A stretch of DNA of 64,000 nucleotides. Source: Actinomycetes bacterium (GTDB taxonomy: Bacteria > Actinomycetota > Thermoleophilia > BMS3ABIN01). This document shows positions 1-64,000 of this stretch, one piece after another. Numbering within the stretch: position 1 is the stretch's first letter; every line of letters starts with the position of its first letter. The notes beneath the pieces are model-generated. The model was not told the origin of the DNA, searched no databases, and was given only the letters and a program-made list of their open reading frames with translations. Location: NCBI GenBank assembly GCA_021791195.1, contig JAJYXB010000012.1, positions 1 to 64,000 on the forward strand, written 5' to 3'. Position numbers and translations under genes: made by a program.

Positions 1-2
1 GC

Positions 3-80
3 TACCTGAACATGGAGGAGCTAGATGATGCTGAGGCGGAGAGTGTCATTCATGCCCGTGAACTGATCGCCGTAAACTGA
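3..80 (+). CDS. C-terminal tail of an unidentified protein (partial)
   Basis: The frame is open from the window edge and ends in TGA at 78-80, giving about 25 residues that are acidic and probably helical (MEELDDAEAESVIHAREL). The 5' part lies outside the window. Given the toxin-antitoxin genes that follow it could be the end of another small accessory protein, but no family can be named. Confidence 0.35.
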   Translation, partial: YLNMEELDDAEAESVIHARELIAVN

Positions 81-114
81 GATTCTTGGAGATGAGAGGA
101 ATTTACAGAAGATT

Positions 115-381
115 TTGGACTTGACCGACGAACCGCACTACCACCTCTACAATGAGGGTGAACCAGATTCTTTTATTGGCCTCTGTAAAATGAATATATT
201 AGCGGAAGTCTGGTACGAAGCAGAGCCAGCAGAGCTATCCGCTGCATTTAAATATTCGGAAGACGATCATTGTATTGCTCGCGTTGCTGAATTCAGCTTA
301 GCACCAATTGGCCGACCAGCCGACGTGCTACAGGTGTTCTTTATAAATGGTGAGCCGAACCCTGATGCTCATAATGAATAA
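115..381 (+). CDS. Small acidic hypothetical protein
   Basis: An 88-residue ORF with a TTG start; the frame is open back to a stop at 73-75 and contains no ATG or GTG. A weak AGAGGA lies about 14 nt upstream. The protein is acidic, with no signal peptide, membrane segment or motif I recognise. It sits just before a toxin-antitoxin cluster, so it may belong to the same accessory cargo. The call rests only on ORF length and amino-acid-like composition. Confidence 0.4.
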   Translation: MDLTDEPHYHLYNEGEPDSFIGLCKMNILAEVWYEAEPAELSAAFKYSEDDHCIARVAEFSLAPIGRPADVLQVFFINGEPNPDAHNE

Positions 382-400
382 GCCGGGGAATAACTTTAAA

Positions 401-499
401 CTACGCCGAAAGCTTCTTGAGATGAAGCTTCAGCCTATTCAGCAGGTAAATCTCATCCTTGTAGTTTTTCGAATACCGTAGCACCTGGTCTACCAACAT
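401..499 (-). CDS. 32-residue small protein, copy 1 of a paralogous pair
   Basis: ATG at 499-497 follows a good Shine-Dalgarno (AGGTGAGG, 5 nt spacing), and the ORF ends in TAG. It encodes a basic, probably helical peptide (starts MLVDQVLRYSKNYKDEIYLL). A second copy lies at 2174-2266 on the same strand. The two align residue for residue, with many differences at third codon positions, which suggests selection on protein sequence. The alignable DNA includes the upstream inverted repeat and Shine-Dalgarno. Function unknown; both could instead be relics of one longer gene. Confidence 0.4.
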   Translation of the reverse strand: MLVDQVLRYSKNYKDEIYLLNRLKLHLKKLSA

Positions 500-513
500 C
501 TTGGCCTCACCTT

Positions 514-531
514 TTGGCTTTCTTAAGCCAA
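514..531 (-). promoter_or_regulatory. Inverted repeat upstream of small ORF copy 1
   Basis: TTGGCTTTCTTAAGCCAA is a nearly perfect palindrome 15 nt upstream of the ATG at 499. The same element, perfect (TTGGCTTAGTTAAGCCAA), precedes copy 2 at an almost identical distance. It could be an operator or an mRNA hairpin in the leader. Confidence 0.4.
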
Positions 532-644
532 ATTCTGCACTCCGGAATCGTAACCTCCTTACAAACTTTTCCTCTTGCCTGACTAATGCCTGAGGATGGA
601 TATTGAATCTTGCCTTCAAACTGTGCAAAGGACATAATATCCGT

Positions 645-866
645 ATGGGGGAACCAGCCTTTGACATCGATGGTCTTTCGCAGGAGGAGCGACTCACACT
701 CCTCGAACGGCTTTGGGACAGCCTCACAGTCGATCCGGGGGCTGTGCCGTTTACGCCCGGCCAGCGTGCCGAGCTCGATCACCGTCTTGATGAAATCGAT
801 CGCGGAGATGTGGAAGGTATTCCTTGGGAAGAGGTGGTTCGCCAGATTCGCCGGCGGCCGCGGTGA
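645..866 (+). CDS. Antitoxin of a ParE/RelE module (addiction-module component family)
   Basis: A 73-residue acidic protein resembling the TIGR02574 / Unstab_antitox family: a short N-terminus, then a helical block (SQEERLTLLERLWDSL) and a C-terminal segment ending GIPWEEVVRQIRRRPR, which is typical of this family. ATG 645 is preferred over an in-frame TTG at 603 because AAAGGA lies about 12 nt upstream. The stop overlaps the GTG of the toxin gene (GTGA), the usual coupling of antitoxin-first type II modules. It should neutralise the downstream toxin and may repress its own promoter. Confidence 0.82.
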   Translation: MGEPAFDIDGLSQEERLTLLERLWDSLTVDPGAVPFTPGQRAELDHRLDEIDRGDVEGIPWEEVVRQIRRRPR

Positions 867-1156
867 CTTCTGCCATCTTCCGTCCAGCTGCTGCAGCGGA
901 TGTTGAAGATGCTTTTCTCTGGTACGAATCTCAACGCTCTGGCTTGGGCGATGAGTATTTGGATGAACTAGCTCTCGTTCTTCGTGCAATTGCCGAGCAT
1001 CCAAACCGGTTCCCAATCATCCACCGTGAAACTCGGCGCGCACTTCTTCACCGGTTTCCTTATGCGCTCTTCTATCGCGTCATTGATGAGAAAATCATCA
1101 TTGTCGCCTGCATGCATGGCAAAAGGAACCCGGCGCATTGGCAGATTCGCAGTTAA
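863..1156 (+). CDS. ParE/RelE-family toxin
   Basis: A 97-residue protein starting at GTG 863, overlapping the antitoxin stop by 4 nt. Family features are the FRPAAAADVEDAFLWYE start, a central helix (DEYLDELALVLRAIAEHP), RRALLHRFPYALFYRV and the C-terminal strand IIIVACMHGKRNP. The HGKRNP ending is typical of RelE/ParE superfamily toxins. Whether it acts on gyrase (ParE) or on mRNA (RelE) cannot be decided from sequence. The start is fixed by coupling; a longer frame from 824 would run back into the antitoxin gene. Confidence 0.85.
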   Translation: MTSAIFRPAAAADVEDAFLWYESQRSGLGDEYLDELALVLRAIAEHPNRFPIIHRETRRALLHRFPYALFYRVIDEKIIIVACMHGKRNPAHWQIRS

Positions 1157-1161
1157 CGCTC

Positions 1162-1506
1162 ATGGCTTTCAACGAAATAGAACTTAAGAGGATTGATAGG
1201 CTGGTGGGCACTATGTGCCGGGAACGTATTCCTGCTCACATTAAGGATGAACTCGAATTGATATACCGGATTAAAGGGCATGATGTGACAATCTTCGAGA
1301 AGAGGCCCGATTGGGACGATCCAGCGGAAAATATGGAAATTCCAGTAGCGAAACTCAAATATGTAAGAACGAAGAAGGAATGGCGGCTCTATTGGCAGCG
1401 AAGGGATCTGAAGTGGCACGCCTACGATTTGTTATCATCGGGCCCCGATCTAAAAGAGCTTGTTGACGAAATAGATGAAGACCCATATTGTTGCTTTTTC
1501 GGGTAG
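1162..1506 (+). CDS. DUF3024-family protein
   Basis: A 114-residue cytoplasmic protein with ATG at 1162, 5 nt after the toxin stop, so probably co-transcribed. It has the DUF3024 layout: an N-terminal helix (FNEIELKRIDRLVGTMC), a strand pair around ELELIYRIKGHDVTIFEKRP, and the conserved KLKYVRTKKEWRLYWQRRD and WHAYD segments. The family is often found beside toxin-antitoxin genes, but its function is unknown. No catalytic motif is evident. Confidence 0.75.
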   Translation: MAFNEIELKRIDRLVGTMCRERIPAHIKDELELIYRIKGHDVTIFEKRPDWDDPAENMEIPVAKLKYVRTKKEWRLYWQRRDLKWHAYDLLSSGPDLKELVDEIDEDPYCCFFG

Positions 1507-1522
1507 CTAGTCGCAGATTAGA

Positions 1523-2103
1523 TTAGTTACTCTTTCGTAACTCATCCTCAGTCCCGACCAAGAATATTTTCTGACCTCCGGCAACGCCTTTCACGAATGC
1601 TGTTTTATCTTTCATCCTCTTCTTCCATTCGCCGGGGCTAAAAATCGTGTAGTTGACTTCCCGCCCCAGATGCTTTTCGACTTTCATGATGGCTTCATGG
1701 ACAGCGTCAATCGTGACGTCACCGATTACCATGACATCGATATCAGAGCGGGCATCCTCCCGGTTGTTTGCCACCGACCCATAAATGACGCTGATTTAAT
1801 GTTACCGATCTTGGAAAGGGATTTCCGAAGCTCGTCGCCGACCCCGACGGTTTTGAGGATCATGCTATTAATCTCCTTATATAGGATGAAATCCTTGTTG
1901 ACCCAAAAAAAACGGATGTTTCCTTCTTTCTGGCTGGAAAGCAAGCCCGCGCTTTCCAGCCGCGCCAACTCGTTCTGAATCGATTGCTTGCTCGCGTTCA
2001 GAATGTCGATTAACTGACGGTAATAGAAGCGTTCACCGGGATGAGTAATAAACCAGGTGATTAGCTCTACGCGCGCCTTGGATGTGATTAGAGTCGATAG
2101 CAT
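1523..2103 (-). pseudogene. Winged-helix DNA-binding / MNT-type nucleotidyltransferase gene with a frameshift
   Basis: The minus strand encodes an N-terminal winged-helix domain (ATG at 2103; FYYRQLIDILNASKQSIQNE) continuous to about GNIKSASF. The nucleotidyltransferase domain (IYGSVANNREDARSDIDV, with the GS...DxD signature) then continues in another frame to the stop at 1523. One missing base near 1785 (GCGTCATTTAT where GCGTTCATTTAT would restore AFIYGS) accounts for the break. Intact relatives are about 190 residues and act as MNT antitoxin-like or regulatory proteins. This copy is inactive unless the break is a sequencing error. The inverted repeat just upstream fits autoregulation. Confidence 0.8.
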
Positions 2104-2107
2104 GGTA

Positions 2108-2147
2108 TTACTATAAATTTAGGGCAAAAGACCTAAATATATAGTAA
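2108..2147 (-). promoter_or_regulatory. Inverted-repeat operator of the winged-helix/nucleotidyltransferase gene
   Basis: TTACTATAAATTTAGG (2108-2123) and CCTAAATATATAGTAA (2132-2147) are inverted copies matching at 15 of 16 positions, separated by 8 nt. The element ends 4 nt upstream of the gene's ATG and contains AT-rich promoter-like sequence. Its symmetry and position suit binding by a dimeric winged-helix repressor, most simply the encoded protein itself. Confidence 0.6.
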
Positions 2148-2173
2148 CATCATTATCGATTCTCGTGTTGGTG

Positions 2174-2266
2174 CTATTTTCTGATCAAATGCCGCTTTAG
2201 CCCGTTCAAAAGGAAAATCTCTTCCTTGAGATCTTTCGAATAACGAAGTATGTGGTCTACCAACAT
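2174..2266 (-). CDS. 30-residue small protein, copy 2 of a paralogous pair
   Basis: ATG at 2266-2264 with GAGG 6 nt upstream; the ORF ends in TAG and encodes a peptide starting MLVDHILRYSKDLKEEIFLL. It parallels copy 1 (401-499) codon by codon. An in-frame stop lies upstream of the ATG, so this copy is not simply the tail of a longer ORF. It lies 26 nt upstream of the operator of the nucleotidyltransferase gene on the same strand and may share a transcript with it. Function unknown. Confidence 0.4.
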   Translation of the reverse strand: MLVDHILRYSKDLKEEIFLLNGLKRHLIRK

Positions 2267-2279
2267 CAGCGCCTCGTTT

Positions 2280-2297
2280 TTGGCTTAGTTAAGCCAA
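2280..2297 (-). promoter_or_regulatory. Perfect inverted repeat upstream of small ORF copy 2
   Basis: TTGGCTTAGTTAAGCCAA has 8-bp arms and a 2-nt centre, 14 nt upstream of the ATG at 2266. It matches the element before copy 1, which suggests a conserved operator or leader hairpin. Confidence 0.45.
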
Positions 2298-2360
2298 AAA
2301 ATTTCGTAATATCGTAAACCCCTCGCGGGACTCGAACTTCTCAGCGATCAACCTTGTTTA

Positions 2361-2379
2361 TAGCACGACTACCGTGCTA
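2361..2379 (+). promoter_or_regulatory. Palindrome upstream of higBA
   Basis: TAGCACG-ACTAC-CGTGCTA has 7-bp arms and ends 11 nt before the higB GTG. HigA-type antitoxins usually repress their own operon from such a site, so this is the likely HigA operator. Confidence 0.55.
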
Positions 2380-2389
2380 ACATGTCATC

Positions 2390-2683
2390 GTGATTCACTC
2401 TTTCAAAAACAAGGGCACGGAAGACATCTTTAATGGCAGGAACACAAAAGAGGTCCGGAAGCTCTGCCCCAGGCTGCTCTGGAGAGCAGCTGTCAGAAAG
2501 CTTGATCAACTGGATTCGGTCCAGATTCTCGCAGAGCTCCAGGTGCCGCCCGGAAATAAGCTGGAAGCCTTGTCGAAAGACCGGAAAGGTCAGCACAGCA
2601 TTCATATAAACGACCAGTATCGAGTCTGCTTTATGTGGACTGAATCAGGGCCGGCTGAAGTTGAAATCACAGATTATCATTGA
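2390..2683 (+). CDS. higB: HigB-type toxin (RelE superfamily killer protein)
   Basis: A 97-residue protein from GTG 2390. It begins IHSFKNKGTEDIFNGRNTKE and contains the RKLDQLDSVQILAELQVPPG segment, GQHSIHINDQYRVCFMW and a final VEITDYH. These are hallmarks of HigB / plasmid maintenance killer proteins, ribosome-dependent mRNA interferases. A HigA-like gene follows after 15 nt, giving the toxin-first order typical of higBA. A palindrome overlaps the presumed promoter. The family assignment is strong; activity is inferred. Confidence 0.9.
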   Translation: MIHSFKNKGTEDIFNGRNTKEVRKLCPRLLWRAAVRKLDQLDSVQILAELQVPPGNKLEALSKDRKGQHSIHINDQYRVCFMWTESGPAEVEITDYH

Positions 2684-2698
2684 AAGGAAGAAAGATTT

Positions 2699-3007
2699 AT
2701 GGTGAGAATCCCCACACATAGAGAACCAACTCATCCAGGAGAAATGCTCTTGGGGGAATTCCTTGAGCCGATGGGCATCACCCAGAGGGAGCTGGCTACA
2801 TCTATTCATGTCCCCTACCAGCGAGTGAACGAAATCGTCAATAAGCGCCGAGGAATCACGCCTAGCACTGCTCTTCGTCTGGCCAAGTTCTTTGGCATGA
2901 CCGAGGATTTCTGGATGAATCTCCAGCTCCGGTGGGATTTATATAAGGCGCGGCAAAACGAAGCTAAAGAGCTTCGATCAATCCGTCCGCGTCGAACTGG
3001 ATCATAG
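2699..3007 (+). CDS. higA: HigA-type antitoxin (XRE family)
   Basis: A 102-residue DNA-binding protein with ATG at 2699 and GAAAGGAAG upstream. It starts with the typical PTHPGEMLLGEFLEPMGITQ, followed by the XRE helix-turn-helix (QRELATSIHVPYQRVNEIV, NKRRGITPSTALRLAKFFG) and the FWMNLQLRWDLYKA segment diagnostic of HigA. It should bind HigB and repress the operon. Its last residues (about RTGS) abut a proA relic, so the 3' end may have been reshaped by recombination. Part of this gene is duplicated at 3418-3456. Confidence 0.9.
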   Translation: MVRIPTHREPTHPGEMLLGEFLEPMGITQRELATSIHVPYQRVNEIVNKRRGITPSTALRLAKFFGMTEDFWMNLQLRWDLYKARQNEAKELRSIRPRRTGS

Positions 3008-3011
3008 CGTC

Positions 3012-3215
3012 ATGGTATCGAACTTTAACGAGGCAGCAAATCAAATAAAACGGTCTTCTTTTCAGTTCTCCGGACTTGAAACAGAGCTGAAAAACAGGGC
3101 GCTGGCGCAAATTGCGCAGGATTTGATGGACTACAAAGACGAAATCCTGAAAGCCAATCGAGCTGACCTGCGGCGAAGCGAACAGGAGGACCTTTCAAAA
3201 CCATTACTGTATTCC
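3012..3215 (+). pseudogene. proA: 5' fragment of proA (glutamate-5-semialdehyde dehydrogenase)
   Basis: An ATG 5 nt after higA opens a frame whose first ~65 residues look like a ProA N-terminus (ELKNRALAQIAQDLMDYKDE, ILKANRADLRRSEQEDLS, PLL). Homology stops near 3215, where the reading frame runs into repeat-rich DNA. Full-length ProA is about 420 residues and its NAD-binding and catalytic Cys regions are absent, so this is a relic. The rest of proline synthesis is not in the window. Confidence 0.7.
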
Positions 3216-3250
3216 AGGCGGCAGGATGGTGTTGTAAGTTTCGGCATTCC

Positions 3251-3348
3251 GGCCGCCCGTTTCGGAAACACCGGCAAAAAGTGGCCGGTTTGGACCGAAA
3301 CAGCTGGCCGGCTTGCTCCGAAACAGGTGGCCGGAATGGGGCGAAATA
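3251..3348 (+). repeat. Four imperfect 20-bp direct repeats, possible IS21-type element end
   Basis: Copies of a GGCCGGnnTGnnnCGAAACA-like unit start at 3251, 3283, 3306 and 3329; the last three are spaced exactly 23 bp. IS21-family elements carry several such terminal repeats as transposase-binding sites. The block interrupts the proA relic and is followed by a duplicated higA piece, fitting the remains of an inserted element. No istA or istB coding sequence is present, so the family is a guess. Confidence 0.4.
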
Positions 3349-3417
3349 CGCATTTACATGCTGAGGTTCTGGCACACTCGGGAAAAGTGATAAGTTTTAA
3401 TCGTAAGGATGTCGAAT

Positions 3418-3456
3418 CAGCGGGTAAACGAAATCGTGAATAAGCGACGTGTAATC
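3418..3456 (+). pseudogene. Duplicated higA fragment
   Basis: This 39-nt stretch encodes QRVNEIVNKRR, the same as the recognition-helix region of higA at 2820-2858, with mostly silent differences. It lacks the rest of the gene and runs into a stop at 3470-3472. It marks a second higA-like gene that was once here. Confidence 0.6.
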
Positions 3457-3474
3457 CGGGCAGGGACTTAGCCA

Positions 3475-4299
3475 ATGGCAGTGGATTCAACGAGGAATCT
3501 GATAAAGGACACTTTTGATACCGTTTGTAAGGGATATGACGGCGAAGCGCTGGCGTTCTTCCCACGCAGCGCTGCCGCAATGACAAGGCGGCTCGGGCTT
3601 CGAGGCGATGAGCACGTGCTTGACGTAGCTACAGGTACCGGGCACTTGGCACTCTCTATCGCCAGCGCTCTCACTCGCGGGCGCGTGACGGCCATTGATT
3701 TTTCCCAGGGAATGTTGAACTGCGCCCGCCAAAAAGCCATACACCGTGGTACGAAGAATGTCGAATTTATCGAGATGGATATGCAAAACATGGAGCTCAA
3801 AGCGCGATCTTTCGATGTGGCAGTCTGTTCTTTTGGCATTTTCTTCGTTGAGGACATGTCTGCCCAACTGAAGAAGATCACTTCCTTGGTGAAACCGGGT
3901 GGCACAGTGGCCATTTCCACATTTGAGGAAAATCATTACTTCCCGCCGCTGGTAGAGTTGATGATAAATCGCCTCGAAAAGTTTGGTGTTGATAAACCAC
4001 CTCAGACATGGAAGAACGTCGCCCGCGAGGATGGTTGCAGAAAGCTTCTTGAGTCAAGCGCTTTGACAAACATTCACATAGGTTATGAGAACGTCGGCTA
4101 TCATCTGGCAACGCCGGAAGAATGGTGGTGCGTGATATGGAATGGCGGATTTCGCCGGCTGGTTGATCGGCTGGGTCCCGAGCAAATGGCGCGATTCCGG
4201 TCCGAGCACCTGGCGGAGGTCGATTCCCGGAGAAACGCCGACGGCATCTGGCTCGACGTGGGAGTACTATTCAGTATCGGGCAGAGGCCAGCCGTTTGA
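3475..4299 (+). CDS. Class I SAM-dependent methyltransferase
   Basis: A 274-residue protein from ATG 3475. The Rossmann fold starts near residue 42 with the SAM-binding motif VLDVATGTGHLAL, followed by the acidic motif II region VTAIDFSQGML. Motif III-like residues appear at FDVAVCSFGIFFVED, and the post-motif LVKPGGTVAIST is typical of the UbiE/Methyltransf_11 group. No membrane segments. The gene stands alone between gene relics, so the substrate is not indicated. The C-terminal ~110 residues are divergent and may define the substrate pocket. Confidence 0.85.
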   Translation: MAVDSTRNLIKDTFDTVCKGYDGEALAFFPRSAAAMTRRLGLRGDEHVLDVATGTGHLALSIASALTRGRVTAIDFSQGMLNCARQKAIHRGTKNVEFIEMDMQNMELKARSFDVAVCSFGIFFVEDMSAQLKKITSLVKPGGTVAISTFEENHYFPPLVELMINRLEKFGVDKPPQTWKNVAREDGCRKLLESSALTNIHIGYENVGYHLATPEEWWCVIWNGGFRRLVDRLGPEQMARFRSEHLAEVDSRRNADGIWLDVGVLFSIGQRPAV

Positions 4300-4333
4300 A
4301 GTCATGCATTCCAGAGGTCAAAATTCTTGAGGC

Positions 4334-4445
4334 TTAAATGTTGGTGCCGGCGCCGCCGCCCGCCGGGGGCAGCCCGCCAACCGCACTGCTCTGCAGGCCC
4401 GGGGCTGCGCGGGTGAGATCCACAACGTTTCCGAGCTTGGCCAAA
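4334..4445 (-). pseudogene. 3' fragment of an unidentified gene
   Basis: On the minus strand this stretch reads as a C-terminal tail (KLGNVVDLTRAAPGLQSS, then a Gly/Pro-rich end) and stops at TAA 4336-4334. It has no start of its own and its upstream part is replaced by another gene fragment. The composition looks genuinely coding, but I cannot name the family. Confidence 0.35.
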
Positions 4446-4461
4446 AGAGGTTTTTATTTCT

Positions 4462-4525
4462 GATAGGCCCGTGCTTTCCAGGCGCGCCAACTCGTTGTGA
4501 ATCGATCGAGGCATTGCTTAGCTCG
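4462..4525 (-). pseudogene. Fragment of a winged-helix gene
   Basis: The minus strand encodes SIHNELARLESTGLS, closely matching SIQNELARLESAGLL in the winged-helix domain of the gene at 1523-2103, and the nucleotide match extends through the preceding codons. Only this piece remains. It shows that a second wHTH/nucleotidyltransferase gene once lay here. Confidence 0.55.
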
Positions 4526-4585
4526 CACCGCCCTCGTCTCGCCGGATAAGCAGTCTATTCCCCGAAAGCCGAACAGGAGAAAATC

Positions 4586-5383
4586 ATGGCGGCAACATCA
4601 CCGCTGGATATTTACAAGATGCTGCCCAAAACCAATTGCGGCCGTTGCGGCCAAGCAACCTGCCTCGCTTTCGCCGCGGCTGTAATAAAAAAGCATGAGC
4701 AGCTGAGCCTTTGCCCGTATCTCCACAGCAAAATAATTGAGCAGCTTGGGGCGCGGGTTACCACTCAGATGACGGCGGAAGAAACACGGCAGAAAATGCT
4801 CGATGATCTGAAGCGGCAGCTGCCGGAGGTAGATCTTGAATCGCGGGCCGATGCTTTGGGGGGCCGCATGAACGGCGGAGAACTTATCATTAAATGCCTG
4901 GGCAAAGATTTTTCCGTCAACGCCCAAGGCTGCATCTCTTCGGATTGCCATACTCACGCCTGGTTCTCAATACCGTTTTTGACCTATATCCTTCTCGGGC
5001 AAGGAAAAGAGGCCAGCGGCAAATGGGTTACTTTCCGGAATCTGAAAGACGGGATAAACTGGGATGCATTTTTCGAGCAGCAGTGCACTCTGAAACTGAA
5101 AAAGCTGGCAGATTCACATAATGAGCTTTTCGGGGATTTAATCAGTCTTTTTGGCGCGACGACGACAGAAAATCATCTGGAAGCGGACATTTCCGTTGTT
5201 TTGCATCCCCTTCCGAAGGTCCCGATGATGGTCTGCTACTGGCGGCCCGGAAACGACCTCCCATCCGATCTGCGGGTATTCTTCGATAGCACGGCGGATC
5301 AGAACCTGAGCACGCAATCAGTCTTTGGGCTCGGCACCGGTATCGCGATGATGCTTAAGAAAATTATGGAAAGGCACATTTAG
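4586..5383 (+). CDS. Fe-S cluster and DUF3786 domain protein
   Basis: A 265-residue cytoplasmic protein with ATG at 4586 behind AACAGGAGA. Residues ~14-45 form a four-cysteine cluster motif (NCGRCGQATCLAF ... LCPY) like the FeS domain of corrinoid/CO-dehydrogenase-linked proteins. The rest matches the DUF3786 type, with GGRMNGGELIIKCLGKDFSV and LHPLPKVPMMVCYWRPG. Such proteins are found mostly in anaerobes and are suspected to act in corrinoid or one-carbon metabolism, but no reaction is established. The gene is not in an evident operon. Confidence 0.8.
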   Translation: MAATSPLDIYKMLPKTNCGRCGQATCLAFAAAVIKKHEQLSLCPYLHSKIIEQLGARVTTQMTAEETRQKMLDDLKRQLPEVDLESRADALGGRMNGGELIIKCLGKDFSVNAQGCISSDCHTHAWFSIPFLTYILLGQGKEASGKWVTFRNLKDGINWDAFFEQQCTLKLKKLADSHNELFGDLISLFGATTTENHLEADISVVLHPLPKVPMMVCYWRPGNDLPSDLRVFFDSTADQNLSTQSVFGLGTGIAMMLKKIMERHI

Positions 5384-5537
5384 GGCAGGCGCTTTCCCCG
5401 GCCTCCCTCGAAGCAGAAGAACTGGTCGTTCTCTTCGTGCACCTCCAACTGGGCTGCGACCGCAGCGCAACCATAGCCCTTATTACACCTTTTCTTTGGC
5501 CTTTACGACAGGTTGTCCCTCGGCAGATCATCGGCAT
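5380..5537 (-). pseudogene. Possible broken small cysteine-rich protein
   Basis: A start at ATG 5537 (MPMICRGTTCRKGQRKG) and, in another frame, KKRCNKGYGCAAVAAQLEVH ending at TAA 5382-5380 would together make a ~50-residue cysteine-rich peptide if one frameshift near 5470 were corrected. Neither frame is convincing alone. The remainder of 5384-5590 shows nothing else. Confidence 0.2.
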
Positions 5538-5589
5538 GGTTGGGGTGGATTAGATTTGACGGTGTTGCAACGCGAGGTGCGGCCTGGAG

Positions 5590-6738
5590 TCAGGCGCTGT
5601 TGCCTGCGCTCAGGGGGCGGCCCAAAAAAGCGGCGGGAGCGCTGCCGATGCCGTCGATGTTGATAATGGTGAAGACTCCGCTGGAAGTGACATATGCGTA
5701 TTTGCCGGAAACCTGCACGTAGAGTGGTCCCGGAAGGTACTTTTTATCCTGGACGGAGTCGATGACCCGCGGCGACGTGGGGTCGGATACGTCTACGACA
5801 GTGAGCCTTTTGTTGTCCGATGAAGTCAGATAAGCCAGTTTGCCGGCCGCGACTACATAGCAACTGGAACCGATCAGCTCGCTGTCGGTGACATGACCCA
5901 CGACCTTCAATCCGTTTGGATTTGAAACATCCACGATGCTGAGGCTATGCCCCGAAGATGGTTCGTTATTGGAGTTGCCTGGTACATATGCGTAATTGCC
6001 GATGATATACATCTGGTCGCCGCCCCGGAAATAGGATTCGCCGATCGAGTCCAGCAGAACCGGATTCTTCGGGTCGGAGACGTCGATGGCGGAAAAGTAG
6101 TCGACCCCCGGGCCGCTCATGTGGTGTGAAACAACAAAGACGTAGCGTCCCTGTGCCCAGATGCCATCCGCTGCGTATAACCTGATGTCGTCATGTACGC
6201 TACCGACGACAGCGGGCTTTGCCGGATTGCTCACATCCACTACTGAGACGCCGTTGCTGTTTGGCGTGGACACGTATGCATATCCTCCGGAAACGGCGAT
6301 GTGCAAGGCGCCGTCCAGGTTGGCGTGGTCCGCCAGCGAGCTGACGATCCTGGGCTGTGTGGGATGGGAGATGTCAACGACGGTCAGGCGATCGCTTTCA
6401 CCACTGTATCCCACGGCCAGATACGCATAGTTGCCGGAAATATCGATACCATAAGCCTTATCGAGCCTGCCCTGGTCGTCGGTCATCGACCAGGCGATGA
6501 AAGGTGCTGCGGGATTGGAGATGTCGACGACCGTGAAGTGGTTTCCGCCTACAATGAAGGCATAGCCGTCCTTGATGTCGAGGCCGTCAGCCCGGGCGAG
6601 TTTTTCTGAGTCTTCCACATGGCCGACCACCCGTGGATTTGCGGAAACTGTTTCATAGATGAACAGGTAGACGCCTGCTATCAAGAGGCAGGCCCCAACC
6701 CCCAGCCCGAGAATGGCATATCTCGTCAACCTGCGCAT
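5590..6738 (-). CDS. Membrane-anchored LVIVD-repeat beta-propeller protein
   Basis: A 382-residue protein. Residues 8-30 form an uncleaved signal-anchor (YAILGLGVGACLLIAGVYLF), placing the rest outside the cytoplasm. Seven repeats of about 45 residues follow, each with an LVIVD-type core such as FTVVDISNPAAP, LTVVDISHPTQP, VSVVDVSNPAKP and LSIVDVSNPNGL, which predicts a seven-bladed propeller. The family is presumed to mediate surface protein-protein or ligand contacts; no catalytic residues are seen. The gene is monocistronic, with an AT-rich upstream region at 6739-6810. Confidence 0.85.
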   Translation of the reverse strand: MRRLTRYAILGLGVGACLLIAGVYLFIYETVSANPRVVGHVEDSEKLARADGLDIKDGYAFIVGGNHFTVVDISNPAAPFIAWSMTDDQGRLDKAYGIDISGNYAYLAVGYSGESDRLTVVDISHPTQPRIVSSLADHANLDGALHIAVSGGYAYVSTPNSNGVSVVDVSNPAKPAVVGSVHDDIRLYAADGIWAQGRYVFVVSHHMSGPGVDYFSAIDVSDPKNPVLLDSIGESYFRGGDQMYIIGNYAYVPGNSNNEPSSGHSLSIVDVSNPNGLKVVGHVTDSELIGSSCYVVAAGKLAYLTSSDNKRLTVVDVSDPTSPRVIDSVQDKKYLPGPLYVQVSGKYAYVTSSGVFTIINIDGIGSAPAAFLGRPLSAGNSA

Positions 6739-6812
6739 ACCAAAATATTAACACAAATATCATTTTTGTAAATAATATGATGATAACTAATTACGTTATC
6801 TTCCCAATATAT

Positions 6813-6873
6813 GGTTCCCGAGTTACGAACCGGCAGGGAGAGTGGTGGTTCCCGGCTTAGGGCCGGCAGGGAG
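6813..6873 (+). repeat. Two direct repeats upstream of the MDR oxidoreductase gene
   Basis: GGTTCCCGAGTTACGAACCG and GGTTCCCGGCTTAGGGCCGG, each followed by GCAGGGAG, lie 34 bp apart (6813 and 6847). Each copy can form its own short hairpin even though the arm sequences differ. They precede the gene at 6953 and may be regulatory. Confidence 0.3.
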
Positions 6874-6952
6874 GAAAATGCGTGTTTAACCAGGCGCCTT
6901 CCAGGGCACGTACAGGACAGCAGGTCAATCCTGGACGAGAAGGGAAGGGGCC

Positions 6953-7876
6953 ATGAAGGCTGTACGACTTATGAGTGAAGACGGTCATCAGGCGCTTGCG
7001 GTAATGGAGGCCGACAAGCCGGCGGTGGTTGAGGGCAAGGTGCTGGTCGAGGTGCACGAGGCCGGCGTGAATCCGCTGGACTGGAAGATCAAGGAAGGAT
7101 GGATGCCCGCGCCGCTGCCGGTGACGATGGGCGGCGATTTCGCCGGCGTGGTTGTGGATGTGGGCCCGGATGTTTCCGGCCTGCAGCCAGGTGACGAGAT
7201 CTATGGCATGGCGGGGTTCTTCAACGGTGGCACCGGATCGTTCGCCGAGTACGGCCTGGTGGATGCGCGCAGCGTCGCGGTGCGGCCGAAAACAGCGAGT
7301 GAGAAGGAAGCGGCGGCGTTGCCGCTGGCGGGGATGATGGCGCTGCAGGCGCTCACCGAGCATCTGCGGCTCGAACCGGGGCAAAAACTGCTGATCCAGG
7401 GCGGCGCCGGTGGCATAGGCTCGTTCGCAGTGCAGCTGGCCAAACACCTGAACGTGTACGTGGCGGTCGCCTGCGCCGCCGATGAGTTCGATTACGTGAA
7501 ATCGCTGGGCGCCGATGAGGCGATCGATTTTCGCGCGCACAAGTTCGAGGATGTGATCCGCGACTGCGATGCTGTCTATGATCTGGTCGGTGGCGACGTC
7601 TACAGGCGCTCCTATCAGGTGCTCAAACCGGGCGGGACCATCATCTCCACATTGGAGCGGCCGGATGAGGAATTAGAGGAAAAATACGGCGTCAAGGCCA
7701 TCTACCAGTCGTTCGACGTCACCGCGGAGCGCCTGGGCAGGCTGGCCGAACTGGTGGACCAGGGAGCGCTCAAGGTGCACGTGGAAAAAACCTTCCCCCT
7801 GGATGATGTGGAGGCGGCGCTGGCCTATCAGGCCGAGGCGCATCCGAAAGGCAAAGTGGTCATCGACGTGAAATAG
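6953..7876 (+). CDS. NADP-dependent zinc-independent MDR oxidoreductase (quinone reductase type)
   Basis: A 307-residue protein of the medium-chain dehydrogenase/reductase superfamily, with ATG at 6953 behind GAAGGGAAGGGG. The N-terminal catalytic domain has [13 protein letters not shown] and [13 protein letters not shown] but lacks the zinc ligands of true alcohol dehydrogenases. The Rossmann nucleotide motif is [15 protein letters not shown] near residue 147. It likely reduces quinones or unsaturated carbonyls with NAD(P)H. Single-gene unit; no partner suggests the physiological substrate. Confidence 0.85.
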
Positions 7877-7932
7877 ACGGCCCCCGGCTGCTCCCGATAG
7901 CCCCAGGAAGAAATCCGGCATCGCTGGTCGCC

Positions 7933-7961
7933 TTGCCGCCCGCCCGCATCTTTGCTACATT
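7933..7961 (+). promoter_or_regulatory. Predicted promoter of rpmG
   Basis: A -35 TTGCCG (7933-7938) and -10 TACATT (7956-7961) are separated by 17 bp, about 65 bp before the rpmG start. Confidence 0.5.
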
Positions 7962-7981
7962 ACTCACTGGTTGTTTAAAGG

Positions 7982-8000
7982 GACGGCTTGGCCGTCTTTT
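7982..8000 (+). terminator. Small hairpin with T tract in the rpmG leader
   Basis: GACGGC-TTG-GCCGTC followed by TTTT resembles a weak intrinsic terminator. It lies between the predicted promoter and rpmG, so it may attenuate rpmG or end transcripts reading through from the MDR gene. Confidence 0.4.
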
Positions 8001-8025
8001 CTATTGTTTGGATCCGGAGTCTCTA

Positions 8026-8187
8026 GTGGCATCAGATAAAAGACCGATGGTCACGCTCGCCTGCACCGAGTGCAAGCGGCGAAATTACAACACCACCAAG
8101 AACAAGATTAATCACAGGGACCGGCTGGAGCTGAAGAAACACTGCCCCTGGTGCCGGAAGCACACGTTGCACAGGGAGACGCGCTAG
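8026..8187 (+). CDS. rpmG: Large ribosomal subunit protein L33
   Basis: A 53-residue protein from GTG 8026, with GGAG about 8 nt upstream. It is the zinc-binding form: CTEC and CPWC pairs flank the basic core [20 protein letters not shown]. It opens the translation cluster, with tRNA-Trp and secE following, an arrangement common in actinobacteria and firmicutes. Longer upstream starts in the frame would run through the promoter region and are discounted. Confidence 0.95.
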
Positions 8188-8196
8188 CAGCCGTCT

Positions 8197-8226
8197 TTGC
8201 CATGGTGTTGGGGAGCGGGGTATAAT
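8197..8226 (+). promoter_or_regulatory. Predicted promoter of tRNA-Trp / secE-nusG
   Basis: TTGCCA (8197-8202) and a consensus TATAAT (8221-8226) are 18 bp apart, 26 bp upstream of the tRNA 5' end. Confidence 0.7.
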
Positions 8227-8251
8227 TCTTATGGCCCGGTGGCCTACCCGC

Positions 8252-8328
8252 AGGGCAGTAGCTCCAACTGGTAGAGCGCCGGTCTCCAAAACCGGATGTT
8301 GGGGGTTCGAGTCCCTCCTGCCCTGCCA
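8252..8328 (+). tRNA. tRNA-Trp (anticodon CCA)
   Basis: A full cloverleaf is visible: acceptor AGGGCAG (8252-8258) with CTGCCCT (8318-8324), D arm GCTC/GAGC, anticodon stem CCGGT/ACCGG with loop CTCCAAA (anticodon CCA), and T loop TTCGAGT. Discriminator G is followed by an encoded CCA (8326-8328). The gene lies between rpmG and secE. Confidence 0.97.
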
Positions 8329-8411
8329 AACAGAGTGCTCTCGCCTTAAGTCCCCAAACCTTCATCCGGGTGCCGGGCGCACGCGGGCGGAACAAGAAGG
8401 AAGCTTGTCTT

Positions 8412-8804
8412 ATGGCAAAACCAGCCAGAGTAAAAAAGAAACAGGAGGCCTCCGCCTCGAAAAAGAGCGATAAGGCCGGCGCCAGGAGAAAGGCGAAGGA
8501 GGCTTCCGCGAAGCCAAAAGCCAAAGCGGCAGCGGCCAAGGCCAGGACTGGCGGTCTGCGCGGGCGCGTTGCGAGCGCGCAGCAGAAATCCGCGAAACCG
8601 GCCAAGGGTGCGGCGAAGGCGCCGCGGGAGCGCAAGGCCTTCAAGTTCTTCCGCGAGGTGAAGGTGGAGCTGTCCAAAGTCACCTGGCCGACGCGGGAAG
8701 AGCTGATCCAGTCGACCATCGTAGTGGTTGTGGCCGTGCTGATTGCGGGAATATTTATCGAGATTTTCGATCTGATCTTTTCCAAGCTGATTAGTGCGCT
8801 CTAG
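8412..8804 (+). CDS. secE: Preprotein translocase subunit SecE
   Basis: A 130-residue protein from ATG 8412, preceded by GAAGGAAG; an in-frame GTG at 8370 lacks a ribosome site. The first ~75 residues are a Lys/Ala-rich extension of low complexity. The SecE core follows (FFREVKVELSKVTWPTREEL), with a single membrane helix near residues 98-122 (VVVVAVLIAGIFIEIFDLIF). It joins SecY in the translocon; secY lies at 37023. The basic extension is longer than in the ~60-residue SecE of firmicutes but common in actinobacteria. Confidence 0.95.
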   Translation: MAKPARVKKKQEASASKKSDKAGARRKAKEASAKPKAKAAAAKARTGGLRGRVASAQQKSAKPAKGAAKAPRERKAFKFFREVKVELSKVTWPTREELIQSTIVVVVAVLIAGIFIEIFDLIFSKLISAL

Positions 8805-8827
8805 CATGCGGCCGGGGAGTCAAACAA

Positions 8828-9352
8828 ATGTCATTTAACTGGTATGTAATCAATACATATTCGGGCCACGAGAACAAGGTCCGTCTCAATCTGCAGCAGC
8901 GGATCAAATCGATGAGCCAGGAAGACGCGGTCAAGGAGATCGTGGTGCCGACGGAGCAGGTGGTGGAGACCAAGAACGGTCAGAAGGTGCAGACCGAGAA
9001 GCGGGTCTTCCCCGGCTACGTGCTGGTCAACATGAACATGACCGATGATTCCTGGGCGCTGGTCAAGAACACTCCCGGAGTGACCGGGTTTGTCGGTTCG
9101 GCCAACAAGCCGGTGCCGCTGAGCGCGCAGGAGGTGGACCGCATCCTGCACACCTCTACTGTGGAGAAACCCAAGGCGGTGGCTCAGTTCAGCGTCGGCG
9201 AGATGGTGCGGGTGATGTCGGGGCCGCTCTCCGACTTCAACGGCGAGATCGCCGAGATCAGTGAGGACCAGAGCAAACTGAAGGTGCTGGTAAATATCTT
9301 CGGGCGCGAGACCCCGGTGGAGCTCAGCTTCGACCAGGTGAAAAAGGTATAG
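8828..9352 (+). CDS. nusG: Transcription termination/antitermination factor NusG
   Basis: A 174-residue protein 23 nt after secE. The NGN domain starts WYVINTYSGHENKVRLNL, includes PGYVLVNM, and ends before the KOW domain, which carries VGEMVRVMSGPLSDFNGEI. Length is normal and there is no actinobacterial N-terminal extension. NusG binds RNA polymerase and Rho and couples transcription with S10, encoded downstream at 27070. Confidence 0.96.
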   Translation: MSFNWYVINTYSGHENKVRLNLQQRIKSMSQEDAVKEIVVPTEQVVETKNGQKVQTEKRVFPGYVLVNMNMTDDSWALVKNTPGVTGFVGSANKPVPLSAQEVDRILHTSTVEKPKAVAQFSVGEMVRVMSGPLSDFNGEIAEISEDQSKLKVLVNIFGRETPVELSFDQVKKV

Positions 9353-9457
9353 CCGAAGCTTTTCCTGCGGGGCTGCGGGCTTGCGGCGCAGGCTGTTTTT
9401 GCTGTATCCTTCTTCCTTGCGCCAGAATTCGAAGTCGTAAACAAGGCGAGAAATCCT

Positions 9458-9883
9458 ATGGCTAAAAAAGTAATGACGATCATCAAGCTGCAGATCCCGG
9501 CGGGTCAGGCGAACCCGGCGCCGCCGGTCGGTCCCGCGCTCGGCCAGCACGGAGTCAACATCATGGACTTCTGCAAGGCTTTCAACGCGCAGACGCAGCA
9601 GGAAGGCAACACCATCATCCCCGTAGAGATCACCGTCTTCGAGGACCGTTCCTTCACCTTTATCACCAAGACGCCGCCCGCGGCGGTGCTGCTGAAGCAG
9701 GCAGCCGGCATCGAGAAGGGCTCGGGCGAACCGCACAAGGAAAAGGTGGCCACTGTTCCGGTCGCCAAGGTGCGTGAGATCGCCGAGTTGAAAATGAAAG
9801 ACCTGAACGCCAATGATGTGGATGCGGCCATGAAGATCATCGCCGGCACCGCCCGCAGCATGGGAATCGAGGTGCAGGGATGA
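9458..9883 (+). CDS. rplK: Large ribosomal subunit protein L11
   Basis: A 141-residue protein with the proline-rich N-terminal domain ([20 protein letters not shown]) and the C-terminal rRNA-binding domain ending [14 protein letters not shown]. It forms the GTPase-associated stalk base. The 105-nt gap after nusG contains a CCTGCG...CGCAGG hairpin with a TTTTT tract (9364-9400), possibly an attenuator. The stop overlaps the rplA ATG by 4 nt. Confidence 0.97.
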
Positions 9884-10596
9884 GCGTGAAAACCAGCAGA
9901 AGAACCACTGAGAATCGGGCGCAGGTCGAGAGCACGAAACTTTACACGCCGCTGGAGTCGGTGCGGCTGCTGAAGGGCCTCAAGGCGGCGAAATTCGATG
10001 AAACCGTGGAAGTCCACTTCCGCCTGGGCGTCGATCCGCGCAAGGCCGACCAGATGATCCGCGGCACGCTGATGCTGCCCAAGGGCACCGGCAAAGAGGT
10101 GCGCGTGGCGGTTTTCGCCGAAGGCGAGAAGGACAAGGAAGCCAGGGACGCCGGCGCCGATTTTGTCGGCGGCGAAGATCTGGCCAAGAAGGTCGAAGGC
10201 GGCTGGTTCGATTTTGATGTCGCTATCGCCACGCCGGATATGATGCGGGTAGTCGGCCGGCTCGGCCGGGCGCTCGGACCCCGGGGCCTGATGCCGAATC
10301 CGAAGGCCGGCACGGTGACCTTCGATATCGCCAAGGCGGTTCAGGATTCCAAGGCCGGCAAGATCGAGTTCCGCACCGACCGCACCGGCATCGTGCATAT
10401 AGCCATCGGCAAGGCCTCGTTCTCCGAAGCCGACCTGCTGGATAACTACGGCGCGGTTATCGACGAACTTATCCGCGCCAAGCCTGCAGCCGCCAAGGGC
10501 CGCTACATGAAGAGCGTTGTCATGACCACCAGCATGGGGCCGGGCGTGCCGGTCGATCCGGCGGTCACGCGGGATTTCATGGAAGAACGCGCTTAG
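9880..10596 (+). CDS. rplA: Large ribosomal subunit protein L1
   Basis: A 238-residue protein beginning in the ATGA overlap with rplK. Family segments include [20 protein letters not shown], the [20 protein letters not shown] core and the final [12 protein letters not shown]1 builds the mobile E-site stalk and in many bacteria represses the L11-L1 mRNA; no obvious L1 operator mimic is seen upstream. Normal length. Confidence 0.97.
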
Positions 10597-10639
10597 GCGC
10601 AGCCGACCGGGACAGCCGGCAGCGAAGGCAGCCGCCGTT

Positions 10640-10792
10640 TCGAACCGCGGCAGCATAAAACTGAATAGCACCAGAGACAGCTGGCACCGGTATCCGTACC
10701 GGTTTAATGGGCTCGGGGCCCGCCCGCCGAGGTGGCACGGCAGAATATTATGGATATTCTCTTTGTCTACCTCTGCGGAGGTGGATTTTTTT
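10640..10792 (+). promoter_or_regulatory. L10 leader (ribosomal protein leader with attenuator)
   Basis: The 224-nt gap before rplJ contains a conserved-looking ACAGCTGGCACCGG ... CCGCCGAGGTGGCACGGC core of the L10-binding leader. It is followed by a terminator hairpin ACCTC-TGCG-GAGGT (10769-10782) and TTTTTTT (10786-10792). Known L10 leaders bind the L10(L12) complex and shut off rplJL. The match here is by eye to the consensus. Confidence 0.6.
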
Positions 10793-10820
10793 ATTTCAGG
10801 ACCGGATTCGGGAGGTGAAG

Positions 10821-11351
10821 TTGAACAGGGAACAGAAGACAGCCAAGGTGAAATCGCTGGTGGAGATGATGAAGGCCAGCGGCGCCATGCTGGTCGCCGA
10901 CTACCGCGGCCTGACCGTGGCCGAGTCGCGCGAGCTCAGGAACGGTCTGCGCGATGCCGGCTGCTCCGGCTTCGAGGTCGTGAAGAACACGCTCACCGAG
11001 CGCGCCGCTGATGAGGCCGGCATGGCCGGGCTGAAGGCATACCTGAGCGGCCCGACGGCGATCGCCTTCTGCGGCGAGGACGCGGCCGGACCGGCGAAGG
11101 TGCTGGTGAAATATGCCAAGGAGTTCAAGCCGCTGGAGATCAAGGGCGGTTTGCTCGAAGGCCAGCTAATCGACACGGAGCGGATCAAGTATCTGGCTTC
11201 GCTGCCGTCGAAGGAAGTGCTCATGTCCCAGATGCTGGGAGCGTTCCAGAGCCCGGCCCGGGGGATGGTCACGGTGCTTTCGGGCACGCTGCGGGGCCTG
11301 GTGACGGTGCTCTCCAAGGTGCAGGAACAAAAGGAGTCCGAGGCCGCCTAG
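10821..11351 (+). CDS. rplJ: Large ribosomal subunit protein L10
   Basis: A 176-residue protein. The TTG at 10821 sits 6 nt after GGAGGTGAAG and gives the standard [17 protein letters not shown] start; GTG 10815 is too close to the Shine-Dalgarno. Core segments are [20 protein letters not shown] and [11 protein letters not shown], and the C-terminal helix ([20 protein letters not shown]) is where L7/L12 dimers bind. It anchors the stalk and is probably autoregulated through the leader. Confidence 0.96.
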
Positions 11352-11410
11352 GACAGCTCCGGGCGCCTGGAGATTTCAATCAGGGAAATTCGATCAATAA
11401 CGGAGGAAGC

Positions 11411-11791
11411 ATGGCAGACGTACAAAAGACATTCGACGAACTGAAAACATGGAATATCACCGAGATCGCGGAGCTGATCAAGCTGTTCGAAGATGAGTTC
11501 GGCGTCAGCGCCGCGGCTCCGGTGGCCGTGGCTGCCGCTCCCGCCGCCGGCGGCGAAGGCGGCGGCGCCGAGGAGGAGCAGACCGAGTTTGACGTCGTCC
11601 TCGCGGCTGTCGGTGACAAGAAGATCCAGGTGATCAAGGTAGTACGCGCCGCCACCGGCCTGGGCCTCAAGGAGGCCAAGGACGTGGTTGATGGCGCTCC
11701 CAAGGCGGTCAAGGAGAAGGTCTCCAGGGAAGAGGCGGATGACATCAAGGCCAAGCTGGAAGAAGTCGGCGCCACAGTTGAAGTAAAATAG
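11411..11791 (+). CDS. rplL: Large ribosomal subunit protein L7/L12
   Basis: A 126-residue protein with an N-terminal dimerisation region ([20 protein letters not shown]), an Ala/Gly-rich flexible hinge around residues 33-55, and the factor-binding C-terminal domain ([20 protein letters not shown]). ATG 11411 follows GGAGGA. An intrinsic terminator lies 30 nt after the stop, separating this operon from rpoB. Confidence 0.97.
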
Positions 11792-11819
11792 TCATCTCTC
11801 TTATTTATGTGTCAACCAG

Positions 11820-11844
11820 GCGGCCCTTGCGGGCCGCTTTTTTT
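11820..11844 (+). terminator. Intrinsic terminator after rplL
   Basis: GCGGCCC-TTGC-GGGCCGC followed by seven T residues: a perfect 7-bp GC-rich stem with a 4-nt loop. Confidence 0.9.
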
Positions 11845-12032
11845 CGTAAGATAATCAGTCAAATTTAACAAATATATCAATTGTAATCATCAACCTAAAA
11901 AAACAGGAAATCCTCGCGGTTGCCGGGCTGATTGCCGTTACGCTGGCGATATTCGCCTATACGGTCGATGCGAGACGTCCCTGGTTCGGCGTATACTCCG
12001 GCCAGAATCACGACTGGCTTACCGCCAGCAGC

Positions 12033-13565
12033 GTGATATTTACCGACAACTGGTTTCGTGAAGGCATCTGGAATCTCCGTTTCGGCATGTACGAGGAACC
12101 GAAATCGCCGGAGCTTTCCACCCAGATCAGCCGCGATCCCTACATTTCCTACCCGCCCGGCTCGGTGCTGCCGGTCTTCGCGCTCAGCCTGGTGAGCGGG
12201 CACGAGCCTTCCGCCAGCATGGTCATGGGCTACGACCTGCTAAATCACCTGCTGGTCACCGTTGTGCTGGCGCTTACGGTTTTCTTCTTTCTGATTTCGC
12301 TGAAACTGAGGCCAGTGTATGCGGCGGCTTTTGCCCTGATCCCCATTGCGCTGGAGCAGCTGCTGCCTGCCCCCTTTTATTTTTTCCAGAACTCGTTCTT
12401 CTCCGATCAGGCCGTGATCCTGCCGTTCGCGCTCGTCATCCTTCTGGAGGTGCTGCGCGCGGACGCCACCGGCAGGCGCCGGCGCGTGATCGATCTCAGC
12501 CAGGGCCTGGTGTTCCTTTACGGAGCTTTCACCGACTGGCTGTTCGCCTTTGTTTTTGCCGTCTTCCTTGTCAAGCGCCTGGCATCCGGAGAGATTGATT
12601 TCAGGCACGGCAAGCGTTTCCGGCGCGGAGATTTCAGTTTCGCCGCCGGCTTCGGGGCAGGTATCGCGCTGTTTGTCATCCATCTGACTGTGATGATGTG
12701 GGGGAATCTGGGCTGGGCTTACGCATATCTTGACCATAAATATTTTGTCAGATCAGGAACCGGTTCCAGCGACGGGTTCAGCGGCTTCATGAGCTATTTT
12801 CGCGCCATCCGGAAGAACGTCTGGCAGGGTTATGGCAGAACGGGCGAGCTGCTGGTCATGTTCAGCATCCTCTTTGTCGTGGCGCTGGCTGTCTACCTGT
12901 TCGTGGCGTCGCGACGGCTGGGCGTTTCCGGCGAAGTACGCAGAATTACGCAGTTGACCTTTATCGTGGTCCCCCCATGCATCCTGCAGATGTACGTTTT
13001 TCTGGATCACTCCGCCGTGCACAATTTCTCGGCGCTGAAACTGTCGCTGCCGATAACGATCGTCCCCTTCGTATGCTTCCCGGTTTTTCTGGCGGTGCTG
13101 GCCAGGGACCTGTGGCCGCGACTGACCCTGCCGCGCACGCTGCCGTTCGTCACTTTGGCCGCGTTGGTGCTGGCGGTTTCGTATGCGGCGCTCGAGCACG
13201 CAAACTATTCGCGGTTTTTCGCCGGCAGGGACGCCGAGTGGTACAGATTCGCCGCCGTGACCGGCAGGCATTCGAATGCCAGCGATGTGGTCTTTTCACC
13301 TGACATGGAGATCCCTTATCATCCCCCGCAGTCGGTTGCCCTGTCGATGAAGCGGGTGTACAGGATCAGTTCGGTAGCGCAGATCCAGGACAGGATCACA
13401 AGCGCCACCGGCAAATATCAGGTGGAAGTCATCTTCCTGCACCCGCCCCAGCCCGGCAGCTACTGGGTCCGGGTTGCCGCCGCCGCGGATTCGTCGCTGC
13501 GGGACAGCGATGGCACCTGCTATATTTTCTTTTCAGCCGCACGCATGCGGCGGCTGCGACTGTAG
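12033..13565 (+). CDS. Polytopic membrane protein, probable GT-C glycosyltransferase
   Basis: From GTG 12033 the frame gives 510 residues. About ten hydrophobic helices are visible (LLNHLLVTVVLALTVFFFLI, LLVMFSILFVVALAVYLFVA) and the layout resembles PMT/ArnT-like GT-C enzymes. Coding continues upstream in frame to about 11880: a further helix (EILAVAGLIAVTLAIFAYTV) and a loop with HDWLTASS that could hold the catalytic Asp. No ATG, GTG or TTG occurs there before the stop at 11849, so the true start may be a rare codon such as ATT 11880, or a start was lost. The gene intrudes between rplL and rpoB. Substrate unknown. Confidence 0.6.
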   Translation: MIFTDNWFREGIWNLRFGMYEEPKSPELSTQISRDPYISYPPGSVLPVFALSLVSGHEPSASMVMGYDLLNHLLVTVVLALTVFFFLISLKLRPVYAAAFALIPIALEQLLPAPFYFFQNSFFSDQAVILPFALVILLEVLRADATGRRRRVIDLSQGLVFLYGAFTDWLFAFVFAVFLVKRLASGEIDFRHGKRFRRGDFSFAAGFGAGIALFVIHLTVMMWGNLGWAYAYLDHKYFVRSGTGSSDGFSGFMSYFRAIRKNVWQGYGRTGELLVMFSILFVVALAVYLFVASRRLGVSGEVRRITQLTFIVVPPCILQMYVFLDHSAVHNFSALKLSLPITIVPFVCFPVFLAVLARDLWPRLTLPRTLPFVTLAALVLAVSYAALEHANYSRFFAGRDAEWYRFAAVTGRHSNASDVVFSPDMEIPYHPPQSVALSMKRVYRISSVAQIQDRITSATGKYQVEVIFLHPPQPGSYWVRVAAAADSSLRDSDGTCYIFFSAARMRRLRL

Positions 13566-13592
13566 CAGGCGGGCGCCTGGCGCCGGGCTGCT

Positions 13593-13611
13593 GGCGGCGT
13601 GTTTCGCCGCC
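13593..13611 (+). terminator. Hairpin after the GT-C-like gene
   Basis: GGCGGCG-TGTTT-CGCCGCC is a perfect 7-bp stem 28 nt after the stop codon, followed only by GGGTTTGAT. It may be a weak terminator. The rest of 13612-13750 is GC-rich with further short inverted repeats and no ORF I can support. Confidence 0.4.
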
Positions 13612-13751
13612 GGGTTTGATATCGCCCCTGCGGGGAAAGAGTCTGTTTGCCCCCGCCGCCCGGGCGGCGCGCGGGCGGCCGGAGAATGGCGCACGGTTCG
13701 AAGGCAGGCGGTTTGTCCATGGCGAGCAACGGGGTAGCTGTCTCGGCCATC

Positions 13752-13780
13752 TTGCTTCCTAAAACGCAGTATGCTATATT
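13752..13780 (+). promoter_or_regulatory. Predicted rpoB promoter
   Basis: TTGCTT (13752-13757) and TATATT (13775-13780) are 17 bp apart, 66 bp upstream of the rpoB start. With the terminator after rplL this makes rpoBC its own transcription unit. Confidence 0.65.
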
Positions 13781-13846
13781 TCCTTGTTCGTGCCCACGCA
13801 CGGCCCTGTTACCCTGCAATTTTTCCTCCCAGGAGGGGTGAGCCTT

Positions 13847-16800
13847 TTGGAGCAACTTTCCGACCACGCGATTAGCCCTCGTACTCGTCGAACCTTTTCC
13901 AAGCTGGAGAAGATTCTCGAGCTTCCGAACCTGATCGACATCCAGAAGAAATCGTACGAGTGGTTTCTCAGCGACGGCATCCGCGAGACTGTCGCCGATA
14001 TTTCGCCGATCGAGGACTACACCGGCACGCTGGCGGTGGAGTTTGGCGCTCATGAATTCGAGCAGCCCTCGAGCTCCATCGACGAATGCCGCGACAAGGA
14101 TGGCAACTTCTCCGCGCCATTGTTCATGGACGTCAGTTTTGTCAACAAGGAGACCGGCGAGATACGCCAGCAGAAGGTGTTCATGGGCGATTTTCCCATG
14201 ATGACCGAGTGGGGCACCTTCATCATCAACGGCACCGAGCGGGTGGTCGTCACACAGCTGGTCCGCTCTCCGGGCGCGTACGTTATGGAGCCGAAGGATC
14301 CGGCCAAGCAGGTGTTCGTCGCCAACCTGATGCCGTCGCGCGGCTCGTGGCTGGAGCTGGAGATCGACAAGAAGGGCCTGGTCAACGTCCGCATCGACCG
14401 CAAGCGCAAGCTGCCGGTGACGGTGCTGCTGCGCGCCCTCGGCTATGCCACCAACGATGCGATTACGAAGCTGTTCGGCGACTCGATCTATATAAAGCAC
14501 ACGCTCGACAAGGACACCACCTCTACCGAAGAGGAAGCGCTGATCGAGCTGTTCAAGAAGCAGCGCCCCGGCGAACCGCCCAGCCTCGACAGCGCCCGGT
14601 CGCTACTGAAGGCGCTGTTCTTCGACCCCAAGCGCTATGACCTGACGCGTGTGGGCCGCTACAAGCTCAACAACCGGCTGGGCCTGGAGATCGATCCCGA
14701 TACGCGCGTGCTCACCAACGACGACATCATCGCGCTGATCAAGGCGCTGATAATGCTGCCGGACAAGCTGGGCGTTCCCGAGGACGCCGTCGATTACGCG
14801 GCGGAAGCGATCAGCCTGCCGCGGGAAGAGATCGCCCACGACCTCGACGAATACGAGCACTTCGGCAACCGCCGCCTGCGCACCGTAGGCGAACTGGTGC
14901 AGGAGGCTTTCCGCATCGGCCTTTACCGGATGGAGCGTGTCGTCAAGGAACGGATGACCACTGAAGACGTAGATGCCATTACGCCTCAGCATATCATCAA
15001 CATCCGCCCTGTCGTCGCCGCGCTGAAAGAATTTTTCGGTTCATCGCAGCTGTCACATTTCATGGACCAGACCAACACGCTGGCGGGCCTGACGCACCGC
15101 CGCCGCCTGAGCGCCCTGGGCGCTGGCGGCCTCACGCGCGAGCGGGCGCCGATCGAGGTGCGCGACGTGCATCCGACCCACTATGGCCGCATGTGCCCGA
15201 TCGAGACCCCGGAAGGTCCGAACATTGGCCTGATGGGCTCGCTGTCGTCATACGCGACCGTGAATGAGTTCGGTTTCATCCAGACGCCGTACCGCAAGGT
15301 GGAGAAGGGCAAGGTTACCGACGAGATCATCTATCTCGATGCCAGCGAAGAAGACAAATACGTGATCGCTCAGGCGAGCGCCAATTTCGATCCCGGCACG
15401 GGCAAGTTCACTGACAAGCACATCCTGGCACGGGCGCGCGATGGCGAGGTCGTCACCGTCGAGCCCAAGGAAGTCGACTTCATGGACGTCTCGCCGCAGC
15501 AGATCGTTTCTGTGGCCACGGCGCTCATCCCCTTCCTGGAGCATAACGACGCCAACCGGGCGCTGATGGGGTCGAACATGCAACGCCAGGCGGTACCGCT
15601 GCTGAAAGCGGAAGCGCCGCTGGTCGGCACCGGCATCGAGTTCCGCGCCGCGGTCGACACCGGCGACGTCATCCTCTCCAAGCGCGCCGGCAAGATCAAG
15701 GAGGTCGACGCGGAGCGGATCATCGTCGAGGGCAGCAAGGGCGAAGAAGACGTCTATGTGCTCAACAAGTTCACCCGGTCCAACCAGGGCACGCTAATGC
15801 ACCAGAAACCGCTGGTGGTCGAGGGCGACCGTGTCAAGAAAGGCACGGTGCTGGCCGACGGCGCCGCTACAGACCTGGGCGAGATGGCCCTGGGCAAGAA
15901 CCTGCTGGTGGCGTTCATGAGCTGGGAAGGCTACAACTTTGAGGACGCGATCATCCTCAGCGAACGCATCGTCAAGGACGACGTTCTCTCTTCTATCCAC
16001 ATCGAGGAATACGAGGTCGAGGCCCGCACCACCAAGCTGGGTGACGAGGAGATCACCCGCGACATCCCCAACCGCAGCGAGGAATCGCTGGCGGACCTGG
16101 ACGAGGACGGCATCATCCGTATCGGCGCCGAGGTCAACTCCGGCGACCTGCTGGTCGGTAAGGTAACACCCAAGGGCGAGACCGAGCTGACCGCCGAGGA
16201 GAAGCTCATCCGCGCCATCTTCAAGGAGAAGGCGCGCGAGGTGCGCGACACTTCGCTGAAGGTGCCACACGGCGAGGGCGGCCGCGTCATTGACGTGAAG
16301 ATCTTCTCGCGGGAGAACGGCGACGACCTCTCACCAGGCGTCAACAAGCTGGTGCGTGTCTACGTGGCGAAGAAGCGCAAAATCGCCGAGGGCGACAAGC
16401 TCGCCGGCCGTCACGGCAACAAGGGCGTCATCTCCAAAATCGTGCCCGAGGAGGACATGCCGTTCCTGGAGGACGGTACGCCGGTGGACATCATCCTCAA
16501 TCCGCTGGGCGTTCCCTCGCGCATGAACATCGGTCAGATCCTCGAGACGCATCTCGGCTGGGCGGCGGCCCGCGGCTGGGACGACGGCAGCGGCTTCGCG
16601 TCGCCGGTGCACGTCGCCACCCCGGTGTTCGACGGCGCCTCCGTGGACGAGGTGGAGGAGGCGCTGATCAAATGCTACGAGCACGACCCGGAGAAAAAGA
16701 TCACCTATACCTACAACGGCGAGGAGCCGAACCCGGGCGCCGGCAAAGTGAAGCTCTACAACGGCCTCACAGGCGAGCCCTACGGCGACAAGATCACCGT

Positions 16801-17359
16801 CGGCTACATGTACATCCTCAAGCTGTTGCATCTGGTTGATGACAAGATTCACGCCAGGTCAACTGGGCCCTACTCGCTGGTGACGCAGCAGCCGCTCGGC
16901 GGCAAGGCGCAATTCGGCGGCCAGCGCTTCGGCGAGATGGAGGTGTGGGCGCTGGAAGCCTATGGCGCCGCCCACACGCTGCAGGAGATGCTGACGATCA
17001 AGTCTGACGACACCATCGGGCGCGTCAAGGCCTACGAGGCGATCGTCAAGGGCGAGAATATCCCCGAGCCGAACATCCCGGAGTCGTTCAAGGTGCTGCT
17101 GAAGGAGATGCAGAGCCTCGGCCTCGACGTCAGCATCCTCTCCGAAGAGGGCGAGAGCGTCGACATGATTGAGGAGGACGACGAACTCCGGCGCGCCGCC
17201 GAAGAGCTGGGCATCGACCTCTCCGCCGGCCTGAAGAAAGAAGAGGGCCCGGAGGAAGCCGCCGAGGTCAAATCGGAGGAGGAAGCGGAGCTGATGGCCG
17301 CCGGCGAAGCCGTTGACATCGCGGAAGAGGCGGAAGAAGAAGGCGTCGAGATCGAGTAA
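13847..17359 (+). CDS. rpoB: RNA polymerase beta subunit
   Basis: A 1,170-residue protein. TTG 13847 is chosen because AGGAGGGG ends 9-10 nt upstream and the product starts with the usual [20 protein letters not shown]. The rifampicin-region segment begins at S399 ([20 protein letters not shown]); the position matching E. coli Gln513 is His404, while the Asp516, His526 and Ser531 equivalents are kept. The active-site segment [20 protein letters not shown] is present. The last ~65 residues are an acidic Glu/Ala-rich tail beyond the usual C-terminus. It forms the catalytic core with RpoC, 75 nt downstream. Confidence 0.98.
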
Positions 17360-17434
17360 ACGCGGCCGGCCGCCCCGGGCGGCGCCGTTGAAGCATGACA
17401 GACAGGAAAAACAGCAATCTTCCGGGAGGAACTT

Positions 17435-21364
<3,930 letters not shown>

Positions 21365-21494
21365 TAAGCGGCCGGGAGGATATCCGCTAAAGTCATTTTT
21401 ACCGCCGCCGGGCATCGCCAAAATAATGCGAAGGTGGTATACTCGGATTCAGTTCCGGGCTGTTAATGATGGTTCATGTTGAGGTGAATATCCG

Positions 21495-22307
21495 CTGAAC
21501 TCGCTGCGATCATTCCGCCTGTCCGGCTTTCGCGCCAGGCGGCGTAACTTCCTGATGTCGCTCTCCGCCTTGCTGCTTCTGATTTTCGCGGCTGCGCTGC
21601 TCGCGGTCGGCTGCGGGACTGGCGCCAGCGGCGCTACCACCACGGCCGGCGCCGGCACCTCCACCCTGAATACGGTAAACGGGCACATTGTACGGCAGGG
21701 CCCGGTCACCCAGGATGCCGTCAAGCAGATCATCTCGCATGAACTGGGTGACAAGGGAGAGATGGGCGAGGCCCTGGTGCGCAACGTCGTGCTTACACCC
21801 GAAGCGGGTGGCACATTCGTCCAGATCGACATCAACCGTACCGACTGCCCGATGATTGGGATGCACATGGTCTGCACCGCAAATCAGTTGCCGGGCGTGG
21901 CGGCGACGATGACCCGCAGCGTGATGAGCGTGCTCTTCGAATATTCTGATGTTTCCCGGGTCCAGATCAATCTTTACAGCGATCTCGCGACCATGATCGA
22001 CATGAACAGCACCGGTTCGATGAATGAAAAGTTGCTGGTCAAAACGATGTTCACCCGCGACGCAGCCGCAAAGATAGACTGGGCTTCCTACAGTCAGGAC
22101 AATGCCGCGAAGCTGGCTTCCGGTTACTGGGTTGATCCGGCAGTTCCACCTGCAAATCCCGTCACATCCGGCGGTTCCGCCGCGGGCGGGACGGGCGCGC
22201 CGGCGGCCGCCCCTTCTGCCCCTCCGGCGACGCCGCCGGCGGGCGCGGGCGCAGGTCCGAGCACGGGCGCGAGTGGTGGCTCGATGCCGGGCATGCCAGG
22301 CATGTAA
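21495..22307 (+). CDS. Secreted lipoprotein of unknown function
   Basis: The first ATG in frame is 21555, but GAGGTGA lies upstream of an in-frame CTG at 21495. That start adds a basic n-region (RSFRLSGFRARRR) to the hydrophobic signal, so CTG 21495 is the better candidate. The lipobox is LAVGC, predicting a diacylated cysteine and an extracytoplasmic protein. The mature part holds one ~150-residue domain (VQIDINRTDCPMIGMHMVC, SDVSRVQINLYSDLATMIDM). A Pro/Ala/Gly-rich tail ends GGSMPGMPGM. No family recognised. It lies between rpoC and the rpsL promoter. Confidence 0.65.
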   Translation: MNSLRSFRLSGFRARRRNFLMSLSALLLLIFAAALLAVGCGTGASGATTTAGAGTSTLNTVNGHIVRQGPVTQDAVKQIISHELGDKGEMGEALVRNVVLTPEAGGTFVQIDINRTDCPMIGMHMVCTANQLPGVAATMTRSVMSVLFEYSDVSRVQINLYSDLATMIDMNSTGSMNEKLLVKTMFTRDAAAKIDWASYSQDNAAKLASGYWVDPAVPPANPVTSGGSAAGGTGAPAAAPSAPPATPPAGAGAGPSTGASGGSMPGMPGM

Positions 22308-22338
22308 AACCCGGTTTTCCGCCGGCCCTGTTTTTCCC

Positions 22339-22367
22339 TTGACTCCCATTTGCTTCTTCGCTATACT
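22339..22367 (+). promoter_or_regulatory. Predicted promoter of the str operon (rpsL-rpsG-fusA)
   Basis: TTGACT (22339-22344) and TATACT (22362-22367) are spaced 17 bp, close to consensus. About 200 nt of leader follow before rpsL, including a GTCTG...CAGAC pairing and a CCGGA...TCCGG hairpin near 22440-22465. No ORF is supported in the leader. Confidence 0.75.
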
Positions 22368-22570
22368 CACGACTTGCGCCTCAAACACGGGCGCTTAAGT
22401 CTGTAAAGAACTGGGTAGCACTAACCGAGCCGCAGACTTCCCCGGATGGCTTTTTTCCGGAGATTATGAGGTCTGCTGCTTTTTGGCGTGTCAAAAAGGA
22501 AGGTTCTGCCGCCCGGTCTGCCGCAGACGGGACAGTTAACGGGAATACGTATCAGGATGGTAACTGGCAT

Positions 22571-22939
22571 ATGCCAACAGTAAGTCAACTGGTCAGAAAA
22601 GGACGCCTGAAGCCGGCAGTGAAGGTTTCGACGCCGGCGCTCAAGGGCTCTCCGCAGCGCCGCGGTGTCTGCACGCGCGTTTACACGACGACGCCGAAGA
22701 AGCCGAACTCGGCACTGCGCAAGGTCGCCCGCGTCCGGCTTACCAGCGGCATCGAGATTACCGCCTATATTCCCGGCATCGGTCACAACCTCCAGGAACA
22801 CTCTGTGGTTCTGGTCAAAGGCGGCCGGGTCAAGGATCTGCCGGGGGTACGCTATAAAGTGGTGCGCGCGGCCCTGGATGCTGCGGGCGTTTCCGACCGC
22901 AATCAGGGACGCTCGAAATACGGAGTGAAAAAGCCTTAA
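22571..22939 (+). CDS. rpsL: Small ribosomal subunit protein S12
   Basis: A 122-residue protein with ATG at 22571 giving the standard [12 protein letters not shown] start; an upstream ATG at 22466 is rejected because it would add 35 unrelated residues. Decoding-centre segments [18 protein letters not shown] and [15 protein letters not shown] are intact, including the lysines whose mutation gives streptomycin resistance in other bacteria. rpsG follows after 3 nt. Confidence 0.97.
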
Positions 22940-22942
22940 GCC

Positions 22943-23413
22943 ATGCCGAGAAGAGCAGCCGCACAGAAGCGGGAGATCACTCCCGATCCGATCTACAACA
23001 GCAAGCTGGTTGCCCAGTTTGTCAACAAGATCATGCTGGGCGGCAAGAAGTCGACGGCAGAGCACATCATGTACCAGGCGCTCGAGATCATGGGCAGCAA
23101 GAAGGGCGACGATCCGGTGGCGGTGCTCAAGCAGGCCGTGGACGCGGTTACGCCCCATCTCGAAGTCCGGTCCCGCCGCGTCGGTGGCGCCACCTATCAG
23201 GTGCCTGTCGAAGTGCCGGCCCGCCGGGCGCGGACGCTGGCGGTGCGCTGGATGGTCGGCTTTGCCCGCGACCGGCGTGAAAAGACAATGGCGGAGCGGG
23301 TCGCCAACGAATGCCTCGACGCGCTCTCCAATCAGGGCAGCGCCTGGAAGAAGAAGGACGATCTCTACCGGATGGCGCAGGCCAACAGGGCCTTTGCCCA
23401 TTACCGGTGGTAA
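22943..23413 (+). CDS. rpsG: Small ribosomal subunit protein S7
   Basis: A 156-residue protein beginning [20 protein letters not shown]. It contains [20 protein letters not shown] and the 16S-binding beta-hairpin region [19 protein letters not shown]. It nucleates the 30S head. Length is typical. Confidence 0.97.
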
Positions 23414-23545
23414 CGGCGCAAAACGGGGGAGACGAAATCCCATGAATCCAAAAAACAGCCGCCTGGCGGCATAAAGCACTGAAGGTTTAATCCAAAGATG
23501 ACAACAAATGCAACTACGGTAAGCAAAGGGAACAAGAGCAGTCAC

Positions 23546-25630
23546 ATGGCCAGGAAAGTATCCCTAGAAAAAACAAGAAATATCGGCATCATGGCTCACA
23601 TTGATGCCGGCAAGACCACGACCACCGAGCGGATCCTGTTCTACACCGGCCGGACCCACAAGATCGGCGAGGTCCACGAGGGCGCTGCCGTCATGGACTG
23701 GATGGAGCAGGAGCAGGAGCGGGGCATCACCATTACCTCCGCCGCCACCACCTGCGAGTGGAAAGATAGCCGGATCAACCTTATAGACACTCCCGGGCAC
23801 GTGGACTTCACTGTCGAGGTAGAACGCTCGCTGCGGGTGCTGGATGGGGCCATCGCCCTTTTCTGCTCCGTCGGCGGTGTCGAGCCCCAGTCGGAAACCG
23901 TCTGGCGCCAGGCCGACAAGTACGGCGTCCCCCGGATCGCGTACGTGAACAAGATGGACCGCACCGGCGCCGATTATTTCGCCGTGCTGGACATGATGGT
24001 CAAGCGCCTGGATGCGCATCCGATCGCCGTCCAGCTGCCGATCGGCCGCGAGGACGCCTTCCGGGGCGTCATCGATTTGGTTGAGATGAAGGCGCTGGTC
24101 TGGAGCAACGAAGACAGGGGCGAGAACTGGCAGGTTACCGATATCCCTGCGGACATGCTGGAGTTCGCCCAGGAATGGCGCGACCTGATGGTCGAGAAGC
24201 TGGCCGATCAAAACGATGAGTTGATGGAGCTCTTCCTCGAAGGCAAGGAGATCGACAGCGCCCTGCTCAAGAAAGTTATCCGCAAGGCCACCATCGACAT
24301 CGCCATCACTCCGGTGCTCTGCGGCACCGCCTTCAAGAACAAGGGCGTACAGCCGTTGCTGGACGCGATCATCGATTACCTGCCGTCGCCGGTTGACGTG
24401 CCCGCCATCCGGGGGATCAGTCCCGACTCGGGCGCCGAGGAAGCCCGGCACGCGGATGACAACGAGCCATTCGCCGCGCTCGCTTTCAAGGTGATGACCG
24501 ATCCCTACGTCGGCAAGCTGACATATTTCCGGGTTTACTCCGGCACGCTCAAGGCGGGCAGCCATATTTACAACGCCACCAAGGACAAGAAGGAGCGCAT
24601 CGGCCGCATCCTGCAGATGCATGCCAACCACCGCGAGGATCGCGACGAGATCTACGCCGGCGAGCTGGCGGCCGCCATCGGTCTGAAGCACACGACCACC
24701 GGCGATACGCTCTGCGTGGCTGACAGCCCTATAATTTTAGAGTCGATGGATTTCCCCGCCCCGGTCATTGCCGTGGCGATCGAGCCCAAGACGAAGGCGG
24801 ATCAGGAGAAGCTGGGCAGCTCGCTGCACCGGCTTGCCGAGGAGGATCCAACCTTCCAGGTGCGCACCGATGAGGAGACCGGCCAGACCGTCATCTCCGG
24901 CATGGGCGAGCTGCACCTGGAGATCATCGTCGACCGCCTCCTGCGCGAGTTCAAGGTGGACGCCAACGTCGGCCGCCCACAGGTGGCCTACCGCGAGACG
25001 ATCCGCCGGCCGGTGGAGAAGGTCGTGGGCAGGTTCGTCCGCCAGAGCGGCGGCCGCGGCCAGTACGGTCACGTGGTCATCAACGTCGAGCCTGCCGCTC
25101 ATGGCGAGGGCTACGAGTTCGAGGACAAGATCAGCGGCGGCGTCATCCCCAAGGAGTACATCCCCTCCGTCAACGAGGGTATCAAGGCGGCAATGGAAAA
25201 CGGCGTGCTTGCCGGCTACCCGATGGTGGGCGTCAAGGTGACGCTGGTCGACGGCTCGTACCACGAGGTCGACTCCTCGGAGATGGCCTTCCGCATCGCC
25301 GGCTCCATGGCGCTCAAGGAAGCCGCGAACAAGGGCAAGCCGGTATTGCTGGAACCTGTCATGGAAGTGGAAGTCGTCACGCCCGAAGAGTACATGGGCG
25401 ACGTCATCGGCGACCTCAATTCCCGCCGCGGCCGCATAGAAGGCATGGAGCCGCGCGGCAACGCCCAGATCATCCGGGCGCATGTGCCGCTGGCTTCGAT
25501 GTTCGGGTATGCCACCGACCTGCGCTCGATCAGCCAGGGTCGTGCACAATACACGATGCAGTTCGAGAATTACGAGGAGGTCCCCAGCTCGATCGCACAG
25601 GGCATCGTGGAACAGGTGGGGGCGCGCTGA
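23546..25630 (+). CDS. fusA: Elongation factor G
   Basis: A 694-residue translational GTPase. ATG 23546 gives the conserved [20 protein letters not shown] start; ATG 23498 in the same frame would add 16 residues and has an alternative weak ribosome site. G motifs are AHIDAGKT, the [20 protein letters not shown] region and NKMD. Domain IV carries [16 protein letters not shown] and ends with the ARAD-like [16 protein letters not shown]. It catalyses translocation. One copy is seen in this window. Confidence 0.96.
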
Positions 25631-25685
25631 CAAAGCGCTTCCCGGCGGCAGGCCGCGGGGGTTTGCTCCGATCCGGAGCGCCGCC

Positions 25686-25729
25686 TTGCCTGACGCGGTG
25701 GTTTGATATATAGTAACTCGCTCGCGAGT
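25686..25729 (+). promoter_or_regulatory. Predicted tuf promoter with palindrome at the start site
   Basis: TTGCCT (25686-25691) and TATAGT (25709-25714) are 17 bp apart. A perfect palindrome ACTCGC-TC-GCGAGT (25716-25729) covers the expected transcription start, so it could be an operator or a 5' hairpin. The untranslated leader is about 90 nt. Confidence 0.6.
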
Positions 25730-25811
25730 GGCTGGAAGCAGTAGAAAAAAAGCAGCACGCGGGATTTGAGACAGCAGAATATTCGCTCAGGATCTGAAGG
25801 AAAGGAGCAAA

Positions 25812-27017
<1,206 letters not shown>

Positions 27018-27027
27018 CAAATGCAAC

Positions 27028-27055
27028 AGCCCGTTGCTCAGGCGGCGGGCTTTTT
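27028..27055 (+). terminator. Intrinsic terminator after tuf
   Basis: AGCCCGTTGC-TCAG-GCGGCGGGCT forms a 10-bp stem (two G-U pairs) followed by TTTTT. It ends only 15 nt before rpsJ, so it may also act as an attenuator for the S10 operon. Confidence 0.75.
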
Positions 27056-27069
27056 AACGGAAGCTGTCA

Positions 27070-27378
27070 ATGGCTCAACAGAAAATACGCATACGGCTTA
27101 AGGCATACGATCACGAGTTGATCGACCGCAGCGCGCGGCTGATCGTGGAGCAGGCCCAGCGGACCGGCGCCACCGTCGTCGGCCCGGTGCCGCTGCCGAC
27201 CGAGAAAAACGTGTACTGCGTCATCAAGAGTCCTTTCAAGGACAAGGATTCGCGCGAACACTTCGAGATGCGGACGCACAAGCGCCTGATCGACATCCAT
27301 CAGCCGACGCCGAAAACGGTTGACTCGCTGATGCGGCTCGACGTGCCGGCGGGTGTTGACATCGAGATCAAACTGTAA
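27070..27378 (+). CDS. rpsJ: Small ribosomal subunit protein S10
   Basis: A 102-residue protein ([37 protein letters not shown]). It works in the 30S head and, as NusE, in antitermination and NusG coupling. Its stop shares one base with the rplC ATG (TAATG), showing tight coupling at the head of the S10 operon. Confidence 0.97.
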
Positions 27379-28253
27379 TGGCTGCGATACTCGGAAAAAA
27401 ACTGGGCATGTCACAGATCTTCACCGAGGACGGTGACCGCATCCCGGTCACGGTGATCCAGGCGGGGCCATGCACGGTCACGCAGGTGAAGACCAGGGAG
27501 CGCGACGGCTATGAGGCGCTGCAGATCGGCTTCGGCGAGATCAAGGAGCGCCGGTTGAACAAGCCGCGGGCCGGCCATTTCAAGAAGGCGGGCGTGGCTC
27601 CACAGCGTCATCTGGCGGAGATCCGCTGCGATCTGAAAGAAGCAACCGCTTGGGTTGTGGTTGGCGAGGCCGCGGAGAAGCCGGCCAGGAAAACCAGGGC
27701 CAAGGTCAAGAAAGCCGCCGGGGAAGCGGAGAAGGAAGTCAAGGAAACCGCTGCAGCCGAAGCCGAGGCAGGCGCTGAAGAAGCGGCGGCAGAGGCGGAG
27801 GGCGGCGAGGCGGCAGAAGCGGCGGCGGAGGAAACAGAAGCCGGCCAAGCGCCGGCCGCTGAAGCGGAAGCGGCGCCGGAGCCGCCGGTCCAGCGGGACA
27901 TTCCGAGCGCCGGCGATCGCATCACTGTGGAGGCTTTCGCGGTGGGCGAGAAGGTCAAGGTTTCCGGAGTTTCGAAAGGCAAGGGTTTTGCCGGCGTCAT
28001 CAAGCGGCACGGTTTTGCCGGCGGTCCCGCCTCGCACGGCGCGCATTTTCACCGCGCTCCCGGGTCGGTGGGCGCCTCGGCTTATCCCTCGCATGTGTTC
28101 AAGGGACTCAGGCTGCCGGGGCACATGGGCAACCGGCAGGCGACGCAGCCCGGACTGGTCGTCGTCGCTACCGAGCCGGAGCAGGACCTGCTGATGGTCA
28201 AGGGCGCCGTCCCTGGCTCGAGCAATGCCATAATCTTTATCCAGACCCAGTAA
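27378..28253 (+). CDS. rplC: Large ribosomal subunit protein L3 with an internal low-complexity insert
   Basis: At 291 residues this is about 80 longer than usual L3 (~205-215). The N-terminal part ([20 protein letters not shown]) and the C-terminal part ([20 protein letters not shown] and the [15 protein letters not shown] region) are normal. Between them, residues ~97-172 are an Ala/Glu-rich stretch with a basic start ([15 protein letters not shown]). The insert replaces a short surface loop, so folding of the rRNA-binding core need not be harmed. Its resemblance to the L4 extension suggests related origin. Confidence 0.95.
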
Positions 28254-28260
28254 CAGGCAA

Positions 28261-29238
28261 ATGGCTGAAAAAGAAAACAAAGTAGAAGAAGAAAAAACTG
28301 CTGAAGCGGAGGCGGCGGCGCGGGAAAAGGCCGCAGCGGAGCCGGAAGCGGCTGCCGGGCCCGGGGAAGCGGGCCAGGCGGAAGAAGCGGCTGCCGAGTC
28401 AGTGAGCGACGAAGCGGCAGCCGGGCCCGAAGCCGTTGAGGCCGAAGCCGAGGCCGCCGAGGTGGAGGAAGCCGGGGCTGAGGAAACCGCGGCGCAGCCG
28501 GCTGAGAAGGCCGAAGCCAAGCCCGCGGCTGAGAAAGCCAAGGCCAAGCCTGCCCGCAAGGCAGCCAAAAAGGCCAAGGCCAAGGCCGCCAGGAAGCAGG
28601 CCCGGCCCAAGCAGGAGATCAAGGTTCCCCAGGTGACGGCCCTGGATGAGAAAGATGCCGGTCTGAAACCGGAAGTTTTTGCCGTGGAGCCAAAACTTGG
28701 CGTTCTGCATGAAGTTGTGCGGGCGGAGTTCGCCTCGATGCGGCGTGGCACCGCTTCATCAAAGAACCGCGCCGAGGTCAGCGGCGGCGGTGTCAAACCG
28801 TGGCGCCAGAAGGGCACCGGCCGGGCCCGCGCCGGCTCCAGCCGGATGCCGCACTGGACCGGTGGCGGCATCACCTTCGGGCCAACGCCGAGGGACTTCA
28901 GTTTCAAGGTCAACCGCAAGGTGCGCAAGCAGGCGCTGAAGATGGCGCTGAGCGTCAGGGTCAGCGAAGGCAGCCTCAAAGTCGTCGACGCGTTGCCATT
29001 CGACGAGCCCAAGACCGCCGCGGCGGCCGCGGTGCTCAGCGGGATGGATGTCAATTATCCGCTGCTGGTACTGCTCACCGAGGCGGACGAGAACGCGGCG
29101 ATGTCCTTCCGCAACATCCCGCGGGTGGACGTCACCGATACGGGCGACCTGCTGGTGAGTGACATCATGGCGGCCCGGACCGTGCTGGTCACCAGGGAAG
29201 CGGTGGAGAAGCTGAACGCGATGGGTGATGCAAAGTGA
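28261..29238 (+). CDS. rplD: Large ribosomal subunit protein L4 with a long N-terminal extension
   Basis: At 325 residues this is about 120 longer than usual L4. Residues 1-120 are Ala/Glu-rich turning Lys-rich (KAKAKPARKAAKKAKAKAAR). The L4 core follows (VFAVEPKLGVLHEVVRAEFA, the tunnel loop VKPWRQKGTGRARAGSSRMP, and FSFKVNRKVRKQALKMALSV). L4 lines the exit tunnel and in some bacteria represses the S10 operon. ATG 28261 is accepted because it closely follows rplC (7 nt); no better internal start with a ribosome site is evident. Confidence 0.94.
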   Translation: MAEKENKVEEEKTAEAEAAAREKAAAEPEAAAGPGEAGQAEEAAAESVSDEAAAGPEAVEAEAEAAEVEEAGAEETAAQPAEKAEAKPAAEKAKAKPARKAAKKAKAKAARKQARPKQEIKVPQVTALDEKDAGLKPEVFAVEPKLGVLHEVVRAEFASMRRGTASSKNRAEVSGGGVKPWRQKGTGRARAGSSRMPHWTGGGITFGPTPRDFSFKVNRKVRKQALKMALSVRVSEGSLKVVDALPFDEPKTAAAAAVLSGMDVNYPLLVLLTEADENAAMSFRNIPRVDVTDTGDLLVSDIMAARTVLVTREAVEKLNAMGDAK

Positions 29239-29522
29239 AAGATTCGTACACGATCGTCCTCGGGCCGGTCATCTCTGAGAAGAGCTACCAGCTGATCGAG
29301 CACAACAAGTACACCTTCCGAGTGGATCCGCGGGCCAAGAAGCCGGCGATTGCCAAGGCGGTGGAGGATATCTTCAGCGTCAATGTGGTCGGAGTCAACA
29401 TCATCAAGACCCGCTCGAAGCCAAAGCGGCGGGGGCTGGTGCGGGGTCGCACCTCGTCGGGCAAGAAAGCGATTGTCGAGCTGTCAGAAGGGCAGAAAAT
29501 AGAATTTTTCGAGAGTATGTAG
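29235..29522 (+). CDS. rplW: Large ribosomal subunit protein L23
   Basis: A 95-residue protein from GTG 29235, overlapping the rplD stop by 4 nt. It carries TIVLGPVISEKSYQLIEHNK and the KTRSKPKRRGLVRGR loop. It sits at the tunnel exit as the docking site for trigger factor and SRP. Confidence 0.96.
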   Translation: MKDSYTIVLGPVISEKSYQLIEHNKYTFRVDPRAKKPAIAKAVEDIFSVNVVGVNIIKTRSKPKRRGLVRGRTSSGKKAIVELSEGQKIEFFESM

Positions 29523-29525
29523 CAA

Positions 29526-30365
29526 ATGGCAAGAGTAAAGACATACAAACCGACATCGCCGGGACGGCGCTTCATGACCGGTTCGACCTTCGAGGAGATC
29601 ACCAGGTCGAAGCCGGAGAAGAGCCTGACCACGGGCATCGCCAAGAAGGGCGGCCGCAATTCATACGGCCGCATCACCAAGCGCCACAGCGGCGGCGGCC
29701 ACAAGCGCCGTTTCCGCCAGATAGATTTCAAGCGGCTCAAGGACGGCGTGCCGGCGAAGGTGGCCGCGATCGAGTACGATCCGAACCGCTCGGCCCGGAT
29801 AGCGCTGCTGCACTATCTGGACGGCGAGAAGCGTTACATCCCGGCGCCGATCGGGCTCACGGTCGGGATGCAGGTCGCGTCCGGCCCGGAAGCTGATATC
29901 CGGGTGGGCAACAGCCTGCCGCTGCAGAACATCCCGGTTGGCACCGTGGTACACTGCGTCGAGCTCAAGCCTGGCCGCGGCGCGCAGATGGTGCGCGGCG
30001 CCGGCACTTCGGCGCAGCTGATGGCCAAGGAAGGCAAGATGGTGACCCTGCGTCTGCCATCCGGCGAGATGCGGCTGGTGGCTGCCGGCTGCCGCGCCAC
30101 AATCGGCGAGGTCGGCAACGTGACGCATGAGAATCTCACCGGCGGCAAGGCCGGACGTACGCGCTGGCGCGGCAAACGGCCGCATGTGCGCGGCACCGCC
30201 ATGAACCCGGTCGACCATCCGCACGGCGGCGGCGAGGGCAAAACGACCGCCGGCCGTCATCCGGTGACCCCGTGGGGTGTGCCCACCATCGGTTACCGCA
30301 CCCGGAAGAAAGGGAAAGACAGTGATCGCTACATCGTCCGTTCCCGCAGAAGAGGACGCAGGTAG
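29526..30365 (+). CDS. rplB: Large ribosomal subunit protein L2
   Basis: A 279-residue protein beginning [20 protein letters not shown]. The peptidyl-transferase-proximal region [18 protein letters not shown] with the conserved histidine is intact, as is the basic C-terminus [20 protein letters not shown]. Normal length. Confidence 0.97.
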
Positions 30366-30380
30366 GAGGCTGGTAAAACT

Positions 30381-30665
30381 ATGAGCAGATCGATCAAAAA
30401 AGGGCCGTTCGTCAGCGAGAAGCTGCTGGCGCGGATCGAGCAGATGAACGAATCCGGCAAGAAGCAGCTGATCAAGACCTGGTCGCGCTCATCCACTGTC
30501 TTTCCGGAGATGGTGGGCCATACCATCGCGGTGCACGACGGCCGCAAGCACGTGCCGGTCTTCGTCACCGAGAGCATGGTGGGTCACAAGCTGGGTGAGT
30601 TCGCTCCGACCAGGACTTTCCGCGGCCACAGTCATCACACGGAGCGCAGCTCGTCACTGAAATAA
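30381..30665 (+). CDS. rpsS: Small ribosomal subunit protein S19
   Basis: A 94-residue protein ([40 protein letters not shown], and the final [15 protein letters not shown]). ATG 30381 follows TAGGAGG. It contacts S13 in the 30S head. Confidence 0.97.
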
Positions 30666-30731
30666 GGACTTAGAACGGTTTAAAGACCCGGGCTGGCCGG
30701 AAGGCGGCCGGGACAAACGGAAACCCAGGTA

Positions 30732-31154
30732 ATGGCTGACAAGAAGAAAAAAGCTGAAAAGAAGACGGAGCCGAAGAAGGCCGGGCGGAAGAACGCCGAG
30801 GTCGAAGCGGTCGAAGCGGTGCGCGCCACCGCCAAGCATGTCCGGGTATCGGCGCGGAAGATGCGGCTGGTCGCCGACACCGTGCGCGGCAAGGATCTGG
30901 CGGCCGCGCGCACGACGCTGGCTTTCTCGACCAGGGCGGCGGCCAAGGTGGTCGACAAGGTGATCGCCTCCGCGGCGGCCAATGCGGAGAACAACCATGA
31001 CCTGAGCGTCGATGAACTGTTTGTCAGCAGCATCTTTGTCAATGAAGGACCGACTTTGAAGCGCTTCCGGCCGCGGGCGATGGGCCGGGCCAGCCGGATC
31101 CGCAAACGCACCAGCCACGTGACCGTGGAGCTGGCGCCAAGAAAGGAGGGATAG
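30732..31154 (+). CDS. rplV: Large ribosomal subunit protein L22
   Basis: A 140-residue protein. Residues 1-36 are a Lys/Glu-rich extension ([20 protein letters not shown]) before the standard core ([20 protein letters not shown] ... [20 protein letters not shown]). The tunnel-lining hairpin is intact. The stop is one base before the rpsC ATG. Confidence 0.96.
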
Positions 31155-31155
31155 C

Positions 31156-31851
31156 ATGGGTCAGAAAGTTCATCCGGGAGGCTTGAGGCTGGGGATTATC
31201 CATGACTGGAAGTCCCACTGGTACACAGAAAAAGAATTTGCCAATTTTTTGATCGAGGATCTGAAGATCCGCGAGCACATCCGCCGGAAGCTGCGGCACG
31301 CGGCGCTGTCTGACATCCACATCAAGAAGGATGCTCAGAAGATCACTATCGACATCCATACCGCCAGGCCGGGCATCGTGATCGGCAAGAGCGGCGCCGA
31401 AGTGGATGCGCTGCGCAAGGAGATCCATGCCATGACCGGCAAGTCGGTACACGCCAATATCATCGAGGTCAAGCGCCCCGAGCTGGATGCCAACCTCGTG
31501 GCGCAGTCGATTGCCGAGCAGCTGGAGGGCCGCGTCGCCTTCCGCCGGGCGATGAAGCGGGCGATCACCTCCGCGGTCAGGTCTGGCGCCGAGGGCATCA
31601 AGGTGGCCTGCGCCGGCCGGCTGGGCGGCGCCGAGATGGCGCGCACTGAGGGTTATAGCGAAGGCCGGGTGCCGCTGCATACGCTCAGGGCGGACATCGA
31701 CTACGGCTTTACCGAGGCGCGCACGACTTTTGGCCGCATCGGTGTCAAGGTCTGGATCAACAAGGGCGAGATCATGCCCGCCGGCTACGAGACGGAGAAC
31801 AAGAAAAACGAACGCCGGCTGGGAGAGGTCGACGCGCAGCGGCGCCGCTAG
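31156..31851 (+). CDS. rpsC: Small ribosomal subunit protein S3
   Basis: A 231-residue protein starting [20 protein letters not shown]. The KH domain has [20 protein letters not shown] and the C-terminal domain [20 protein letters not shown]. The positively charged mRNA-entry residues are present. ATG 31156 follows AAAGGAGGG. Confidence 0.97.
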
Positions 31852-31908
31852 CGGGCCGCGAACAGACGGGTTTTCATCGTCAGGTTATTTTTGAGGAAAT
31901 ACTGAAGA

Positions 31909-32334
31909 ATGCTATTACCGAAGAAAACGAAATATCGCAAGCAGCACCGCGGCCGCATGCCGGGCAACTCCAAGGGCGGCACGCGCATCGAGCACGGCGA
32001 GTACGGTCTGAAGGCGCTGGACCGCGGCTGGATCACCAACCGCCAGATCGAAGCGGCCCGTGTCGCGATGACGCGCCATATCAAGCGCGGCGGCAAGGTG
32101 TGGATCAACATCTTTCCGCACAAGCCGGTGACGGAGAAGCCGGCCGAGACCAGGATGGGCGGCGGCAAGGGATCGCCCGAGCAGTGGGTGGCCGTGGTCA
32201 AGCCTGGCAAGGTGATGTTCGAGCTCTCAGGAGTGGCGCCACCGGTGGCCAAGGAGGCCATGCGGCTGGCGGCGCACAAGCTGCCGATCAAATGCAAATT
32301 CGTGATGCGCGAGGGTGATCTCTTTGAAGGCTAA
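31909..32334 (+). CDS. rplP: Large ribosomal subunit protein L16
   Basis: A 141-residue protein ([24 protein letters not shown]-like region [39 protein letters not shown]). It organises the A-site finger and tRNA CCA end. Its stop lies inside the rpmC reading frame. Confidence 0.97.
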
Positions 32335-32533
32335 CGAACTGCGTGACATGTCGGATGACGAGCTGGTCGAACGCCTGCGCGAGACGCGCAAGGAGCTGTT
32401 CAACCTGAGGTTCCAGCATGCTACCGGCCAGCTGGACAACCCGCGCAAGCTGGGGCTGGTGCGGCAGGACATCGCCCGGATCATGACCGTGCAGAATGAG
32501 CGCAAGTACCAGGCTGAGGGGCAGGAGGCCTAA
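32324..32533 (+). CDS. rpmC: Large ribosomal subunit protein L29
   Basis: A 69-residue two-helix protein ([40 protein letters not shown]). TTG 32324 is preferred to GTG 32315 because GAGGGTGAT is then at proper spacing and the product begins like other L29s. It overlaps rplP by 11 nt. Confidence 0.94.
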
Positions 32534-32806
32534 GTGAGCAAGAGCAGCGAAGCACACACCGCCAACGTCAAGGAGCGTCGCGGCGTCGTGGTCAGCGACC
32601 GGATGGACAAGACCATCACGGTGCGTATCGACACCAAGAAGCCGCATCGCCTGTATGGCAAGACGGTGCTCCGTTCCAAGAAGCTGGCGGTGCACGACGA
32701 GAACAACGACGCGCACGTAGGCGACATGGTCCGCGTCGTCGAGACCAGGCCGCTGTCGAAGAACAAGCGCTGGCGGCTGGTCGAGGTGGTCGAACGGGCC
32801 AAGTAG
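32534..32806 (+). CDS. rpsQ: Small ribosomal subunit protein S17
   Basis: A 90-residue protein from GTG 32534, directly abutting the rpmC stop. OB-fold segments are [20 protein letters not shown] and [20 protein letters not shown], ending [17 protein letters not shown]. Primary 16S-binding protein. Confidence 0.96.
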
Positions 32807-32881
32807 GACCGCGGCATTAGTGCCGGCAGCAGCTTGACGGCGGAGACAGCAAAGGCAATCGTGAAAGAGAAACGAAGTTAA

Positions 32882-33250
32882 GTGATCCAGGTAGAGACAA
32901 GACTCAAAGTAGCTGACAACACCGGCGCCCGGGAGCTCCTGTGCATCAGGATCATGGGCGGCTCGCGGCGGCGTTACGCCCGCATCGGCGACACCATCGT
33001 GGGCACGGTCAAGGTGGCTTCGCCTGGCGGAGCCGTCAAGAAGGGCGAGGTCGTGCGGGCAGTGGTAGTGCGGACCAAGAAAGAACTCGGCCGCAAGGAC
33101 GGGACTTACATCGCTTTCGACGAGAACGCCGCCGTCCTGATCGACGCGGCCAAGAACCCGCGCGGGACGCGCATCTTCGGCCCTGTGGCCCGCGAGCTCC
33201 GCGACCGGAATTTTATGAAGATCGTCTCGCTGGCGCCGGAGGTGCTGTAG
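32882..33250 (+). CDS. rplN: Large ribosomal subunit protein L14
   Basis: A 122-residue protein from GTG 32882 ([40 protein letters not shown]). The 75-nt gap before it shows no terminator, so the operon probably continues through. Confidence 0.97.
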
Positions 33251-33307
33251 GCGAAGAACGCCGGGGCAGATCAACCGGAAACTGCAATCGCTAACGGAAA
33301 AAAGTTT

Positions 33308-33628
33308 ATGGCAAAGAACAAACTGAAAATCAAAAAGGGTGACACCGTCAAGGTTATCGCCGGCAAGGCCCGCGGCAAGACCGGCAAGGTCCTGCGCGTG
33401 GATCTGGAAAAGGAGCGCGTCGTCGTGGAGCGGCTGAACATGGTCAAGCGCCACAAGCGGCCGACCCCCGACAATCCGCAGGGCACGCTTGAGCGCGAGG
33501 CGCCGATACACGTCTCCAACGTGATGTACTACTGCTCGCGCTGCAACGACGGCGTCAGGCTGGGCGTCAGGCGCACCGAAGGCGGCCGCCTGCGTGTCTG
33601 CAAGCAGTGTGGAGCGGAGGTCGAGTGA
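33308..33628 (+). CDS. rplX: Large ribosomal subunit protein L24
   Basis: A 106-residue protein with the KOW motif [20 protein letters not shown] and a C-terminal CxxC pair of cysteines (YYCSRCNDG ... VCKQCG) like zinc-binding L24 forms. It initiates 50S assembly. The stop overlaps the rplE ATG (TGATG). Confidence 0.96.
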
Positions 33629-34170
33629 TGGCGCGTCTGAAAGAGCGGTACGAGCAGGAGATCCTGCCGCAGCTGAAGGAAGAGCTCAGCCTGGGCAATC
33701 CAATGCGCGTGCCGCGGGTGACGAAGGTGACCGTCAACATGGGCGTGGGCGAGGCCAAGCAGGACGCCAAGTCGCTCGATGACGCCATGGTGGAGCTGGG
33801 CGTCATCACCGGCCAGAAGCCGCGGCTGAACCGGGCGCGCAAGTCGATCGCCCAGTTCAAGATCCGCGAAGGCATGCCGGTGGGCTGTTCGGTGACGCTG
33901 AGGGGCGAGCGCATGTACGAGTTCCTCGACCGGCTGATCTCGATCGCGCTGCCGCGCATCCGCGATTTCCGCGGCATCCCGCGCAAGTGTTTCGATGGCC
34001 GCGGCAACATGTCGCTGGGCATCAAGGAGCAGATGATTTTCCCCGAGATCGACTACGATTCGATCACGCAGACCCGGGGTCTCGATATAGCGATTACGAC
34101 AACCGCCGCAAACGACGAGGAGGGACGCGTCCTGCTGACGAAGCTGGGCATGCCCTTCAGAGAGCGTTAA
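33628..34170 (+). CDS. rplE: Large ribosomal subunit protein L5
   Basis: A 180-residue protein. ATG 33628, with GGAGCGGAGG upstream, gives [20 protein letters not shown]; the in-frame GTG 33607 lies inside rplX. Core segments are [20 protein letters not shown] and [20 protein letters not shown]. It binds 5S rRNA. Confidence 0.96.
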
Positions 34171-34180
34171 GGAGTATTAG

Positions 34181-34366
34181 ATGGCGAAAACATCATTAGT
34201 GGTCAAGTCAAACCGGGCGCCCAAGTACCAGAGCAGGGGTTACCACCGTTGCCGCCGCTGCGGCCGGCCGCGGGGCTATTTCCGCAAGTTCGGCCTCTGC
34301 CGCATCTGCCTGCGGGAACTGGCGCACAGGGGAGTCATTCCCGGCATGACCAAATCGAGTTGGTAG
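34181..34366 (+). CDS. rpsN: Small ribosomal subunit protein S14 (zinc type)
   Basis: A 61-residue short form with two CxxC pairs ([20 protein letters not shown]) that bind one zinc ion; the longer zinc-free S14 form is not seen here. ATG 34181 follows TAAGGAG. Confidence 0.97.
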
Positions 34367-34376
34367 GAGGGGTACG

Positions 34377-34775
34377 ATGGCTGTAAACGACCCGATTGCC
34401 GACATGTTGACGCGCATCCGCAACGCCAACACCAGTCTTAAGGACAGCGTTGATATGCCGGTGTCAAAAATGAAAGCAGAGATTGCGAAGCTGCTGAAGG
34501 CGGAAGGCTACATCGTGGATTATTCCATTGTCCGCGGGGACAGCTTCGACAACATCGTGCTGGACCTGAAGTACAGCGAGGATCGCCAGCGGGTGATCTC
34601 GGGCCTGAGGCGCATCAGCAAGCCGGGCCGCCGCGTGTACGCCAGCAAGGACCGCATCCCCAAGGTGCTTGGCGGGCTGGGCACAGCGGTGCTGTCAACG
34701 TCCAGGGGACTCATGACCGGCCGCGACGCCGAGAAGAAGGGCATCGGCGGCGAAGTGGTCTGTTTCATCTGGTAA
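34377..34775 (+). CDS. rpsH: Small ribosomal subunit protein S8
   Basis: A 132-residue protein (NDPIADMLTRIRNANTSLKD; the C-terminal VLSTSRGLMTGRDAEKKGIG). S8 binds the 16S central domain and in E. coli represses the spc operon. ATG 34377 follows GGAGGGG. Confidence 0.97.
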   Translation: MAVNDPIADMLTRIRNANTSLKDSVDMPVSKMKAEIAKLLKAEGYIVDYSIVRGDSFDNIVLDLKYSEDRQRVISGLRRISKPGRRVYASKDRIPKVLGGLGTAVLSTSRGLMTGRDAEKKGIGGEVVCFIW

Positions 34776-34801
34776 ACGGTAACAAACGGAGCGACTAAGC
34801 A

Positions 34802-35338
34802 GTGTCAAGAATCGGAAGAGCGCCAATAGATATACCGGGCGGCGTCGAGGTGAAGATCGACGGCAGCGAAGTCAGCGTCAAGGGCCCCAGGGGCTCGCTG
34901 ACGGCGCGGTTCTCGCCAGAGATGGAGATCGTCCAGGAGGATGGCAGGGTGCTGGTGCGCCGGCCGACCGACCAGGGCCATCACCGCTCGCTGCACGGGC
35001 TGACGCGCACGCTGATCGCCAACATGGTGCACGGCGTCACCCAGGGTTTCACGCGCGAGCTGGAGATCAACGGCGTCGGCTACCGCGCCCAGCTGAAAGG
35101 CAAGGACCTGGAGCTGGCGGTCGGCTACTCGCACCCGGTGCTGATCCTGCCGGCCGACAAGGACACCTCTTTTGAGGTGCCCAAGCCGACGCAGATCGTC
35201 GTCCACGGGATCGACAAGCAGGTCGTGGGGCAGATGGCGGCAAAGATCCGCTCCATCCGGCCGCCGGAACCCTACAAGGGCAAGGGCATCAAGTATGTGG
35301 AAGAGCACATTCGCAGAAAGGTTGGCAAGAGGGCTTAA
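34802..35338 (+). CDS. rplF: Large ribosomal subunit protein L6
   Basis: A 178-residue protein from GTG 34802 (SRIGRAPIDIPGGVEVKIDG; ELEINGVGYRAQLKGKDLEL; IRPPEPYKGKGIKYVEEHI). Two tandem L6 folds are present. The rplR ATG abuts its stop. Confidence 0.97.
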   Translation: MSRIGRAPIDIPGGVEVKIDGSEVSVKGPRGSLTARFSPEMEIVQEDGRVLVRRPTDQGHHRSLHGLTRTLIANMVHGVTQGFTRELEINGVGYRAQLKGKDLELAVGYSHPVLILPADKDTSFEVPKPTQIVVHGIDKQVVGQMAAKIRSIRPPEPYKGKGIKYVEEHIRRKVGKRA

Positions 35339-35707
35339 ATGGCCAAGACTACTGAACAGTTAACCAGAAGGCAGAAAACCCGCAACCGGCGCCGGTTGCG
35401 CAACCGCAACGGCCTGAAGGGCGGCGTCTCGCGGCCGCGGCTGACGGTTTTCCGCAGCAACCGCGGCATCTATGCCCAGGTGATCGACGATCTCGAAGGC
35501 AAGACGCTGGCGTCGGCCTCGATTCAGGAGATCAAGGAATCCGGCCTGAAGAAGGTCGAGGCGGCGGAGAAGGTGGGCGAGCTGCTGGCTGCCCGCGCCA
35601 AGGAACAGAACATCGAAAAGGTCGTTTTTGACCGGGGAGCCTATCTGTATCACGGGCGCGTCAAGGCCCTGGCTGAAGGAGTCCGCAAGGGAGGGATCCA
35701 GTTCTAG
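35339..35707 (+). CDS. rplR: Large ribosomal subunit protein L18
   Basis: A 122-residue 5S rRNA-binding protein ([60 protein letters not shown]). It starts immediately after rplF and ends 1 nt before rpsE. Confidence 0.97.
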
Positions 35708-35708
35708 C

Positions 35709-36311
35709 ATGGCCGATGCTTACGAAAAAATTCAATTGGGCCTGAAGGGACCGGAGCTGCAGGAGAAGGTTGTGCACATCAACCGCGTCGCCAAGGTCGT
35801 CAAGGGCGGCCGGCGGTTCTCCTTCACCGCTCTGGTGGTAGTCGGCGACGGCGTCAATCGCGTCGGCGTCGGCTATGGCAAAGCCAAGGAAGTGCCACTG
35901 GCGATCCAGAAAGCAGTGGAGGATGCCAAGAAGAACCTGTTCACGGTGCCCAAATACAAGACCACGATCACGCATCAGGTCATCGGGCATTTCGGCGCCG
36001 GCCGCGTGCTGCTGAAGCCGGCCTCGGCCGGTACCGGCATCATCGCCGGCGGCGGCGTGCGCGCCGTGCTGGAGCTGGCAGGCATCCGCGATGTGCTGGC
36101 CAAATGCCTGGGGACCACCAACCCGATCAACATGGTGCGGGCCAGCATCGACGGCCTGGCTTCGCTGAAGGACCCGCGCACCGTGGCCAGGCTGCGGGGC
36201 AAGACTGTCAACGAGATTCTGGGCGTGGAAACGCCGGCTGTGGAAGCCACGGCGGCCACGGCGGCCACGGCGGCCACGGAATCGGTTGCTGATGCGGCGG
36301 AAAGCAAATGA
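35709..36311 (+). CDS. rpsE: Small ribosomal subunit protein S5
   Basis: A 200-residue protein with ATG at 35709; longer frames start inside rplR. The double-stranded-RNA-binding domain ([20 protein letters not shown]) and the [20 protein letters not shown] region are standard. The last ~30 residues form an Ala/Thr-rich tail with a repeated ATAATAAT core encoded by a GGCCACGGC triplet-type repeat near 36248-36278. The stop overlaps rpmD by 4 nt. Confidence 0.96.
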
Positions 36312-36496
36312 ATCTGAAAATCACGCAGACAAAAAGCCTGATCGGCCGCAAGCCGGAGCACCGCCGCACCATCCGGGCGCTGGGGCTGAAGCGCATCAAC
36401 CACACCGTGGTGCAAGAAGATACGCCGGTAATCCGCGGAATGATCCACCGGGTGCGGTTCATGGTGGCGGTCGAAGAGATCCAGGGCAAGAAATAA
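36308..36496 (+). CDS. rpmD: Large ribosomal subunit protein L30
   Basis: A 62-residue protein ([40 protein letters not shown]), beginning in the ATGA overlap with rpsE. Typical ferredoxin-like L30. Confidence 0.96.
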
Positions 36497-36517
36497 ACAT
36501 CTGACGACGGAAAGTCC

Positions 36518-37021
36518 ATGAGCACAGAAGATACAAAAGAAAACGAAGCCGGCTATGTCGGCCTGCACAACCTGAAGCCCTCACCGGGCTCCAGGCATGC
36601 GCGCAAGCGCGTCGGCCGCGGACACGGCAGCGGCCACGGCAAGACTTCCGGCCGCGGCCACAAGGGCTTCAACAGCCGCTCCGGCGGCGGTGTGCGCGCC
36701 GGCTACGAGGGCGGCCAGATGCCGCTCTATATGCGCGTCGGCAAACTGCGCGGTCCCAACAAGAAGATGAGCATGCCGTTCGGTCCCTTCCGCACGAGCA
36801 CCCAGGGTGTCAACGTCGGCCGCCTGGGCGGTTTTGCCGCGGGCGCCACGGTTACCGCGGAGGCGCTGGTGGACGCCGGCATCATCAAGAATACGAAAAC
36901 GCCGCTAAAGATCCTCGGCCACGGCGAAATCAAGGTGGCGCTCACCGTGCAGGCCAATGGCTTCAGTAAATCGGCCCGTGAGAAGATCGAGGCCGCCGGC
37001 GGCAAGGCGGAGGTCGTCTGA
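36518..37021 (+). CDS. rplO: Large ribosomal subunit protein L15
   Basis: A 167-residue protein. About 14 residues precede the conserved start of the family (LHNLKPSPGSRHARKRVGRG); the glycine-rich GHGSGHGKTSGRGHKG segment threads into 23S rRNA. The stop is one base before the secY start. Confidence 0.96.
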   Translation: MSTEDTKENEAGYVGLHNLKPSPGSRHARKRVGRGHGSGHGKTSGRGHKGFNSRSGGGVRAGYEGGQMPLYMRVGKLRGPNKKMSMPFGPFRTSTQGVNVGRLGGFAAGATVTAEALVDAGIIKNTKTPLKILGHGEIKVALTVQANGFSKSAREKIEAAGGKAEVV

Positions 37022-37022
37022 G

Positions 37023-38276
37023 TTGTTCGGCTCGATGCTCAATGCCTGGAAGATTCCCGAGCTGCGGAAGAAGCTGATCTTCACCGCGGCGATGATCGTC
37101 GTCTACCGCTTCGGCGCCCACATCCCGGTGCCGGGCGTGGACATCGCCAGGATCAACCAGTACATCAATAGCGGCCAGGGAGACATCTTCGGTTTTCTCA
37201 ACCTGTTCTCCGGCGGCGCGCTGACGCGCTTCGCGGTGTTTGCGCTGGGCATCATGCCCTACATCACCGCGTCGATCATCCTGCAGCTGCTGACGATGGC
37301 CTTCCCCTCCCTGAAGGAACTGGCCCGCGAAGGCGAGGCGGGACAGCACAAGATCACCCAGTACACCCGCTATCTCACCCTCGGCCTGGCGCTGGCGCAG
37401 TCGGTCGGCTACACCATCCTGTTCTCCCAGCAGGGCGTGCTGCAGCTGAACGGGGTAAAATTTTATGAGATCGTCATCACGCTGACGGCCGGCACGATGC
37501 TGCTGATGTGGATCGGCGAGCTGATCACGCAGCACGGCATCGGCAACGGCATCTCGCTGCTGATCTTCGCCAGCATCGTCTCGGGGCTGCTGCCGGGCCT
37601 GGGCAGGTTCTTCAACGGCACCCTGGACGTCGTCACCATCGTCGTCATGATCGGCATCGGCGCGGCTGTCATCGCCGGCATCGTCATGGTGCAGGAAGGG
37701 CAGAGGCGCATCAACATCCAGTACGCCAAGCGGCAGATCGGCCGCAAGATGACCACCGGCGGCAGCACCTACCTGCCGCTGTCGATCAACATGGCCGGCG
37801 TCATCCCGGTCATCTTTGCCTCGTCGGTGCTGATGTTCCCGCCGACGATCGCCAAATTTTTCACCGGCAGCGGCGCGGCCCAGTGGTTCGCCAACTGGCT
37901 CAGGCCGACCGGGCCGGCGTTTCTGATCTTTGAATCGATCTTCATCATCGGCTTCACCTATTTTTACACCGCGGTGCAGTTCGACCCTGTGGAGCGCGCC
38001 AACGACCTGAAGAAGTACGGCGGCTTCATTCCGGGCATCCGTCCCGGCAGGCCGACCGCCGTCTATCTCGACCGGGTGCTGACGCGCCTGACGCTGCCGG
38101 GTGCCATCTTCCTGGCGGCGATCGCGGTGCTGCCGGCGATCCTGATCGCGGCCCTGAACGTGCCGTTCTATTTCGGCGGCACCTCGATCCTGATCGTCGT
38201 TGGCGTGGCGCTGCAGACCATGAAACAGATGGAATCGCAACTTTTGATGCGCCACTATGAAGGGTTCCTGAAATAA
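37023..38276 (+). CDS. secY: Protein translocase subunit SecY
   Basis: A 417-residue membrane protein. TTG 37023 is chosen because GGAGG lies about 10 nt upstream and it abuts the rplO stop; ATG 37035 is an alternative. Ten membrane helices are visible, with the plug-proximal PGVDIARINQYINSGQGDIF and FGFLNLFSGGALTRFAVFAL regions, the GNGISLLIFASIVSGLLPGL segment and the C-terminal RHYEGFLK. Its stop shares a base with the adk ATG. Confidence 0.96.
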   Translation: MFGSMLNAWKIPELRKKLIFTAAMIVVYRFGAHIPVPGVDIARINQYINSGQGDIFGFLNLFSGGALTRFAVFALGIMPYITASIILQLLTMAFPSLKELAREGEAGQHKITQYTRYLTLGLALAQSVGYTILFSQQGVLQLNGVKFYEIVITLTAGTMLLMWIGELITQHGIGNGISLLIFASIVSGLLPGLGRFFNGTLDVVTIVVMIGIGAAVIAGIVMVQEGQRRINIQYAKRQIGRKMTTGGSTYLPLSINMAGVIPVIFASSVLMFPPTIAKFFTGSGAAQWFANWLRPTGPAFLIFESIFIIGFTYFYTAVQFDPVERANDLKKYGGFIPGIRPGRPTAVYLDRVLTRLTLPGAIFLAAIAVLPAILIAALNVPFYFGGTSILIVVGVALQTMKQMESQLLMRHYEGFLK

Positions 38277-38950
38277 TGGCGGGGCTGAACGTCATTTTGC
38301 TGGGCCCTCCGGGGGCGGGCAAGGGAACGCAGGCGGAGCGGATCAGGCGCGACTATGGCCTGGCCCATATCTCCACCGGCGACATGCTGCGCGACGCGGT
38401 AGCCAAGGGTACGGAGCTGGGCGCCAAAGCCAAGGGGTTCATGGACGCGGGCGATCTGGTGCCGGACGAAGTCGTCATCGGGATCGTCGTCGAGCGTCTC
38501 CGGGAGCCGGATACCGCCAGCGGCTTTCTGCTGGACGGGTTTCCCCGCAGCCTGGTGCAGGCGGGCGAACTCGACAAGGCGCTGGCCGCGGCTGGCAAGC
38601 AGGTCACGCTGGCGCTGGCGATCACCGTGCCGGAGGATGAGCTGGTGGGCAGGCTCACCGGCCGGCGGCTATGCCGTGACTGCCAGAAGCCGTATCACAC
38701 AATTTTTTCGCCGCCCAGGCAGGAAGGTGTTTGCGACGAATGCGGCGGCGATATCTATCAGCGCAGCGACGACAGCGAGGAAACGGTGCGCAACCGCCTG
38801 GCGGTTTACCGGGCGCAGACCGAGCCGCTGATCGGCTATTACCGCGACGGCGGGGTGCTGGCCGAGATAGACGGTGTCGGCCACCCGGATGAGGTCTATG
38901 GCCGCATCAGGGAAAGCCTGGACCGGGCGCAGCATCAGGTCGGCGGCTAA
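38276..38950 (+). CDS. adk: Adenylate kinase (zinc-lid form)
   Basis: A 224-residue enzyme interconverting ATP, ADP and AMP. The P-loop is LLGPPGAGKGTQAERI, the AMP-binding region HISTGDMLRDAVAKGTELG, and DGFPRSLVQAGELDKAL is conserved. The lid contains four cysteines (CRDC ... CDEC) for structural zinc. TAATG overlap with secY makes the secY-adk-map order typical of spc operons. Confidence 0.96.
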   Translation: MAGLNVILLGPPGAGKGTQAERIRRDYGLAHISTGDMLRDAVAKGTELGAKAKGFMDAGDLVPDEVVIGIVVERLREPDTASGFLLDGFPRSLVQAGELDKALAAAGKQVTLALAITVPEDELVGRLTGRRLCRDCQKPYHTIFSPPRQEGVCDECGGDIYQRSDDSEETVRNRLAVYRAQTEPLIGYYRDGGVLAEIDGVGHPDEVYGRIRESLDRAQHQVGG

Positions 38951-38993
38951 TTAACGGGCGGCCAGAGGGACGAGGCTAGGCCGGGGCGATAAC

Positions 38994-39785
38994 ATGATAG
39001 TCACCAAGTCTCCAGCCCAGATAGAGAAGATGGCCCGGGCCGGAGAGATCGTCGGGGACTGTCTTGAGATGCTGACGGGCCACTGCCAGCCCGGCGTCAC
39101 GACTGGGGATCTGGACACGCTGGCGGAGAGTTTTATCAGGGAGCACAGGGCTATCCCGACTTTTAAGGGATACCGCGGTTATCCGGCTTCCATATGTGCC
39201 TCGCCCAACCAGATGGTTGTGCATGGCATACCGGGACCGTACCGGCTTAAGGAGGGCGACCTCATCAGCCTGGATGTGGGCGCCACCCTGGCCGGCTGGG
39301 TCGGCGATTCGGCGATCACGGTCGCGGTCGGCGATCCCGGGAGCGTGGCGCTGAGGCTGCTGGAAGTGACGCGGGAGTCGCTGTTTAAGGCGATCGCCAT
39401 GTGCGTGCCTGGTAACCATCTGGGAGATGTCTCCCATGCGGTGCAGGAGCATGTGGAGCGGAACGGTTTTGCGGTCGTCAGGACCCTGGTGGGCCACGGC
39501 ATCGGCAGGAAGATGCACGAGGATCCCCAGATCCCGAACTTCGGCACGCCGGGGCAGGGGCCGCTGCTTGAGGAAGGCATGGTTTTTGCCATCGAGCCGA
39601 TGGTGAACGTGGGAACGCACCGTGTGATCGGCGGTGACGATGATTGGGCCATTTTTACGGCTGACGGCAGCCTTTCGGCCCATTTCGAGCATACGGTGGC
39701 CCTGACGAAGAAAGGGCCGCGGGTATTGACGGCAAGAGGGGCGAACGACCGCTCGGGCTTGGGAGTGACCCATCCTTTGTGGTAA
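38994..39785 (+). CDS. map: Methionine aminopeptidase, type I
   Basis: A 263-residue enzyme that removes initiator methionine. Metal ligands are in [20 protein letters not shown] (two Asp), [19 protein letters not shown] (His), VFAIEPMV (Glu) and the final [13 protein letters not shown] (Glu-His). ATG 38994 gives the standard [20 protein letters not shown] start. The last ~15 residues extend past the usual end. Confidence 0.96.
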
Positions 39786-39814
39786 AATGCCGGGTTGGCC
39801 CTGACCGGAGGCTT

Positions 39815-40036
39815 ATGAGTCAAAAAGAAGAAGCCATAGAGTTTGAGGGCGAGGTGGTCGAAGCCCTGCCGAACACGATGTTCAAGGTGCGCCTGGACAA
39901 CGACCACGAAGTGCTGGCCCACATCTCCGGCAAGATGAGGATGCATTATATCCGCATCCTGCCGGGAGACAGGGTGAAGGTGGAACTGTCGCCCTACGAT
40001 CTGAGCCGGGGCAGGATAACGTACAGGTTTAAATGA
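39815..40036 (+). CDS. infA: Translation initiation factor IF-1
   Basis: A 73-residue OB-fold protein ([40 protein letters not shown]). ATG 39815 follows ACCGGAGG; an in-frame GTG at 39779 lies within map and is rejected. It binds the 30S A site. Confidence 0.96.
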
Positions 40037-40115
40037 CAATCGTCATCACGGCGAGGCGGGCAGGCCGAAGCAGACGCCGGCGCGCCGCGGATGACAGGAA
40101 AAAGCGGGAAAAGTA

Positions 40116-40229
40116 ATGAAAGTCAGATCATCAGTAAAACCGATTTGTGAAAAGTGCAAGGTGGTCCGCCGCGGCGGCAAGCTGCTGGTCATCTGCGTCA
40201 ATCCGCGGCATAAGCAGCGCCAGGGCTAG
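40116..40229 (+). CDS. rpmJ: Large ribosomal subunit protein L36 (zinc form)
   Basis: A 37-residue protein ([33 protein letters not shown]). The zinc ligands Cys11, Cys14, Cys27 and the C-terminal His are intact. ATG 40116 follows AAAAGCGGGAAAAGTA. The 79-nt gap after infA contains only basic-codon-rich sequence without a supported ORF. Confidence 0.95.
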
Positions 40230-40256
40230 GCGCTGGATAACTGGAGGTCAGGTTAG

Positions 40257-40628
40257 TTGGCACGCATAGCTGGAGTAAATCTTCCCCGCGACAAGCGGGT
40301 TGAGATCGGTCTCACTTATATTTATGGGGTGGGCCGGTCGATGTCGAACAAGGTCCTCGCGGATCTGGGGATCAACAAGGACACCTATGTCCGCGATCTC
40401 ACAGACGACGAGATCAACCAGCTGCGCGAGTATCTGGACAAGAATATGATGGTCGAAGGCGATCTCAGGCGCGATCGGTCGCAGAACATCAAGCGCCTGA
40501 TGGAGATCGGCTGCTACCGCGGGTTGCGGCACCGCCGCGGCCTGCCGGTGAGGGGCCAGCGCACGAAGACCAACGCGCGCGGCCGCAAGGGCCCGAAACG
40601 CACCGTCGGCGTACGGCGCAAGAAATAA
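40257..40628 (+). CDS. rpsM: Small ribosomal subunit protein S13
   Basis: A 123-residue protein from TTG 40257, with CTGGAGG upstream. It contains [20 protein letters not shown], the helix-hairpin-helix [13 protein letters not shown] and the basic tail [20 protein letters not shown]. It bridges to the 50S subunit. Confidence 0.96.
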
Positions 40629-40651
40629 GCTTTATCAACTGAGAGGAGAGC

Positions 40652-41047
40652 ATGGCAGCGCCAAAATCCAAAGCGCGTACGCGCCGCAAGGTCAAGAAGA
40701 ATATTCCTGTGGGCCAGGCCCACATCAAGACTTCGTTCAACAACACGATCGTCAGCCTGTGCGACAAGGAAGGCAACGTCATCGCCTGGGAGAGCGCCGG
40801 TTCGGTCGGCTTCAAGGGCTCGCGCAAGAGCACGCCTTTCGCGGCGCAGGTGACAGCCGATTCGTGCGCCAAGAAAGGCATGGAGAACGGCCTGAAGAAG
40901 ATAGACGTGTTTGTTAAGGGACCAGGCTCGGGCCGGGAGACGGCCATCCGTTCGTTGCAGGCGGCGGGCCTGGAGGTCATGAGCGTCAAGGATGTGACGC
41001 CGGTGCCGCACAACGGCTGCCGGCAGCGCAAGAGAAGAAGAGTCTAG
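40652..41047 (+). CDS. rpsK: Small ribosomal subunit protein S11
   Basis: A 131-residue protein ([57 protein letters not shown]). ATG 40652 follows GAGAGGAGA. Platform protein of the 30S. Confidence 0.97.
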
Positions 41048-41057
41048 GTGATCGACA

Positions 41058-41678
41058 ATGGCTAAGGATATTTCACCAGCCTGCAAGCAATGCCGGCGAG
41101 AGGGTTTGAAACTGTACCTCAAGGGGGAACGTTGCCTCACGGACCGGTGCGCCATCGACCGGCGGTCGTATGCCCCCGGCGAGCACGGCAGGCGGCGGAC
41201 AAAACAGACTGAGTACCTCACCCAGCTGCGCGAGAAGCAGAAGGCGAGGCGCTACTACGGCCTGCTGGAGAAGCAGTTCCGCAACTATTACGAAGTCGCC
41301 AACCGGCAGAAGGGTATCACCGGCGAGAATCTGCTGCGGCTGCTGGAGACGCGCCTGGACAATGTCGTCTACCGGCTTGGTTTCGCGGTTTCCCGCCGGC
41401 AGGCGCGCCAGCTGGTGATGCACGGACATTTCGCCGTGAATGGCAGGCGTGTCGACATACCGTCCTACCGGGTCAGGCCGGACGACGTGGTGTCGGTGAT
41501 GCTGAACTCGTCCGCGCGCGACGCCATCAGCGAGGCAACGGAACTGACGGCGTCGGTTTCGCCGTGGCTGCAGGCGGACCATGACAATCTGACCGGCAAG
41601 ATTCTCAAGTACCCGGAGCGGGAAGAGATCGACGTCCCGGTGACTGAGCAGCTGATAGTGGAGTTGTACTCCAAGTGA
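41058..41678 (+). CDS. rpsD: Small ribosomal subunit protein S4
   Basis: A 206-residue protein. The N-terminal part has cysteines in a [20 protein letters not shown] arrangement typical of zinc-type S4. The S4 RNA-binding domain is [20 protein letters not shown] and [21 protein letters not shown]4 nucleates 30S assembly and can repress the alpha operon. Confidence 0.96.
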
Positions 41679-41766
41679 GAGATTTGTCAAGGTTCAATCA
41701 GTGAGTCCGGCGGCTGCTGCCGAGGCCATTTTTGCAGGTTCTCAACTAACGAGCATGGAGGACGAT

Positions 41767-42732
41767 TTGCTAACATTTCAGGTCCCCAAGATTACCCACG
41801 AGCAGATTGAAGACAACAAGGGCATCTTCGTGGTGGAGCCGCTCGACCGCGGTTTCGGCCATACGTTCGGCAACTCACTCCGGCGGGTGCTCCTGTCTTC
41901 CCTCGATGGCGCGGCCGTCACCGACATCAAGATCGAAGGGGTCTCGCACGAATTTTCTACAGTCCCGGGGGTGAAGGAGGATGTGACTGACATTGTCCTC
42001 AACCTGAAGAAGATGGTCTGCCGGCTGCACGGCGAAGCCGGCGAGGTCGAGGTGCAGCTGGTCAAATCCGGCCCTGGCGCCGCGACGGCGGGCGACATCG
42101 AAGTGCCCTCGGAGCTGGAGATCATCAATCCCGACCTGCACATCGCCGACCTGGGCAAGAAAGCCAAGCTGGAAGTTACGCTCACGATCCGGCGCGGCCG
42201 CGGCTATGCTTCGGCGGAGGCCAACAAGCCGGCGGGCGCCGCCATCGGCGTGATTCCCGTCGATTCTAACTTTTCGCCCGTGACCCGGGTGTCCTATGAT
42301 GTAAACCGCGCGCGCGTGGGCCAGCGCACCGACTTTGACAAACTGACGATGGAGATCACTTCCAACGGCAGTGTGCCGCCGGGCGACGCCCTGCGCGAAG
42401 CCGCCGGCATCCTCATCTCGAACCTGCAGATCTTTACCGGCGTGCACGAGACCGGCGAGACGCCGGAGCAGATCGCCGAGGCGGCGCTGGAAATGCCAGC
42501 GGAAGCCAAGGGCGGCAGCGAGGACGAAATCCTGATCGAGGAGCTCGAGATCGGTGTCCGGTCTTATAACTGCCTCAAGCGTGAGGGTATCCAGACTGTG
42601 GGGGACCTGGTCAAGCGCAGCGAAGCGGAACTGATGAATATTCCGAATTTTGGTAAAAAGAGCATCGAGGAAGTCAAGGAGAATCTCGCCAAGATGGGCC
42701 TGTCGCTGCGCGGCGGCAGCCCGGAAGCCTGA
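41767..42732 (+). CDS. rpoA: RNA polymerase alpha subunit
   Basis: A 321-residue protein. TTG 41767 has GGAGG exactly 5 nt upstream; GTG 41701 and ATG 41755 in frame would add residues and have weaker sites. The N-terminal dimerisation domain has RGFGHTFGNSLRRVLLSSL and IEGVSHEFSTVPGVKEDVTD. The C-terminal domain has LEIGVRSYNCLKREGIQTVG and IPNFGKKSIEEVKENLAKMG, which contacts UP elements and activators. Confidence 0.96.
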   Translation: MLTFQVPKITHEQIEDNKGIFVVEPLDRGFGHTFGNSLRRVLLSSLDGAAVTDIKIEGVSHEFSTVPGVKEDVTDIVLNLKKMVCRLHGEAGEVEVQLVKSGPGAATAGDIEVPSELEIINPDLHIADLGKKAKLEVTLTIRRGRGYASAEANKPAGAAIGVIPVDSNFSPVTRVSYDVNRARVGQRTDFDKLTMEITSNGSVPPGDALREAAGILISNLQIFTGVHETGETPEQIAEAALEMPAEAKGGSEDEILIEELEIGVRSYNCLKREGIQTVGDLVKRSEAELMNIPNFGKKSIEEVKENLAKMGLSLRGGSPEA

Positions 42733-42793
42733 GCGAGTGGCATAAGGCATATACACCCCGGGCGCAGCGCGGGATCTTTAACGGAGAAAAACA

Positions 42794-43147
42794 ATGAGGC
42801 ACGCAAAACAGGGAAGGAAGCTGGGAGTCGATGCGGCGCATCGCAAGGCGATGCTGGGCAATCTGGTCTGCTCGCTGGTCGAGCACGGCCGCATCAAGAC
42901 CACGGTGAGCAAGGCCAAGGAGGCCCGGCCGCTGGCGGAGAAAATGATCACGCTTGGCAAGCGCGGCGACCTGCACGCCCGCCGGCAGGCGCTGGCGCGG
43001 CTCAGGAGCAACGACGTCGTCCACACACTTTTTGCGGAACTGGCGCCCAGATTCACGGACCGCCCGGGTGGCTACACCCGCATCGTCCGCATCGGCCCGC
43101 GTCCCGGCGACGCCGCCGAGATGGTCTATCTGGAGCTGGTGGAGTAG
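42794..43147 (+). CDS. rplQ: Large ribosomal subunit protein L17
   Basis: A 117-residue protein ([60 protein letters not shown]). It is the last gene of the ribosomal cluster; an intrinsic terminator follows. Confidence 0.97.
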
Positions 43148-43200
43148 CGGCGGCAAGAGGCCGCGCAAAGCGGGCTCGAACAGGACTGGTTGTAATTAGT

Positions 43201-43226
43201 GGCGCCTCACCGGGCGCCTTTTTTTT
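43201..43226 (+). terminator. Intrinsic terminator of the alpha operon
   Basis: GGCGCC-TCACCG-GGCGCC followed by eight T residues, 53 nt after rplQ and just before the convergent MFS gene end. Confidence 0.9.
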
Positions 43227-43228
43227 GG

Positions 43229-44923
43229 CTATAACTCGGGCTCGTCCTCCGGCTCGGAGAGCATCAGTTCGGCTTCCACCTCCACGCCGATCTCTTCCGG
43301 CAGCGGGCGCTGCTTCATCGGGTGCAGGTTGATCACCGGCAGCAGCAGCACGATCGCCAGCGCCGCCAGCATCAGGAAGATGGTGACGTAGAAGATGCCG
43401 CTGATAGAGCTGGCCAGAGCATCTTTAAGCGTCTGCAGGAAACTGGCAAACCCCTGCTGCAGCTGCGCCTGCTGCGCCGCCGGCGCACTGGCCACGACTT
43501 TCTGCAGCCCCTGCCGGCCTTCCCCGGCAAGGAAACCCTGCAGCGTATCGGTGGTGATGTGCGTCAGCGGCGCTGCCGGGTTGATCTGCCTGACTGACTG
43601 CACGAAGGGGTTGGTGTCGAGGGCGGCCAGCTTGCCGGCCAGGGCGTTGTTCATCAGGCTGCCCATCACGGCGATGCCGACGGTGCTGCCGATATTGCGG
43701 AACATCTGGATGGCGGCGGTGATCACGCCCAGCTTGCTACGGTCGAAGGCGCTTTGCACCACGATCGTGTAGATGGGGAAGGACACGCCTATCCCCAGGC
43801 CCAGCAGCGCCATGTACTCCACCAGCTCCAGCTTCGAGGTATCCGCCGTCAGGCGGGAGAAGAGGTAGATGCCGATCACCGACAGCACCATGCCGCCGAT
43901 GGCCACCGCCTTGTAGGTCCCCCAGCGGCTGATTACCTGGCCGGCGATCGTGCTGGAGAAGACGGCGCCCAGCATCAGCGGCGTCAGCGCCAGCCCGGAG
44001 TTGGTGGCCGAGAAGCCCACCACGCTCTGGGCATAGAGCGGCAGGAAGGCAACCGCGCCGAACATGGCAAATGATACCAGGAAGGTCACGGCCGAGGATA
44101 CGCTCAGCGCTCGGTGCCTGAACAGCCCCAGTGGCAGGATCGGCTCGCGGGCATGCTCCTCGATGACCATGAACAGCAGCAGGAACGCGCCGCAGGCCAT
44201 GAACAGGCCGATGATCTGCGGCGAGAGCCAGGGGTACTGGCTACCGCCCCAGACGAAGCCCAGCAGCAGCGCTACCAGCGCCAGGGCCAGCGAGATGGAG
44301 CCCCGGTAGTCGATCGAGCGCTCCAGGGCCTCCGGCTTGATCTTCGGCAGCATCGTCGCGATCACGATCAGCGCCAGCGCTCCCAGCGGCAGGTTGATGT
44401 AGAAGATCCAGCGCCAGCTGATGTTGTCGGTGAGCCAGCCGCCCATCAGTGGCCCGGCGATGCTGGCGATGCCAAAGACGGCGCCGATCAGCCCCTGCCA
44501 GCGGCCGCGTTCCGCCGGCGTGAACAGATCGCCGATCAGGGCGATCGAATTGACCATGATGGCGCCGGCGCCGATGCCCTGCAGCCCCCTGAACAGGATC
44601 AGCTCCAGCATCGAGTGCGCTTGGCCGCTCAGCGCCGAGCCGACGAGGAAAATGGCGATGCCGCCCAGAAAGAAGTTGCGGCGGCCGTAGATGTCGGAGA
44701 GCTTGCCGTAGATGGGGATGGTGACGGTCGAGGCCAGCAGGTAGGATGAATAGACCCAGCTCAGGTGCTGCAGGCCGTTGAACTCCTTGACGATCTGCGG
44801 CAGCGCCGTGGCCACGATTGTCTGGTCCAGCGCCGACAGCAGCATTGCCAGCAGTGCGCCGATCATGGCGATGACGCGGGTTCTTTGTTTGAGGGCGTCG
44901 CTCATGGATGCTAATGATTTCAT
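43229..44923 (-). CDS. DHA2-family (14-TM) multidrug MFS transporter
   Basis: About 564 residues from ATG 44923; an in-frame upstream start at 44998 has no ribosome site. The first helix carries the DHA2 signature LSALDQTIVATALPQIVKEF. Motif A is GKLSDIYGRRNFFLGGIAIF, and the helix-5 region is GAIMVNSIALIGDLFTPAER. Fourteen hydrophobic segments fit EmrB/QacA-type proton-driven drug export. A 26-bp palindrome about 100 bp upstream may be a repressor site, but no regulator gene is adjacent. Confidence 0.9.
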   Translation of the reverse strand: MKSLASMSDALKQRTRVIAMIGALLAMLLSALDQTIVATALPQIVKEFNGLQHLSWVYSSYLLASTVTIPIYGKLSDIYGRRNFFLGGIAIFLVGSALSGQAHSMLELILFRGLQGIGAGAIMVNSIALIGDLFTPAERGRWQGLIGAVFGIASIAGPLMGGWLTDNISWRWIFYINLPLGALALIVIATMLPKIKPEALERSIDYRGSISLALALVALLLGFVWGGSQYPWLSPQIIGLFMACGAFLLLFMVIEEHAREPILPLGLFRHRALSVSSAVTFLVSFAMFGAVAFLPLYAQSVVGFSATNSGLALTPLMLGAVFSSTIAGQVISRWGTYKAVAIGGMVLSVIGIYLFSRLTADTSKLELVEYMALLGLGIGVSFPIYTIVVQSAFDRSKLGVITAAIQMFRNIGSTVGIAVMGSLMNNALAGKLAALDTNPFVQSVRQINPAAPLTHITTDTLQGFLAGEGRQGLQKVVASAPAAQQAQLQQGFASFLQTLKDALASSISGIFYVTIFLMLAALAIVLLLPVINLHPMKQRPLPEEIGVEVEAELMLSEPEDEPEL

Positions 44924-45023
44924 GTTCACCGGCCCGACTTCAAACCGGAGCGCCGTGGCCGCCCGGGAAAAAATGAGTGACTTCCCCCGGGCCGGCATGT
45001 TTACCTTTTTTTCTTTTGGAGAG

Positions 45024-45049
45024 CGTCTTGAGTGCGAGCACTCAAGACG
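45024..45049. promoter_or_regulatory. 26-bp perfect palindrome between divergent genes
   Basis: CGTCTTGAGTGC-GA-GCACTCAAGACG has 12-bp perfectly complementary arms. It lies 24 bp upstream of the zinc-ribbon gene and 100 bp upstream of the MFS gene. It could be an operator for a dimeric repressor of either or both, or a strong mRNA hairpin near the ribosome site of the plus-strand gene. Confidence 0.6.
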
Positions 45050-45072
45050 GAACCGGAACGGAGGCGATAGCC

Positions 45073-45867
45073 GTGAGCATGGCCCGGAACAGGTTTTTCA
45101 AGAAATGCCCTGAATGCGCGGAAGACATCGAGCCGGAAGCGCAGCAGTGCCAGCACTGCGGCGCGCGTTTCGAGGTTGGCAGGAAAGGTTCCCGTCAGAA
45201 CGCGGTTCCGGCAGAGGGAGTGGTGCCGCCGTCAGTCACCCCGCCGGAGCTGACGCCTGGCACCTGGACGATGACGGCATTCGCGGGCACCAAAGCGCTG
45301 ATGGTGGCCATATACTCACTTTTTGCCGTCACCGGCCTGTTCCTGGTAACTTCCGTGGCGTCCTATGGCGGCGCCTACGGTACGCACACGATCAGCGACC
45401 TGCAAGGCAATACGATGCTCTGGGGCCTGTCGGCAACCCAGTATGCTTTCGCGCCAGCAGCGCTCTGGCTGGGCGCCATCGTCCTGTTGCTGGCTTCTCC
45501 GCGCCAGCTGAGGCTGCGGATACCGTCGTTTGGCATACGTGCCCGGAAGAGGGCAGCCCAGGTTAACTACCAGAGGAAAAGGAAAGAGTTCGGGGCGCCG
45601 ATCGTCATGTCGCCGAAACGCTTTGTTATCCGGTGGTGGCTGACGCTGATCGTCTGGCTGGGAATGGCGGCCATGGCCGGCAACATCTATGTCCAGATGG
45701 GCAACCGCTCCATGGACGCCAAGGAAGGGTTTTACATCTCCAGCGCGCTGATCAGCGCCGGTATCGTCAATACGCTTGTCCTGATGCCACTGGCGCAGCG
45801 GCGCCGGGTCATCAGGATCGACGTCGAGGGAAACATCCACCAGCAGGGCGGGCCGGCGACTCTATAA
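45073..45867 (+). CDS. Zinc-ribbon integral membrane protein
   Basis: A 264-residue protein; GTG 45073 has GGAGG 8 nt upstream, and ATG 45079 is the alternative. An N-terminal zinc ribbon (CPECAEDIEPEAQQCQHCGA) is followed by four hydrophobic helices: MVAIYSLFAVTGLFLVTSVA, AFAPAALWLGAIVLLLA, WWLTLIVWLGMAAMAGNIYV and SALISAGIVNTLVLMPLA. No catalytic motif is seen. Such proteins are common and uncharacterised. Confidence 0.75.
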   Translation: MSMARNRFFKKCPECAEDIEPEAQQCQHCGARFEVGRKGSRQNAVPAEGVVPPSVTPPELTPGTWTMTAFAGTKALMVAIYSLFAVTGLFLVTSVASYGGAYGTHTISDLQGNTMLWGLSATQYAFAPAALWLGAIVLLLASPRQLRLRIPSFGIRARKRAAQVNYQRKRKEFGAPIVMSPKRFVIRWWLTLIVWLGMAAMAGNIYVQMGNRSMDAKEGFYISSALISAGIVNTLVLMPLAQRRRVIRIDVEGNIHQQGGPATL

Positions 45868-45931
45868 GGAGGCGGGCAGCCGGAGCGGCGGGTCCGCCCC
45901 AACCGCTGACGCTGAAACCCGCCGGGCGCAC

Positions 45932-47275
45932 TTACTTTAGCAGCTGCCGCGCCAGCGTCGGCAGGCCCTCGGCAAAGGTGGGATGGATATGCACCGTGCG
46001 CTCCAGATCGCGCCAGTTGGCGCCAGCCTCCATCAGGTCGATGAAGACGTGCACCAGGTCGCTGGCTCTGGGACCCACCAGCGTCGCGCCCAGGATCCGG
46101 TCGCTGCCGTTCTCCACGACGAAGCGGTAAAAGCCGTCGGTGCGGTCCGTCAGCCAGTTGCGCGCCACGCGCTCCAGCGGCAGCGTCACCGCGCGCGCGT
46201 CAAGTCCTCGTTCCTCGGCCTGATCCGTGGTGATGCCACAGCGGCCGGCCTCCGGATCGGTGAAGAAGGCGTAGCCCAACACCCGGTCCATCTGCCGGCG
46301 GTCGCCGCCGCTCAGGATCGACATCAGGCGGCGGAAATCCTCCCAGGAGACATGCGTGAACGCAGGTTGTCCAGTTACATCACCTATGGCATAGACGCCG
46401 GGACAGGTGGATTCCAGCTGCGCGTTCACCCTGACGTAACCGCCGCCGGTCAGCTCGATGCCCGCGGCCTGGCAGTCGAGCGCTTCCGTGTTGGCTTTCT
46501 GGCCGGCAACCACCAGCAGCGCCTCGCCCTGCAGCTGCTGGGGACCATCGAGCGAGAGCGTGAACAGGCCGCCGGCGTGTTCGACGCGCTCAACCTTCTT
46601 GCACAGGTGGAAGTGGACGCCGTCGGCTGCCAGCGCCTTGGCGAGCTCGTGGCTCAGCTCCGGCTCCTCGCGCGAGACGATGCGGCCCATGTTGTCGATG
46701 ATGTGCACCTGGGCGCCGAGGCGCGCCAGTCCCTGGCCCAGCTCGACGCCGATGTAACCGCCGCCGATGATGAGGATGCGCGGCGGCAGCTCGGTCAGGT
46801 CCCAGAAGTTCACATAGGTCATGTAGGGCGTGCCTTCCAGGCCGGGGATCGGTGGCACCGCCGGGCCGTTGCCAGTATTGATGACGACCGTTTCTGCCTG
46901 GTAAGTCTCACCGCCGGCGCTGATGGTGCGCTCGCCGGTAAATCTGGCCTCCTCCATCACCGTGCGCACGCCCGCCTTGTCCAGCGCCTTCCTGATATAA
47001 CTGGAGTCGCGCTTGCCGCGCACCCGTTGCATCAGGACCCCGAAATCGACCTCCGCCCGCATCCTGACGCCGAAGCCGGCAGCATGGCGGACGACGCCGG
47101 CTTCATGCGCCGCTCCCAGGAAAGTCTTCGAGGGATAGCAGCCGTAATTGAGGCAACTGCCGCCGAGCGCGTTCCGTTCGAACATGACGGTGTTTTTCCC
47201 GGCGCGGGCCATGTTCACCGCCAGCGGCACGCCGCCCTGGCCGGCGCCGATGACGATCAGATCAACCTTTTTCAT
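45932..47275 (-). CDS. Class I pyridine nucleotide-disulfide oxidoreductase
   Basis: A 447-residue FAD enzyme of the mercuric reductase / dihydrolipoamide dehydrogenase family. ATG 47275 has AAGGAG 6 nt upstream, which rules out the longer frame. The FAD motif is VIGAGQGGVPLAVNMARAGK, the redox disulfide GGSCLNYGCYPSK, the NAD(P) motif ILIIGGGYIGVELGQGLARL, and the active-site His region HIHPTFAEGLPTLARQLL. Neither the MerA N-terminal domain nor the C-terminal vicinal cysteines are present, so mercury reduction is not supported. A low-molecular-weight thiol or quinone could be the substrate. Confidence 0.88.
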   Translation of the reverse strand: MKKVDLIVIGAGQGGVPLAVNMARAGKNTVMFERNALGGSCLNYGCYPSKTFLGAAHEAGVVRHAAGFGVRMRAEVDFGVLMQRVRGKRDSSYIRKALDKAGVRTVMEEARFTGERTISAGGETYQAETVVINTGNGPAVPPIPGLEGTPYMTYVNFWDLTELPPRILIIGGGYIGVELGQGLARLGAQVHIIDNMGRIVSREEPELSHELAKALAADGVHFHLCKKVERVEHAGGLFTLSLDGPQQLQGEALLVVAGQKANTEALDCQAAGIELTGGGYVRVNAQLESTCPGVYAIGDVTGQPAFTHVSWEDFRRLMSILSGGDRRQMDRVLGYAFFTDPEAGRCGITTDQAEERGLDARAVTLPLERVARNWLTDRTDGFYRFVVENGSDRILGATLVGPRASDLVHVFIDLMEAGANWRDLERTVHIHPTFAEGLPTLARQLLK

Positions 47276-47389
47276 GCGTGCTCCTTGTCTGGCCAATTCA
47301 GATATCCCCGCGGAGGGGGAAAAAATAACTACTGGCGTTTAATCCGGGATCGGTCTGAAGCATGTACATTCTATGAAAATCAGCGATTG

Positions 47390-47480
47390 CGCATTCCCTT
47401 ACAGAAACAGTACAAATATCTAACATTTCTATAATATTTATACTGTTAACTTTTATCAGTCATATTATTCTTTCGAACCT
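47390..47480 (+). promoter_or_regulatory. AT-rich promoter region upstream of the sulfoquinovose cassette
   Basis: The 271-bp gap between the divergent flavoprotein and sqd1 genes turns strongly AT-rich at 47390-47480, with a consensus TATAAT in CATTTCTATAATATTTATAC. No convincing -35 at 17 bp is seen. The rest of the gap shows nothing specific. Confidence 0.4.
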
Positions 47481-47546
47481 CTTTCCGGTTCTGCTGTTCT
47501 TTACTTCGATCCCTTTTGGCCTTTGGCTTACACGGGAGATAGTGCT

Positions 47547-48767
47547 ATGAAAATTCTCGTTCTCGGTGGTGATGGATTTTGTGGGTGGCCCACGGCCCTC
47601 CATCTATCCGCGGCAGGGCACAACGTGGCCATTGTCGACAATTTAAGCCGCCGGAAGATCGACTGGGAATTAGGCACCAGTTCGCTCACACCCATGGCGG
47701 CACTGCCAGACCGTCTGTCTGCCTGGAAAAGCCTGACTGGCAGGACCATCGCATTCGAGCTGATAGACATCGCGCAGGAATATGCCAGGCTGCTGGCCCT
47801 GATTGAAGATTACCAGCCAGACACGATTATCCACTTTGCCGAACAGCGTGCAGCCCCCTACTCGATGAAGTCGGCTGACACAAAACGGTATACTGTCAAT
47901 AATAATACAAATGCCACCCATAACATTCTCTGCTCGCTGGTGGATAGCGGTGTTGACGCTCATCTGGTGCACCTGGGCACCATGGGGGTTTATGGCTACG
48001 GCTGGAGCGGCTCAATGACAGTACCGGAAGGGTACATCGAGGTCAAGTTCGTAGGCAAAGAGGGAGAGCTGAAGCGTGAGATTCTGCATCCGGCCAATCC
48101 GGGTTCCGTTTATCACATGACCAAGACGCTCGATCAGCTGATGTTCGCCTTTTACGCGAAGAACGACGGCATCCGCGTCACCGACCTGCATCAGGGAATC
48201 GTCTGGGGGACTCAAACCCCTGAGACCGAGATCGATGAACTGCTCATCAACCGCTTCGATTACGACGGCGACTACGGCACGGTACTGAACCGGTTCCTGA
48301 TGCAGGCCGCCATCGGCCACCCCCTCACGGTATATGGCAGCGGGGGGCAGACGAGAGCCTTCATCCACATCCGTGATACGGTCCGCTGCATCGAGCTGGC
48401 TATTCTCAACCCGCCGGCTCCCGGTGCCAAGCCGACGATTTTCAATCAGGTGACAGAAACCTACCGGCTCAGGGACCTGGCCGCGCTGGTTTCCGGTCTG
48501 ACCGGTGCAAAGATCGACCACCTGGAAAATCCGCGCGTGGAGGCGGACGAGAATGAACTCGTCGTCGACAATAGCAAATTCCTGGCCCTGGGGCTGAATG
48601 CGACAACGCTTTCACAAGGACTCCTGACGGAAGTGCATGATATCGCGGGGAAATACGTGGCGCGCGTTGACAGATCCACGATATTGCCGACTTCCAGGTG
48701 GCGCCAGGAGCGCGCGGAAGCCGGCGAGTTCCCGCTGGCAAAACCAACTGCTAAAACCGCCAGCTGA
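47547..48767 (+). CDS. sqd1: UDP-sulfoquinovose synthase (SQD1/SqdB family)
   Basis: A 406-residue extended short-chain dehydrogenase; ATG 47547 with GGGAGAT upstream gives the typical MKILVLGGDGFCGWPTALHL NAD motif. Family landmarks are IIHFAEQRAAPYSMKSADTK, HLVHLGTMGVYGYG, the catalytic-type YHMTKTLDQ (Tyr-x3-Lys) and TRAFIHIRDTVRCIELAI. The reaction is UDP-glucose plus sulfite to UDP-sulfoquinovose in the cytoplasm. No SqdX-type glycosyltransferase is adjacent; instead three membrane-linked glycan genes follow 20 nt, -11 nt and 17 nt apart. Confidence 0.92.
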   Translation: MKILVLGGDGFCGWPTALHLSAAGHNVAIVDNLSRRKIDWELGTSSLTPMAALPDRLSAWKSLTGRTIAFELIDIAQEYARLLALIEDYQPDTIIHFAEQRAAPYSMKSADTKRYTVNNNTNATHNILCSLVDSGVDAHLVHLGTMGVYGYGWSGSMTVPEGYIEVKFVGKEGELKREILHPANPGSVYHMTKTLDQLMFAFYAKNDGIRVTDLHQGIVWGTQTPETEIDELLINRFDYDGDYGTVLNRFLMQAAIGHPLTVYGSGGQTRAFIHIRDTVRCIELAILNPPAPGAKPTIFNQVTETYRLRDLAALVSGLTGAKIDHLENPRVEADENELVVDNSKFLALGLNATTLSQGLLTEVHDIAGKYVARVDRSTILPTSRWRQERAEAGEFPLAKPTAKTAS

Positions 48768-48787
48768 AATCCGGGTTTATTCAGGTA

Positions 48788-49765
48788 ATGAAACTGGTGA
48801 TCATGATCCCCTGCCTGAACGAGGAGAAGACCCTTTCCCTCGTTCTGGAAACAATCCCGAAAGAGATCCCCGGCATCGACACGATCGATGTACTGGTTAT
48901 TGACGATGGATCAACCGACCAGACCGTCGCCGTGGCAAAACAGCTGGGCGTAAAACATTTCATCCATCATGCCAGGAACCGCGGTCTGGCGTTATCGCTT
49001 CGTGAAGGCATCCGCGGCGCTCTGGAGCTGAAGGCCGACATTCTCGTGCTGACCGACGGCGACAACCAGTATCCGCAGGAACGGATTCCCGATCTCATCC
49101 GCCCGATCCTGGACGGCGCCGCCGATACAGTCATCGCCGACCGGCAAGTCCGGACCATCGAACATTTCAGTCCGATGAAAAAGTTTTTGCAGAAATTCGG
49201 CACCGGCGTGCTGAACGCCGCGGCGGGCACCAGCATTCCGGACAGCACCAGCGGCTTCCGGGCGTATTCGCGCGAGGCGGCTACGAAGCTGAACCTGATC
49301 GGCAAGTTCAATTTCGCCATGGAAACGACCCTGCAGGCCGCGCAGAAGCGGATGAACATCGCCACCATTCCGATCACGACCAATCCCAAAACCCGGGAAT
49401 CGCGGCTGTTTAAATCATCCTGGGAGCACGTGCGCAAATCGGCCGTGGCACTGATCAACGCTTACATCATGTACAAGCCGTTCATGGTGTTCATGACGCT
49501 TGGCATCATCCTGCTCATCGGCGGGCTGGTGCCCTTCGTCCACTTCCTGTATCTGACACTGACGACAGGAAACGCCTTCGGAGCCCATCATTTGCAGTCG
49601 CTGATCATCGGCGGCGTACTGTTGACCGGATCATTTTTTTCATTCACTCTGGGCATTATTGCAAATCTGATACGCATCAACCGGATACTGATCGAGGATG
49701 TCCTGGAGGAATTGAGGCGCGAGCGCTACGGGATGCTAGTGGAAGAAACGATAGATGATCAGTAA
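48788..49765 (+). CDS. Family 2 glycosyltransferase, DPM1-like, with C-terminal membrane helices
   Basis: A 325-residue protein. The GT-A catalytic domain (residues 1-~225) begins LVIMIPCLNEEKTLSLVLET and carries IDDGSTD and the metal-binding LTDGDNQY. STSGFRAYSREAATKL follows, as in polyprenyl-phosphate sugar transferases. Two hydrophobic hairpins near 235-300 (FMVFMTLGIILLIGGLVPFV) anchor it. The layout suggests transfer of a nucleotide sugar, here possibly UDP-sulfoquinovose, to polyprenyl phosphate. The stop overlaps the next gene by 11 nt. Confidence 0.85.
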   Translation: MKLVIMIPCLNEEKTLSLVLETIPKEIPGIDTIDVLVIDDGSTDQTVAVAKQLGVKHFIHHARNRGLALSLREGIRGALELKADILVLTDGDNQYPQERIPDLIRPILDGAADTVIADRQVRTIEHFSPMKKFLQKFGTGVLNAAAGTSIPDSTSGFRAYSREAATKLNLIGKFNFAMETTLQAAQKRMNIATIPITTNPKTRESRLFKSSWEHVRKSAVALINAYIMYKPFMVFMTLGIILLIGGLVPFVHFLYLTLTTGNAFGAHHLQSLIIGGVLLTGSFFSFTLGIIANLIRINRILIEDVLEELRRERYGMLVEETIDDQ

Positions 49766-50723
49766 GAATCAGACGGTCAATCAAGTAAAAAAACTTCGTC
49801 CGGCAGTCAGCATTATCTTCCTGGTGATCGCGCTTGCGGCCGGATCATACTATGTGGCCAACAATCGGGCGATACTGGATCATCTGGCCAGCACTTCCTG
49901 GAGCGTGACCGCCGCGATCTTCTGCCTGTACATCGTCATGCTGGGCGTTTTGCTGCTGATCATGAAAGCCAGCATGGATATCTGCGGCAGGAAGCTGAAA
50001 CTGACTGAGAATGCGGCTATCAATGTCTATTCATTACTGATCAACTTCTTTATCCCGGGACAGGGGGGTTCTGCATATCGAGGCCTGTATCTGCGGCAAC
50101 GCCACAAGCTGCGGATCAAGAACTACATCATCGCGGCACTGCTGTATTATCTGCTTTATGCGATGGTCAGCGTTTTGCTTCTGATGGCATGCAGCCGGCC
50201 CTGGTGGCAGACGGCGCTGGCCGTGCTGGTGGTTTCCGGGTTGGGTCTGGCGATCATCCGGTGGTACTCGAAGCGATCCGAAGCCGGCCAGCGTGAATTC
50301 CGCCTGGGCCCCCGAAACGTCCTCTTTCTGCTGTATGCCACGGTGCTGCAGGCGGCCGTGCAGATGGCGATTTACGCCGTGGAGCTTCGCAACGTGAGCC
50401 AGTCTGTTTCGCTGTCGCAGATAATGACGTACACGGGCGCCGCCAACCTGGCCCTGTTTGTATCGCTCACACCCGGCGCGATCGGCATCCGCGAGTCGTT
50501 TCTGTTTTTTTCCGAGCAGCTGCATCACATCAGCGGCACAAATATCGTTGAGGCCAACGTGATCGACCGCGCCGTGTATATCGTTTTCCTGCTGGCGCTT
50601 TTGTTGATCGCTCTGACTGCGCATGTCATAAAACATCAGCGGTTGAAGCGCCTAGCGGGGCCGGTGCGCCCAGGGGGTCAGCTCAACAACGAGTCGGCGG
50701 GAGTGGAGAAATCAATCCAGTAA
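49755..50723 (+). CDS. Flippase-like membrane protein (PF03706 type)
   Basis: A 322-residue protein with about eight hydrophobic helices; residues 15-35 (VSIIFLVIALAAGSYYVANN) form the first. The FFIPGQGGSAYRGLYLRQRH motif and SLTPGAIGIRESFLFFSEQL near the end are typical of the lysylphosphatidylglycerol synthase / flippase-like family. In glycan operons such proteins are thought to move lipid-linked sugars across the membrane. The coupled start with the GT2 gene supports joint function. Confidence 0.8.
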   Translation: MISKNQTVNQVKKLRPAVSIIFLVIALAAGSYYVANNRAILDHLASTSWSVTAAIFCLYIVMLGVLLLIMKASMDICGRKLKLTENAAINVYSLLINFFIPGQGGSAYRGLYLRQRHKLRIKNYIIAALLYYLLYAMVSVLLLMACSRPWWQTALAVLVVSGLGLAIIRWYSKRSEAGQREFRLGPRNVLFLLYATVLQAAVQMAIYAVELRNVSQSVSLSQIMTYTGAANLALFVSLTPGAIGIRESFLFFSEQLHHISGTNIVEANVIDRAVYIVFLLALLLIALTAHVIKHQRLKRLAGPVRPGGQLNNESAGVEKSIQ

Positions 50724-50740
50724 CAAGATTTAAAGACCTG

Positions 50741-51808
50741 GTGGCAAGAAATGACATGGTTCTTGCGGCCGCAATCGCCGTGGTAGTGATCACGCTCGGC
50801 GTCAGCCTGGGCTGGCACAACAACCAGACCATCCCTGTCAATATCACGCCGGAGCTTCACTACACTGTCGAACCCGGGAACCCGCTGAGTTTCCTGTCAA
50901 ACTGGGACGGCCCGGGTTATCTGAATGTCGCCCAGTATGGCTATCCCAGTTATATCCAGGCCGGCCTGTTTCCGTTCTATCCGATGCTGATTCACGTTGT
51001 GCACCTTGCTGTCCCCTCGCCGCTGGACAGCGGTTTGCTGATCGCCTGGCTCAGTTTTGTGGTCGCCATCTACCTTTATATCAAGCTCGTAAAGCGGCTT
51101 TATGATGTCAAGGATGTATCGAACATCCTTCAGGCGGTCACGTTCTTTGTATTGTTTCCGACGGCCATCTTTTATTTCGCGACCTATACCGAAAGTCTCT
51201 TTGCGATGCTTTCTCTGGCCGCGATCCATTTTGCTTTCGACCGGCGTTACGTCCTGGCTTCGTTTCTGCTGCTGTTAAGTACGGCAACCCATATTACCGG
51301 TGTATTTGTCGTGGTTTTTGTGGCGCTCATCCTGCTGGAACAGAAGGTAAGGCTGCGCCGGGTGATTTTCTCGGTCATTGTCGGCAGCGCCGGTTTGCTT
51401 GCCTACACGCTTTATCTGCTCATTCATCTGCACGATGCGTTCGCTTTCCTGAGATCCCAGACGCAGGTTAACGAATGGATGCAGCACGGCTTCGTCAGCC
51501 TGGTTGAAAACACGCAATACTTTAACGCGGTATTCGTGATATTGCTCATAATATCGGCGTTCTTCTGGTGGCGCCGCCGCCGCAGTTTTGCCGTTTATTC
51601 GGCGCTCTTCTTGCTGATCCCCCTCCTGGGCCGGCAATATGGCGGCTTCAACCGGTATGTGCTGGTGGCGTTTCCCATGCAGCTCATGCTGTACGAATTC
51701 TTCAGGAACAGGAAAGCCGCTTTCCCCTACGCCGCGGCTTTAATGGCAGTCATTTGGACGTATTTCCTGCTTCAGTATGCCGGGGGATACATCGGCAGCG
51801 GCGGGTGA
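50741..51808 (+). CDS. PIG-V-like GT-C mannosyltransferase-type membrane protein
   Basis: A 355-residue protein from GTG 50741 (ATG 50753 is an alternative). After the first helix the extracytoplasmic loop holds LSNWDGPGYLNVAQYGYPSY, the W-D-x-x-x-Y catalytic-loop motif of PIG-V (GPI mannosyltransferase II) relatives, with Asp as the presumed base. TATHITGVFVVVFVALILLE and other helices complete a ~9-TM GT-C fold. GT-C enzymes use polyprenyl-phosphate sugars, which fits the upstream GT2 and flippase genes. Acceptor unknown. Confidence 0.8.
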   Translation: MARNDMVLAAAIAVVVITLGVSLGWHNNQTIPVNITPELHYTVEPGNPLSFLSNWDGPGYLNVAQYGYPSYIQAGLFPFYPMLIHVVHLAVPSPLDSGLLIAWLSFVVAIYLYIKLVKRLYDVKDVSNILQAVTFFVLFPTAIFYFATYTESLFAMLSLAAIHFAFDRRYVLASFLLLLSTATHITGVFVVVFVALILLEQKVRLRRVIFSVIVGSAGLLAYTLYLLIHLHDAFAFLRSQTQVNEWMQHGFVSLVENTQYFNAVFVILLIISAFFWWRRRRSFAVYSALFLLIPLLGRQYGGFNRYVLVAFPMQLMLYEFFRNRKAAFPYAAALMAVIWTYFLLQYAGGYIGSGG

Positions 51809-51826
51809 GCGGCGGCTGGCGTCCCG

Positions 51827-52873
51827 TTAGTTTTGCTGCACTATTTTACGAACTCGGGCATTTCCCCTGTCCGCCACGTACAGGTTCCCTTCGGCGTCGA
51901 TGGCGAGCCCGGACGGGTCACGGAGCCGCGCTTCGGCCGCGGGTCCGCCGTCACCCGAGAAGCCCTTCTTCTCCACGCCAGCCACGGCACTGATTATGCC
52001 CGTCGCGGCATCGAGCCGTCGCACCCGGTGCCTGGAATGATCGGCCAGATACAGGTTGCCGGCGCTGTCGACAGCCAGCCCGTCCACAAAGCCGATCCTG
52101 GCCTCGGTGCCCGGGCCGCCGTCCCCTGTGGAGCCGATCTTTCCGATTCCGACCACGGATATGATCTGGCCGGTCTGGCTGTCGATGCGCCGGATCCGGA
52201 AATTCCATGAATCGGATACATAGAGGTTGCCGCCGGAGTCGTATGCCAGGGCGCTGGGCCGGTTAAACCATGCCTTGTCGGCTGGACCGCCATCGCCCGA
52301 ATAGCCCTTCTCGCCCCGGCCTGTGACCGTCCGGATCAGGCCGCTGTCCAGGTCGATGTGCCGGACGCAGTGGTTGCCGCGGTCTGAGACGAAAAGGCCG
52401 CCTCTGGAATCCAGCGCCAGCCAGCGCGGGTCGGAGAGCATGGCGTTTACCGCCGGGCCGCCGTCACCGGAATAGCCTTCCTCGCCGGTTCCGGCGATGG
52501 TGGTAACTGTGCCGGTGGCGCCGTCGATCCGCCGCACACGCTGATTGTCTGAATCGGCGATGTACATGTTGCCCTGCGCGTCGATGACAATGCCGATGAT
52601 ATAACGAAAAAGCGCGTTCACCGCCGGGCCGCCATCTCCGCCGTAGCCTCTTTTACCTATCCCGGCAAATGTGGTGATCAGGCCGCTGTCGCGGTCAATC
52701 TGCCGGACGCAGTGGTTGAACGAGTCCGCGATATAGAGATTGCCGCTGGCATCGACCGCGAGGCCCTCAGGTTTCTTGAGCCGTGCATCGGTCGCCGGAC
52801 CGCCGTCGCCGGTATAGCCCTCCTTGCCGCTGCCGGCTATGGTCATGATCTGTGCGGTGGGGTTGGTGTCCAA
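51827..52873 (-). CDS. NHL-repeat six-bladed beta-propeller protein
   Basis: A 348-residue protein built of six repeats of ~56 residues. Each has a GYxGDGGPA turn and an LAVDASGNLYIADSFNHCVR-type NHL core, so it should fold as a six-bladed propeller. No signal peptide or membrane segment is visible. A ribosome site AAGGAGGA precedes the ATG at 52873. It lies 91 nt after egtD on the same strand and may be the third gene of that operon. NHL propellers bind ligands or act as lactonase-like scaffolds; none is indicated here. Confidence 0.85.
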   Translation of the reverse strand: MDTNPTAQIMTIAGSGKEGYTGDGGPATDARLKKPEGLAVDASGNLYIADSFNHCVRQIDRDSGLITTFAGIGKRGYGGDGGPAVNALFRYIIGIVIDAQGNMYIADSDNQRVRRIDGATGTVTTIAGTGEEGYSGDGGPAVNAMLSDPRWLALDSRGGLFVSDRGNHCVRHIDLDSGLIRTVTGRGEKGYSGDGGPADKAWFNRPSALAYDSGGNLYVSDSWNFRIRRIDSQTGQIISVVGIGKIGSTGDGGPGTEARIGFVDGLAVDSAGNLYLADHSRHRVRRLDAATGIISAVAGVEKKGFSGDGGPAAEARLRDPSGLAIDAEGNLYVADRGNARVRKIVQQN

Positions 52874-52964
52874 CTGGTCCTCCTTGAAAGAATGCGCCTG
52901 TTCCTGAGAAAGCGCTGGGGTTAAATGCGGGTCCTGCCCACAACACCTGAAGCTGCGTGTCTCC

Positions 52965-54032
52965 TCACGCTTTGCGCAACAGCAGCACCGCGAAGCGCTG
53001 GTTGCGGTCTGAGTAGATCTGTTCTGTATTCAGGCCGAAGGTGCACAGATAGGGCACCAGCTGCCTGAGGCGGAACTTGCGGCTGACCTCGGTGAGGATC
53101 AGCTCGCCCTTGCCGATGCGGAAGGCGCTGCCGGCGGGCGCGATCTCGATGCGCTGCTCGCGGCGGAAGCGCGCGAAGATCTCCACCCGGCGCCATTTGG
53201 GCGCGTAACGGGCGACATGGTCGATGGCGGTGACGTCCAGCGAGGCGCCCAGCTCCCGGTTCATCCGCGCGAACATGTTGCGGGTGAAGGCGGCGCTGAA
53301 GCCGGCGGCATCGTTGTAGGCGGCGTTGAGCGACGCCGCATCTTCATTGATGTCAACCCCCAGCAGGCAGTAGTCTCCCGGCAGCAGGTGCGAAGTGATC
53401 TTTCCCCAGAACTGCGAAGCTTCATGCGCATCGAGGTTGCCGACCGTGCTGCCCAGGAACAGCAGCATCGCCGGCGACAGCGACGGCAGCAGGGGGAAGG
53501 CGTCGTCGTAGGTTCCGTGCATCGCCTCGACCCGCACCTCCGGATAGAGCGCCGCGATCTCCTGTTCCGCCTGCTCAAGGATCGATTTGGAGATGTCGAC
53601 CGGCGTGTAGCAGGCCGAACCGTGGCGCCCGGCATAGGCTTCCAGCAGCAGCCGTGTCTTCACTGAGCTGCCGGAGCCCAGCTCCACCAGCGTCAATTCT
53701 CCCGTGCGTCCGGCGATGTCGGCCGCGGCGCTGGCGAGAATCGTCGCCTCGGTGCGCGTCAGATAATATTCCGGCTGCTCGCAGATGCGCTCGAAGATGA
53801 AGCTGCCGTACGTGTCATAAAGGAAGCGGCTGTCTAGCCGGCGGGGGATGTCGCTCAGGCCGCGCGCCACCGCCAGGGCGAACCCGGTTGATGTATCGCC
53901 GTCTCCTGACATTAATGCCAGTTCGCTGGCAGCTTGCGGATGGGCGACTGATTCCACCGGGACCACGTCTGGCCGCCAGTCCTCGACGAAAGGATGGCGG
54001 GCGGCGATTATCGGTTGTGAAGATATTTCCAT
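52965..54032 (-). CDS. egtD: EgtD-like L-histidine N-alpha-methyltransferase
   Basis: A 355-residue protein of the EgtD / Methyltransf_33 family. Residues 1-~42 are extra. The family start DIPRRLDSRFLYDTYGSFIF is followed by ICEQPEYYLTRTEATIL, the SAM motif LVELGSGSSVKTRLLLEAY, YTPVDISKSILEQAEQEI, and MLLFLGSTVGNLDAHEASQF. The product class trimethylates histidine to hercynine, the precursor of ergothioneine. Its ATG lies only 6 nt after the stop of the molybdopterin/desulfurase fusion gene, so the two are translationally coupled. No EgtB or EgtA gene is in the window. Confidence 0.9.
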   Translation of the reverse strand: MEISSQPIIAARHPFVEDWRPDVVPVESVAHPQAASELALMSGDGDTSTGFALAVARGLSDIPRRLDSRFLYDTYGSFIFERICEQPEYYLTRTEATILASAAADIAGRTGELTLVELGSGSSVKTRLLLEAYAGRHGSACYTPVDISKSILEQAEQEIAALYPEVRVEAMHGTYDDAFPLLPSLSPAMLLFLGSTVGNLDAHEASQFWGKITSHLLPGDYCLLGVDINEDAASLNAAYNDAAGFSAAFTRNMFARMNRELGASLDVTAIDHVARYAPKWRRVEIFARFRREQRIEIAPAGSAFRIGKGELILTEVSRKFRLRQLVPYLCTFGLNTEQIYSDRNQRFAVLLLRKA

Positions 54033-54038
54033 AATCTC

Positions 54039-57000
54039 TCAGCGGCAGGGAACAAAGCGGATGGCGCTCATCGATTCTGCCAGCACCTCTTTGAGCGCCG
54101 CCAGCGTCAGGTCGATGTCCTCCTCATTATTACCCTGACCGAGCGAAAACCGAACCGAGCAGTGTGCCTCCTCAGGGCTCAGGCCCAGCGCCAGCAGCGC
54201 GTGTGATGGATCTGGAGACCCGGATTTGCAGGCAGAACCCGAGGAGAGCGCTACGCCCTTGCGGTCCAGCTTTAGCACCAGCGATTCACCACGCATTCCC
54301 GGCAGGGTCATGTTGAGCGTGTTGGGCAGACGGGATGCCGGATCGCCGTTGACAAAAGCGCCGTCGACGAGCCCGACGACGCCGGCCTCAAGCCGGTCCC
54401 GCAGGTCCGCCACCCGCCGCATCTGCGGCAGGCGTTTGACCGCCAGCTCGGCGGCGCGGGCGAAGCCGGCGATGCAGGCCACGTTCTCGGTGCCGGCGCG
54501 CAGGCCGCCTTCCTGGCTGCCGCCGTTGATCAGCGGCGCCAGCCTGACGCCGCGGCGCACGAACAGCGCCCCCACGCCCTTGGGCGCGTGGATCTTGTGG
54601 CCGGAGACCGAGAGCAGGTCGACGCCGAGCTCCTCGACGTCGACGGGGATCTTTCCCAGCGCCTGCACGGCGTCGCAGTGGAAGAGGATGTCGCGCTCGT
54701 GCGCCAGCGCCGCCAGGTCAGCCACCGGCTGGATGACGCCGGTCTCGTTGTTGGCCAGCATCACCGAGACCAGGATAGTGTCGTCGCGGAACGCCTTCAG
54801 CAGCTCGGCCGGTGCGACCAGGCCGTCCCGTCCCACAGGCAGGCGGGTCACCGCAAACCCCAGCGCCTCGAGCGCGCGGCAGGACGCCAGAATCGCCGGA
54901 TGCTCGATGGCGGTGGTGATGACGTGGCCGCGGCCGTCCAGGCCTTCCTCCTGCCGGCGCGCGGCTGCCGCGAACGCCACGCCCTTGATGGCGGCGTTGT
55001 CGGCCTCGGAACCGCTGCCGGTGAAAACAACGCGGCGGGCGGTGCAGCCGATCGCCTGCGCCACGGAGCGGCGGGCGGCGTCGAGCGCCTCCCGGGCAGT
55101 GGCGCCGGTGCGGTGAATACTTGATGGATTACCATATTTGTGATTGAGGAAGGGCAGCATCGCCTCCACTGCTTCCGGGTCCAGCGGCGTGGTGGCGTTG
55201 TGGTCCAGATAGATGTAGCGGACCGGCGTGCGGCCGGTTATGTCCGCCTGGCCGCCAGCGGCCGGCAGGGCACAGCCATCCCCGGCATCCGGGGCACTCG
55301 CGGCCGCGGCAGCGGCACCCAGGGCACTTGCGTCCGCGGCAGCCAGGGCGCCGCCGGCCCGCGCGGGACCGGCCGCCGCATCCGCCGCCGCGCCGGTGAG
55401 AACGGGGGAGCCATCCGCGCTCCTGCCGGCGGCCGTGCCTGCCTGCCTGCGCGCCTGCACCGGCGTTACCTCACAAAGGAGTGATTTGTAAACCGGAAAA
55501 CCGGAGATGGGATCGTACCGCTGAAGGTCGGTGAGGTCGTTGACATTGCACCCGCGCCAGGCATCCGGTCCCACCGGGCCGCCGCCGCCCATGTTGGCGT
55601 CGATGGCGCCCGGGACGATGTTGGCAGTGACAAAGGCGCGGAAGCGCGCCCGTCCGCGCGGAGTCGCCACGAACACCTCGTCACCATCGGCGATGCCGCG
55701 CGCGTCCGCGTCCGCCGGGCTGATCGATACCAGTGGCTCTGGCGCCCGGGCAGCCAGGCCTTCCACGCCGTGGTGCTGCGAGCGGAAGTCGGTACGCACG
55801 CGCGCGCCCGAGTTGAACACCAGCGGGAACTTGCGCGCCAGCTCGGGCTGCGCCAGCGGTCCCTCCTTCGGCTCGGTGTAGACCGGCAGCGGCTCGTAGC
55901 CATGTTCCGCCAGCACGCTGGAGGCGATCTCGAACTTGCCAGAGGGCGTGTCGAACCCCGGCTGGCCATCGGCGCGCAGCAATCCTTTCTCCCACTTCCT
56001 GTACTGCATCATCCCGCCGGGCACGCTTACGGCGCCGCCGGCGGCGCGCACATCGTCCACGGAAAAGCCGGAACCGGCGAGCACATGCTCCAGCAGCTCC
56101 TCTTCCGACTGCGGATAGAGCTCGCCGTAGCCCAGCCGCCGCGCCAGTTCGCCCAGGACCAGCAGGTCGTTGCGCGCTTCGCCGACCGGTTCGAGCAGCC
56201 TTTCCCGGATGCGAAACATAGAGCCATAAGTCATGTATGAGGTGTTTTCAAAGCCGGTCGTCGTCGGCAGCACGATGTCGGCGTAGGCGGCATCGGCGGT
56301 CAGCTGACGGTCGATTGTGACCAGAAAGTCGAGGCTTGCAAGCGTCCGCCGCCAGATCTCGGGCTGCGGCCAGGCGGTGATGATCGAGCCGCCCAGCACG
56401 ATCAGCGACCTGATGGCGTATGGCCGCTGCTCGAGCACCGCCTCCGGCAGCGAGATCGCATGCGACTCGCCGCGGTACATGCTATAGACAGGGAAGCGGT
56501 CGCGGCCGAGCGCCTTTTTCACATTCGGATTGGCGATCAGGCCGCCGCGGTTGATGGGAAAAGCGCTGCCCGGCATGCGGAAGACGCGTCCGCCGGGCAC
56601 GTCCAGCTGGCCGGCGAGGGCCCAGAGGATCATCGTTGCGCGGATCGCCTGCACGCCGCTGTCGGAATATTCCAGCCCCGTGTACATTACCGGGCTCGCG
56701 CCGCGCGCGGCCGCCAGCCGCCGCGCCAGCCCCCTGACGGTCGCCGCCGGCACGCCCGTGATCTCTTCCACCGCCTCCGGCCGGAAATGCTGCGTGTAGC
56801 GCGCCAGCTCGTCGAAGCCGACCGTCCATTCGTCGACGAACTTCTCGTCGTAAAGGTCCTCCTCGATCAGCACCTGGATCATCCCCAGCGCCAGCGCGCC
56901 GTCGGTGCCGGGCCTGACCGGGATCCACTCGGCGCCGCTCTCGCGCGCGGTGCCATTGCGCCGCGGATCGATGACCACGATCTCGGCGCCGCGGTCGCGG

Positions 57001-57668
57001 GCGGCCAGTATCTGTTGATGCGCCAGCGGCGGGCAGTCGGTGGCGGGGTTAGAGCCCCAGACGACGACCAGCTCCGCCTGCTCCAGGTCAGAGTCCATGT
57101 TGATGAGCATCCCGCCCATGGTGACATGGGGCGCGATCATGGCGTAGGCAACGTAGCAGAGGGCGCCGACGCCGAAGGTGTTGGGCGAACCGAAGGGAAA
57201 GAGTACGCTGGACGCCGAAGACACCGCGGTATCGCGGGGCTGGTAGACATCGCACAGCGCCAGGTCGAAGCTGCCGCGGCCGGTGTAGATCCCGCAGGCC
57301 TCGGCACCATGCTCGCGTTTGATCTGCTTTAGCCGGGCGGCGATCGTCTCCATCGCCTCATCCCAGGAAATCTGCTCGAATTCGAACGAGCTGGGCGGGC
57401 CGGTGCGCCTGAGAGGATGCCGCAGCCGGTGCCTGGAATAAACCATCTCCGGCGCGTGCCGGCCAAGCCGGCAGATCATCCCCAGCGGATGGCCCTGCTG
57501 GGCGCGCGCCTCTGTGAGGCGGCCGTTGACGAGCGTCGCGGTGATCCAGCAGCCGGCCGGGCAGATGCCGCAGATGGTGTCGATGTCGATTTCGCCGGTC
57601 TGCTTTCCCTGCCCGCGCTCTCCCGCGGGCGCGTCGGCGGGGATCGCCGGATCGCCTGACAAAGACAT
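54039..57668 (-). CDS. Molybdopterin oxidoreductase-cysteine desulfurase fusion, probable metallopterin-dependent ergothioneine synthase
   Basis: Numbered from ATG 57668 (GGAGG upstream, spacing short at 2 nt; a TTG at 57707 would add 13 residues), the protein has 1,209 residues. Residues ~30-740 are a DMSO-reductase-family domain: Fe4S4 cysteines 33, 36, 40 and 66 (CGICPAGC), then FGSPNTFGVGALCYVAYAM with Cys171 as the probable Mo ligand. A ~70-residue Ala/Gly linker follows. Residues ~820-1209 are a NifS/IscS-type desulfurase starting YIYLDHNATTPLDPEAVEAM, with PLP Lys1025 (SGHKIHAPKG) and active Cys1147 (SSGSACKSGS). Coupled to egtD, it could insert cysteine-derived sulfur at hercynine C2. 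A thiosulfate/polysulfide-type reductase is the alternative. Confidence 0.82.
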   Translation of the reverse strand: MSLSGDPAIPADAPAGERGQGKQTGEIDIDTICGICPAGCWITATLVNGRLTEARAQQGHPLGMICRLGRHAPEMVYSRHRLRHPLRRTGPPSSFEFEQISWDEAMETIAARLKQIKREHGAEACGIYTGRGSFDLALCDVYQPRDTAVSSASSVLFPFGSPNTFGVGALCYVAYAMIAPHVTMGGMLINMDSDLEQAELVVVWGSNPATDCPPLAHQQILAARDRGAEIVVIDPRRNGTARESGAEWIPVRPGTDGALALGMIQVLIEEDLYDEKFVDEWTVGFDELARYTQHFRPEAVEEITGVPAATVRGLARRLAAARGASPVMYTGLEYSDSGVQAIRATMILWALAGQLDVPGGRVFRMPGSAFPINRGGLIANPNVKKALGRDRFPVYSMYRGESHAISLPEAVLEQRPYAIRSLIVLGGSIITAWPQPEIWRRTLASLDFLVTIDRQLTADAAYADIVLPTTTGFENTSYMTYGSMFRIRERLLEPVGEARNDLLVLGELARRLGYGELYPQSEEELLEHVLAGSGFSVDDVRAAGGAVSVPGGMMQYRKWEKGLLRADGQPGFDTPSGKFEIASSVLAEHGYEPLPVYTEPKEGPLAQPELARKFPLVFNSGARVRTDFRSQHHGVEGLAARAPEPLVSISPADADARGIADGDEVFVATPRGRARFRAFVTANIVPGAIDANMGGGGPVGPDAWRGCNVNDLTDLQRYDPISGFPVYKSLLCEVTPVQARRQAGTAAGRSADGSPVLTGAAADAAAGPARAGGALAAADASALGAAAAAASAPDAGDGCALPAAGGQADITGRTPVRYIYLDHNATTPLDPEAVEAMLPFLNHKYGNPSSIHRTGATAREALDAARRSVAQAIGCTARRVVFTGSGSEADNAAIKGVAFAAAARRQEEGLDGRGHVITTAIEHPAILASCRALEALGFAVTRLPVGRDGLVAPAELLKAFRDDTILVSVMLANNETGVIQPVADLAALAHERDILFHCDAVQALGKIPVDVEELGVDLLSVSGHKIHAPKGVGALFVRRGVRLAPLINGGSQEGGLRAGTENVACIAGFARAAELAVKRLPQMRRVADLRDRLEAGVVGLVDGAFVNGDPASRLPNTLNMTLPGMRGESLVLKLDRKGVALSSGSACKSGSPDPSHALLALGLSPEEAHCSVRFSLGQGNNEEDIDLTLAALKEVLAESMSAIRFVPCR

Positions 57669-57734
57669 AACCTCCAAAGATTCAGATGACCGGCTGGTGC
57701 GCAGCAAAATCCCGCGGCCAGTCTAAAGGAACTG

Positions 57735-57830
57735 CCGGACAAGAAAAATTAATACCCGCATTGCAGGCATATTTAAACCGCGGTCGCTTGCAAATTATTT
57801 TCAGATAATATAAATTTTGTTTTCTTCCAA
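57735..57830. promoter_or_regulatory. AT-rich divergent promoter region
   Basis: Between the divergent fusion and formate dehydrogenase genes, 57735-57830 is strongly AT-rich in a GC-rich background. On the plus strand TTGCAA (57789-57794) precedes an ATATAAAT stretch; on the minus strand TATTAAT motifs occur near 57745-57752. Exact promoters cannot be fixed by eye. Confidence 0.45.
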
Positions 57831-57835
57831 GCGAA

Positions 57836-57950
57836 GAAACGCGACTGGCGTTCAGGTGGATAACCACCGGGGAGCGTTTCGGCGTCCTGGGCCTCTTGAT
57901 TTGGATGAGGCTCCGGATGCCAGCTGAAAGTGGTCGAGCGCCTGGGCCAT
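57836..57950 (+). ncRNA. ZTP (pfl) riboswitch aptamer
   Basis: The conserved core is present in order: GAAACG (57836-57841) pairing with CGTTTC (57875-57880) as P1; the invariant ACTGGCG; hairpin GGTGG-ATAA-CCACC; GGGGAGCG; and, after a ~55-nt linker, the P3 pseudoknot segment GCGCCTGGGC (57938-57947). These are the hallmarks of the ZTP/ZMP-sensing pfl motif, which switches one-carbon and purine genes on when 10-formyl-THF is short. It lies 66 nt upstream of the formate dehydrogenase start. Confidence 0.88.
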
Positions 57951-57982
57951 CCGAATGTCGATTTGGAGCGCCCGGGTTTTTT
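57941..57982 (+). terminator. Riboswitch-controlled intrinsic terminator
   Basis: CCTGGGC (57941-57947), part of the conserved aptamer P3, can pair with GCCCGGG (57970-57976), which is followed by TTTTTT. Ligand-stabilised P3 would prevent this pairing, an ON-switch layout. A second CCCGGGC at 57987-57993 can also pair with GCCCGGG, just upstream of the ribosome site. Confidence 0.75.
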
Positions 57983-58016
57983 CATTCCCGGGCCATCCTT
58001 ACCTTGAAAGGGCAAG

Positions 58017-61000
58017 ATGGCCAGACATCCCGTTTACCATCCTCTGCATCCCGATAACGGACCTCAGGTCAGCCTGTTTGTCGACGGACGTCACCTGCAG
58101 GTGCCGCACGGGATGACCATCCTGCAGGCAGCGCGGGCCAACGGCATCGAGATCCCGGCGCTATGCGACAATCCCAAGCTGATTCCGGCCGGGCGCTGCG
58201 GGCTGTGCGTGGTCGAGGTCGTGGGCGACGGCATCGTGCACGCCTGCCAGACGCCGGTCGAGGAGGGCATGGAGGTCATCAGCGAGAATCCGCAGATCGC
58301 CGACTCCCGCCGGCGGCGGCTGAACGAGTTCCTCGCCAACCACAACGCGTACTGCGAGCCGCCGTGCCATAACGCCTGCCCGGCGCGCATCGATATCCCC
58401 GGTTACCTTGGCGCCATCGCCCGGGGTGACGACGCCGAAGCGATCCGCATCGTCAAGCAGCGGCTGCCGCTGCCGCGGGTCATCGGCCGCGTCTGCCCCC
58501 GTCCCTGCGAGAGCGCCTGCCGGCGCACCCAGGTGGATGGCCAGCCGGTCGCCATCTGCCAGCTGAAGCGCTTTGCCGGCGACCGGGCAGCAGCCGAAGC
58601 CGAGGCCGCGGAGCAGGCGGCGCTCGCCGGGCTGCAGGCGCCGGCCACGGGCAAGCGGGTGGCGGTGATCGGCAGCGGCCCCTCGGGCCTGTCGGCTGCG
58701 TACTACCTGGCGCTGGACGGCCACCAGGTTACCATCTTTGAAGCAAACTCCGAGCCGGGCGGCATGATGCGCACCGGCATCCCGCCTTACCGCCTCCCCC
58801 GGGAGGTCATCGACGAAGAGGTGGCCGACATCCTCAAGCTGGGGGTGGAGCTGAAGCTCAACACCCGTCTGGGCACGGACGTCACCATCGACAGCCTGGA
58901 AGCGGACGGCTATGACTCCATATATCTGGCCGTTGGCGCCCAGCGCGGTTCGCTGGGAGGGCTGCCGGGAGCCGGCGAAGGCGCCGGAGCAGACGAAGGG
59001 ATTTACTCCGCGGTCGATTTTCTCAGGAAGAGCAACGCCGGTGAATGGGATATCCCGCTGGGACGCACGGTGGTCGTCGGCGGCGGCTTCACCGCCATGG
59101 ACGCCTGCCGCTCCGCCGTCAGGCTGGGCGCCGGCGAGGTGACGGTCGTCTACCGCCGTTCGCGCGAGGAGATGCCGGCCACCAGCGACGAGGTGGAGGC
59201 CGCCGGGCAGGAGGGGGTGACGCTCTCGCTGCTGAGCGCGCCGGTGAACGTCATCCGCGAGGGCGGGCGGGTCACGGGCGTGGTCTGCCAGAAGATGGAG
59301 CTGGGCGAGCCGGATGAGAGCGGCCGCCGCTCGCCGCGTCCGGTCGAGGGTTCGGAGTTCACTGTGTCCGCGGATACGATCATCCTTGCTATCGGCCAGG
59401 AGATCGACACCGCCGGGCTGGAAGGCCTGGTGGAGCTGGACGGCCGCGGCCGCGTCACCGCCAACCAGCTGACGCTGGCCACCAGCCGCCCGGGCGTCTT
59501 CGCCGGCGGCGACTGCCAGACCGGTCCCGCTACCGTGGTGGAGGGCATTGCCGCCGGGCGCCGCGCCGCGGTTGCCATCGGCGCCTATGTGGCGGGCGAG
59601 AGCCCGGCGGAAGCATGCAGCGCGCCGGCCGCCAGCCTGAAGAAACGCCATCCGCGGCTGTTCGAGATCGGCGCCAGGCCCAAATCGGACGCTGCCCGGC
59701 AGGCGATGCCGGAGCTGACTCCGGCCGAGCGCGGCGGTTTCGAGGAGATCGAGCTCGGCTTTGCCGAGGATGCCGCCCGGGCCGAAGCGGCCCGCTGCCT
59801 GCAGTGCACCTGCCATGCGGCATCGGCCTGCGAGCTGCAGCGCCTCTCGATCCGATACGGCGCCGGCACGACGGAATTCCGCGAGCAGGAGGGGCAGCTC
59901 GAGGTGCTGAACGGCGCTCCCATTCTCGAGCTGGACCGCAAGCGCTGCATCAAGTGCCACAAGTGCATCCGCGAATGCGACGAGGTGGTACAGTACCACG
60001 TCTATACCGTGGGCGAAAACGAGTATCCGGCCCTGCGCGCCGGCACTTATATAGATTCCGGCTGCGTCTCCTGCGGCTCGTGCGTCGAGATCTGTCCCAC
60101 GGGCGCGCTGGTGGACACGCAGCTGAAGGGCATTCATGAATGGGAAGTGGAGAAGGTCAGGACCACATGTCCGCTCTGCGGCGTCGGCTGCAACTTCGAC
60201 CTCAATGTCAGGGACGGCCGCGTACTGGGCGTTTCGTCGGCATCGGACGCGCCGGTGAACGGCCCGGCGCTCTGCGTCAAGGGCCGCTACCATTTCGACA
60301 TGATCCACAGCCCCGAGCGGCTGACTACGCCGCTGATCAGGGAAAACGGCGCCTTCCGCGAGGCCACCTGGGACGAGGCGCTCGACCTGGTGGCCGCCCG
60401 CTTCGGCGAGATCCGCGACCGTCACGGCAGCGACGCCCTGGCGGCCCTGAGCTCCGCGCGCTGCACCAACGAGGAAAACTGGTTGATGCAGAAGTTCGCC
60501 AGGGTGGTGATGGGCACCAACAACGTAGATCATTGTGCCCGCACCTGACACGCTCCCACGGTGGCCGGTCTGGCCATCTCGTTCGGGAGCGGAGCGATGA
60601 CGAACTCCATCAGCGAAGTCGGTTTTTATGACGCGCTGCTCATAATCGGTTCCAATGCCACCGAGGCGCACCCGATCATCGGCAGCAAGATGAAGCGGGC
60701 CGCCTGCCGCGGCGCGCGCGTGATCGTTGCCGATCCCCGGCAGATCGAGCTGGCGGATTACGCCGAGTTGTGGCTGCGGCTCAGGCCCGGCACCGACGCC
60801 GCCCTGGTCAACGGCCTGATCAACATCATCGTCAGCGAAGGCTGGCACGACCGGGATTTCATCGCGCAGCGCTGCGAGGGTTTTGACAAGATGTGGAAAG
60901 TTGTCAAGAACTATCCGCTGGCCCGGGTGAGCGAAATCACCGGCGTGCCCGAGGACAAGCTTTATGCCGCCGCAGAGATCTACGCCAAGACACGGCGGGC

Positions 61001-62198
61001 CGGCATCTTCTATACCCTCGGCATCACCGAGCACACCACCGGCACCGCCAACGTCATGAACCTCGCCAACCTGGCGATGGTCACCGGCCACGTCGGCGTC
61101 GAGCATGCCGGTGTCAATCCGCTACGCGGCCAGAACAACGTCCAGGGCGCCTGCGACATGGGCGCGCTGCCGAACCTGCTGCCGGGCTACCGATCGGTGG
61201 ACGAGGCCGGCAATGTCGACTACTTCGAGCGCGAGTGGGGGACCAGCCTGAGCAGCGTCTCCGGGCTGCGCATCCCGGAGATGTTCGACTCCATCCTCGG
61301 CGGCGACGTTAAGGGGATGTACATCATGGGCGAGGATCCGGTGCTTACCGACCCGGACTCCAACCATGTGCGCAAAGCGATCGACAGCCTCGATTTCCTG
61401 GTGGTGCAGGACATCTTCATGTCGGAGACGGCCAGCCTCGCCGACGTCGTCCTGCCGGCGGCGCTCTATGCGGAGAAGGACGGCACCTTCACCAATACCG
61501 AGCGCCGCGTCCAGCGGGTGCGCAGGGCGGTGGACGCTCCCGGCGAGGCCCGGGCCGACTGGGAGATCATCTGTGACCTGGCCGGCCGCATGGGCACGCC
61601 GATGGAATACGAATCACCCGAGGCCGTCTTTGAGGAGATCCGGAGCATGACGCCGGCATATGCGGGCATCACCTATGCCCGTCTGGACATCGCCGGGCTG
61701 CAATGGCCCTGCCCCGATACCGAGCATCCGGGCACGCCGTTTTTGCATCAGACCGGCTTCCCCCGCGGGAAGGGCCTGCTGCAGGGCATCGAACACCTCG
61801 AGCCGGCGGAGCTGACCAGTGAGGAATATCCGATCCTGCTGACCACCGGTCGCAGGCTCTATCATTACAATGTGTCAACCAGGAACTCGCAGCTGCTCGA
61901 TGGCCTGATGCCACATGAGCTGGCTGAAGTCAACCCCGCCGACGCCGCACGCCTCGGTCTCGCCGAGGGCGACGCGGTCCGGGTGAGCTCGCGCCGCGGG
62001 ACGGTCACATCCCGGGTGACGCTGACGGAGAAAGTGCCCGAGGGCACGGTCTTCATGACGTTCCATTTCCGGGAGACGCCAGTGAACAAGCTGACCAACT
62101 CCGTCTATGACCCGATCGCCCTGACGGCGGAATATAAGGTGTGCGCCGTCAGGATGGAGAAACTGGGCCCGGGTGAGAGCGGCGGCCCGGAAGGGTAA
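58017..62198 (+). CDS. fdhA: Selenocysteine formate dehydrogenase fused to 2Fe-2S and GltD-like flavin modules
   Basis: One 1,393-residue protein if the in-frame TGA at 60546-60548 is read as selenocysteine (Sec844, in NNVDHCART-U-HAPTVAGLA, the invariant formate dehydrogenase active site). Modules in order: 2Fe-2S (Cys50, 61, 64, 77); GltD-type cysteine region (CPARIDIPGY at ~121); FAD motif IGSGPSGLSAAYY at ~218; NAD(P) motif VVVGGGFTAMDAC; ferredoxin sites CIKCHKCIREC and CVSCGSCVEICPTGAL; FDH Fe4S4 CPLCGVGCNFD; Mo-bis-PGD domains to the end. It should couple formate/CO2 to NAD(P)H in one soluble chain. ATG 58017 follows GAAAGGGC. Expression is set by the ZTP riboswitch. Confidence 0.92.
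60551..60591 (+). promoter_or_regulatory. Bacterial SECIS element
   Basis: Starting 2 nt after the UGA, CGCTCCC (60551-60557) pairs perfectly with GGGAGCG (60585-60591), ACG with CGT, and GTGGCC (60561-60566) with GGCCAT (60572-60577), closing a GGTCT loop. The GGUCU apical loop is the same as in E. coli fdhF, where SelB binds. Confidence 0.88.
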
Positions 62199-62553
62199 GA
62201 ACTGGCAGGAGCGGCTGTCGATCCGCTCCAAGGTCTGGCTCGAACTGGACGGCGAGCCGGTGTTCAGCCGCGGCCGGGCGCTGCTTTTCCGCGCCATCGA
62301 CAGCCATGGCTCGATCAACGCGGCTGCCCGGGAGATGGGCATCTCCTACCGGCGGGCCTGGGGGTACGTCAAGGCGATGGAAGCGCGGCTGGGCGTGGCG
62401 CTGGTGGAAACCAGGACCGGCGGCGCGCAGGGGGGCGGCGCCACCCTGACGGCGGCGGCGCGGGAGCTCCTGGCGGGATTCGAGCGTCTGGAGCAGGGTG
62501 TCAACGGCTTGGTGGACAAGAGGTTCGAGGCTGAATTCAGGGGGCGGAGCTGA
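62173..62553 (+). CDS. ModE-like molybdate-responsive regulator (HTH domain only)
   Basis: A 126-residue protein from GTG 62173, overlapping the formate dehydrogenase 3' end by 26 nt. It has the LysR-type winged helix of ModE (SIRSKVWLELDGEPVFSRGR, then GSINAAAREMGISYRRAWGY, VKAMEARLG) but ends before any TOBE/Mop molybdate-binding domain. It may need a partner or sense nothing itself. A ModE-box-like palindrome lies 15 nt after its stop, upstream of modA, so it probably regulates modAB. Confidence 0.85.
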   Translation: MRAAARKGKNWQERLSIRSKVWLELDGEPVFSRGRALLFRAIDSHGSINAAAREMGISYRRAWGYVKAMEARLGVALVETRTGGAQGGGATLTAAARELLAGFERLEQGVNGLVDKRFEAEFRGRS

Positions 62554-62567
62554 TTTTTTTTCGGGGC

Positions 62568-62590
62568 CGTTATGCAAGACAGACATAACG
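62568..62590 (+). promoter_or_regulatory. ModE-box-like operator upstream of modA
   Basis: CGTTATG-CAAGACAGA-CATAACG has 7-bp arms and closely resembles the E. coli ModE site (CGTTAT ... ATAACG). It contains the upstream in-frame ATG 62572, which argues that modA starts later, at 62611. Confidence 0.7.
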
Positions 62591-62610
62591 AAACGGAAGC
62601 AGTACATGAA

Positions 62611-63438
62611 ATGAAGACGTACACGAAATATATCAGGCTATCAACCAGGCTGCCGGCGCTGCTGTTCCTGCTGGCCGGCGTGGCCGTGGCGGCCGCCGGC
62701 TGTGGCTCCGGCGCCCAGGGACAGGGAACGGGCGGGCAGCAGACGCTGACGGTCTCGGCCGCCATTAGCCTGCAGGATGCCTTCACCGAGCTGGGCAGGG
62801 CCTTCGAGGCGGCGCACCCCGGGGTCAGCGTCCAGTTCAACTTCGGCGCTTCCGGTGACCTCGAGAGCCAGATCGAGGGCGGCGCGCCGGTGGACGTCTT
62901 CGCCGCTGCCTCCACCAGGGAGACCGGCGAGCTGGCGCAAAAAGGGCTGATCGACGCCGCCGGGGTGATCCGGCCGGTGGGCAACGACCTGGTGCTGACG
63001 GTGCCGTCCGGCGCCACGGCGCAGTTCGGCGCGTTTGCCGATCTGGCCCGGGGCGCCTCCGGCAAGATCGCCATCGGCAATCCCGCCACGGTGCCGGCGG
63101 GCCGCTACGCGCGCGATACGCTGACGCATTTCGGCCTCTGGGATGCGCTCAAGCCCCGGCTGGTCTACGGCGAGAGCGTGCGCCAGGTGCTGGACTATGT
63201 CGCCCGCGGCGAGGTTGACGCGGGCCTGGTCTATGCTACCGATGCCCGCGCCCGCGCCTCGGAAGTGAGGGTGGCGCTTTCGGCGCCGGCTGACAGCCAC
63301 GCGCCGGTGACCTATCCGATGGCGGTGGTGTCCGGCAGCGCGAACCGCGCCCTGGCGGGGCAGTTCCTCGCTTTCCTGGGCTCGGCCGCCGCCCGCCCGG
63401 TCTTCGAGAAATACGGTTTCAGGTGGCTCCTTGGATAG
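62611..63438 (+). CDS. modA: Molybdate ABC transporter substrate-binding lipoprotein
   Basis: A 275-residue protein from ATG 62611. The signal peptide (LPALLFLLAGVAVAAAGC) ends in a lipobox with Cys, so it is membrane-tethered. The ModA fold is recognised by LTVSAAISLQDAFTELGRAF, VQFNFGASGDLESQIEGGAP, VDVFAAAS, the LVYGESVRQVLDYVARGEVD hinge and DAGLVYATDA. It captures molybdate (or tungstate) for the enzymes encoded next to it. Likely repressed through the ModE box when molybdate is sufficient. Confidence 0.93.
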   Translation: MKTYTKYIRLSTRLPALLFLLAGVAVAAAGCGSGAQGQGTGGQQTLTVSAAISLQDAFTELGRAFEAAHPGVSVQFNFGASGDLESQIEGGAPVDVFAAASTRETGELAQKGLIDAAGVIRPVGNDLVLTVPSGATAQFGAFADLARGASGKIAIGNPATVPAGRYARDTLTHFGLWDALKPRLVYGESVRQVLDYVARGEVDAGLVYATDARARASEVRVALSAPADSHAPVTYPMAVVSGSANRALAGQFLAFLGSAAARPVFEKYGFRWLLG

Positions 63439-64000
63439 CTCGGCGCTTCTTGCCCTGCGGCTGTCGCTGCAGGTGGCGCTGACCGCCACGATCATGGTGG
63501 TGCCGGCTGGCATCTTCTTTGCCTGCGTGCTGGCGCGGGGGCGCTTTCGCGGCCGGGACCTGCTGGACGTAGCCCTCACCCTGCCGCTGGTGCTGCCGCC
63601 GACGGTCACCGGCTATTACCTGGTGGTGCTTTTCGGCCGCAACGGCCCCATCGGCAGCCGGGTCTATGCCCTGACGGGCTGGTCGATCATGTTCACCTGG
63701 GAGGCGGCGGTGCTGGCCTCTTTCGTGGTGGCGCTGCCGCTGATGGTCAAGACCGCCCGGGCCGCATTCGAGTCAGTCGAGCCCCAGTTTGTCGATGCCT
63801 CGCGCACGCTCGGCCACTCCGAGGCCAGCACCTTCCTGAAAGTGGTGCTGCCGCTGTCCCGCCGGGGCGTGATCGCCGGCGCCTCGCTGGCCTTTGCGCG
63901 GGCGCTGGGCGAGTTTGGCGCGACGCTGATGCTGGCGGGCAACATCCCCGGCCGGACCAGCACGGCGCCGCTGGCGATCTACAGCTATGCCGGCAGCGGC
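63431..64000 (+). CDS. modB: Molybdate ABC transporter permease (partial at window edge)
   Basis: TTG 63431 overlaps the modA stop by 8 nt and follows AGGTGGC; 190 residues are visible before the window ends. Hydrophobic helices (LSLQVALTATIMVVPAGIFF, EAAVLASFVVALPLMVKTAR) and the permease loop EASTFLKVVLPLSRRGVIAG, followed by ALGEFGATLMLAGN, are typical of ModB. The ATPase gene modC presumably lies beyond the window. Confidence 0.92.
   Translation, partial: MDSSALLALRLSLQVALTATIMVVPAGIFFACVLARGRFRGRDLLDVALTLPLVLPPTVTGYYLVVLFGRNGPIGSRVYALTGWSIMFTWEAAVLASFVVALPLMVKTARAAFESVEPQFVDASRTLGHSEASTFLKVVLPLSRRGVIAGASLAFARALGEFGATLMLAGNIPGRTSTAPLAIYSYAGSG

Follow-up and report, generated by a model that had tools for sequence, protein, structure and literature searches.

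The window analysed is a stretch of 64,000 nucleotides of contig JAJYXB010000012.1 of an Actinomycetes bacterium, which carries two adjoining genes encoding a predicted metallopterin-dependent ergothioneine synthase (MES) and an L-histidine N-alpha-methyltransferase (EgtD). The following features were assigned, the reference enzyme being the MES of Caldithrix abyssi (CaMES):

54039–57668, minus strand: MES gene, predicted metallopterin-dependent ergothioneine synthase, 1209 aa (Pfam/NCBIfam domains, CaMES residue numbering, 22-row alignment and tree)
52965–54032, minus strand: EgtD gene, L-histidine N-alpha-methyltransferase, 355 aa (TIGR03438 above the curated cut-off; alignment to EgtD crystal structures)
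55215–55460, minus strand: Ala/Gly linker of MES, residues 737–818 (22-row alignment)
57252–57254, minus strand: Cys139 codon, within the CD-x2-Q motif; the residue is proposed to accept sulfur (present in every fused MES compared, absent from the stand-alone modules)
57156–57158, minus strand: Cys171 codon; the residue is the candidate for the only protein ligand of Mo/W and is equivalent to CaMES Cys153 (invariant in 31 fused rows)
54045–54047, minus strand: codon of Cys1208, penultimate residue and putative relay cysteine, equivalent to CaMES Cys1135 (numbering against CaMES, alignment)

The MES gene was a single uninterrupted ORF, coding for 1209 residues if translation starts at the ATG at 57668; a start at an alternative in-frame TTG (57707) would lengthen the product by 13 residues. 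Its product comprised a Mo/W-bis-MGD module (residues ~28–736), the linker (residues 737–818) and a cysteine desulfurase (residues 819–1209). According to Pfam, the N-terminal half contained the Molybdop_Fe4S4, Molybdopterin and Molydop_binding domains (residues 30–729), the match to the first of these being marginal (22.3 bits vs. a cut-off of 22.7), and the C-terminal half contained Aminotran_5 (residues 819–1186), while the best NCBIfam model for this half was NifS, with a score below the equivalog cut-off. Alanine or glycine accounted for 44 of the 82 linker residues. This linker was the longest among the 22 fused enzymes compared (27–52 residues in the others), and its length is owed partly to a 30-bp tandem duplication at 55283–55343. 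The fusion of a Mo enzyme through a linker to a NifS-type desulfurase, claimed in an earlier sequence-only reading of this DNA, was thus recovered as one intact frame. It should be noted that the duplication within the linker, as well as the draft state of the assembly, would suit an assembly join or a frame artefact of two adjoining genes; however, 25 further records, isolates included, contain the same fusion, as do three near-complete genomes from within the genus, and this explanation is regarded as already refuted.

The metallopterin enzyme of Caldithrix abyssi named in that reading proved to be real: MES was described from this organism by Beliaeva & Seebeck 2022 (PMC9516567), and the protein studied here agrees with it wherever the paper numbers residues, the comparison being one of published residue numbers. 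In CaMES (1136 residues), these are the Fe4S4 cysteines Cys14/17/21/48, the ligand Cys153, Lys952, Cys1074, Cys1097 and Cys1135 (PMC9516567). The corresponding residues in the MES of the window were Cys33/36/40/66, the candidate metal ligand Cys171, the PLP lysine Lys1025, the persulfide cysteine Cys1147, Cys1170 and the penultimate Cys1208, so that the Fe4S4 cysteines, the probable Mo-ligand cysteine and the complete desulfurase active site reported earlier were all located. The spacing within the Fe4S4 motif was 3, 4 and 26 vs. 3, 4 and 27 in CaMES, and the linker of 82 residues differed from that of 28 residues implied for CaMES (719–746). The distances from the last Fe4S4 cysteine to the ligand cysteine (105), from the lysine to the persulfide cysteine (122), between the three desulfurase cysteines (23 and 38) and from the last cysteine to the C-terminus (1) were equal in both proteins. 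The Fe4S4 cysteines, the ligand cysteine, the PLP lysine and the three desulfurase cysteines were invariant across the 22 aligned fused homologues, and Cys171 was likewise invariant in the wider set of 31 fused rows. A cysteine next to the C-terminus is not known as a feature of ordinary NifS/IscS proteins. In CaMES, the penultimate Cys1135 is essential (PMC9516567). An AlphaFold model of residues 20–1209 built from 22 rows had a mean pLDDT of 60.7 and a pTM of 0.42, with the Mo module mostly poor, and was too weak for a test of the relay geometry.

The EgtD gene is located downstream of the MES gene on the same strand, with an intergenic gap of 6 nt. Its product scored 303.5 bits with the TIGR03438 equivalog model (curated cut-off 290.9), and EgtD crystal structures aligned to it across the whole catalytic domain (1e-60), which bears out the earlier description of an EgtD-like gene at this place. 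The residues that contact histidine in M. smegmatis EgtD (Tyr39, Tyr56, Asn166, Tyr206, Glu282 and Ser284) all appear identical in the alignment. An EgtD gene adjoined nearly all of the fused homologues.

When one genome per species was scanned, 25 further fusion loci (L002–L026) emerged, some of them cut short or broken by a frame shift. They came from deltaproteobacterial groups, methanogens (Methanoculleus and relatives), Acidobacteriota, Gemmatimonadota, a Rokubacteria MAG, a Myxococcales MAG and Actinomycetes MAGs; the isolates carrying the fusion included Geotalea sp. SG265, Pelotalea chapellei and Methanoculleus sp. FWC-SCC1. The closest fused homologue belonged to an Actinomycetes MAG (80% identity). 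In a quick ML tree of Mo modules, built without CaMES itself, the fused enzymes fell together with a stand-alone sister in a single clade (SH-aLRT 100), within which the MES of the window grouped with its genus. This clade was nearest to acetylene hydratase and separate from polysulfide reductase (PSR) and from the remaining DMSOR-type enzymes in the tree, the exact order of the outgroups being unsure because of their long branches. Since the Mo module fell in the MES clade apart from PSR, the tree did not yield the placement among sulfur or arsenic oxyanion reductases that had been named as evidence against the proposal.

The cofactors of formate dehydrogenase and of enzymes of the xanthine oxidase family are known to receive sulfur from desulfurases, and the Mo module of MES is similar in sequence to PhsA/PsrA-type enzymes (PDB 2vpw, 1e-57). 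Both points would favour an ordinary Mo reductase of the polysulfide/thiosulfate or arsenate type, in which the fused desulfurase only matures the enzyme's own cofactor, but this is considered highly improbable in view of the position in the tree and of an operon devoid of any electron-transfer or membrane subunit. The best solved relative of the module, moreover, was the acetylene hydratase of Syntrophotalea acetylenica (PDB 2e7z, 3e-65), which shares with it the Fe4S4 cluster and the Cys ligand but has no desulfurase and no EgtD and catalyzes a different reaction; acetylene hydratase is also the relative named for CaMES (PMC9516567). Finally, in a CaMES desulfurase mutant the Mo site was still active and could exchange sulfur (PMC9516567), which argues that the desulfurase serves turnover and not maturation.

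The textbook ergothioneine route of Actinomycetota is O2-dependent and employs EgtB. Among 397 genomes of the phylum searched with an MES-module profile, the module was detected in 12, namely, in 11 as a fusion (including G145, whose contig ends inside the Mo module and which was counted as fused by its tree position) and in one, G209, as a stand-alone protein. EgtD was present in all 11 fusion genomes vs. 99 of the 386 others (110 of 397 in total; Fisher p = 5e-7, for lineages that are not independent), as well as in all 24 genomes behind loci L003–L026. Genome G303 of the same genus seemed to be free of MES, but the desulfurase half and EgtD were found at a contig end. In G465, which lies outside the phylum sample, is 89% complete and has its fusion cut at a contig end, no EgtD was found. 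The host genome (97.5% complete, a draft assembly of 27 contigs, in which absences are not absolute) contained one EgtD. EgtB (TIGR03440) was found neither in it nor in the other MES genomes of the phylum, and among the 24 genomes reached via the other loci, a fusion together with EgtB above the cut-off occurred solely in the Myxococcales MAG (G401). The combination of fusion and EgtD without EgtB, proposed in the sequence-only reading as a check, is now supported by a sampled survey. The pathway resembles the EgtB-type O2-dependent one in that hercynine would come from EgtD and differs from it in the absence of EgtB. With the anaerobic EanB pathway it would share independence of O2 and an EgtD-like first step; unlike the latter, which uses a polysulfide donor and a rhodanese fold, no EanB match was obtained here. 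Specifically, of the 13 rhodanese matches in the host genome, three multi-domain proteins were compared as EanB candidates and were rejected, as they matched only ordinary rhodaneses and no EanB structure in the PDB. Several multi-domain rhodanese proteins encoded on host contigs C8, C9 and C25 (L065–L068) had signal-peptide-like or lipoprotein-like N termini. No COX1 oxidase was found in the host genome at its 97.5% completeness, which is in line with an anaerobic life of the host, without proving it.

The gene pair corresponds to CaMES (PMC9516567) in domain order, in the functional residues listed above, in the presence of EgtD alongside and in the lack of EgtB, with no EanB match among the three rhodaneses compared; the host here belongs, in contrast, to an Actinomycetota-related lineage. 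Ergothioneine production has been found in assays of four fused homologues belonging to different lineages (PMC9516567). The MES-EgtD pair is interpreted, with a probability of about 0.94, as an MES-type operon for ergothioneine synthesis without O2, and would be expected to produce ergothioneine. The enzyme class has been known since 2022 from Caldithrix abyssi, and the protein described here is a new, firmly placed member of the family; the most recently described ergothioneine route thereby gains securely placed representatives in a lineage near Actinomycetota. By analogy with CaMES, EgtD would form hercynine, as its family predicts, and the C-terminal PLP desulfurase (Lys1025) would take up the sulfur of L-cysteine, forming a persulfide at Cys1147. 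This sulfur would pass to the C-terminal Cys1208 and on to the bis-MGD centre of the same chain, held by Cys171 and presumably containing Mo or W in this protein, which would thus be resulfurated. The imidazole C2 of hercynine would then attack the metal sulfido ligand, which would yield ergothioneine and leave the metal reduced, so that it can accept another sulfur. CaMES needs the equivalents of Lys1025, Cys1147, Cys1208 and Cys171, and its intramolecular sulfur transfer and cysteine desulfurase activity have been demonstrated, while the attack by hercynine is the mechanism proposed by its authors (PMC9516567).

Two genomes of the same class as the host contained the Mo module without a desulfurase and contained no EgtD:

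L084:8525–10756, minus strand: stand-alone MES-like Mo module of G209
L135:7495–9642, minus strand: stand-alone MES-like Mo module of G572

The G209 module was 54–55% identical to the Mo module of the window and 71% identical to that of G572, and in the ML tree it was sister to all fused enzymes (support 94) on a long branch. Since these modules occur without EgtD, the link between this Mo fold and hercynine is not a fixed one, and related Mo enzymes may sulfurate other heterocycles, as the authors of the CaMES study suggest (PMC9516567). Accordingly, the fusion might act on another histidine derivative or heterocycle (histidine, partly methylated histidine or another imidazole), with an end product other than ergothioneine. 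This is judged very unlikely, given the EgtD gene 6 nt downstream with its score above the equivalog cut-off, the adjacency of EgtD to nearly all fused homologues and the ergothioneine formed by the four homologues assayed (PMC9516567), and synthesis of ergothioneine remains the preferred reading.

The stand-alone modules resembled the fused ones in retaining the Fe4S4 cysteines and the ligand cysteine; Cys171 and Cys732 were kept in both groups (31 fused vs. 2 stand-alone sequences). The most striking block confined to the fused enzymes was Cys139-Asp140-x2-Gln143, invariant in 31 of 31 fused sequences and replaced by Asn-Glu-x2-Ala in both stand-alone ones. This sequence correlation, drawn from only two stand-alone examples, makes Cys139 a candidate sulfur-accepting residue of the Mo module, substrate choice being an equally possible reason for the motif; a relay step of this type goes beyond the main text of the CaMES paper (PMC9516567). 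A tentative and rather doubtful scenario would be that a stand-alone Mo enzyme, of the kind that persists in the related genomes G209 and G572, acquired a desulfurase, a penultimate cysteine and, in its N-terminal module, the Cys139-Asp140-x2-Gln143 motif to become the fused hercynine sulfurase, in which Cys139 might serve as a persulfide acceptor near the metal, while the stand-alone form would act on a different substrate. The stand-alone sister modules and the fused-only CD-x2-Q motif extend what has been published on MES, and they provide a direct handle on sulfur delivery to the Mo/W centre and on the evolution of a Mo enzyme forming C–S bonds. The neighbours of the stand-alone genes looked catabolic: one gene adjoined a Fae-family gene and an enolase-superfamily-like gene, and the other adjoined a sugar isomerase-like gene. 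Two further ideas about these modules were rejected. A histidine link, considered on account of his genes nearby in G209, was dropped because no neighbour was common to G572, and an internal TGA in G209, considered as a selenocysteine form, turned out to lie beyond the module, where it simply terminates the stand-alone gene.

An NHL-repeat beta-propeller protein is encoded at 51827–52873 on the minus strand, 92 nt after EgtD; since its homologue was not adjacent to EgtD in the related locus L086, membership in the MES-EgtD operon is unlikely. Divergently from this operon, a ZMP/ZTP riboswitch (RF01750; 50.1 bits vs. a cut-off of 39) was found at 57831–57954 on the plus strand, directly upstream of a formate dehydrogenase gene starting at 58017, and three other members of the genus have it at the corresponding position. 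In a literature search, no paper was found that names the ZTP riboswitch (or pfl motif) together with formate dehydrogenase. The formate dehydrogenase-type gene (58017–62198, plus strand) encodes a protein whose N-terminal part is a glutamate-synthase-like NAD(P)/FAD module, and contains an in-frame TGA at 60546 in the context VDHCART-U-HAP, followed by a stem-loop; SelB is present in the genome, and the product is a probable selenocysteine enzyme. A ModA molybdate-binding protein is encoded at 62572–63438 on the plus strand, close to the Mo enzymes, and ModA also adjoins formate dehydrogenase in the 80%-identical relative. A fluoride riboswitch was detected at L022:7956–8037 on the plus strand, near the MES locus of bacterium BMS3Abin01.

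What the first reader, a model, noticed from the sequence alone, without database searches (positions are those of the whole stretch)
57836..57982. ZTP riboswitch with terminator controlling a formate dehydrogenase
All conserved ZTP aptamer parts are present, and the conserved CCTGGGC of P3 can pair alternatively into a terminator stem followed by TTTTTT, giving a clear ON switch. ZTP riboswitches usually control purine and folate genes; one upstream of a selenocysteine formate dehydrogenase links folate one-carbon starvation to formate/CO2 interconversion. This suggests the enzyme may make formate for formyl-THF.
Basis: partly seen in the sequence, partly recalled or inferred. Interest (0 to 1): 0.82.

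Follow-up and report, generated by a model that had tools for sequence, protein, structure and literature searches.

The report
ZTP riboswitch controlling carbon-dioxide-to-formate enzyme
In front of a formate dehydrogenase gene lies a standard RNA sensor for one-carbon (folate) shortage, built to switch the gene on; in this lineage of carbon-fixing bacteria it seems to have become the sensor for making formate from carbon dioxide.

Summary
Window 57831-57954 (+) matches Rfam RF01750 (ZTP/ZMP riboswitch) at 50.1 bits against a cut-off of 39. It is the only such RNA found in its genome. A strong terminator (57940-57982) reuses the aptamer's P3/pseudoknot strand: the usual ZMP-on architecture. 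The operon is a selenocysteine formate dehydrogenase (FDH), a ModE-like regulator, modA and modB.

In the same family, 13 of 13 over-cut-off ZTP RNAs sit before an orthologous FDH. Across 399 class genomes, 141 ZTP RNAs precede serC 69, glyA 48, FDH 13, purH 5 and tungstate-binding tupA 1; 5 are unassigned. Only FDH and tupA leaders carry the overlapping terminator: 14 of 14, against 0 of 127 others. The family has acetyl-CoA synthase and mostly formate-THF ligase but no pyruvate formate-lyase, so FDH is the obvious formate source: the first step of the Wood-Ljungdahl methyl branch. A second class has a ZTP RNA inside a Wood-Ljungdahl operon, directly before FDH.

The riboswitch class and mechanism are known. 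The FDH / Mo-W-uptake target was not found in the papers searched. Ligand binding and reaction direction are untested.

The parts
57833..57883 (+). ZTP aptamer P1 (57833-57842 with 57874-57883) enclosing P2 (57856-57859 with 57864-57867)
   Evidence: RF01750 covariance model alignment; two of ten P1 pairs flagged non-standard
57881..57921 (+). linker hairpin between P1/P2 and P3; length varies between relatives
   Evidence: fold of 57831-57982; length variation in alignment A1
57847..57850 (+). J1/2 pseudoknot strand GGCG, partner of CGCC 57939-57942
   Evidence: sequence; conserved GGC columns; pseudoknot role from PMC7337938 passages
57931..57949 (+). P3 (UGGUC 57931-57935 with GGCCA 57945-57949) and its loop with the conserved CGCCUGGG
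   Evidence: RF01750 alignment
57940..57982 (+). intrinsic terminator: outer stem 57940-57947 with 57970-57977, inner stem 57950-57956 with 57961-57967, U tract 57977-57982; mutually exclusive with P3 and pseudoknot
   Evidence: folds; found in 13 of 13 FDH leaders; helix counts
58006..58012 (+). probable Shine-Dalgarno GAAAGGG
   Evidence: sequence; 4 bases before the ATG at 58017; inference
58017..62198 (+). formate dehydrogenase, 1393 aa: [2Fe-2S] + GltD/NfnB-like FAD/NAD(P) module + Fe-S + molybdopterin catalytic domain; Sec codon TGA at 60546-60548
60551..60591 (+). hairpin just after the Sec UGA, candidate bSECIS
   Evidence: fold of 60546-60595, z = -2.58, 4 of 200 shuffles as good
62173..62553 (+). 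ModE-like DNA-binding domain protein, overlaps the end of FDH
   Evidence: TIGR00637 87.9 bits (cut-off 98.5)
62572..63438 (+). modA, molybdate-binding protein
   Evidence: TIGR01256 196.6 bits over cut-off 62.5
63431..64000 (+). modB, molybdate permease (runs off the window)
   Evidence: TIGR02141 229 bits over cut-off 182.6

Best explanation
A bona fide ZTP/ZMP riboswitch acting as a transcriptional ON switch for an FDH-modE-modA-modB operon in an anaerobic, Wood-Ljungdahl-type lineage of Actinomycetota. When 10-formyl-THF runs short, PurH stalls and ZMP (AICAR) rises. ZMP locks pseudoknot and P3, so the terminator cannot form and RNA polymerase reads on into FDH. The enzyme then reduces CO2 to formate, which formate-THF ligase turns into 10-formyl-THF for purines and for the Wood-Ljungdahl methyl branch; the co-transcribed genes supply the metal. 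Shown here: aptamer, competing terminator (by sequence and folding), operon order, conservation across the family, genome gene content. Inferred: ZMP binding, direction of catalysis, physiological signal, anaerobic growth.
For: Aptamer. Terminator overlapping the aptamer in 13 of 13 FDH leaders and 0 of 127 non-FDH, non-tupA ZTP leaders of the class; helix 94.2% of cells paired against at most 61.5% when slid. All 13 over-cut-off ZTP RNAs of the family precede the FDH orthologue; the 6 family genomes without an over-cut-off ZTP lack that orthologue. Fhs 15 of 19, PurH 19 of 19, PFL 0 of 19, AcsB 20 of 22. One Fdh-alpha over cut-off in 11 of the 13 ZTP genomes. A genus member (G005, 92% complete) lacks FDH over cut-off, Fhs, AcsB and ZTP together. 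Another lineage, G401: ZTP between an AcsE-type methyltransferase and FDH in a CODH/ACS operon. ZTP before tungstate-uptake-like genes in G007 (34.4 bits, below cut-off) and G650. Best solved-structure match of the FDH by E-value is the FdhF of a hydrogen-dependent CO2 reductase (7qv7).
Against: No experiment. The terminator helix shows no two-sided compensatory changes (0 pairs); its 5' arm is fixed by the aptamer. SHMT is present in 21 of 22 genomes, so serine can also supply C1 units. Fhs was not found in two ZTP genomes (G015 90% and G018 78% complete), nor AcsB in G018. FDH orthologues of G067, G062 and G027 (67-69% identical) have no ZTP hit, so the enzyme does not need it. G401 lacks an evident terminator. 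FDHs are reversible, and the pyridine-nucleotide module does not fix the direction. folD, fchA and metF were not searched.
Confidence: 0.77

Rival explanations
1. ZTP ON switch as above, but the FDH runs in the oxidising direction: on C1/purine stress the cell burns formate for NAD(P)H or ferredoxin, or removes excess formate released by deformylation.
For: FDHs are reversible; the N-terminal module is GltD/NfnB-like, which couples to pyridine nucleotides in either direction.
Against: ZMP rises when 10-formyl-THF is short; destroying formate then would worsen the shortage in cells that carry Fhs and no PFL. In other ZTP regulons the targets add or use C1 units for purines (serC, glyA, purH here; pfl, fhs, folD in PMC2864571). 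In G401 the FDH lies in a CODH/ACS operon.
Confidence: 0.13
2. The RNA is a ZTP-class variant whose ligand or affinity has changed in the FDH lineage, for example to follow a Wood-Ljungdahl intermediate rather than ZMP.
For: 8 of 13 FDH aptamers carry TC or AC in place of CG just after P2 (window positions 57868-57869); none of the other aptamers that fit the search pattern do; the G401 aptamer has TC too.
Against: The window's own aptamer has the ordinary CG, and most core columns are invariant in alignment A1; scores are over cut-off. 27 of 141 aptamers did not fit the pattern.
Confidence: 0.07
3. A decayed or chance ZTP-like stretch without regulatory function.
For: Two P1 pairs are non-standard.
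Against: Kept with terminator before the same gene in 13 genomes; E 2.7e-7 in the genome.
Confidence: 0.02

Closest known systems
ZTP (pfl motif, RF01750) riboswitches before pfl, fhs, purH, glyA, folD (PMC2864571, passages)
   Same: Aptamer family, overlapping terminator, ON logic, C1/formyl-THF supply
   Different: Target is a selenocysteine formate dehydrogenase plus Mo/W uptake; formate would come from CO2, not from pyruvate
ZMP riboswitch of Thermosinus carboxydivorans (PMC7337938, passages)
   Same: Pseudoknot J1/2-L3 and P3 compete with a terminator that starts inside the aptamer
   Different: Linker hairpin of about 40 bases here; its length relative to T. carboxydivorans and that switch's own gene were not compared
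Moco RNA motif in acetogens (PMC5651825, PMC6239172, passages)
   Same: RNA elements tied to molybdopterin/FDH function in Wood-Ljungdahl bacteria
   Different: Unrelated RNA; said to sense Mo/W cofactor, not C1 status; no Moco match in the window
HDCR FdhF and other FDHs of solved structure (PDB 7qv7, 6tg9)
   Same: Catalytic domain of the same family
   Different: Here fused with a [2Fe-2S] + GltD/NfnB-like module in one 1393-residue chain

Membership tests
ZTP/ZMP riboswitch (RF01750) | Covariance-model score over the curated cut-off | tested here: met
   50.1 bits vs 39
ZTP/ZMP riboswitch (RF01750) | P1, P2, P3 and conserved core including CGCCUGGG in L3 | tested here: met
   full-length alignment; invariant core columns
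ZTP/ZMP riboswitch (RF01750) | J1/2-L3 pseudoknot | tested here: met
   complementary GGCG/CGCC by sequence; the pairing itself was not probed
ZTP/ZMP riboswitch (RF01750) | Binds ZMP/ZTP | not testable with these tools
   needs in-line probing or ITC
Transcriptional ON-type ZTP switch | Terminator that reuses the aptamer's 3' strand, then U tract | tested here: met
Selenocysteine formate dehydrogenase | Fdh-alpha family score and in-frame UGA at the active-site position | tested here: met
   TIGR01591 842.6 bits; UGA conserved
Selenocysteine formate dehydrogenase | Sec decoding: tRNA-Sec in the genome, SECIS after UGA | tested here: met
   tRNA-Sec 70.6 bits in G000; hairpin after UGA z -2.58; selA/selB not searched
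Wood-Ljungdahl pathway organism | CODH/ACS (AcsB) and formate-THF ligase | tested here: met
   own genome has both
Wood-Ljungdahl pathway organism | FolD, FchA, MetF and autotrophic growth | not tested
   searches spent elsewhere; growth is not testable here

The most novel reading that the evidence does not exclude
In Wood-Ljungdahl Actinomycetota the purine alarmone ZMP directly governs the entry of CO2 into the one-carbon pool: a ZTP switch on formate dehydrogenase and on Mo/W uptake, placed before FDH in at least two lineages (the family here, and an acs operon in G401) and replacing the serC/glyA targets usual in the class. That would make ZMP a C1-deficit signal gating carbon fixation.
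Probability: 0.5. Interest if true: 0.66.

Novelty: new member of a known kind. Interest (0 to 1): 0.52.

Why it matters
ZTP switches are mostly known from purine and folate genes. Here the same sensor sits on the enzyme that would draw CO2 into the one-carbon pool and on its metal supply, and in this family it stands in place of the serine/glycine targets seen elsewhere in the class. It predicts that antifolate stress induces formate dehydrogenase in these uncultured bacteria, and it gives an RNA-level clue to the direction in which an FDH works, which sequence alone rarely gives.

Tried and rejected
Consensus terminator and promoter scan: it did not list the terminator (loop limit) and found no promoter. 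A TTGC/TATA-like pair recurs upstream in several leaders, too weak to list as a part.

A second, translational layer was considered: a hairpin over the start codon (57986-58025, z -1.87). By eye on the leaders it is not kept in relatives; rejected as a general feature.

A degraded ZTP before the non-ZTP FDHs (L112, L114, L115, L117-L123) was sought with model R1: nothing better than E 0.053.

ZTP in more distant FDH relatives: R1 over the window and 78 loci hit only the window and 7 loci, all family FDH leaders. L035, a family FDH, is cut at the gene start, so its leader could not be tested.

Compensatory changes in the terminator: none.

Literature: Kim et al. 2015, the paper that identified the ligand (recalled), is not held, so its gene lists could not be checked. 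Searches combining ZTP/ZMP riboswitch with formate dehydrogenase, formate, Wood-Ljungdahl or acetogen gave no paper describing this target (judged from titles and abstract starts plus the passages named in the full report); the listing of 'ZTP riboswitch' papers (66 papers, 30 listed) was read as titles and abstract starts only.

mis-picked the terminator of L016 (regex); one search corrected it.

Full report
OBSERVATION. cmscan finds RF01750 at 57831-57954 (+), full length, 50.1 bits against a gathering score of 39; the same search over the held genome (2.15 Mb, 97.5% complete) finds no other. In window coordinates P1 is 57833-57842/57874-57883, P2 57856-57859/57864-57867, P3 57931-57935/57945-57949, and the pseudoknot strands are 57847-57850 and 57939-57942 (mapped from the alignment onto). 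The terminator hairpin 57940-57977 folds at -23.8 kcal/mol, z -3.98, wins in the minimum-energy fold of the whole leader (that program cannot model the pseudoknot), and is followed by six U. It uses the pseudoknot strand and part of the P3 3' arm, so ligand-bound aptamer and terminator exclude each other. This is the mechanism described for the T. carboxydivorans ZMP switch (PMC7337938, passages read).

TARGET. ATG 58017 starts a 1393-residue formate dehydrogenase: TIGR01591 842.6 bits over its cut-off; Pfam Fer2_4, Fer4_20, Pyr_redox_2, Molybdopterin and Molydop_binding. The UGA at 60546-60548 lies at the active-site position and is kept in orthologues. The genome has a tRNA-Sec match of 70.6 bits, and a hairpin follows the UGA. 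The next genes are ModE-like, modA and modB. The best solved-structure match by E-value is the FdhF of a hydrogen-dependent CO2 reductase (7qv7), over the catalytic domain.

CONSERVATION IN THE FAMILY. Of 19 genomes in the same family (own included), 14 have a ZTP match, 13 of them over the cut-off. tblastn places the window's FDH directly downstream in all 13. The 14th (G007, 34.4 bits, below cut-off) precedes a tupA-like tungstate-binding gene and a permease (NF041772 scores below its own cut-off). The five family genomes without any ZTP match lack the close FDH orthologue: G006, G008 and G009 have a 49-50% version, as does G007; G005 and the 69%-complete G012 have no FDH over the cut-off. 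FDH relatives from named contigs (78 loci) were scanned with a model built from 22 aptamers: only 7 loci besides the window match, all from this lineage; their records are MAGs labelled Actinomycetes bacterium or Thermoleophilia bacterium.

CLASS AND PHYLUM BACKGROUND. In 399 genomes of the class 101 have a match. I took the downstream DNA of all 141 listed hits (loci; stretches) and classed them by tblastn against six reference proteins: SerC 69, GlyA 48, FDH 13, PurH 5, TupA 1, unassigned 5, of which three look like serA by eye. The overlapping terminator is present in 13 of 13 FDH and 1 of 1 TupA leaders and in 0 of 127 others. So in this family the target and the expression platform have both changed. 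In 396 genomes drawn from the phylum 43 have a match. The 33 hits outside the class gave GlyA 18, PurH 7, FDH 1, TupA 1, unassigned 6. The FDH case (G401) lies between an AcsE-type methyltransferase and a 1389-residue FDH with no in-frame stop, in an operon that also holds acetyl-CoA synthase and corrinoid protein genes; RF01750 there scores 50.8 bits, and no poly-T terminator is evident. The TupA case (G650, 57.4 bits) reads ZTP, terminator, ModE-like protein, tupA-like, permease, ATPase.

METABOLIC CONTEXT. Fhs 15 of 19, PurH 19 of 19, PFL 0 of 19, AcsB 20 of 22 (19 family plus G067, G062, G027), SHMT 21 of 22. Fdh-alpha over cut-off is single in 11 of the 13 ZTP genomes; G011 has two and G017's gene is split below cut-off. 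In G006 and G008 the other FDH type lies on one contig within about 30 kb of acsB and fhs, and in G009 near acsB; there ZTP is absent. In the ZTP genomes FDH is on another contig than acsB where both were found, which says little where assemblies are fragmented but holds for G010 and G013, with contigs of over 170 kb. Thus where FDH is outside the Wood-Ljungdahl cluster in this family it has its own ZTP switch. That is a correlation within one family, not a test.

OPERON PARTNERS. modA/modB (mostly with modE) follow FDH in G000, G001, G002, G004, G011, G013 and G015. G016 and G018 instead have, by sequence and Pfam, a molybdopterin-binding-domain protein, followed in G018 by FmdE (G016 by sequence only). 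Metal or cofactor genes are thus a repeated part of the transcript.

EVOLUTION. A tree of 27 FDHs puts the no-ZTP orthologues of G067, G062 and G027 inside the ZTP clade (support 93/98), so gain followed by loss, or transfer without the leader, is likely; the forks there are not all firm. 8 of 13 FDH aptamers, and that of G401, have TC or AC instead of CG after P2, seen in none of the other aptamers that fit the pattern; cause unknown.

LITERATURE. [quoted passage not shown] FDH is not in the passages read. Acetogen transcriptome papers (PMC5651825, PMC12456013, PMC6239172, passages) mention cobalamin, Moco and other RNAs; 'ZMP' has no occurrence in their main text. PMC6143707 (passages) uses ZMP for a protease and is irrelevant. 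No paper on this target turned up. Kim et al. 2015 was not available, so novelty of the target is provisional.

VERDICT. The RNA is an ordinary member of a known class, well placed and very probably functional. The interesting part is the target: formate from CO2, with its metal supply, as the C1-rescue gene of a Wood-Ljungdahl lineage.

Noticed in passing
window 54039-57707 (-) and 52965-54032 (-): Divergent from the riboswitch: a molybdopterin enzyme fused to a NifS-type cysteine desulfurase, next to EgtD (TIGR03438 over cut-off). This matches the metallopterin-dependent ergothioneine synthase described from Caldithrix abyssi (PMC9516567, abstract and passages).
   Followed up: partly
window 57944-57952 and 57990-57998; 57991-58022: GGGCCATCC occurs twice, once in the aptamer/terminator strand and once before the start codon, where it pairs with GATGGCC over the ATG. 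By eye not kept in relatives.
   Followed up: partly
L022:1501-1596 (-) and L329:7087-7172 (-): ZTP-type RNAs with terminators before tungstate-transport-like genes in two distant genomes (G007, below cut-off; G650, 57.4 bits): tungstate uptake may be a separate ZTP target.
   Followed up: partly
L328:6382-6474 (-): ZTP riboswitch inside a CODH/ACS operon, between an acsE-type gene and an FDH without in-frame stop, in another class of the phylum.
   Followed up: yes
window positions 57868-57869 in relatives (L004, L006, L007, L011, L014, L015, L017, L020, L308): Two bases after P2 are TC or AC instead of CG in 8 of 13 FDH aptamers and in G401; possible tuning or shared origin.
   Followed up: partly
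genome G005 (same genus): Lacks FDH over cut-off, Fhs, AcsB and ZTP together (92% complete): the Wood-Ljungdahl set with its switch seems lost in one genus member.
   Followed up: no
window 57770-57752 (-): Terminator-like hairpin on the minus strand in the leader of the ergothioneine synthase gene (0.6 expected by chance).
   Followed up: no
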